Shown here piece by piece: positions 1 through 26,402 of a stretch of 26,402 nucleotides of DNA (positions are counted from its first letter, which is position 1; every line of letters starts with the position of its first letter). Source of the stretch: a virus. Location of the stretch: positions 1-26,402 of the IMG/VR virus record IMGVR_UViG_3300025425_000136; one strand, given 5' to 3'. Position numbers and translations under genes: made by a program. The notes beneath the pieces were generated by a model. That model ran no database searches and had not been told where the DNA came from. It saw only the letters and a program-made list of their open reading frames with translations.

Positions 1-2
1 TA

Positions 3-563
3 CCAAGTTATGAACAAGTTGCAGAATGGCAACATAATACAACTGCTATTCCCGGGCAGGTACGAGTGCTTGCAGATATCTGTAAGTATCTTGCACAAGA
101 AACAGGGAACCAGAACGGAATTTACTGGAGTGTTGAAAACAACGGTATCGGCGAAGCAGCACTTCTCGTTATAAACGATTTTGGTGAAGAGAATATTCCA
201 GGTCTATTTGTGAGCGAACCAATCAGAAAAGGACACGTCAGGAAATTCCGTAAAGGTTTTAATACTACACACGGCAGTAAAATTACTGCTTGTAGTAGAC
301 TTAAAACTATGATTGAAAATGATAAAATGATTTTGCACAGTAAGCCATTTATATCTGAGCTTAAAAACTTTGTGGCAACTGGTAGTAGTTATCAAGCAAA
401 GGCTGGTCGAAGTGATGATTTAATTAGTGCTACGCTATTAGCAATAAGAATGATGGCGGTATTAAAAGATTGGGATCCTAGAATCTATAACACGTTTACA
501 CAAGCTGAAAATATGGAAGATTACGATGCACCAATGCCAATCTTCATAAGCACAAACTATTGA
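3..563 (+). CDS. 17: Terminase large subunit (gp17), C-terminal part
   Basis: This is the C-terminal nuclease part of the phage DNA-packaging terminase, which cuts concatemeric DNA and powers its translocation into the prohead. The frame is open from base 3 with no start, so the gene is truncated by the window edge; the GTG at 66 is internal. Family landmarks visible are the segment WSVENNGIGEAALLVI and, near the C-terminus, GRSDDLISATLLAIRMM, matching the acidic metal-binding residues of the RNase H-like nuclease fold of T4 gp17. The ATPase domain lies outside the window. The stop (TGA at 561-563) touches a late-type promoter for the next gene. Identification is firm from motifs; the exact catalytic residues are inferred from the family. 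Confidence 0.93.
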   Translation, partial: PSYEQVAEWQHNTTAIPGQVRVLADICKYLAQETGNQNGIYWSVENNGIGEAALLVINDFGEENIPGLFVSEPIRKGHVRKFRKGFNTTHGSKITACSRLKTMIENDKMILHSKPFISELKNFVATGSSYQAKAGRSDDLISATLLAIRMMAVLKDWDPRIYNTFTQAENMEDYDAPMPIFISTNY

Positions 564-569
564 TAAATA
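562..569 (+). promoter_or_regulatory. Late-type promoter box GATAAATA
   Basis: GATAAATA matches the T4 late promoter consensus TATAAATA in seven of eight positions. It lies 7 nt before the ATG at 577, so transcription would begin at or next to the start codon. Similar boxes are at 6277, 6335, 21481 and 23690, always just upstream of an ATG. Confidence 0.6.
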
Positions 570-576
570 TATTACA

Positions 577-2100
577 ATGAAAAATTTAGATCTAATAGCA
601 GAAGAACTTTTTAATAAAATACGTGGACGGTTTCCAAGTGTTACGTTAGGTGACGGCGAAGGCAAAGTTACTAACGTTCCTACAGATGCACGATTCTTTG
701 ATTTTGATTACAAAGAAGGTGCTGCAAACTTAGGAAAAATTAGCATAAGTTTATCTGAAAAAAGTGTTGAAATTATGTACAGTGATAGTTTTGTTTCAGA
801 ACAAGACGAAATTACAAAACAAAATTGGTACAATTTTCTAAAGGAAATTAGACAGTTTAGCAAGAAAAGATTAATGACGTTTGACACTCGTAACATAAAC
901 AAGTCAAACCTCGACAAAAGAGATTATAAATTTTTAGCACAAAATCGCGGAGAAGAAACAATGAGTGAATCAAAGATGTACGGAACAAACCGTGTGAGCT
1001 ATCAAAAGGTTGATGGAGCAAGAATAGTAGTTAAACATACTGAAAGTGTTAACACAGAACTTGCAGGTGGCCGCACACGCAGTATTGGAAAGATATATAT
1101 TGAAAGCGCAGACGGCGAGCGCTTCATATATCCATTTAAGCATCTAAGTGGTGCAAGAGCAATGGCACGTCACGTAGCAGAAGGCGGCAAACCATTTGAT
1201 GACTTTGGTACACACATTGTTGGCTTATCAGAAGAAATGAATAAACTCCGCAAGTTTAAATCTTACATGGGCCGCAGTGCTGTAATGGCAGAAAGTTTAG
1301 CTGGGTATACTAGTGTAGTAAACGATCGTATTAAGTCAGTTAAAAAGACTATCGAAAGTCTACAAAAACCAAACTACTATGCAGAAGCATTTGGTTCTTT
1401 TGAAGTAGCAGTTATGGAAGATGTTCCTGCAGATGTTAAAGAAAACTGGATTGATCAATTAACTATCAAACAGTTTAACGAAGAACTATCAGATGTGTTT
1501 CCATACATCTACAAACTAGTAAGTGAAGCAACAAGAGCAAAAGAACTAACAGCTGAAGATTTACTAGGTGAGGCTGATACTGTCTCTGGAGTTGGCACAG
1601 AAGTGTCACCTGGCGGAGTTAAAGCGTATGAATCAGATATTAATAATGCATTTGAAGAAATGATGGGACAGTTTGCAGAATCTAAAGATGATGATTTTGA
1701 AGAAGGCAATGCATATGCACAAGCAGTGCAAAAGGCCAAAATGAACGGCAAGAAAAAAGGCGACAAGATTGACGGCCCCGACGGTGATGAAATTACACTT
1801 GAAAAAGAACAAAAGACACCAGTGACTGAATACATCCTTAGCATGTTCGATCGTGAAACAGGACAGTTTCCAAAAGGCGAAACAGCAATATTAACAGCAA
1901 TAGAAAAAGACTACGGCGAACAATACATTAACCCGGCTAAAGCGTTTATCGAAGCAATCAATGCAAAGTACGAAGAACTTAATGCAGGCCCTGCAATACA
2001 GGAAATTGAGTTTGATGAACCAACTGCTGGAACTATGATGGAACCAACAGTCGAACAAGACGACGAACTAAACAGTATCCGTAGACTATCAGGCATATAA
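577..2100 (+). CDS. Large conserved phage protein of unknown function, possibly structural
   Basis: 507-residue protein that I do not recognise as a defined enzyme family; similar large proteins sit near the terminase in marine T4-like phages. It has no signal peptide or membrane segment. The N-terminal 130 residues are charged and lysine-rich. A central region (about 131-330) has regular alternating sequence, and the part from about 340 to 420 is low in hydrophobics and rich in Asp, Glu and Lys (for example ESKDDDFEEGNAYAQ), suggesting a flexible linker. The C-terminal 80 residues look folded, with an acidic end. There is no good Shine-Dalgarno before the ATG at 577, but a late-type promoter box ends 7 nt upstream, suggesting a late, possibly leaderless transcript and a virion or assembly role. 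An internal ATG at 961 is a weaker alternative start. Confidence 0.8.
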   Translation: MKNLDLIAEELFNKIRGRFPSVTLGDGEGKVTNVPTDARFFDFDYKEGAANLGKISISLSEKSVEIMYSDSFVSEQDEITKQNWYNFLKEIRQFSKKRLMTFDTRNINKSNLDKRDYKFLAQNRGEETMSESKMYGTNRVSYQKVDGARIVVKHTESVNTELAGGRTRSIGKIYIESADGERFIYPFKHLSGARAMARHVAEGGKPFDDFGTHIVGLSEEMNKLRKFKSYMGRSAVMAESLAGYTSVVNDRIKSVKKTIESLQKPNYYAEAFGSFEVAVMEDVPADVKENWIDQLTIKQFNEELSDVFPYIYKLVSEATRAKELTAEDLLGEADTVSGVGTEVSPGGVKAYESDINNAFEEMMGQFAESKDDDFEEGNAYAQAVQKAKMNGKKKGDKIDGPDGDEITLEKEQKTPVTEYILSMFDRETGQFPKGETAILTAIEKDYGEQYINPAKAFIEAINAKYEELNAGPAIQEIEFDEPTAGTMMEPTVEQDDELNSIRRLSGI

Positions 2101-2129
2101 AATAAATTCAAAAATTCAGCAGATATCAC

Positions 2130-2158
2130 TTGACGTCTGCTAAATATCAGTGTATAGT
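2130..2158 (+). promoter_or_regulatory. Sigma-70-type promoter for gp32
   Basis: TTGACG (2130-2135) and TATAGT (2153-2158) are separated by 17 bp. The predicted start near 2165 gives gp32 a leader of about 72 nt, unlike the leaderless early promoters elsewhere in the window. Two inverted repeats overlap the promoter: AGCAGA/TCTGCT (2118-2123, 2136-2141) around the -35 box and GTGTATAG/CTATACAC (2150-2157, 2169-2176) across the -10 box and start site. They could be operator sites. Confidence 0.75.
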
Positions 2159-2187
2159 AGTAACTGTGCTATACACTTTAAGGCACT

Positions 2188-2205
2188 AGTAGCAATAACG
2201 CTACT
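2188..2205 (+). promoter_or_regulatory. Stem-loop in the gp32 mRNA leader
   Basis: AGTAGC (2188-2193), loop AATAAC, GCTACT (2200-2205): a perfect 6-bp stem with a 6-nt loop, about 20 nt before the strong ribosome binding site AGGAGG (2224-2229). T4 gp32 represses its own translation by binding an mRNA leader that contains a pseudoknot. This hairpin is a candidate analogue, but I could not identify a pseudoknot partner for the loop. Confidence 0.4.
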
Positions 2206-2237
2206 GCACATAGGCAACATTTTAGGAGGCATTAACT

Positions 2238-3227
2238 ATGGCATCATTAGCAGAAATCCGAGCAAAGCTCAAAGAGCAAGAATCACGCACAGGGGGCAAT
2301 AATACCCAAGGCGGCGGTGATAACGCAATTTACCCATTTTGGAATATTAAAGAAGGCGAATCGGCAACGATGCGTTTCCTTCCAGATGGCGACACTGAAA
2401 ACACTTTCTTCTGGAAAGAGCGTTTGATTATTAAACTTCCATTTGCAGGCATTAAAGGTGAAACTGATTCACGCCCTGTACAAGTACAAGTTCCATGTAT
2501 GGAAATGTACGGCGAAGCATGTCCTATTCTACAGGAAGTTCGCGGCTGGTTTAAGGACGCTTCATTAGAAGATATGGGTCGTAAGTACTGGAAAAAACGT
2601 TCTTACATTTTCCAAGGGTTTGTAACAGAAAATCCCTTGCAAGAAGAAAAGCCAGAAAATCCAATTCGACGATTCATCATTGGTCCTCAGATCTTCCAGA
2701 TCATTAAAGCAGCATTAATGGATCCAGACATGGAAGAATTACCAACAGACTATACTGCCGGCGTAGACTTCCGTCTTAACAAAACATCTAAAGGTGGATA
2801 CGCAGACTACGGCACAAGTAATTGGGCACGTCGCGAGCGTCCACTGAGTGATGCAGAAATGTTAGCAGTTCAGACTCATGGATTGTATAACATGAATGAC
2901 TTCCTTCCTAAGAAGCCAGACGACGTTGCTATTAAAGTGATGAAAGAAATGTTTGAAGCATCAGTAGATGGTGAAGCATATGATGCAGATCGTTGGAGCC
3001 AATACTTCCGACCAAGCGGTATGCAAGCTCGCACAGGCGATCCTATGAAAGTCGCAAGTGTGGGTGCAACTGCAACTAGCCAAAGTGCTCCAGTAGCACA
3101 AGCAGCACCTGCTCCAGTGGCACAAGCAGCACCTGCTCCAGTAGCACAAGCAGCACCTGCCCCGGCAGCAACTGGTGGTGCAGGCGACATCCTAGCGATG
3201 ATCCGCGCACGTCAACAGCAGGCTTAA
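2238..3227 (+). CDS. 32: Single-stranded DNA-binding protein gp32
   Basis: Coats single-stranded DNA during phage replication and recombination and works with UvsX, UvsY and the replisome. The 329-residue protein starts with a basic N-terminal segment (AEIRAKLKEQ), the self-association region in the family, followed by the core from about 30 to 240, including YPFWNIKEGESATMRFLPDG, WARRERPLSD and the Cys-containing VPCMEMYGEACPIL. T4 gp32 binds zinc through a CxxC pair plus further Cys and His; here the second Cys of CPxC is Leu, so zinc binding may be reduced or lost. The C-terminus is unusual: instead of an acidic tail it has a Pro/Ala linker made of three repeats of APVAQAAP, then GGAGDILAMIRARQQQA. 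The ATG at 2238 is set by AGGAGG at 2224. Followed by uvsX and uvsY, its partners. Confidence 0.95.
   Translation: MASLAEIRAKLKEQESRTGGNNTQGGGDNAIYPFWNIKEGESATMRFLPDGDTENTFFWKERLIIKLPFAGIKGETDSRPVQVQVPCMEMYGEACPILQEVRGWFKDASLEDMGRKYWKKRSYIFQGFVTENPLQEEKPENPIRRFIIGPQIFQIIKAALMDPDMEELPTDYTAGVDFRLNKTSKGGYADYGTSNWARRERPLSDAEMLAVQTHGLYNMNDFLPKKPDDVAIKVMKEMFEASVDGEAYDADRWSQYFRPSGMQARTGDPMKVASVGATATSQSAPVAQAAPAPVAQAAPAPVAQAAPAPAATGGAGDILAMIRARQQQA
3087..3158 (+). repeat. Three tandem 24-bp repeats inside gp32
   Basis: Three in-frame copies of a 24-bp unit encode APVAQAAP. Copies one and three are identical and copy two differs at one base (GTG for GTA). The repeat number is expected to vary by slippage, changing linker length without breaking the frame. 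Confidence 0.92.
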
Positions 3228-3299
3228 TAAACAACACGGCTGGGGCCTCTGTGCTATAAGCATACGCCCTAGTTATCTTGGCTTTAAATAGGAGAAATA

Positions 3300-4382
3300 A
3301 TGGCTAAATCATTTGATGTTAGTAAGTTCCGTAAGGACTTGACTAAAAGTATCTCAGGCGTGAGTGCTGGATTTAACGATCCTACTGATTGGATTTCAAC
3401 AGGATCATACGCATTAAACTTGCTTATTTCAGGAGACTTTAACAAAGGTGTTCCGTTGGGTAAAGTAACTGTATTCGCAGGCGAATCAGGTGCAGGCAAG
3501 TCGTATTTTTGCAGTGGCAACATTGTAAAGAACGCACAAGAGCAAGGTATCTATGTAGTCCTAGTTGACTCAGAGAATGCACTTGACGAAAGCTGGTTGC
3601 ATGCACTAGGTGTGCAGACTGGCGAAGACAAATTGCTTAAACTTAATATGGCAATGATTGATGACGTAGCAAAAACTATCTCAACTTTCATGATTGACTA
3701 CAAAGCAATGAACGAAGAAGATCGTCCTAAAGTATTGTTTGTTATTGACAGCTTGGGTATGTTACTAACACCTACTGACGTCGATCAGTTCCAAAAGGGT
3801 GATATGAAGGGCGATATGGGTCGTAAGCCTAAAGCACTTACTTCATTAGTTCGTAACACTGTAAACATGATCGGCAGCTACAATGTTGGACTAGTTTGTA
3901 CTAACCACACATATGCATCGCAGGACATGTTTGACCCAGATGATAAGATCTCAGGCGGTAGTGGCTTTATCTATGCATCAAGTATTGTTGTTGCAATGAA
4001 AAAGATGAAGTTAAAAGAAGACGAAGACGGCAATAAGATCACAGAAGTTATGGGTATCCGTGCAGGTTGTAAAGTAATGAAGACACGCTATGCAAAACCG
4101 TTTGAAGGTGTGCAGGTTAAGATTCCTTATGAAACTGGTATGAATCCTTACTCTGGTTTAGTTGAATTGTTTGAGAAGAAAAACTTATTGGTTAAGCAAG
4201 GCAATCGACTCAAGTATGTTGACTTAGCTGGTGTCGAGCATATCGATTATCGTAAGCAATGGAATGGTCCTAAACTTGAAATGATTATGTCAGAGTACAA
4301 AGAAAAAACAGCTACTGTGGTAAATACCGGTGAAGTTGTTGAAGATACAGCTGATTTAATCGAAGAAACTTTTGAGGAATAA
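3300..4382 (+). CDS. uvsX: UvsX, RecA-like recombinase
   Basis: Strand-exchange ATPase of the T4 type, forming filaments on single-stranded DNA for recombination-dependent replication and repair. The 360-residue protein is slightly shorter than T4 UvsX (about 390). It shows Walker A GESGAGKS at residues 61-68, followed by the adenine-side segment YVVLVDSENALDESWL, and Walker B within KVLFVIDSLGML. The segment from about 175 to 240, with MGRKPKALTSLVRNTVNM, fits the DNA-binding loops of the RecA core. The C-terminus is acidic (TADLIEETFEE), as in RecA-family proteins. The start ATG follows AGGAG at 3291-3295. It lies between gp32 and a small acidic gene plus uvsY, so the presynaptic machinery is clustered. 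Confidence 0.96.
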   Translation: MAKSFDVSKFRKDLTKSISGVSAGFNDPTDWISTGSYALNLLISGDFNKGVPLGKVTVFAGESGAGKSYFCSGNIVKNAQEQGIYVVLVDSENALDESWLHALGVQTGEDKLLKLNMAMIDDVAKTISTFMIDYKAMNEEDRPKVLFVIDSLGMLLTPTDVDQFQKGDMKGDMGRKPKALTSLVRNTVNMIGSYNVGLVCTNHTYASQDMFDPDDKISGGSGFIYASSIVVAMKKMKLKEDEDGNKITEVMGIRAGCKVMKTRYAKPFEGVQVKIPYETGMNPYSGLVELFEKKNLLVKQGNRLKYVDLAGVEHIDYRKQWNGPKLEMIMSEYKEKTATVVNTGEVVEDTADLIEETFEE

Positions 4383-4385
4383 TCT

Positions 4386-4622
4386 ATGGACGAGAGTCAA
4401 ATTGTAGAAGTGTGGACTTTATTTAAAGAGTACATTGATAAAAAGAATCATGAACTTGCAGCAGAGCGGTTTGTTGATTTGCTAGCTGACTACGGCGTAG
4501 CAGATGACACCCTAACTAATACACTAGGTTCTGATGCGGTGCTAGACGGTGCAATTAATTACTTCTTAGATATCGACGAAGAAAATTTTGCTGATGACGA
4601 TTCATGGGAAGATGAGGATTAA
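4386..4622 (+). CDS. Small acidic protein between uvsX and uvsY
   Basis: 78-residue protein of unknown function, strongly acidic at its end (DIDEENFADDDSWEDED). It appears helical, with no Cys, no membrane segment and no recognised motif. The ATG at 4386 is preceded by GAGGAA, and the gene sits 3 nt after uvsX and 2 nt before uvsY, so it is co-translated with the recombination genes. Its acidity suggests protein-protein contact, perhaps with the basic UvsY or gp32, but this is a guess from position and charge only. Confidence 0.85.
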   Translation: MDESQIVEVWTLFKEYIDKKNHELAAERFVDLLADYGVADDTLTNTLGSDAVLDGAINYFLDIDEENFADDDSWEDED

Positions 4623-4624
4623 TA

Positions 4625-5080
4625 ATGGGCTGGTATTCAATCGTATCGCGTGACATTTCTAAAATTCCTGATGCAGTAGCGCATTATGAAAACGAACTGT
4701 TGTCTGCAAAACATGAGGTCAAACTCAAAGGTAATGTAGAACGTGCTGCGGCTGAAATGCCAGGCATTGTTGAACAACGCTTTAATCAACTCCAAGAGAT
4801 CGAAGCAATCCTCAACTATTTAAATATCGAACTACGTAGATTGCGTAGTTCGTATTTTAAGAAATACCTCGAAAACTATCAACGAGCATTAAGCAGTCGT
4901 GACGTTGAAAAATACGTAGACGGTGAGGCAGATGTTGTTGACTACGAAAAGATTATCAACGAGTTTGCACTAATGCGTAACAAATGGTTAGGTTTACTAA
5001 AAGGACTCGATCAAAAACAATGGCAGATTACTAATGTTGTAAAACTTAGAGTTGCAGGAATGGAAGATGCCTCTTTATAA
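4625..5080 (+). CDS. uvsY: UvsY-like recombination mediator
   Basis: T4 UvsY loads UvsX on gp32-coated single-stranded DNA. This 151-residue protein is close in length to T4 UvsY (137). It is highly charged and helical, with heptad-like sections such as QRFNQLQEIEAILNYLNIEL and a basic stretch RRLRSSYFKKYLENY around residues 70-90, consistent with the ssDNA-binding helices of the family. The C-terminal part, NEFALMRNKWLGLLKGLD, resembles the oligomerisation region. Gene order gp32-uvsX-x-uvsY supports the call. The ATG follows GAGGATTAATA. Its 3' end overlaps the next gene by 14 nt. Confidence 0.82.
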   Translation: MGWYSIVSRDISKIPDAVAHYENELLSAKHEVKLKGNVERAAAEMPGIVEQRFNQLQEIEAILNYLNIELRRLRSSYFKKYLENYQRALSSRDVEKYVDGEADVVDYEKIINEFALMRNKWLGLLKGLDQKQWQITNVVKLRVAGMEDASL

Positions 5081-5708
5081 TATTCTCATAGGATGCGATC
5101 AAGCATATTATGATGACTGGGCTGTGCCATTATTAAATAGTATTCATCGACATAACCCGCAATTATCTTTACATTGTCACATTGTAAATCCAACAGTTGA
5201 GAATTCTCTTGCTAACGTAAGTATTACTACTGAAACAAGAGAATTTTTAAACGACGAATCTAAAATAGCTTATCTACAAAGTGCTAGATTTGTTGCAGCC
5301 GATAGTAAATTTAGAAAAAACGAAAAAGTAATAATGATAGATGCAGATAGCATTTGCACTAGAACTATAAATGATATTGAATTTTCTAGACTATTTTCAA
5401 AACAGCACATACTACAACACCCTAAGGAAGCTAGGTGGCTAGCTGGGTTTGTAGTATTTCATGACACTGGATTTAGAGAAGAGTATATAAAAGAACTATG
5501 CAGCATTCCAGTAGACGACTGGAAGTGGGGCCGCGATCAATTAGTGTTAAACGCCCTAGCAGACAAATGTAATTATCAAGTATTACCTAGAACTTGGATG
5601 AGCATTGGTAAGAATAAAAGTAACAGTGTATTCTTAACTCTAAAAGGCGAACAAAAAACTACTGATAAGTACTTAGGTATATATAAAAAGTATAAGGAAA
5701 ATATATGA
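5067..5708 (+). CDS. GT-A type glycosyltransferase, GT8-like
   Basis: Probable nucleotide-sugar glycosyltransferase of the GT-A fold, 213 residues. The N-terminal strand (YNILIGCDQAYYDDWAVPLL) is followed by KVIMIDADSICTR with the DxD-type metal and nucleotide-sugar site (DAD), then a region with AGFVVFHDTGF and WKWGRDQLVLNALADK, a typical order in GT8 and related families. I chose the ATG at 5067, behind GGAA at 5057-5060 and overlapping the uvsY stop, over a TTG at 5052. It is the first gene of the glycan island and overlaps the following methyltransferase. The acceptor is unknown; candidates are phage DNA, virion proteins or a host surface glycan. Confidence 0.8.
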   Translation: MPLYNILIGCDQAYYDDWAVPLLNSIHRHNPQLSLHCHIVNPTVENSLANVSITTETREFLNDESKIAYLQSARFVAADSKFRKNEKVIMIDADSICTRTINDIEFSRLFSKQHILQHPKEARWLAGFVVFHDTGFREEYIKELCSIPVDDWKWGRDQLVLNALADKCNYQVLPRTWMSIGKNKSNSVFLTLKGEQKTTDKYLGIYKKYKENI

Positions 5709-6265
5709 CAAATTGGTTAGATGCATGGGCTAGCAAAGAGCATGCTAAAAATAAAACTATAGTATTCAATGCATTGGATAGTTATATTAATAGTAACCCA
5801 GTATCTATATTAGATATCGGATGCGGATTAGCAATAGAATCAGAAATGTTCCAAAAGAAATATAATTCTAATTTGTTTTTATTAGACGGAGACTTTGACA
5901 ACACTGCAAACAAGAACAGAGATACTAATTATGGTGCTACAGATTCTTTTAAATTTTATAATAAACTAGACACATTAAAAGAGTCATATTCTCAAAGAAA
6001 TTTAAATTATACCTTTATTAATGCAGCAGATATTCAAGTAGACGCTAATGTTAAATTTGATATTGTATACAGTATAATGAGCTGTGGCTTTCACTATCCG
6101 TTAGGAACATATGCTAACCTAATTAAAAAACATACAACAAGTAATAGTAAAATTATTGTAGATATCCGTAATGGTAAATTAGATAAACAAGATTGTGATT
6201 TTGAGATTGTAGATACAGTACATTCTGGCAAGAAACATACTATGTATCAGATAAAATTCTTGTAA
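5705..6265 (+). CDS. Class I SAM-dependent methyltransferase
   Basis: 186-residue protein with the SAM-binding motif I ILDIGCGLAIESEMF at about residues 35-50, an acidic motif II at the end of the next strand (LFLLDGDFD), and a later KFDIVYSIMSCGFHY, matching the motif IV region of class I methyltransferases. The substrate is not evident; placement among glycosyltransferases suggests a sugar or glycan intermediate, and a small protein or nucleobase is less likely. The start overlaps the previous stop as ATGA, showing translational coupling. The base composition is more AT-rich than the replication genes, as through most of the glycan island. Confidence 0.82.
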   Translation: MTNWLDAWASKEHAKNKTIVFNALDSYINSNPVSILDIGCGLAIESEMFQKKYNSNLFLLDGDFDNTANKNRDTNYGATDSFKFYNKLDTLKESYSQRNLNYTFINAADIQVDANVKFDIVYSIMSCGFHYPLGTYANLIKKHTTSNSKIIVDIRNGKLDKQDCDFEIVDTVHSGKKHTMYQIKFL

Positions 6266-6276
6266 TAAACTGCGTA

Positions 6277-6284
6277 CATAAATA
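6277..6284 (+). promoter_or_regulatory. Late-type promoter box CATAAATA
   Basis: CATAAATA lies 5 nt before the ATG at 6290. It fits the late consensus TATAAATA except for the first base. It probably served the intact nucleotidyltransferase gene whose 5' fragment now begins at 6290. Confidence 0.5.
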
Positions 6285-6289
6285 ACTAC

Positions 6290-6355
6290 ATGAACAAAGT
6301 AGTATTAGTCACAGGCGGCTTTGATCCAAAGTTTGATAAATACTTGTATGTTTAA
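6290..6355 (+). pseudogene. 5' fragment of a cytidylyltransferase gene, cut by endonuclease insertion
   Basis: A 21-codon reading frame begins MNKVVLVTGGFDP, which matches the start of the complete protein at 7040 (MKVVLCTGGYDP) up to the residue just before its LHSGH catalytic motif. After that it reads unrelated codons and stops at 6353-6355. The codons are mostly different from those at 7040 although the residues are similar, so this is a diverged allele and not a fresh duplication. The breakpoint leads straight into the endonuclease gene, whose promoter and ATG lie inside this fragment. Confidence 0.75.
6335..6342 (+). promoter_or_regulatory. Late-type promoter box of the HNH endonuclease
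   Basis: GATAAATA followed by CTTGT and ATG at 6348. The same module (GATAAATA, then ACTTTGTA, then ATG) precedes the second endonuclease at 21481, although the two enzymes belong to different nuclease families. Confidence 0.55.
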
Positions 6356-7043
6356 GAATAACAAATATACAAGATGGTATAACAGCATTATATCTAATAG
6401 AAAAAATAATCCTTTAGACATATCGGGTTATAAAGAGAATCATCACATAATTCCTAAAAGTTTAGGTGGCTCAAATAAAAAAGAAAATATAGTAGCACTT
6501 ACAGCAAAAGAACATTTTATTTGTCATAGACTTTTGGTTAAAATGACAGAAGGTAACAATAAAGTAAAAATGTCGTATGCTATTAGAACAATGATGATTA
6601 GAGAAAATCCTTACCAGTCAAGATACAAAATATCGTCTAAAGGTTATGAATCTATAATTAAAGAAACTAGAGCAATAATAGGTAAATCACAAACAGGCGA
6701 AAACAATCCGTATTACGGAAGAACTCACTCTGATGAAGTAAGAACCTTAATGAAGGAAAAAAGAAAAATTCAAGATCCTCCTATGCTTGGAAAAACTCAC
6801 AGCGAAAAAACAAAATCTAAACTTCAAATAGCAAATCAAAAACAATTTGAAGATCCTCAACAGATTGAGTTGCGTAAAAAAATAACAAAAGAGCAAATGA
6901 AAGATCCGGAAAGGCGTTATAAAGCCGGTAACGGAAAAAGAGGAAAGTCTTGGTATCATAATCCTGAAACAAAAGAGTGTTCGACTTTCTTTCCTGATAA
7001 TGTACCAGATGGATATATAAAAGGAAGGATTATTAAAAAATGA
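6348..7043 (+). CDS. HNH homing endonuclease with NUMOD3-like repeats
   Basis: Free-standing homing endonuclease of about 231 residues. The N-terminal HNH domain shows HHIIPKSLGG at about residues 32-41, NIVALTAKEHFICH (47-60) with the Asn and His of the motif, then a helical segment. The remainder contains DNA-contact modules of the NUMOD3 type: GENNPYYGRTHSDEVRTLMK and PPMLGKTHSEKTKSKL. The C-terminus is basic (KGRIIKK). I take the ATG at 6348, 5 nt after a late-type promoter box, over the TTG at 6321. It overlaps the next gene by ATGA. The gene lies between a 5' fragment (6290) and a complete copy (7040) of a nucleotidyltransferase gene, so its target is probably the codons just before the HxGH motif. 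Confidence 0.88.
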   Translation: MFKNNKYTRWYNSIISNRKNNPLDISGYKENHHIIPKSLGGSNKKENIVALTAKEHFICHRLLVKMTEGNNKVKMSYAIRTMMIRENPYQSRYKISSKGYESIIKETRAIIGKSQTGENNPYYGRTHSDEVRTLMKEKRKIQDPPMLGKTHSEKTKSKLQIANQKQFEDPQQIELRKKITKEQMKDPERRYKAGNGKRGKSWYHNPETKECSTFFPDNVPDGYIKGRIIKK

Positions 7044-7804
7044 AAGTTGTACTTTGCACTGGAGGATACGACCCACTACACTCAGGACATATTGCATATT
7101 TTAAAGCAGCTCGACAATTAGGAGATAAACTGGTTGTCGGGGTTAACTCAGATGCATGGCTTACACGAAAAAAAGGTCGTCCCTTTATGCATGGGGGCGA
7201 TCGTATATCTATCATACAAAATTTAAAAATGGTTGAACATTGTCTATTGTTTGATGACAATGACAATTCATCTAAAGAAGCAATTAAAAATGTAAGGATG
7301 ATGTATCCAGATGCACACATTGTGTTTGCAAACGGCGGCGATAGAACATCAGAAAATATTCCAGAAATGGACATCCAAGATGAAAATCTTTCGTTTGAAT
7401 TTGGAGTAGGCGGTACTGACAAAATGAATTCAAGTAGTTGGATACTTGATGAATGGAAAACACAAAAGACAGAACGCGATTGGGGCTACTGGCGTGTGCT
7501 AGATGACAAGCCAGAAAAAGGTTACAAAGTAAAAGAACTTGTAATCTATCCCGGTAAAAGTTTAAGCGATCAAAAACATTTTAAACGTTCAGAACAGTGG
7601 ACAATACTAGAAGGTGTTTGTAAGATGGACACTGAATATAAAAATATAAAACATAGTATATTGTTAACTGCTACTACACAAACTTATGACATAGGTGTTG
7701 AAGTATGGCACCAAGCAAGCAATCCCGGAACAGAACCTACTCACATACTTGAAATACAACAAGGAAGCAAATGCGTGGAGGAAGATATTGAACGAAGAAG
7801 TTAA
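7040..7804 (+). CDS. Cytidylyltransferase-cupin fusion
   Basis: 254-residue two-domain protein. The N-terminal domain (about 1-145) is an HxGH nucleotidyltransferase like glycerol-3-phosphate cytidylyltransferase or RfaE-type enzymes: CTGGYDPLHSGH at residues 6-17, then VVGVNSDAWLTRKKGRP and IVFANGGDRTSENIPE. The C-terminal domain (about 148-250) has the pattern of the cupin domain of type II mannose-6-phosphate isomerase/GDP-mannose pyrophosphorylase: WGYWRVLDD, GYKVKELVIYPGKSLSDQKH and KRSEQWTILEG. It likely makes a CDP-activated sugar or polyol and acts on the sugar with its cupin. The gene is coupled to the endonuclease by ATGA overlap and to the next gene by a 17-nt overlap. Its first codons are recoded relative to the fragment at 6290. 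Confidence 0.85.
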   Translation: MKVVLCTGGYDPLHSGHIAYFKAARQLGDKLVVGVNSDAWLTRKKGRPFMHGGDRISIIQNLKMVEHCLLFDDNDNSSKEAIKNVRMMYPDAHIVFANGGDRTSENIPEMDIQDENLSFEFGVGGTDKMNSSSWILDEWKTQKTERDWGYWRVLDDKPEKGYKVKELVIYPGKSLSDQKHFKRSEQWTILEGVCKMDTEYKNIKHSILLTATTQTYDIGVEVWHQASNPGTEPTHILEIQQGSKCVEEDIERRS

Positions 7805-9500
7805 ACCACTAAAAATCTTTATCGGTTGGGACAGCCGCGAAGACATTGCTTATCAAGCATGTAAACAAAGCATATTAGATCACGCTAGTGTTCCTGTAGA
7901 AATTGTCCCACTAAAGCAAAAAGATTTAAAAAAACAAGAGTTGTATTGGAGAGACAAGGATAAACTTGCAAGTACAGAATTTACATTTACTCGCTTTCTT
8001 GTTCCTGAACTCACAGAATTTAGTGGGTGGGCATTGTTTATCGATTGTGATTTTATTGCACTAGATGATGTCAAAAACTTATTTGATCAGTCTGATGACA
8101 AATATGCAGTAATGTGCGCACAACACGATTATACCCCTAAAGAAGTTACTAAGATGGACGGCAAAGCACAAACAGTATATCCTAGAAAAAATTGGTCAAG
8201 TATGATGTTGATTAATTGCAGCCATCCTAGTAATAAAAAATTAACCAAAGATATAATTAACTCTGACACTGTTACAGGTGCATACCTGCATCGATTTAGT
8301 TGGCTTACTGATAAAGAAATTGGTAAAATTAGTCACGAATGGAATTGGTTAGTAGGTTGGTACAAAGAACCTAGAGACGGCAAACCTAAATTCTTGCATT
8401 ATACTGAAGGCGGTCCTTGGTTTGACGAATACTACGATTGCGAATATGCTAGTGAATACTATCGTGCGGAAAGAAAATATCTTAATAATATAATTGATAT
8501 TCAACGAGAAAATATAGTAAGTCTTAAACGAGAACCTAGAATTATAGAACACCTAACACTAGCAGATCATTTAAAAGAACCTATACAAGCATTAACATAT
8601 GCGTCAATTGATCCAGAAGGCAAGTATTACGGATATACAGAGGAACAAGCAATGAAAATTATACAAAACAAATTTGCCGAAGGCAAATTGTCTAAAGCCG
8701 CAGCAATAGATAGCGAAGGCGGAATTAATTATATCGGTAAAGGTTTAAAATACGACGAGTACTTGCAAGCGTTTATGTTAGGGTGTAATGGCAGACTAAG
8801 TGACTGGAACAGTGAAGAAAGTAAACGCAATCCATTAATTATTAGAGGTCTAGGCGGTGGTAGTCGCAAAGCCATACAACATTGCTGGGAAACTGACAGA
8901 AACTTCTATGCAATTGATACAGGGTACTTCGGTAATGCAGGCAGCAAGACAAAAATTTGGCATAGGGTAACAAAAAATGCACTACAACAAACTGGACCTA
9001 TTGTTGAACGAGACGATGCTAGATTACCTAAATTTAAATATAGGAAGTTTAAACACGGTTCTAAAATACTACTAGTTCCGCCTAGTGACAAAGTGATGAG
9101 ATTGTTTGGGCAACCTGATCCGGAAATTTGGGTAGAAAACGTAAAACAAGAATTAAGAAAACATACGGATCGCCCTATTGAAATAAGACTAAAACCCAAT
9201 AGAAGTGAACGCATCTCAACTAAGCCGTTAGAAGCAGCATTAGATGATAATGTACATTGTTTAGTAACATATAATAGTATTGCTGCATTAGAATCACTAG
9301 TGTACGGTGTTCCTGCAATTGCATTAGGGCCTAACTGTGCAACATCATTGTGTAATACAGAGCTATCAGAAGTTAACAATCTTAATCGTCCTACAGAAGA
9401 TGAGATGTATACACTAATGAAACACCTCAGCTATTGTCAGTTTACTCGTGACGAAATGATGAATGGATATGCTTGGAGCATAGTTAATGAAGGTAGTTAG
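7788..9500 (+). CDS. Two-domain glycosyltransferase: GT-A N-terminus, GT-B-like C-terminus
   Basis: About 570 residues. I choose the TTG start at 7788 because GGAGG sits at 7777-7781, six nt upstream; the frame runs further upstream without a better start. The N-terminal half has KIFIGWDSREDIAYQACKQS and ALFIDCDFIALDDVKNLF, where DCD is the probable metal and nucleotide-sugar site of a GT-A transferase, plus EWNWLVGWY and LHYTEGGPWFDEY. The C-terminal third contains RKHTDRPIEIRLKPNRSERI and VTYNSIAALESLVYGVPAIAL, the same signature found in the next two genes and at 13270. That signature resembles the donor-binding half of GT-B capsule or CDP-glycerol-type transferases. It overlaps the neighbours on both sides. 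Confidence 0.8.
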   Translation: MNEEVKPLKIFIGWDSREDIAYQACKQSILDHASVPVEIVPLKQKDLKKQELYWRDKDKLASTEFTFTRFLVPELTEFSGWALFIDCDFIALDDVKNLFDQSDDKYAVMCAQHDYTPKEVTKMDGKAQTVYPRKNWSSMMLINCSHPSNKKLTKDIINSDTVTGAYLHRFSWLTDKEIGKISHEWNWLVGWYKEPRDGKPKFLHYTEGGPWFDEYYDCEYASEYYRAERKYLNNIIDIQRENIVSLKREPRIIEHLTLADHLKEPIQALTYASIDPEGKYYGYTEEQAMKIIQNKFAEGKLSKAAAIDSEGGINYIGKGLKYDEYLQAFMLGCNGRLSDWNSEESKRNPLIIRGLGGGSRKAIQHCWETDRNFYAIDTGYFGNAGSKTKIWHRVTKNALQQTGPIVERDDARLPKFKYRKFKHGSKILLVPPSDKVMRLFGQPDPEIWVENVKQELRKHTDRPIEIRLKPNRSERISTKPLEAALDDNVHCLVTYNSIAALESLVYGVPAIALGPNCATSLCNTELSEVNNLNRPTEDEMYTLMKHLSYCQFTRDEMMNGYAWSIVNEGS

Positions 9501-10422
9501 TTATTATAATGTTGTTCCTAGGGTAAACAAAAGTCAAGAAAAATTTGACATACTTACAAAGTTTATTCAAGGAGTAAATGCTGCTGGCGATACTGGTATA
9601 TTATATACTGGTAATGATGTTGTTGACGCCGATGTAGGTGTAATACAAGGTTGGCAGCATCAACAAGGTAAAGCTGGGACACATTTACAATTAAGACAAA
9701 AAGTTATAGATACACAAATTAGATCTAACAAGCGTGTATGTGTTGCTGATGCAAACTTATTTTTGTATGCAAATAAGACTAATCAGCCTCATCATTATTT
9801 ACGATATAGTTACAACGGTGTGTTTCCTAATACTGGCGTATACTTTGACGACACTCCCGATCCTCGTAGATGGCAACAGATTAGCCGTGATACTGGAATT
9901 ACTTTAGAGCCTCAAAGAACAAAAGGTAAAAATATTGTTATATGTTTGCAGCGTCATGGCGGTTGGAGTATGGGTAGAATCTCAGTAGTAGACTGGACAG
10001 TAAAAACTATTCAAGATCTAAAACAACATACAGATAGAATTATTGTATTACGTCCGCACCCCAAAGATAATAAAGCAATAAAAACTTATCTTCCACAACT
10101 GCAACAAATATTTAAAAACGATCCGCAAGTAAAGATATCAAATCAAAATACTCCGTTAGAAGTAGATTTAAATAAAGCATGGGCAGTAGTTAATCACAAC
10201 AGTAGTGCTATAGTAGGACCTGTTATACAAGGTTACCATGCATTTATTACAGACCCGGAAAAAAGTCAATGTGCAGATGTATCGCATGTAGGATTTGAAA
10301 ATATAGAATCTCCGCAAGAGTTTGATAGACAAAAGTGGTTAGAAAGAATTAGTATGTTTCACTGGAAGTTTAGTGAACTTGAAGACGGCACTGCGTGGCG
10401 TCACATGAGAGAATATGTATGA
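9487..10422 (+). CDS. GT-B-like transferase, HTDR/RPHP family, paralogue 2
   Basis: 311-residue protein with the signature shared by four genes of this island: LKQHTDRIIVLRPHPKD at about residues 178-194 and WAVVNHNSSAIVGPVIQGYHAF at about 235-256. The RPHP segment followed by a Ser-rich motif and an NG/QG-x-P/H turn is typical of capsule-polysaccharide and CDP-glycerol glycerophosphotransferase-like enzymes with a GT-B fold; the assignment is by motif only. The N-terminal domain (VVSYYNVVPRVNKSQEKFD) is not obviously shared with the other copies. The start ATG overlaps the upstream stop by 14 nt, with GGAG about 10 nt before. In this copy Asn-His replaces the Thr-Tyr of the paralogues, so donor specificity may differ. 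Confidence 0.7.
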   Translation: MKVVSYYNVVPRVNKSQEKFDILTKFIQGVNAAGDTGILYTGNDVVDADVGVIQGWQHQQGKAGTHLQLRQKVIDTQIRSNKRVCVADANLFLYANKTNQPHHYLRYSYNGVFPNTGVYFDDTPDPRRWQQISRDTGITLEPQRTKGKNIVICLQRHGGWSMGRISVVDWTVKTIQDLKQHTDRIIVLRPHPKDNKAIKTYLPQLQQIFKNDPQVKISNQNTPLEVDLNKAWAVVNHNSSAIVGPVIQGYHAFITDPEKSQCADVSHVGFENIESPQEFDRQKWLERISMFHWKFSELEDGTAWRHMREYV

Positions 10423-11363
10423 TAAAAATGTACGGCTGGTGGGGTCCTAGTAAACCTTATTTTGACTGGGGCAATGGTTTAGAACGTCACGGTGATGTCT
10501 TTACTATGCTAAACGGAGATCTTGACCCTAGTCTTGTAGCAAATGCTGATTGCTTCTATCAAACAAATATGATAAAGCCTAAATTCTTTGATGCTAAAAA
10601 TAAAACAATTCGCGGTGACAAATATCTTTACATGAAAGAGTCAGGCAAACCTACTATAGTATCGGAAACTACTCCGTTCAGGCAGTATGGCGGATATATG
10701 AGATTTGGCTGGCATAGTTACGGATGGACTGATGCTAACTGTAACAACGATAATGTAGGTCCAGAACGATGGAACAAGTTTGAAAAAAGAACTGGAATAA
10801 CATTTAAAGATTGGCACAGTCCAGGAGACTATGTACTATTAATGGGGCAAAAAGAAGGCGACAGTGCTTTAATAAATCTTTTTAATCAAGGTAAGAATTT
10901 CCATCAATGGGTACTAGAAACTATTATTAAAATACGCAAACACACAGACAGACCTATTGTATTTAGGCCTCATCCAAGAACTGCAATTAGGGGTGTTAAA
11001 TTATTAGAAAGACTTATTGAAAAGGAAAATCTTTCTAATGTTAGAATCACACAAAATTTAACAATAGGCGGAAATCAAGGCGGCGAAGGATTAAATAATG
11101 ATCTCAATAATGCTTACTGTGTAGTAACTTACAATAGTCTTAGTGGTGTAGAATCTGTTATTAACGGCATACCTGTATTTGCACTAGATGATGCGAGTAT
11201 GGTTTATCCTGTTGCATACAAAGATTTAAGTAAAATTGAAAATTTAAACTACAATATAGACTTGCAAGATTGGAAGAACAAGATTGCTTATACTATGTGG
11301 AACAAACATGAAGTTAGCTCAGGTGAGTGCTGGGGACATTTAAAGGAGGTATATTTTAAATGA
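10419..11363 (+). CDS. GT-B-like transferase, HTDR/RPHP family, paralogue 3
   Basis: About 314 residues from the ATG at 10419, which overlaps the preceding stop as ATGA; a longer GTG start at 10395 is less likely. Family signature: IRKHTDRPIVFRPHPRT and CVVTYNSLSGVESVINGIPVF. The N-terminal part (MIKMYGWWGPSKPYFDWGNG and KPTIVSETTPFRQYGGYMRF) has many aromatic residues. A conserved segment before the signature, GPERWNKFEKRTGITFKDW, resembles PDPRRWQQISRDTGITLEPQ in paralogue 2, supporting tandem duplication. Function in a glycan pathway is inferred from motifs and neighbours. Confidence 0.7.
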   Translation: MIKMYGWWGPSKPYFDWGNGLERHGDVFTMLNGDLDPSLVANADCFYQTNMIKPKFFDAKNKTIRGDKYLYMKESGKPTIVSETTPFRQYGGYMRFGWHSYGWTDANCNNDNVGPERWNKFEKRTGITFKDWHSPGDYVLLMGQKEGDSALINLFNQGKNFHQWVLETIIKIRKHTDRPIVFRPHPRTAIRGVKLLERLIEKENLSNVRITQNLTIGGNQGGEGLNNDLNNAYCVVTYNSLSGVESVINGIPVFALDDASMVYPVAYKDLSKIENLNYNIDLQDWKNKIAYTMWNKHEVSSGECWGHLKEVYFK

Positions 11364-11851
11364 AAATTGAATTCGGATGTGGAGAAAAGCCTACTAAAGA
11401 AGGATTTAAGACTTGTGATATAAGAGATTTGCCTGGCATTGATTTTGTTTGTCCATCTTGGGAAATAGATAAGCACGTTGAAAAAAGTTCAGTGGACGAA
11501 ATCTTTAGCAGACATTTCTTTAAACATTTAACATTTATGCAAGGCGAAAAACAATTAGAAGTATGGCATGATATTTTAAAACCTAATGGGGTTTGCGAAA
11601 TGATGTTACCTAACATGACGTATCATATTCAACAATGGATTAATAGATCTAACGAAAGAGAAATTAGTCATGCAATAGCAGGATTCTGGGGATGGCAAAG
11701 AGGAACATTTGACGAAGTATGGGATGTTCATAAGAGTGGTTATGACAAAGAGTTGTTAACTAAACTAGTAGAAAAGCAAGGGTTTGTAAATATACAAAGT
11801 CTTGCTAAACCTAAATCAAAACATTTACATTTAAGATTTTATAAAAAATAA
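11360..11851 (+). CDS. SAM-dependent methyltransferase-like protein
   Basis: 163-residue protein beginning MKIEFGCGEKPTKEGFKTCD, where the short FGCG loop at the extreme N-terminus is the SAM-binding motif I of a compact family of predicted methyltransferases often found in glycan clusters. Later elements are SSVDEIFSRHFFKHLTF (a typical D-x-I/V...HxxEH-like region) and HDILKPNGVCEMMLPNM, the usual strand after a LKPGG turn. The start is well defined by AAAGGAGGT at 11342-11350 and overlaps the upstream stop as ATGA. Its last 21 nt overlap the 3' end of a minus-strand methyltransferase. The substrate is unknown. Confidence 0.78.
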   Translation: MKIEFGCGEKPTKEGFKTCDIRDLPGIDFVCPSWEIDKHVEKSSVDEIFSRHFFKHLTFMQGEKQLEVWHDILKPNGVCEMMLPNMTYHIQQWINRSNEREISHAIAGFWGWQRGTFDEVWDVHKSGYDKELLTKLVEKQGFVNIQSLAKPKSKHLHLRFYKK

Positions 11852-12397
11852 TCCGTTTGTTTTCACAAACTGTTTCTTAATCTGATTAGCAAATTTCCCT
11901 TCAGTATTCATAGTTGATACTTCTCTAATCTTGTTAGTATATTCAGGACTATGATTAAATCCGTAATCTTTAAATATATCAATCCAATATTCTGCTGGCT
12001 TTAAGTTTACATGATGGTGTCCTGGTTTTTCGCTGTATATCATAACTACATACTTTGATCTTTGAAAATCTTTTATATAATTAGGAATATATTTCTCTTC
12101 TACATGTTCAACAAATTCGCAACTCCAAGACATGTCGAACTTTTGATCAAATACTGTAGGTCCTGATGTATAATCATGTATAATAAAATTATTTCCTTTT
12201 CTAGGTACTGTAAAGTCTCCGTCGATGCCCACTGACTCTAATCCCATTTCTTCTGCTAGGTTTACCATGCCTCCTGGGCCACAACCTATATCTATAAAAG
12301 ATTTAAGATTAAATTCTTTGATCATAAAGTTAAGAACACCTTCGTCTAAATGAGTCCTATTTTTATGTCCGCCTAAATGATTTGATAATAAATTCAT
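11831..12397 (-). CDS. Class I SAM-dependent methyltransferase (minus strand)
   Basis: 188-residue protein with motif I SFIDIGCGPGGMVNLAEEMG (about 34-53), motif II ESVGIDGDF, and FDMSWSCEFVEHVEEKYIPN, the EFVEHV segment being the typical motif IV/post-I region of small-molecule and glycan methyltransferases. HHHVNLKPAEYWIDIFKDYG further on resembles the C-terminal part of the Methyltransf_11/23 families. It overlaps the upstream minus-strand glycosyltransferase by 4 nt, so both are one transcript, and converges on the plus-strand methyltransferase with a 21-nt tail overlap. I infer modification of a sugar made by this island. Confidence 0.85.
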   Translation of the reverse strand: MNLLSNHLGGHKNRTHLDEGVLNFMIKEFNLKSFIDIGCGPGGMVNLAEEMGLESVGIDGDFTVPRKGNNFIIHDYTSGPTVFDQKFDMSWSCEFVEHVEEKYIPNYIKDFQRSKYVVMIYSEKPGHHHVNLKPAEYWIDIFKDYGFNHSPEYTNKIREVSTMNTEGKFANQIKKQFVKTNGLFFIKS

Positions 12398-13230
12398 TTC
12401 CAGTACTCCTCGGTTCTATTAACCATTATATCAGACTTCTTGCTCTTGCCTTGATCCTTGCGTCCACCCTTCATGTGATCTATCCATTTACCTAGTGGAC
12501 CGTTAATTAACGGATGTCCGCCGCCGCCTGTTATTGCTTCTTTAAGATACATGTCTGCACTATAATCGTGTGATGGAAATTCTCTATACTTTTGTAGTAG
12601 CACACCAAATACATAACTGTCATGCCATTCTTCTAGTGTAAAGATTCCAGTTTCGGCTTCTTCATACATACGTTCAAAATCTTTTAGAAAACTATGACAC
12701 ACAGGATGATTTAAATTCATACCATAGAATCCGCACTCGGGCCATGTCTGGCTTCCTTTGCCTCTACCAACATATGTAATATAAGCGTTCTCAGGAAGCA
12801 ATTCTTTGAACTGTTCATAACTCCAATCGCTATGTACAAACGTATCCGCATCCATCCATACACACCAGCCTTTACTGCGTTCACAGGCGTCATACACAGC
12901 GTATGTCTTATTAGCAAATCTTACTGCATCCCATTTAAACTCTTTACTCCAATCGCGACGTGTGTGACGCTGTGGCTCCTTACTAACATCGCCGTTGGCT
13001 TTAGGAACATCTTTCCATCGTTCCTTAAATGAATTTAGTTTAGGTAATACTTGCTTTGCATCTAGTATTTCTATTCTACTTGGATCAGGATTAACTGGCT
13101 TACAATCTTCTGCATACACTAATAGTTTAATTCGTTTATCGACTTTTGCAGCAAAACTATCTAAAAATCTTTGGCCATACTTTGTTAATCCTGCTAGATG
13201 AAATGTTGTAACCACTGTTATTACTGACAT
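12394..13230 (-). CDS. GT-A type glycosyltransferase (minus strand)
   Basis: 278-residue protein, probably a nucleotide-sugar transferase. It shows VITVVTTFHLAGLTKYGQRF at the N-terminus, RIEILDAKQVLPKLNSFKER, KTYAVYDACERSKGWCVWMD and then DADTFVH, where DAD is the likely metal site, followed by SQTWPECGFYGMNL and WHDSYVFGVLL. The overall order matches the plus-strand gene at 24485 (ITTFSEDGYYLYGKKL, RIEIINLNDVSPKLLAFKK, LDGDTYTIN), so the two are paralogues. The C-terminus is Lys/Gly-rich. It reads away from the gene at 13270, with a perfect inverted repeat between them that may carry promoters for both directions. Confidence 0.82.
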   Translation of the reverse strand: MSVITVVTTFHLAGLTKYGQRFLDSFAAKVDKRIKLLVYAEDCKPVNPDPSRIEILDAKQVLPKLNSFKERWKDVPKANGDVSKEPQRHTRRDWSKEFKWDAVRFANKTYAVYDACERSKGWCVWMDADTFVHSDWSYEQFKELLPENAYITYVGRGKGSQTWPECGFYGMNLNHPVCHSFLKDFERMYEEAETGIFTLEEWHDSYVFGVLLQKYREFPSHDYSADMYLKEAITGGGGHPLINGPLGKWIDHMKGGRKDQGKSKKSDIMVNRTEEYWK

Positions 13231-13239
13231 GATGTTCCT

Positions 13240-13269
13240 CTGTTAAATATGTTATATGGTATTTAACAG
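13240..13269. promoter_or_regulatory. Perfect inverted repeat carrying a late-like box on each strand
   Basis: CTGTTAAATA (13240-13249), a 10-nt spacer, and TATTTAACAG (13260-13269) form a perfect 10-bp inverted repeat between divergent genes (starts at 13230 on minus and 13270 on plus). Each arm contains GTTAAATA, six of eight matches to the late consensus TATAAATA, one pointing each way. The repeat could be a bidirectional late promoter, an operator, or an RNA hairpin abutting the ATG at 13270. Confidence 0.5.
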
Positions 13270-14109
13270 ATGAAATTTAGTTTATGGACACAATATGGCG
13301 CACTTAATAGCAAGCCAGTGTTTGATGCATTTGCACATAGTTGTATAAAAGCAGGACATAGTGTTGTATACAATGATTATAATGCCGATGTTAATGTTAT
13401 TTGGAGTGTCTTGTTTAATGGACGTATGGCACAAAACAAACACATATGGGAACAAAAGAAACCTACTATAGTACTAGAAGTAGGCGGCATACAACGAGGA
13501 ACAACTTGGAAGGTAGGACTAAATGGAATCAACAGAGATGCTTACTTTGGTGAGCAAAACAATGATAGGTCTCGGGCTGATCACTTGGGATTGGTTTGTA
13601 AACCTTGGCGATCCAACGGCGATTTTATTCTAATATGTGGACAACACGATAAGAGTCTACAGTGGCAACACATGCCTCGAATGAGTAACTGGTTATTAGA
13701 CACTGTAAAAACAATACAAAAACATACTGATAGACCTATCGTATTTCGCCCACATCCTCGATGTCCATTACCGGATATTGAGAAAGAATTTAAAAACGTA
13801 TATCGGCAAGTTCCAAACAAACTAGCAGGAACGTATGACGACTTTGATATGAAGTTTGATAATATACACACTACTGTAAGCTACTCTAGTAACCCGGGTG
13901 TGCATAGTATCATTAACGGTGTTCCAGCGTTTGTAGGCACCAGCTCGTTAGCGTATGAGGTTGGCAACAACATAGACTTCCTACACAATATAGATACTCC
14001 GCTCATGCCTGATCGAACACAGTGGCTTAACGACTACGCACACACTGAATATACCGTGGAAGAAATTTCACAAGGCATTCCACTTAACCACTTGACAGAT
14101 AAGCTGTAA
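13270..14109 (+). CDS. GT-B-like transferase, HTDR/RPHP family, paralogue 4
   Basis: 279-residue member of the same family as 9487 and 10419: IQKHTDRPIVFRPHPRCPLP at about 156-175 and TTVSYSSNPGVHSIINGVPAF at about 198-218. The N-terminus (MKFSLWTQYGALNSKPVFDA) and VIWSVLFNGRM...KPTIVLEVGG fit a Rossmann-like first domain. There is no clear Shine-Dalgarno; the ATG immediately follows the inverted repeat at 13240-13269. It is separated from paralogues 2 and 3 by the methyltransferase gene and the minus-strand pair, suggesting those were inserted into a tandem array. Donor and acceptor are unknown. Confidence 0.75.
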   Translation: MKFSLWTQYGALNSKPVFDAFAHSCIKAGHSVVYNDYNADVNVIWSVLFNGRMAQNKHIWEQKKPTIVLEVGGIQRGTTWKVGLNGINRDAYFGEQNNDRSRADHLGLVCKPWRSNGDFILICGQHDKSLQWQHMPRMSNWLLDTVKTIQKHTDRPIVFRPHPRCPLPDIEKEFKNVYRQVPNKLAGTYDDFDMKFDNIHTTVSYSSNPGVHSIINGVPAFVGTSSLAYEVGNNIDFLHNIDTPLMPDRTQWLNDYAHTEYTVEEISQGIPLNHLTDKL

Positions 14110-14120
14110 TACGTTATACT
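14092..14120 (+). promoter_or_regulatory. Sigma-70-type early promoter, leaderless geometry
   Basis: TTGACA (14092-14097), 17-bp spacer, TATACT (14115-14120). Seven nt after the -10 box is the A of the ATG at 14127, so the predicted transcript starts at the initiation codon. It lies at the end of the upstream gene. Confidence 0.85.
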
Positions 14121-14126
14121 ACTAGT

Positions 14127-15347
14127 ATGACTGAGAAAACAATTGAATCATATCTTGAATTATTAACTGGGTTTGACGGTAATGAAACCTTCACAATCCA
14201 GCCTAGTGATTTTACCATACTCAATAGTATTGCACGACAAGTGCATAAAGGAGTCGGGTTAACTGATAGACAGTATGAAGTAGTAAAAGAAAAACTACTA
14301 TCCTATGCTGATCAATTTACAGCATTAGAATATCCAATACACGAAGCAATCAAAAATACTCGTATACCTATTAGGCATATCGATAGGGCTCGATGGATTC
14401 GCACAGCCTTAATTAAAGATCAATTATATATCGGTGTTCGATTTACATTCAATAAAAAATTAATATCAGCGATAGAAGTTCTTTCTAACATAGAAGAAAG
14501 AGGACTATATAACACCGTTGAAAAAATACATTATTTTATTTTTACCGAAATTAATCTACATAAAGTAATAAATGAATTAAAAGATAAAAGTTTTGAAATA
14601 GAGTTAGAACTACAAGAAAGATACAATTTATTGGAAATGATGCATAACAACAAAAACAATTATATTCCCGGTATATACGGACTTAAATTACAAAACTTAC
14701 ACACTAAAGCAATAGATTATATGATATCGTCTGTCGGAAATCCTGATGTTGATAATCTAGCACTGTATAAAGATAGAAGCCAACTATTTGGTATTAAACA
14801 TTTTGACGAAGGTGATTTAAATAGCAGCATTAATAAACTAACAACACTTAGTCAAAAAATTGTAAAAAGAACACGCCCGCTTATATTAGTTAACAATACT
14901 GAACATACATTTGATAGAGTAGCAGAGTCTCTACTAGAACTTAATAGATATCCTTTATTGGTTTGTTTGAATGACGGCAATGATTTTAGTAGTTTACAAA
15001 CAGTGCATTATAGTTTTAGAAATATTTTTGGCAACAATGACTTCTGTACACTCTACAGAAAAGAAAATGATGTTGCAGAAAATATTGAATTTAATCAATA
15101 TATTAAAGACAATAATCTGAACAATCCTCTTGCAATTAATTCTAAAATAGTGTATACTAATATTAATAAGATGTCAAAGACATTACTAAAATCTAGTTGG
15201 CGTCCTCAGGCAGCTATACTAATGGGGAGTATTCGTTCTACTAAGATGGATACATATTTACAAGAATTAGATTTAGTTATTCATTATGACACTGATATTA
15301 GTCCGTTTAAAAAATACAGTACACCACAAGTAATAGAGAAAATTTAA
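14127..15347 (+). CDS. Unknown protein upstream of uvsW
   Basis: 406-residue protein that I cannot assign. It has no Walker A, zinc or membrane motif. The N-terminal third contains FTIQPSDFTILNSIARQVHK and GLTDRQYEVVKEKLLSYADQ, resembling segments of proteins that accompany replication genes in marine T4-like phages. The middle is helical and charged. The C-terminal half (RPLILVNNTEHTFDRVAESL, RYPLLVCLNDGNDF, WRPQAAILMGSIRSTKMDTY and LDLVIHYDTDISPF) has the rhythm of a helicase-like RecA domain lacking the nucleotide-binding loop. Its stop overlaps the uvsW start (TAATGG), so it is coupled to UvsW and probably works with it. It is driven by the strong leaderless promoter at 14092. Confidence 0.75.
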   Translation: MTEKTIESYLELLTGFDGNETFTIQPSDFTILNSIARQVHKGVGLTDRQYEVVKEKLLSYADQFTALEYPIHEAIKNTRIPIRHIDRARWIRTALIKDQLYIGVRFTFNKKLISAIEVLSNIEERGLYNTVEKIHYFIFTEINLHKVINELKDKSFEIELELQERYNLLEMMHNNKNNYIPGIYGLKLQNLHTKAIDYMISSVGNPDVDNLALYKDRSQLFGIKHFDEGDLNSSINKLTTLSQKIVKRTRPLILVNNTEHTFDRVAESLLELNRYPLLVCLNDGNDFSSLQTVHYSFRNIFGNNDFCTLYRKENDVAENIEFNQYIKDNNLNNPLAINSKIVYTNINKMSKTLLKSSWRPQAAILMGSIRSTKMDTYLQELDLVIHYDTDISPFKKYSTPQVIEKI

Positions 15348-15880
15348 TGGCAAGTTGCAGATTAATTATTGAAGACGAAGTCAATATTAAGCTAGAAGGC
15401 TTAGAGGTAGACGTTCGACGTAAAATTGCAAACGCATTAAAGTTTGAAGTGCCATATGCAAAGCACATGCCTCAGTATAAACTAGGACGATGGGACGGTA
15501 AAGTTGCTTTCTTTGGTATTGGCGGCTCAGGCTATGTTAATCACCTTGATGTTGTTTGTGATATTTTACAAAAAAATAATGTCGAAATTGTAGACATCCA
15601 AGACAATAGGCATCCTATTACTTTAAACTTTACTCCAGTAACAGAAAGCTACTGGGCTGATCAAGATGTGCGTTGGCCTAAAGGACACCCAGCAGAAGGT
15701 GAGCTTATTATGTTGCGTGATTATCAAGTAGAAGCAATTAATAATTTCCTTGCTAATCCACAGAGTCTGCAACAGATTGCAACTGGAGCAGGTAAATGTC
15801 GAACTTATGATTCTACAATGGATATAGATGTAGGTAATTCTGAGTTTGCTGAATATTTGCTAAATAATAGTAAGAAATAG
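15347..15880 (+). CDS. uvsW: UvsW N-terminal part fused to split-intein N fragment
   Basis: 177 residues. Residues 1-150 are the N-terminal part of UvsW, the SF2 helicase of T4 that remodels branched DNA and R-loops: a small N-terminal domain, then the Q-motif-like LRDYQVEAINNFL, then Walker A QIATGAGK at 143-150. At that Lys the extein stops and residue 151 is Cys, starting the intein: CRTYDSTMDIDVGNSEFAEY, then seven more residues and a stop, 27 in all. The block fits intein block A of class 1 inteins (nucleophilic Cys1). The rest of the intein and of UvsW is encoded at 16999-18417. The start overlaps the upstream stop. This half alone cannot bind ATP properly, because the Walker A Thr comes from the other half. 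Confidence 0.93.
   Translation: MASCRLIIEDEVNIKLEGLEVDVRRKIANALKFEVPYAKHMPQYKLGRWDGKVAFFGIGGSGYVNHLDVVCDILQKNNVEIVDIQDNRHPITLNFTPVTESYWADQDVRWPKGHPAEGELIMLRDYQVEAINNFLANPQSLQQIATGAGKCRTYDSTMDIDVGNSEFAEYLLNNSKK
15779..15790 (+). repeat. 12-bp direct repeat, copy 1 (Walker A codons of uvsW)
   Basis: GCAACTGGAGCA encodes Ala-Thr-Gly-Ala of the UvsW Walker A motif. The same 12 bases recur at 15880-15891, just before the endonuclease gene. Confidence 0.95.
15797..15877 (+). other. IntN: 27-residue N fragment of an atypically split intein
   Basis: Begins with the TGT codon for Cys1 directly after the Walker A AAA codon and ends at the stop codon 15878-15880. Most natural split inteins have an N fragment near 100 residues and a C fragment near 35. 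Here the break is shortly after block A, as in the rare atypically split inteins such as AceL-TerL. The fragment is acidic, with Asp at 5, 9 and 11 and Glu at 16 and 19. Confidence 0.9.
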
Positions 15881-15891
15881 CAACTGGAGCA
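15880..15891 (+). repeat. 12-bp direct repeat, copy 2 (endonuclease leader)
   Basis: Second copy of GCAACTGGAGCA. It contains GGAG at 15886-15889, seven nt before the endonuclease ATG at 15897, and therefore acts as its ribosome binding site. Its first base is the last base of the IntN stop codon. Confidence 0.93.
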
Positions 15892-15896
15892 ATTCT

Positions 15897-17009
15897 ATGA
15901 ACGTAGCAACTTTTTGTAAAACATATCAGCGAAAAATGTGGAAGTCGATGATTACTAGGAAAAAATTAGATTTCACTTTATTGGATGTAATAACGTTGAA
16001 TAATGAGCAACTTTATTACATACCGTATAATGGATATCATAAATTTACAGTAAGTACTTCACAATGCTTAAAGTGTAATGCAGCGCTAGTTATCGGATTT
16101 AGAAAAGATGAGTTTATAGTATCAACATGCAAATGTTCAGCAGATAACAAGAATTATGCTACTTTAGAAAAGTTATCAACTGTATTTCCTGTAAGTGAAG
16201 CAAATGACGTATTATCATCATTTGCAGAGCGAAAAACACGGAATTTACAAAATGTACTAACTCATTGGACATCGCGCGGACATACTCACGAGGACGCAGT
16301 ACAATTAGTGTCAGACGTACAAGCGAGTCGATCGTCACTGTCACCTGCTGCACAGAAAGGTGCACGGGGGTATTCGATGAGAACCCCCGAATACTGGATT
16401 AAGCAAGGGTATTCTAAATCAGACGCTGTGCAGAAAGTAAGTAATCTTCAAGTTACAAACGGCTTAGAGTTTTATGTTAACAGATATGGCACTGATGAAG
16501 GCAAAGTACAGTACGATAAGCGAATGACAGAATGGTTAACATCATACACTCGTGCTATGGAACTAGATCCTACAATTAATGAAAGAAAAATGGTCGGGTT
16601 TTGCAAAGCATCAAAAGAGTCGTTAACCGTGTTAATGCCAGTCTATGAAAAGTATAACGATAAAATTCGTATATACTTAGGCATTGACGGAAATACTGAA
16701 TATTTTTTGCGCGACGACGATAGTATACGATTTTATGATTTTACGATACCCGAGCTTAAAATAATTGTTGAGTTTAATGGATCTAAGTTCCATGCTAATG
16801 CAGAGTTATTATCTGAGCAACAACTGCTAGAATGGAAGAGCTTATTTTCAAATGAATCAGCAGACTTGGTTATTGCAAAGGATACTGTAAAGCGAAAAAT
16901 AGCAGAATGTCACGGATACACATTGTTAACAATTTGGGATACTGACGACGTTGACCAAGCAATTACTAAAATTACAAATTTAATAGAAGAAAAACTTAAT
17001 GAAATTTAA
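15897..17009 (+). CDS. Free-standing Vsr-like homing endonuclease within the split intein locus
   Basis: 370-residue protein in a frame different from both UvsW parts. It has an N-terminal zinc-ribbon-like region (CLKC at 57-60, CKC at 78-80), then two related modules, THWTSRGHTHEDAVQLVSDV (122-141) and EYWIKQGYSKSDAVQKVSNL (165-184), likely DNA-contact repeats, then FYVNRYGTDEGKVQYDKRM. The C-terminal domain (about 255-365) resembles the Vsr-like, EDxHD-type nuclease fold: RFYDFTIPELKIIVEFNGS ending FHAN (Asp281, His299) and the last strand GYTLLTIWDTD. This family was described in fractured genes, where such an enzyme sits between split-intein halves. The start is set by GGAG in the 12-bp repeat. 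Its 3' end overlaps the IntC start by 11 nt. The target is presumably the uninterrupted Walker A region of uvsW. Confidence 0.85.
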   Translation: MNVATFCKTYQRKMWKSMITRKKLDFTLLDVITLNNEQLYYIPYNGYHKFTVSTSQCLKCNAALVIGFRKDEFIVSTCKCSADNKNYATLEKLSTVFPVSEANDVLSSFAERKTRNLQNVLTHWTSRGHTHEDAVQLVSDVQASRSSLSPAAQKGARGYSMRTPEYWIKQGYSKSDAVQKVSNLQVTNGLEFYVNRYGTDEGKVQYDKRMTEWLTSYTRAMELDPTINERKMVGFCKASKESLTVLMPVYEKYNDKIRIYLGIDGNTEYFLRDDDSIRFYDFTIPELKIIVEFNGSKFHANAELLSEQQLLEWKSLFSNESADLVIAKDTVKRKIAECHGYTLLTIWDTDDVDQAITKITNLIEEKLNEI

Positions 17010-17403
17010 CATACCAATAGGGGAACTAGCAGAGTCGATTGCGGAGTACAAAGGAGTACTATTAAACGATAACTGCGAAATTAATATTAAAGATCTTGAT
17101 TGTAAAGTTAATACACCATCAGGAACTGCTACTATTAATATTATAATTAAAAAAGAAAAGTTAGAAGGCATAAAACTATTACTTGCAAATGGTATAGAAA
17201 TAAAGTGTGCTAATAAGCATATATTAAGATATAATAATGCAGACGTATTTGCAGATTCATTAGCAATTGGCGACTCGGTAGAAACTATTAACGGGAATGT
17301 TAAGGTTAGTAGTATTAACAATATTGACGATACTACATTTTACGATATCGGAATAGATGCACCGTACTTATATTATGATGCAGACGGAGTATTACATCAT
17401 AAT
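16999..17403 (+). other. IntC: 135-residue C fragment of the split intein
   Basis: Runs from the initiator Met to the terminal Asn codon AAT (17401-17403); the next codon, ACA, is Thr +1 of the extein. The first residues, MKFNIPIGELAESIAEYKGV, resume intein sequence after block A. There is no endonuclease domain inside it; that role is filled by the separate gene at 15897. Confidence 0.9.
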
Positions 17404-18417
17404 ACAATTACTACAGCAACATTATCGCACATGGTTGAGCCGTACGGTCGTAGTTTAGTTATTGTTCCTAACAAATCACTAGTTGAACAAACTGAAGAAG
17501 ACTATATCAATTGCGGGCTTGACGTTGGAGTGTACTTTGGCGACAGAAAGAACCTAGGTAAGACTCACACTATTTGCACTTGGCAGAGTTTGAATATTCT
17601 TGACAAGAAGAACAAGGACGGCAGCGCAGTGTTAAGTCTTGCAGAGTTCCTTGAAGGTGTAACCGCTGTTATTGTTGATGAATGCCACCAAGCCAAAGCA
17701 GAAGTGCTAAAGAACTTGCTTACACGCAACTTGCGTAACGCTCCTATTCGCTGGGGACTAACTGGTACAGTACCTAAAGAAAAGTTTGAGTTTGAAAGTA
17801 TTCATGCTAGTCTTGGTCCAGTGATTGGAAGTATCACTGCTAAGTCATTACAAGATCAGGGTGTACTATCTAAGTGTCATGTTAATGTATGTCAACTAAT
17901 TGATGTCGTTGCACACAGTGATTATCAGAGCGAATTAAAATATTTAACATCAGACACAGCTAGACTACAATACATTGCTAAGATGATGAACAAGGTATCA
18001 CAAACAGGTAACACACTAATTCTAGTAGACAGGATTAGTGCAGGCGAAACTCTTCGAGACTTAATGCCTGGCAGTACTTTTGTAAGTGGTGCTGTAAAAG
18101 TTAAAGACAGGAAAGAAACTTATGATACAATTCGTGAAGGAACAAATGAAGTCATTATCGCAACCTACGGAGTTGCATCGGTGGGACTTAATATTCCTCG
18201 TATTTTTAATCTTGTTCTTCTTGAACCTGGCAAAAGTTTTGTAAGGGTAATCCAAAGTATTGGTAGAGGCGTTCGTAAGGCAAAAGACAAAGACTTCGTA
18301 CAAATATGGGACTTGACATCAACATGCAAGTTTGCGAAGCGGCACTTGACTCAGCGTAAGAAGTTTTATGCCGAAGCACAGTATCCTTATACAATTGAAA
18401 AAATTGACTGGAATTAA
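16999..18417 (+). CDS. uvsW: Split-intein C fragment fused to UvsW C-terminal part
   Basis: 472 residues. Residues 1-135 are the intein C fragment: a block-B-like LLANGIEIKCANKHILRY, where His74 fits the conserved block B His and the usual Thr is replaced; then block F/G, TTFYDIGIDAPYLYYDADGV ending LHHN, with penultimate His and terminal Asn135. Residue 136 is Thr (+1), which both acts as the splicing nucleophile and completes Walker A as GAGKT. The extein continues with SLVIVPNKSLVEQTEEDY, DECH (DEXH box), WGLTGT (motif III) and QSIGRGVRK (motif VI). The joined exteins are 150 + 337 = 487 residues, near T4 UvsW (503). The start ATG overlaps the endonuclease end. No frameshift disrupts either part, so a working spliced helicase is expected. 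Confidence 0.93.
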   Translation: MKFNIPIGELAESIAEYKGVLLNDNCEINIKDLDCKVNTPSGTATINIIIKKEKLEGIKLLLANGIEIKCANKHILRYNNADVFADSLAIGDSVETINGNVKVSSINNIDDTTFYDIGIDAPYLYYDADGVLHHNTITTATLSHMVEPYGRSLVIVPNKSLVEQTEEDYINCGLDVGVYFGDRKNLGKTHTICTWQSLNILDKKNKDGSAVLSLAEFLEGVTAVIVDECHQAKAEVLKNLLTRNLRNAPIRWGLTGTVPKEKFEFESIHASLGPVIGSITAKSLQDQGVLSKCHVNVCQLIDVVAHSDYQSELKYLTSDTARLQYIAKMMNKVSQTGNTLILVDRISAGETLRDLMPGSTFVSGAVKVKDRKETYDTIREGTNEVIIATYGVASVGLNIPRIFNLVLLEPGKSFVRVIQSIGRGVRKAKDKDFVQIWDLTSTCKFAKRHLTQRKKFYAEAQYPYTIEKIDWN

Positions 18418-18924
18418 ATGAAAATATTAACATTAGATAACGAATGCTTTATGCTTAACAATCTTCCTGATGAGCTCGACGAAGATGTACGCTTTAGTGT
18501 ATTAGACAATAGTGATCCTAAAGATCCAGATTTCTTTTTTGTACCACTTATCTTTCTAGAATCATTTAGCGCTCCTGCTATTGTATTAGAAATTAACGGA
18601 CACGAAGTAATGATGCCAGTCGATTGGCATATTGCAGTAGGCGATGCTCAAAGTGGTAACGACTTAGAAGTACTACCACTAACTAGTATTAATGATAGAG
18701 GGTTTGAAGTATTTCTTTTTAATCCTTTAAAAAGTTTCAAATTTGACTTTGGTACATTAAAAGTTGTAAATTTTTACAATGATGTAAAGTGGTACTTTCC
18801 TAAAATGAAAAACGGACAACTACTAAGTGTTCCTATTACGGATGGCAAGAATCCATTGTGTGCATTTTTTGTAAAAGATATTAGTAGACAAAGTGAAACA
18901 ATAGATTTTACTATGCTAATGTAA
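18418..18924 (+). CDS. Unknown conserved protein downstream of uvsW
   Basis: 168-residue protein starting directly after the uvsW stop, so it belongs to the same transcript. It is acidic in the first 40 residues (LPDELDEDVRFSVLDNSDPK). A hydrophobic segment FFFVPLIFLESFSAPAIVLE is probably buried strands, not a membrane span. A notable central motif is MPVDWHIAVGDAQSGNDLEV, followed by FEVFLFNPLKSFKFDFGTL and a strand-rich C-terminal half with several aromatic residues. No catalytic motif is recognisable. Its position suggests a role in DNA metabolism, but function is unknown. Confidence 0.75.
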   Translation: MKILTLDNECFMLNNLPDELDEDVRFSVLDNSDPKDPDFFFVPLIFLESFSAPAIVLEINGHEVMMPVDWHIAVGDAQSGNDLEVLPLTSINDRGFEVFLFNPLKSFKFDFGTLKVVNFYNDVKWYFPKMKNGQLLSVPITDGKNPLCAFFVKDISRQSETIDFTMLM

Positions 18925-18933
18925 GGAAACAAT

Positions 18934-19287
18934 ATGAGTATTAAATCAGGAAAAATTTGGGGATCAACAGAGTTGATTCACGCTAACGGTGTACTAGAGT
19001 TTCATCGTATCAAGTTCAAAGCAGGATATAAATGTTCAGAGCATGAACACGAATTTAAATGGAACGGGTTCTTTGTAGAGTCGGGCAAGATGATTGTGCG
19101 TGTTTGGCACAACGATCAAGGATTAATTGATGAAACTATTCTTGAAGCAGGCGACTTTACACAAGTTAAACCAGGTAAGATTCATCAGTTCGAAGGTGTT
19201 GAAGACGGAGTAGCATTTGAGTTGTATTGGGCAGAGTTTAATCACAATGACATCAAGCGACGCTCATCAGGAACAGCAGTTGGCTAG
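18934..19287 (+). CDS. Small single-domain cupin protein
   Basis: 117-residue cupin. The first cupin motif is seen as CSEHEHEFKWNGFFVESGKM, where His and Glu residues can bind metal; the second as GDFTQVKPGKIHQFEGVEDG. Strand pattern and length fit a one-domain jelly-roll fold. Such proteins bind sugars or small acids, or act as isomerases or sensors; the substrate is not evident. The ATG follows AAGGAAAC. Its last 41 nt overlap the next gene. It may belong to the same carbohydrate theme as the cupin domain at 7040, but the sequences are not close by eye. Confidence 0.85.
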   Translation: MSIKSGKIWGSTELIHANGVLEFHRIKFKAGYKCSEHEHEFKWNGFFVESGKMIVRVWHNDQGLIDETILEAGDFTQVKPGKIHQFEGVEDGVAFELYWAEFNHNDIKRRSSGTAVG

Positions 19288-19543
19288 GATGATCCCCGGT
19301 GAAGCATTGATATATGAGCGGAACGACAACGTTGTGTATGCTCGTTATCGAGATGCTCCTCACAATAAAATTCCCCGTTGGATCATCGGCGGTGACCCTG
19401 CTGGTATTGCAAGAGCACAGGGCGATCTGTTGTGTTATCAAGAATGGCAAGAGCTGTGCGAACTAAGTTTAACATATCCAACTATAAAAAAACTATTAGA
19501 TAAGTTGGTAGTAACTTATTATACAGTGAAGGAAAACAAATGA
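19247..19543 (+). CDS. Small conserved phage protein of unknown function
   Basis: 98 residues from the ATG at 19247, which starts inside the cupin gene; an ATG at 19289 just after the cupin stop is the alternative. The recognisable core is ALIYERNDNVVYARYRDAPH and PRWIIGGDPAGIARAQGDLL, a pattern I associate with a small protein common in marine T4-like phages. The C-terminal half is helical and charged. No enzyme motif, signal peptide or membrane segment is seen. It is coupled to the cupin by overlap and followed by a deleted hydrolase-like remnant that begins at its stop codon. Confidence 0.7.
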   Translation: MTSSDAHQEQQLARMIPGEALIYERNDNVVYARYRDAPHNKIPRWIIGGDPAGIARAQGDLLCYQEWQELCELSLTYPTIKKLLDKLVVTYYTVKENK

Positions 19544-19658
19544 GATTAGTTGCATTTGGTTGTAGTAATACTTACGGGCAAGCATTGCCTAATACTACAA
19601 AGATTTTGAAAAAGTAATTGATGATATCGTTTGGTATTCATTTGACAAATTTAATTAA
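19541..19658 (+). pseudogene. Remnant of a small SGNH-hydrolase-like gene
   Basis: The reading frame from ATG 19541 starts MRLVAFGCSNTYGQALP, the typical N-terminus (GCSxTYG with the block I Ser) of SGNH/GDSL-like proteins of marine phages, and stops after 25 codons. In another frame the codons from 19602 to 19658 read DFEKVIDDIVWYSFDKFN and a stop, which looks like the C-terminus of the same kind of protein. An internal deletion has probably removed the middle of the gene and shifted the frame. The end of the remnant contains the -35 box of the next gene's promoter. Confidence 0.6.
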
Positions 19659-19670
19659 TTAGTGTAAAAT
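19642..19670 (+). promoter_or_regulatory. Sigma-70-type early promoter, leaderless geometry
   Basis: TTGACA (19642-19647), 17-bp spacer, TAAAAT (19665-19670). The A of the ATG at 19677 is 7 nt after the -10 box, the expected +1 position, as at 14127 and 25270. Confidence 0.8.
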
Positions 19671-19676
19671 ATAAAC

Positions 19677-20144
19677 ATGAGTGATAAGAAACTTCCAACT
19701 AAAGACATACTTGCAGCAGTTGACATGAACGCAAAAAGCGTTTGGAAAGAATTGTCTGATGAAGAAAAGAAGCAAGTTAGCTTTTGGTTGCTAAACAGAT
19801 ATGTAAGTGCTGTACAAGGTAATAGAGAAGCACAAGAGCTTGCTGTGTTTAAAACTAATGAATATTATAACAAACACTTTAACGACATTGGCGTTGGCAA
19901 AGAGAACGGACATCAACATCTAATGTGGCAGCTATTGTGTGCAAGTGGAGCAACAGGTAAGATCGAATACCATCCTTATATTGGCTTTAAGAAAAAAGAA
20001 GCCGGTAACAACGCAGCAATTAAATTGTTATCTCAAGTATATCCTAATATGAAAATGAAAGAGGTAGAACAACTTGCTGGAATATCTACAAAAAAAGAAC
20101 TTAAACAACTCGCAGAAGATTACGACATTGATATCAAGCTCTGA
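19677..20144 (+). CDS. Probable small clamp-loader subunit, gp62-like
   Basis: 155-residue protein. Its layout resembles T4 gp62, the small subunit that joins gp44 to load the sliding clamp: an N-terminal segment, KKQVSFWLLNRYVSAVQG, a central HQHLMWQLLCASG followed by a basic GFKKKEAGNN, then AIKLLSQVYPNMKMKEVEQL and a terminal helix STKKELKQLAEDYDID. The similarity is in pattern and size (T4 gp62 is 187 residues), not strong identity, so the call is tentative. It has its own promoter that starts transcription at the ATG. It precedes a zinc-finger protein conserved in the same phages. Confidence 0.5.
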   Translation: MSDKKLPTKDILAAVDMNAKSVWKELSDEEKKQVSFWLLNRYVSAVQGNREAQELAVFKTNEYYNKHFNDIGVGKENGHQHLMWQLLCASGATGKIEYHPYIGFKKKEAGNNAAIKLLSQVYPNMKMKEVEQLAGISTKKELKQLAEDYDIDIKL

Positions 20145-20820
20145 GAAACCATACGTTTGCGAATATTGCAGAACAGGATATAGCCGTGAGAAAACTCTCA
20201 TAGTACATATGTGTGAGCAAAAACGTAGAGCTTTACAAAAGGGCGAGAAGCGAGTACAGTTAGGTTACATTGCATTTAATCAATTCTATAAATTAAGTGC
20301 TGGGTCAAAGAAAGATAAAACATACGAAGAGTTTTGCAAGAGCAGTTACTATAATGCATTTGTAAAGTTTGGTAGTTTTGTATCAAATGTAAAACCGTTA
20401 TATCCTGAGAAGTATATCAATTATGTAGTAACGTCAGGGGTTAAACTTGACCAATGGTGCAGAGAAGAAATGTATGAAGCATATGCAGTTGAGCTAATTA
20501 AAAAAGAAGGTGTTGAAACTGCCCTAGAGCGCAGCGTTAATACTATGGTTGAATGGGCTACTGAAAACAACAGCGTGTGGAATCATTATTTTAACTATGT
20601 AAGTTTGAACAAGGCAGTGTGGAATATTAGAGACGGAAAGATTAGTCCGTGGTTGGTTCTTAATTGTAAGAGCGGAAAAGAATTATTAGGTAAGTTTAAT
20701 GACGAACAATTAAGTATGATATATAATATTGTTGATCCGCAGCATTGGGCTATGCGATTTAAGAAACAACCCACTGATGTACAACTTGTTAAAGATGTAG
20801 CTAAGGAAAGTAATTTGTGA
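20128..20820 (+). CDS. Zinc-finger protein of unknown function
   Basis: About 230 residues if started at the TTG at 20128, inside the end of the previous gene; an ATG at 20074 would extend it by 18 residues overlapping that gene. Near the N-terminus is a zinc-binding motif VCEYCRTGYSREKTLIVHMC (C-x2-C-x12-H-x-C) followed by basic EQKRRALQKGEKR. The rest is helical, with VQLGYIAFNQFYKLS, PEKYINYVVTSGVKLDQWC and ISPWLVLNCKSGKELL. This combination is widespread among marine T4-like phages, but no function is known to me. The gene is coupled to its neighbours by overlaps on both sides. Confidence 0.8.
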   Translation: MISSSEKPYVCEYCRTGYSREKTLIVHMCEQKRRALQKGEKRVQLGYIAFNQFYKLSAGSKKDKTYEEFCKSSYYNAFVKFGSFVSNVKPLYPEKYINYVVTSGVKLDQWCREEMYEAYAVELIKKEGVETALERSVNTMVEWATENNSVWNHYFNYVSLNKAVWNIRDGKISPWLVLNCKSGKELLGKFNDEQLSMIYNIVDPQHWAMRFKKQPTDVQLVKDVAKESNL

Positions 20821-21245
20821 AAATTTTAATATTTGGATTGCCCGGAAGCGGTAAGAGTACACTAGCAGAACCGTTTGCTAAACTAGTAGGCGGCATATGG
20901 CTTAATGCAGATGCAGTACGCAAAGAATACGACGACTGGGACTTTACTCCTGAAGGTCGAATGCGGCAAGCAATGCGTATGAAATTCTTAGCAGACGGTG
21001 TTGTTAAGGCAGGCAAGATTGCTATTGCAGACTTTGTTTGTCCTACAGAAGCAGCTCGAGCGGAGTTTAATCCAGACTTTACAGTTTGGATGGACACAAT
21101 TAAAGCAGGTAGATTTGAAGACACTAACAAGATGTTTGAGAAACCTGACAACTTTAATTATCATGTTGCTAAATGGTTTAATGACACACACCTACAACTT
21201 ATGCAAGTTATAACTTCTTACATGAAACACAATGGACTCAAATAA
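20817..21245 (+). CDS. P-loop kinase resembling adenylylsulfate (APS) kinase
   Basis: 142 residues, starting with GTG at 20817 that overlaps the upstream TGA. It has Walker A GLPGSGKS at residues 7-14, then GGIWLNADAVRKEYDDWDF, which aligns with the DGDNVR region of APS kinase, and KIAIADFVCPTEAARAEF, matching its SPYRxxR region. The length is shorter than CysC (about 200), with a shortened C-terminal part. It may phosphorylate APS to PAPS or a related adenylyl or small nucleotide substrate. The next gene is DUF2061, a family often found near sulfate assimilation genes, which supports the sulfur reading. A generic nucleotide kinase is the alternative. Confidence 0.75.
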   Translation: MKILIFGLPGSGKSTLAEPFAKLVGGIWLNADAVRKEYDDWDFTPEGRMRQAMRMKFLADGVVKAGKIAIADFVCPTEAARAEFNPDFTVWMDTIKAGRFEDTNKMFEKPDNFNYHVAKWFNDTHLQLMQVITSYMKHNGLK

Positions 21246-21435
21246 ACGAAGCCTTACTAAAACAATTACTTGGAGGTTCACAGGAAGCGGCGCAACGTTT
21301 GTAATTTCATATTTGATATTAGGAAATATTACCGCAGCGGGATCTATTGCATTAATTCAGCTTGTTGCAAATACCTTGTTATATTATGCTCATGAAAGAA
21401 TTTGGAATAAAATAACTTGGGGACAAAATGTTTGA
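21232..21435 (+). CDS. DUF2061 small membrane protein
   Basis: 67-residue protein with the DUF2061 pattern: KRSLTKTITWRFTGSGATF at the N-terminus, a first hydrophobic segment ATFVISYLILG, a second TAAGSIALIQLVANTLLYY, and a conserved end YYAHERIWNKITWGQ. Two membrane segments with charged ends are predicted. DUF2061 proteins are of unknown function and occur near sulfate assimilation genes in some bacteria. Here it overlaps the upstream kinase by 14 nt and the nucleotidyltransferase fragment downstream by 8 nt. Confidence 0.88.
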   Translation: MDSNKRSLTKTITWRFTGSGATFVISYLILGNITAAGSIALIQLVANTLLYYAHERIWNKITWGQNV

Positions 21436-21472
21436 TTATAAAAAACCTACAACACAGATGCTAGGAAGATGG
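21428..21472 (+). pseudogene. 5' fragment of the nucleotidyltransferase gene, cut by endonuclease insertion
   Basis: Fifteen codons reading MFDYKKPTTQMLGRW match the start of the complete gene at 22260 (PCSQMLGRFQPWHPGH) up to the residues just before its HxGH motif. In the shared QMLGR the codons are CAG ATG CTA GGA AGA here against CAA ATG CTC GGC AGA there. The fragment overlaps the DUF2061 stop as the original gene would have done and runs in frame into the endonuclease. A fused product is therefore possible, but the endonuclease has its own promoter and ribosome site. Confidence 0.72.
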
Positions 21473-21480
21473 CACGATAT

Positions 21481-21488
21481 GATAAATA
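21481..21488 (+). promoter_or_regulatory. Late-type promoter box of the GIY-YIG endonuclease
   Basis: GATAAATA, 8 nt before ATG 21497 and 20 nt before ATG 21509, the latter with GGAG at 21499-21502. The surrounding bases resemble the module before the HNH endonuclease at 6335. Confidence 0.55.
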
Positions 21489-21508
21489 ACTTTGTAATGG
21501 AGAAGGTT

Positions 21509-22267
21509 ATGGACTCATTTGTATATCGTTGGACAAACAAGACATCGAATAAGATTTATATAGGATTCCACAAAGGAACAGAAGACGACGGCTATGTATG
21601 TTCTTCGGGATCTGAAAAGTTTTGGAACGATTTTAATAATCCTGATTATATTTGGGAGAGAGAAATTCTACACAAAGGCCTGATGAAAGAATGCCAAGAA
21701 GTTGAAAATAGAATGTTAAATGAATTGGATATTACATCTGAAAATGTATATAATCAACGAAATAATATAATGTTTAATTTGGACGACGAAGTAAGAAAAA
21801 AGTTAAGTGAAGCCGCAAAGAAAAGAAATCAAAATCCTGAGTATATAGAAAAACTAAGACAAGCATCTCTGGCATTATGGAAAGACCCTGCTCACAGAGA
21901 AAGAATTAAACAAACACAAACAGGTAAATCTGTAAGTGAAGAAACAAAACAAAAACTACGAGAAGCAAATCTAGGAAAGAAACAGTCGAAAGAAACAATC
22001 GCTAAAAGGGTTGAAAAACTTAAAGGCCATACAGTCGCTGAAGAAACTAAAAGAAAAATATCAGAAAGTTCTAAAGGTAAAGTAGTTAGTAAAGAAGTAT
22101 TAATGCGACAATATGGAATATGCACCCCATATGGCGAGTTTGAAAGTATTTTGGCATTTGTAAGATATACAAAAGAGCACAATATAAGTAAATTGAAATG
22201 GAAAGGGTCGGTAGTTAAAAAACTAAAAGATCCTACGCAACTCGAATGGAGATATTTAAATGAGTAA
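21509..22267 (+). CDS. GIY-YIG homing endonuclease with NUMOD3-like repeats
   Basis: About 252 residues from the ATG at 21509, which has GGAG six nt upstream; the frame is open back to 21428 through the nucleotidyltransferase fragment. The GIY-YIG nuclease domain is at the N-terminus: FVYRWTNKTSNKIYIGFHKG at 4-23, WEREILHKGLMKECQEVENR with the catalytic Glu region, then QRNNIMFNLDDEVR. The middle and C-terminal parts hold repeated short DNA-contact modules, including TGKSVSEETKQKLREANLGK, KGHTVAEETKRKISESSKGK and a final YGICTPYGEFESILAFV. This resembles the Seg endonucleases of T4. Its stop overlaps the start of the intact target gene. The nuclease family differs from the one at 6348 although the insertion style is the same. 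Confidence 0.9.
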   Translation: MDSFVYRWTNKTSNKIYIGFHKGTEDDGYVCSSGSEKFWNDFNNPDYIWEREILHKGLMKECQEVENRMLNELDITSENVYNQRNNIMFNLDDEVRKKLSEAAKKRNQNPEYIEKLRQASLALWKDPAHRERIKQTQTGKSVSEETKQKLREANLGKKQSKETIAKRVEKLKGHTVAEETKRKISESSKGKVVSKEVLMRQYGICTPYGEFESILAFVRYTKEHNISKLKWKGSVVKKLKDPTQLEWRYLNE

Positions 22268-22679
22268 ATTTAGCTGGCAGGCACCTTGTAGCCAAATGCT
22301 CGGCAGATTTCAGCCATGGCATCCTGGCCACACTGCACTATTTAAAAAAGCATTGCTAGAGACTGGACAAGTTTGTATTCAAATTCGTGATGTTGGCGGC
22401 ATTGTTGGAACTGACGCTGGCGCTGATAGAACTGCAACAAAACAAGACGACAATCCTTTTGAATTTGAAACTGTAAAGAATAATATTATTGCTGCATTGT
22501 TTAATGAGGGCTTTACATATAACAACGAATATGTTATAATGCAAGTACCAAACATTGTAGATATTAGTTATGGTCGTGGCGTAGGATATACATTTACGCA
22601 ACATGACCTAGGCGAAGAGATACATAATATAAGTGCTACACAAATTAGAGCACAACTAAGAGAACAAGGTAAACTATAA
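22260..22679 (+). CDS. HxGH nucleotidyltransferase, NMN adenylyltransferase-like
   Basis: 139-residue protein with QMLGRFQPWHPGHTALFKKA (residues 12-31) containing the HxGH catalytic motif, VCIQIRDVGGIVGTDAGADR, and the C-terminal ISATQIRAQL, which fits the ISxTxIR motif of NMN adenylyltransferases and related enzymes. It would transfer a nucleotide from ATP or CTP to a phosphorylated small molecule. An NAD-salvage role is possible, but no Nudix or NAMPT neighbour is seen; partnership with the kinase at 20817 is an alternative. Its first codons are recoded relative to the fragment at 21428. The stop codon leads straight into a zinc-finger remnant. Confidence 0.78.
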   Translation: MSKFSWQAPCSQMLGRFQPWHPGHTALFKKALLETGQVCIQIRDVGGIVGTDAGADRTATKQDDNPFEFETVKNNIIAALFNEGFTYNNEYVIMQVPNIVDISYGRGVGYTFTQHDLGEEIHNISATQIRAQLREQGKL

Positions 22680-22763
22680 TGCCTGATTTGCGAGCATTGC
22701 GGAAAGCAAATAACAAAACAAAATTATTTGCGTTGGCACGGCGCAAAGTGCAAGGAGGCGTAA
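22680..22763 (+). pseudogene. Zinc-finger remnant, endonuclease-tail-like
   Basis: Directly after the nucleotidyltransferase stop, the same frame reads CLICEHCGKQITKQNYLRWH, then GAKCKEA and a stop. The C-x2-C...W-H-G-x2-C pattern is typical of the small zinc finger at the end or in the linker of phage homing endonucleases. The nearby ATG at 22679 (overlapping TAATG) is one base out of frame with it, suggesting a frameshifted tiny gene or a fragment left by recombination. Its last bases hold the AAGGAGG ribosome site of the next gene. Confidence 0.5.
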
Positions 22764-23321
22764 ATGGATATTGATATAGACTTTGCTGACAGAACAATTG
22801 TGCTTGCACAACTCAAGCACCGTGTTGCTAAACTTGACTCAGACAAGAAGCATAACACAGGAGTCTATGCAACTGAAATTCCACACAACCCTGTAGACAA
22901 CTTAGCCACCGTTGACTACAAGACTGCTGAAGAACGTGGCTACTTTAAACTAGACTTTCTAAACGTCAGCATCTATAAAGATGTTAGAGACGAAACACAT
23001 TTAACAGAATTAATGGAGAAGGAACCACTATGGCAACTATTGGAGCACGAGGACTTCAGCGAAAAAGTATTTCATCTGAACGGGCACGGCGCACTATTGA
23101 AGCAATTGAAACCTACATCGGTATCACAGTTAGCAGCGACGCTGGCGATCATTCGTCCAGCCAAGAGACATCTAGCGAACGAAAGCTGGGAAAAGATAAT
23201 GCAGGGAGTTTGGACTAAGCCGACCAACGGCGAGTATTACTTTAAGAAGGCCCACGGTATTGCCTACGCAGCAGCTTGTGTTGTACACATGAATTTAATA
23301 TGCGAACAGTTGTCTACCTAA
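22764..23321 (+). CDS. Miniature DnaE-like (DNA polymerase III alpha) protein
   Basis: 185 residues with three landmarks of the C-family polymerase palm in the correct order: MDIDIDFADRTIVLAQL at the very start (the PDxDxDF motif with two catalytic Asp), GYFKLDFLNVSIYKDV at about 54-69 (the K-x-D-F-L motif with the third Asp), and FKKAHGIAYAAACVVHMN near the end (the K-S/A-H-x-x-x-Y motif). Bacterial DnaE is about 1,100 residues, so PHP, thumb, most of the fingers, clamp-binding and OB parts are missing. Similar short proteins exist in marine T4-like phages, so this is not a truncation in this genome. Whether it polymerises or has another role is unknown. The ATG is set by AAGGAGG at 22753-22759. 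Its 3' end overlaps a minus-strand gene by 8 nt. Confidence 0.7.
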   Translation: MDIDIDFADRTIVLAQLKHRVAKLDSDKKHNTGVYATEIPHNPVDNLATVDYKTAEERGYFKLDFLNVSIYKDVRDETHLTELMEKEPLWQLLEHEDFSEKVFHLNGHGALLKQLKPTSVSQLAATLAIIRPAKRHLANESWEKIMQGVWTKPTNGEYYFKKAHGIAYAAACVVHMNLICEQLST

Positions 23322-23682
23322 CTTTGCGTATCAGCTGTACACTTTTACGTTTGATACGTTTAAAATTTAGATCGTTTAGATTAACACACGGTCCTATTGT
23401 TACTCTAACATCCTTGCTGTTCATAGTCATCATTGCATAACTAAATGCCTGCATTTCTTTTATTAGGAAAATGTTTATAGGCAGCATCCTATTTGACTCC
23501 CACCACCAAACATTGCCCATTTCTAAAAATGCTTCCTTCTCTAAGTTAGTCTTTAACGAGGTGAATATATACATGCTGGTTATATATGCATCTTGATTTG
23601 CAATGATGCCGACGTACTCGTTGCCACCATAAGTGACTACGCTGATAAAGGGGAAGTTGTTTTCAATATCTTTTAATAACAT
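23314..23682 (-). CDS. Conserved phage protein of unknown function (minus strand)
   Basis: 122-residue protein with MLLKDIENNFPFISVVTYGG followed by EYVGIIANQDAYITSMYIFT, a compact strand-rich N-terminal region, then WWWESNRMLPINIFLIKEM and a basic C-terminal tail FKRIKRKSVQLIRKVR that could bind nucleic acid. I associate this sequence with small proteins common in marine T4-like phages but know no function. It reads opposite to its neighbours, converging on the mini-DnaE gene and diverging from the probable virion protein at 23702, whose late promoter lies in the 19-nt gap. Confidence 0.8.
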   Translation of the reverse strand: MLLKDIENNFPFISVVTYGGNEYVGIIANQDAYITSMYIFTSLKTNLEKEAFLEMGNVWWWESNRMLPINIFLIKEMQAFSYAMMTMNSKDVRVTIGPCVNLNDLNFKRIKRKSVQLIRKVR

Positions 23683-23689
23683 ATTTCTC

Positions 23690-23697
23690 GATAAATA
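23690..23697 (+). promoter_or_regulatory. Late-type promoter box GATAAATA
   Basis: GATAAATACTAG directly precedes the ATG at 23702, with 4 nt between box and start codon. No Shine-Dalgarno fits in this space, so the mRNA is expected to be leaderless. Confidence 0.65.
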
Positions 23698-23701
23698 CTA
23701 G

Positions 23702-24484
23702 ATGCAATTAACACCTAGATATTTAGTCAATAACAGAACGACCATTATTACTAATGACGCAGGATTCATTACGGAGTACAGACCAGTGTATCAAAGACAT
23801 ATAAACGTATATAGAGGCATTGACAATGTGCTTGATTTTAAAATACTCAATGCTGATCAAAAGCCAATTGACATTACAAACTATACACCCAAGTTCCAAG
23901 CGTTTGATGAAAATAGATTATTAGTAATTGAACACAACGGCGAACTTATTACCGGCGACGATAGCGCTCCTACTAGAGGACTATTCAAAGTTACAGTTAC
24001 TGACAACGATCTATTAAACATTGATCAACAATATCTTTCTTACAACGTACACCTTATAGACAACACCACTAATGTTCCAGTGTTAACTTATTCAAATACT
24101 AATTTTGGAATGAACGGAACGATCTATGTAAGTGAAACAGCATTTCCAGGGCCCGCAGCCGCAACTAGCATTATTACTTTTACTGAAGATAATAGTGTAT
24201 GGAATAGCGAATCAACTAACGCACAGCCAGGTATAAACGGCAACGATGCATTACATACTGCTGTAGTATACACTGACAGTTATATTGGTAATGTAGTTGT
24301 CCAAGCTACGTTAGAAAATCAAGTTACCGGCACAACAGTTTGGACAGACATTACAACTATAACACTTGTCGGAACTGAAACAGAACCTACACCTGTAAAC
24401 TTTAACGGAGTGTTTAGTTTTGTAAGATTCCAAGCATCAGCAGATCCTGCAGATAAAATAACAAAAATTTTAATAAGGAATTAA
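23702..24484 (+). CDS. Probable virion structural protein
   Basis: 260 residues, strand-rich, no Cys, low in Lys, with repeated Thr/Asn/Asp content typical of phage tail or baseplate proteins. The N-terminal half (INVYRGIDNVLDFKILNADQ, KPIDITNYTPKFQAF) has the look of an Ig-like or BppU-type baseplate domain. The C-terminal part (DALHTAVVYTDSYIGNVVVQ, TGTTVWTDITTITLVGTETE) resembles a beta-sandwich with a discoidin-like rhythm. It is driven by a late-type promoter whose box ends 4 nt before the ATG. Its exact position in the virion is unknown. Confidence 0.7.
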   Translation: MQLTPRYLVNNRTTIITNDAGFITEYRPVYQRHINVYRGIDNVLDFKILNADQKPIDITNYTPKFQAFDENRLLVIEHNGELITGDDSAPTRGLFKVTVTDNDLLNIDQQYLSYNVHLIDNTTNVPVLTYSNTNFGMNGTIYVSETAFPGPAAATSIITFTEDNSVWNSESTNAQPGINGNDALHTAVVYTDSYIGNVVVQATLENQVTGTTVWTDITTITLVGTETEPTPVNFNGVFSFVRFQASADPADKITKILIRN

Positions 24485-25234
24485 ATGTCTACTCTAGTTA
24501 TAACTACGTTTTCAGAAGACGGTTACTACTTGTATGGGAAAAAATTAATTGAGACTTGGCAACAGTATTGGCCAGCTAGTGGATACACATTACGAATATA
24601 TGCTGAGCATAATTTAGTAGTTGACGATCCAAGGATTGAAATAATTAATCTAAATGACGTAAGTCCAAAGTTACTTGCATTTAAAAAAAATTGTAACATT
24701 AGTCTTGAATCAGAAACTAACAAAAAGTTAATTCATAAAATAGAAAAGACAGTAAAGTGGTGTCATAAAGTTTATGCAATCGAACATGCATTACACAGCA
24801 ATCACGATTATCTTATATACTTAGACGGAGACACTTATACTATAAACAATGTCCATCCAGGGGCATTAGAATCATTATCAGAAAAATGTTTGTTTAGTGT
24901 ACACTTTGAAAGACTAAAAGGTATGGCACACTATGAAACTGGATTACTTATATTCAACAAGCATCATGAACAAATAGGTGACCTAAAAGAACATATTACT
25001 AGTGCATACGACACTGGCGAAATATTTGAACTTCCTAAGAGCTGGGACGGTTTTTGGTTTGCTATACTGCACGAGCGTAGAGGATATCAAGTTAGAGATC
25101 TTGCTGGCGGAAAATTTAGAGGAGTCTTTACTAATCCAGTTGTAAAGAAGATCCTTGTGCATCTAGCAGGAAACGACAAGTACGAAGGCCAAGGCTTTAA
25201 TACATTTTCTGGTAAAAAAATACTCCAAAACTGA
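24485..25234 (+). CDS. GT-A type glycosyltransferase, paralogue of the minus-strand enzyme
   Basis: 249-residue probable glycosyltransferase: TLVITTFSEDGYYLYGKKLI, RIEIINLNDVSPKLLAFKKN, KWCHKVYAIEHALHSNHDYL, then IYLDGDTYTINN with DGD as the DxD site, and YETGLLIFNKHHEQIG, KSWDGFWFAILHERRGYQ. The same order occurs in the minus-strand gene at 12394-13230, so they are related. It starts immediately after the virion protein stop (AATTAAATG) and may be transcribed from the same late promoter, which would place its activity late in infection, for example on virion proteins. The acceptor is unknown. Confidence 0.8.
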   Translation: MSTLVITTFSEDGYYLYGKKLIETWQQYWPASGYTLRIYAEHNLVVDDPRIEIINLNDVSPKLLAFKKNCNISLESETNKKLIHKIEKTVKWCHKVYAIEHALHSNHDYLIYLDGDTYTINNVHPGALESLSEKCLFSVHFERLKGMAHYETGLLIFNKHHEQIGDLKEHITSAYDTGEIFELPKSWDGFWFAILHERRGYQVRDLAGGKFRGVFTNPVVKKILVHLAGNDKYEGQGFNTFSGKKILQN

Positions 25235-25263
25235 TTGACACATGGATACATTAATGCTATAAT
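25235..25263 (+). promoter_or_regulatory. Perfect-consensus sigma-70 promoter, leaderless geometry
   Basis: TTGACA (25235-25240), 17-bp spacer, TATAAT (25258-25263): both boxes are perfect. The A of the ATG at 25270 is 7 nt after the -10 box. This start belongs to a truncated primase 5' end; the intact primase begins 215 nt further on. Confidence 0.9.
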
Positions 25264-25269
25264 AATAGC

Positions 25270-25338
25270 ATGAGTATTGTTTCTGACATTATAACAACAC
25301 ACTTGCCTGGCTTAAAAAGTCAAAAACATATGAAGTAA
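25270..25338 (+). pseudogene. Duplicated 5' fragment of the primase gene
   Basis: A 22-codon frame beginning MSIVSDIITTHLPG matches the start of the intact primase at 25485 (MSIVSDVLIAYY) in its first residues. Codons for the shared MSIVSD are ATG AGT ATT GTT TCT GAC here and ATG TCA ATA GTT TCG GAT there. The frame then stops at 25336-25338. It keeps the strong promoter and leaderless start that presumably once served the whole primase gene. Confidence 0.7.
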
Positions 25339-25484
25339 CATTTCCAGACGGTCATACAGAAGTTGTAAAATCATTTAGAGGATGGTGCAAGGATAATAAT
25401 TATCCTTATTATAAACTGTATAATACTATTAGAAATAACAAGCCGTCAAAAGATGGATGGCAAGTGCGGATAATTGAGGATTAA
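25287..25484 (+). pseudogene. C-terminal remnant of a homing endonuclease
   Basis: An open frame without a start codon reads, from about 25302, LAWLKKSKTYEVTFPDGHTE, then VVKSFRGWCKDNNYPYYKLY, then NTIRNNKPSKDGWQVRIIED and a stop at 25482-25484. The order VTFPDG...V-K-S/N-F...C-K-x-N-N...K-D/K-G-W is the helix-turn-helix tail of phage GIY-YIG and HNH endonucleases. The nuclease domain is missing. The stop codon abuts the intact primase ATG, and the GAGGA before it serves as the primase ribosome site. Confidence 0.65.
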
Positions 25485-26402
25485 ATGTCAATAGTTTCGG
25501 ATGTATTAATTGCATATTATACACAAGGTAGTAAAGTAAAAACTACACCAAGCGGTTGGATGTCAAGAAATGCGCCCTGCTGTCATCACAACGGCAACAC
25601 TGCTGACACTAGAGGTCGCGGCGGACTTATCTCAGAAGGTGATACTGTTAGCTTCCATTGCTTTAACTGTGGATTCAAAGCCAGCTGGCAACCCGGGCGC
25701 GGTGTTAGCAAAGGACTGCGTCTGCTACTTGTTTGGTTAGGTGCACCTGATGATGCAATCAACAAGCTGACACTAGATGTAATGCGCATCAATGAAGGTG
25801 TAGAAGTAAAGCAACGTAAGATTGATATTCCTACATTTGAAACTGTGCCATTACCGCCCGATGCTGTTAAGGTATCAGATATTACTGAGTTTAATAAGTT
25901 CAGCATGGCTATCTTAGAATACATGGCTGTGCGTAACCTAAACTTAGACGATACAGATTACTATTGGAGTCCTAGCTTGGGCTATCGTGATAGACTGATC
26001 ATTCCGTTCTACTACGAGAAACGTATTGTAGGTTGGACTGCTAGAACTATTATAGCAGACAAACAGCCCAAGTACCTTACAGAAACGCAGCCGGGCTTTG
26101 TGTACGGACTAGACGAGCAAGGGCATAACAAGGTGTTTGCTATTGTATGCGAAGGCCCAGTAGACGCTATTCACATAGATGGGTGTGCGCTTACCGGAAG
26201 TGAAATTGGCGATCAACAAGCACTGCTAATTAATAGACTAGCTAAAGATATTTACATTGTACCGGACAGAGACAAAGCAGGTAGCAAACTAATTGAAGCT
26301 GCTATCGAACGCGGATGGGGTGTTAGCTTACCGGAGTGGGATGCTGACATTAACGATATCGGTGACGCTGTGGCTAAGTACGGCAGACTATATACATTAT
26401 AC
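25485..26402 (+). CDS. 61: DNA primase gp61, truncated by the window edge
   Basis: 306 codons are visible with no stop. Synthesises RNA primers and pairs with helicase gp41 in T4. The N-terminal zinc-binding domain has APCCHHNG at 30-37 and HCFNCGF at 58-64. The core has SLGYRDRLIIPFYYEKRIVG, and the TOPRIM domain shows VCEGPVDAIHIDG (Glu223, 221-233) and IVPDRDKAGSKLI (258-270) with the acidic DxD. Length is close to T4 gp61 (342), so only a short end is missing. The ATG at 25485 follows GAGGA and directly abuts the stop of the endonuclease remnant. Its native strong promoter now lies 215 nt upstream, in front of a duplicated 5' fragment. Confidence 0.93.
   Translation, partial: MSIVSDVLIAYYTQGSKVKTTPSGWMSRNAPCCHHNGNTADTRGRGGLISEGDTVSFHCFNCGFKASWQPGRGVSKGLRLLLVWLGAPDDAINKLTLDVMRINEGVEVKQRKIDIPTFETVPLPPDAVKVSDITEFNKFSMAILEYMAVRNLNLDDTDYYWSPSLGYRDRLIIPFYYEKRIVGWTARTIIADKQPKYLTETQPGFVYGLDEQGHNKVFAIVCEGPVDAIHIDGCALTGSEIGDQQALLINRLAKDIYIVPDRDKAGSKLIEAAIERGWGVSLPEWDADINDIGDAVAKYGRLYTLY

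What the first reader, a model, noticed from the sequence alone, without database searches (positions are those of the whole stretch)
15347..18417. UvsW helicase is fractured at Walker A by a split intein with a free-standing Vsr-like endonuclease between the halves
UvsW is encoded by two genes. The first ends its extein at the Walker A Lys (ATGAGK) and continues as Cys-starting intein sequence; the second begins with intein sequence ending HHN and resumes the extein with Thr, restoring GAGKT. A complete 370-codon endonuclease gene in a third frame lies between, with its own ribosome site. All three parts are free of internal stops. The arrangement matches the 'fractured gene' organisation described for other phage genes in environmental data. 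I do not know of it described for this uvsW locus, but cannot check. Catalytic ATP binding of the helicase depends completely on trans-splicing.
Basis: partly seen in the sequence, partly recalled or inferred. Interest (0 to 1): 0.95.

Follow-up and report, generated by a model that had tools for sequence, protein, structure and literature searches.

The report
Phage helicase gene broken by split intein
A phage DNA-repair helicase is made as two separate proteins that must be stitched together by a self-removing split intein, with a selfish DNA-cutting gene parked in the gap, and close relatives have broken the same helicase a second time so that it must be assembled from three pieces.

Summary
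uvsW is split at the Walker A motif (GAGK|T). The first gene carries N-extein plus a 27-residue IntN (15347-15880). The second carries a 135-residue IntC plus C-extein (16999-18417). A free-standing Vsr-like endonuclease gene lies between (15897-17009), and the three genes are in three frames. Removing the intein gives a gapless 487-residue UvsW, 93% identical to an uninterrupted homologue.

It is not an assembly error: about 27 contigs carry the intein. Between distinct phage backgrounds, identity jumps from 50-85% in the flanks to 98-100% exactly across IntN-endonuclease-IntC, so the cassette moved as one unit. IntC folds as an intein (pLDDT 91; VidaL 1.3 A).

This is a 'fractured gene' (Dassa et al. 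2009) in a host gene for which I found no report. The wider family is more striking. In eight or nine related contigs UvsW is fractured again at Walker B (DE|CH) by a second, differently split intein with an unrelated TnsA-like endonuclease: three polypeptides from five genes. Other relatives keep a split intein after losing the endonuclease. The Walker B version also sits, unannotated, in cultured Salmonella phage S16 and Proteus phage PM2. Splicing itself was not tested.

The parts
15347..15796 (+). UvsW N-extein (150 aa), ends in Walker A ...IATGAGK
   Evidence: 94% aa identity to uninterrupted UvsW of L001; UvsW_N Pfam E 0.0018, phrog_16259 DNA helicase 7e-13
15797..15880 (+). IntN (27 aa, Cys1, N-proximal 'atypical' split) and stop codon
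   Evidence: starts exactly at the GK|T codon boundary; TGT in all members; identity to other phages jumps to 98-100% from here
15776..15790 (+). extein target flank ATTGCAACTGGAGCA (codes IATGA)
15877..15891 (+). near copy of that flank, ATAGCAACTGGAGCA, directly before the endonuclease gene; also holds its GGAG ribosome site
   Evidence: 14/15 match to 15776-15790; the 59%-identity lineage has ATAGCAACAGGGGCA there; absent in TerL/gp46/UvsX relatives
15897..17009 (+). free-standing Vsr-like (EDxHD-type) homing endonuclease gene, 370 aa
   Evidence: homologous to VSR endonuclease of Aeromonas phage Aes123; phrog_22677 1.9e-14; Foldseek top hits 1cw0, 1vsr, 3r3p from a weak model; dN/dS 0.13-0.22
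16999..17403 (+). IntC (135 aa), own ATG overlapping the end of the endonuclease gene, ends ...LHHN
   Evidence: profile hits to VidaL, gp41-1, CatC; AlphaFold pLDDT 90.8; Foldseek hits are inteins, VidaL rmsd 1.3 A
17404..18417 (+). UvsW C-extein (337 aa, begins with Thr+1) and stop
   Evidence: 93% to L001; T4 UvsW structure 2oca E 1e-22
17683..17688 (+). empty second intein site at Walker B / motif II (codons GAA|TGC of DE|CH), occupied in sister phages
   Evidence: occupied in L081, L084-L090, L127 etc.; position read from the sequence

Best explanation
The uvsW helicase gene of a large T4-like phage is broken at Walker A by a naturally split, N-proximally split class-1 intein, and a free-standing Vsr-like homing endonuclease gene sits in the break. 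The two halves are translated separately. IntN (27 aa) and IntC (135 aa) associate, and Cys1, the block-F His-Asn and Thr+1 carry out protein trans-splicing, which removes the intein and rebuilds ATGAGK-T, i.e. a 487-aa UvsW. The endonuclease cuts intein-less uvsW near the Walker A codons of co-infecting phages, and repair copies IntN-endonuclease-IntC as one cassette (homing). SHOWN: anatomy, intein fold and residues, empty sites at the same codon, transfer of the cassette as a unit between phage backgrounds, purifying selection on the endonuclease. INFERRED: that splicing happens, that the endonuclease cuts this site, that UvsW is inactive unless spliced.
For: Exact extein continuity, 487 aa, 93% to L001. 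Intein sequence and fold matches; splice residues invariant. Identity profile: flanks 50-85%, cassette 15797-17403 98-100% versus two other phage types, with edges at the intein limits. The same three-gene arrangement at 59% endonuclease and 55% IntC identity in a second lineage. Endonuclease homologous to that in the fractured polB of phage Aes123; Vsr folds first in Foldseek. dN/dS 0.13-0.22 for the endonuclease; 0.05-0.18 for the N-extein. Three HE-less members keep a correctly split intein with a retained IntC start codon, so the split state is maintained independently of the endonuclease.
Against: No splicing experiment. The block-F histidine is Tyr in this cassette (APYLYY; His in the other lineages), which could slow C-terminal cleavage. 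The 27-aa IntN has no significant database match on its own. The endonuclease model is poor (pLDDT 52). Cleavage at the Walker A DNA is untested.
Confidence: 0.93

Rival explanations
1. Gene-in-pieces without splicing: the halves associate non-covalently into an active helicase, as reported for the nrdA of phage Aeh1 and the 43A/43B polymerase.
For: Such split phage enzymes exist (PMC2988022).
Against: The break falls inside the P-loop between Lys and Thr, with 27 and 135 extra residues at the two ends that form an intein with all splice residues kept. A P-loop cannot form with a domain wedged in it.
Confidence: 0.03
2. The gene is dead: an insertion destroyed uvsW and another helicase takes over.
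For: Endonuclease insertions can disrupt genes. In types b and c IntN reads through into the endonuclease.
Against: All frames are intact in every genotype; extein motifs are kept; splice residues are invariant; dN/dS is low; the split state persists in lineages as diverged as 47-66% in the exteins.
Confidence: 0.02
3. Assembly artefact: frames broken or contigs chimeric at a repeated cassette.
For: One relative, L081, equals the window up to the end of IntC and then an L086-like phage, as a chimera through the shared cassette would.
Against: L082 and L083 reproduce the window's arrangement in other samples, L082 on both sides of the cassette; five distinct genotypes share it; three HE-less variants exist.
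Confidence: 0.01

Closest known systems
Fractured genes with split inteins and Vsr-like endonucleases (Dassa et al. 2009, NAR 37:2560; known to me from memory and from citations, paper not held)
   Same: Conserved replication/repair gene broken by a split intein, free-standing Vsr-like endonuclease between the halves, phage context.
   Different: Host gene uvsW at Walker A (I found no report; the original list of host genes could not be checked). Sister loci carry a second fracture in the same gene, and HE-less split states.
Atypically split inteins VidaL, AceL-TerL, GOS-TerL, Cat
   Same: Short IntN (15-37 aa) and long IntC (PMC13014065); sequence and fold similarity to VidaL and CatC. Relatives L098 (TerL), L099 (gp46-like) and L101/L102 (UvsX) sit at Walker A too.
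   Different: IntN of 27 aa in UvsW; only 28% identity to VidaL over the fold-aligned part; an endonuclease gene lies in the break here.
Aeromonas phage Aes123 polB split intein with VSR endonuclease (JN377899)
   Same: N-intein gene, VSR endonuclease gene and C-intein gene overlapping in the same order; the endonuclease is homologous.
   Different: Different host gene; cysteine-less intein with canonical split; about 26% endonuclease identity.
segE of phage T4 (free-standing GIY-YIG endonuclease between inh and uvsW, targeting uvsW)
   Same: A homing endonuclease that exploits uvsW (PMC2988022).
   Different: segE lies beside an uninterrupted uvsW and uses another nuclease fold; no intein.

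Membership tests
Split intein (class 1, HINT fold) | HINT fold of the splicing domain | tested here: met
   IntC model pLDDT 90.8; Foldseek hits are inteins, VidaL 1.3 A; profile hits 1e-11
Split intein (class 1, HINT fold) | Cys/Ser1, block-B His, terminal Asn with His before it, Cys/Ser/Thr+1 | tested here: met
   Cys1 in all members; H74, H134, N135, T136 invariant
Split intein (class 1, HINT fold) | Block-F histidine | tested here: not met
   Tyr in this cassette (APYLYY), His in L089, L010, L184; an accessory residue, not absolutely required (own knowledge)
Split intein (class 1, HINT fold) | Two halves on separate polypeptides whose exteins join to the complete host protein | tested here: met
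   487 aa, gapless against L001
Split intein (class 1, HINT fold) | Trans-splicing activity | not testable with these tools
   needs expression of the two halves
Fractured gene (Dassa et al. 2009) | Free-standing endonuclease gene between the intein halves | tested here: met
   15897-17009 in its own frame with its own start
Fractured gene (Dassa et al. 2009) | Conserved DNA synthesis/repair enzyme as host, phage context | tested here: met
   UvsW; neighbours UvsX, gp32-like, terminase, primase
Vsr-like / EDxHD homing endonuclease | Homology to recognised Vsr-like homing endonucleases | tested here: met
   Aes123 VSR endonuclease E 4e-8, Tenacibaculum phage PTm1 VSR endonuclease 2e-6; phrog_22677 matched by 7 of 9 family members
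Vsr-like / EDxHD homing endonuclease | Vsr fold and catalytic residues | tested here: inconclusive
   Top folds 1cw0/1vsr/3r3p, but model pLDDT 52 and E 0.17-0.73; D281, E292, G295, D329, K332 invariant in 9 sequences; no PDB sequence-profile hit
Vsr-like / EDxHD homing endonuclease | Cleaves the intein-less site and drives homing | not testable with these tools
   only indirect: the cassette moves as a unit
UvsW helicase | SF2 helicase motifs and homology to T4 UvsW | tested here: met
   T4 UvsW 2oca E 1e-22; phrog_16 3e-62

The most novel reading that the evidence does not exclude
The window belongs to a phage lineage in which one essential-motif enzyme has been fractured twice by two unrelated split-intein/endonuclease cassettes, at Walker A (Vsr-like endonuclease, N-proximal split) and at Walker B DE|CH (TnsA-like endonuclease, canonical split). 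Sister phages would then make UvsW by natural tandem trans-splicing of three polypeptides encoded in five genes. The middle piece is IntC1-extein-IntN2, the layout that cyclises proteins if its halves paired; the two different split sites may be what prevents this. The same family preserves the steps of intein evolution: empty, split with endonuclease, split after endonuclease loss, contiguous mini-intein.
Probability: 0.8. Interest if true: 0.78.

Novelty: new member of a known kind. Interest (0 to 1): 0.62.

Why it matters
It adds UvsW, broken in the middle of its ATP-binding loop, to the known fractured phage genes and shows by identity profiles that both intein halves and the endonuclease move together as one homing cassette. 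The wider family makes an open question testable: how naturally split inteins arise and persist. At one gene it shows empty, split with endonuclease, endonuclease-lost but still split (with a scar at the second site), and contiguous states. If confirmed, the doubly fractured form is a natural three-piece tandem trans-splicing system, until now an engineered scheme (PMC12707363). The unannotated Walker B version in cultured phage S16 allows direct mass-spectrometric proof.

Tried and rejected
- Pfam/NCBIfam did not identify the endonuclease (only sub-threshold hits); PHROGs and phage tblastn did.
- An HMM of nine endonucleases found nothing in PDB sequences; the AlphaFold model of the endonuclease is poor, so its Foldseek ranking is supportive only.
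- I asked whether the 12-15 nt extein copy before the endonuclease is a general feature. It is absent in TerL, gp46-like and UvsX relatives. Against all empty-site flanks its match is only marginally better than shuffles; it is good against its own flank (14/15). Kept as a lead: insertion scar, endonuclease operator, or partly just its ribosome site.
- Whether the contiguous mini-intein at the second site (L091, L184) is ancestral or a re-fusion could not be settled.
- L081 as proof of double fracture was set aside as a possible chimera; other contigs carry that claim.
- No relative of the endonuclease in 84,980 bacterial/archaeal genomes. No cultured phage with the Walker A UvsW intein.
- Dassa 2009, Bachmann & Mootz 2015 and Carvajal-Vallejos 2012 are not held, so the list of known host genes was not checked.
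Full report
OBSERVATION. The uvsW gene of the window is encoded in two pieces. The first gene (15347-15880) ends its extein at ...QIATGAGK and continues with CRTYDSTMDIDVGNSEFAEYLLNNSKK, then stops. The second (16999-18417) begins with 135 residues ending LHHN and resumes with TITTATL. Between them lies a 370-codon gene (15897-17009) whose end overlaps the start of the second piece by 11 nt. The three genes are in three different frames. Joining the exteins gives 487 residues, the length of the uninterrupted UvsW in contig L001, 93% identical without a gap. T4 UvsW (2oca) is the best solved relative (E 1e-22).

NOT AN ARTEFACT. Searches of IMG/VR found the same arrangement repeatedly. By hand count about 27 contigs carry the Walker A intein, of five main genotypes: a (window, L082, L083), b (L084, L085, L087, L088), c (L086, L090, L097), d (L089, L096) and e (L010, L091-L095, L105; endonuclease 59%, IntC 55% identical). 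In addition there are endonuclease-less forms (L127, L133, L184). Many further contigs (most of L001-L080) carry uninterrupted uvsW, true empty sites at the same codon. L081 alone looks like a recombinant or chimera.

INTEIN. IntC matches VidaL alone (E 3e-4) and, as a profile with relatives, gp41-1, CatC and VidaL at about 1e-11. Its AlphaFold model (pLDDT 90.8) finds 55 PDB structures at E<=0.001; the 50 listed are intein or intein-like domains, VidaL at 1.3 A over 102 columns. Cys1, H74, H134, N135 and Thr136 are invariant across UvsW, TerL, gp46-like and UvsX members. One caution: the block-F histidine is Tyr in this cassette and His in the other lineages. The split near the N-terminus resembles the 'atypical' split inteins with IntN of 15-37 aa (PMC13014065). 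The IntN half has no significant match of its own; its assignment rests on position, Cys1, co-mobility and conservation in the family.

ENDONUCLEASE. It is homologous to the gene annotated 'putative VSR endonuclease' between the N- and C-intein parts of polB in Aeromonas phage Aes123 and to other phage VSR endonucleases, and falls in phrog_22677. Nine family members share the residues D281, E292, G295, D329 and K332. The AlphaFold model is weak (pLDDT 52), yet its first three PDB neighbours are Vsr, Vsr and the homing endonuclease I-Bth0305I (E 0.17-0.73). dN/dS between lineages is 0.13-0.22, so it is kept functional.

MOBILITY. Compared with type b and c phages, the flanks of the window are 50-85% identical, but 15797-17403, exactly IntN + endonuclease + IntC, is 98-100% identical. 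The split intein and the endonuclease therefore travel as one unit, as expected for homing. In L089 the high identity ends inside IntC (about 17200), a recombination edge within the intein.

SECOND FRACTURE IN SISTER PHAGES. In L084-L090 (types b, c, d; L081 too, with the caveat above), the C-half is broken again between DE and CH of the Walker B motif: a second intein with a 100-aa IntN and a 35-aa IntC (Pfam Intein_splicing above cut-off) and a second endonuclease of another family (TnsA-like N domain plus NUMOD3). Removing both inteins gives 484-487 aa, gapless. In L127 the second fracture accompanies a first site without endonuclease. The second site alone is fractured in L117-L119, L135, L137 and L138 and, at 62% IntN identity, in cultured Salmonella phages (S16, STP4-a and others) and Proteus phage PM2, where the pieces are annotated as helicase / hypothetical protein / helicase with no mention of an intein. 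The window itself has this site empty. These phages would thus need tandem trans-splicing of three polypeptides. The middle piece is IntC1-extein-IntN2; because the two inteins are split at different places, IntN2 and IntC1 overlap in the fold and should not pair (inference).

HISTORY. Endonuclease loss leaves the intein split. In L127/L133 the IntN stop and the IntC start overlap (TTAATG) and the sequence just before is like the last ~20 nt of the endonuclease gene. In L136/L168 the IntN of the second intein ends with the C-terminal residues of the lost endonuclease (FDINTQNKIKNLYEAY). L184 has a split, endonuclease-less first intein and a contiguous mini-intein at the second site; L091 has endonuclease and split intein at the first site and a contiguous mini-intein at the second. 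In types b and c a one-base deletion fuses IntN in frame to the endonuclease, so a long tail on IntN must be tolerated, or the protein is made from its own start.

LITERATURE. The held library contains no paper linking UvsW to an intein in this sense (the seven papers with both words concern other genes where checked) and none describing a natural double split intein; three-segment tandem splicing is described as engineered (PMC12707363). Dassa et al. 2009, which defined fractured genes, is not held, so whether uvsW is among its host genes is unchecked.

VERDICT. By itself the window is a new member of a known kind. Its family, with two independent fractures of one gene and preserved intermediates, is the more interesting part. 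Splicing and cleavage are inferred, not shown.

Noticed in passing
L084-L090 (e.g. L086:4452-8837), L089:1538-5912: UvsW fractured twice, at GK|T and DE|CH, by two differently split inteins with two unrelated endonucleases: five genes, three extein pieces.
   Followed up: yes
L192 (Salmonella phage S16 gp114, gp114.1, gp115), L193 (Proteus phage PM2): Cultured T4-like phages carry an unannotated split intein with a TnsA-like/NUMOD3 endonuclease in uvsW at the Walker B site.
   Followed up: partly
L127:5918-6405, L133, L184:4911-5405, L136:1757-2201, L168: Split inteins that persist without an endonuclease; at the second site IntN ends with a remnant of the lost endonuclease.
   Followed up: partly
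window 15877-15891 versus 15776-15790: 15-nt near copy of the extein target flank (IATGA codons) directly before the endonuclease, kept in the diverged lineage with only third-position changes; insertion scar, autoregulatory site or ribosome site.
   Followed up: partly
window 6290-7043 and 21428-22267: Two further free-standing endonuclease genes (HNH/NUMOD3; GIY-YIG-like/NUMOD3) each follow a short stretch resembling the 5' end of the next gene (MNKVVLVTGGFDP / MKVVLCTGGYDPLHSGH; QMLGRW / QMLGRFQPWHPGH), ending at nucleotidyltransferase HxGH motifs.
   Followed up: partly
window 563, 6278, 6336, 21482, 23691; L086:7072 and equivalents: ATAAATA (T4-late-promoter-like) occurs 5 times, fewer than chance, all on the + strand and mostly just before gene starts; CATAAATA also lies before the second-site endonuclease in several lineages.
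   Followed up: partly
L098 (TerL), L099/L100 (gp46-like), L101/L102 and L184 upstream part (UvsX), L186 (PhoH): Same family of endonuclease + IntC at Walker A of other phage ATPases; in L101/L102 the endonuclease keeps the DNA-binding repeats but seems to have a GIY-YIG-like head instead of the Vsr-like one.
   Followed up: partly
L120/L121: Terminase gene fractured near Walker B with a nuclease related to the second-site UvsW endonuclease.
   Followed up: no
L089 around window-equivalent 17200: High identity of the cassette ends inside IntC, a recombination edge within an intein half.
   Followed up: no
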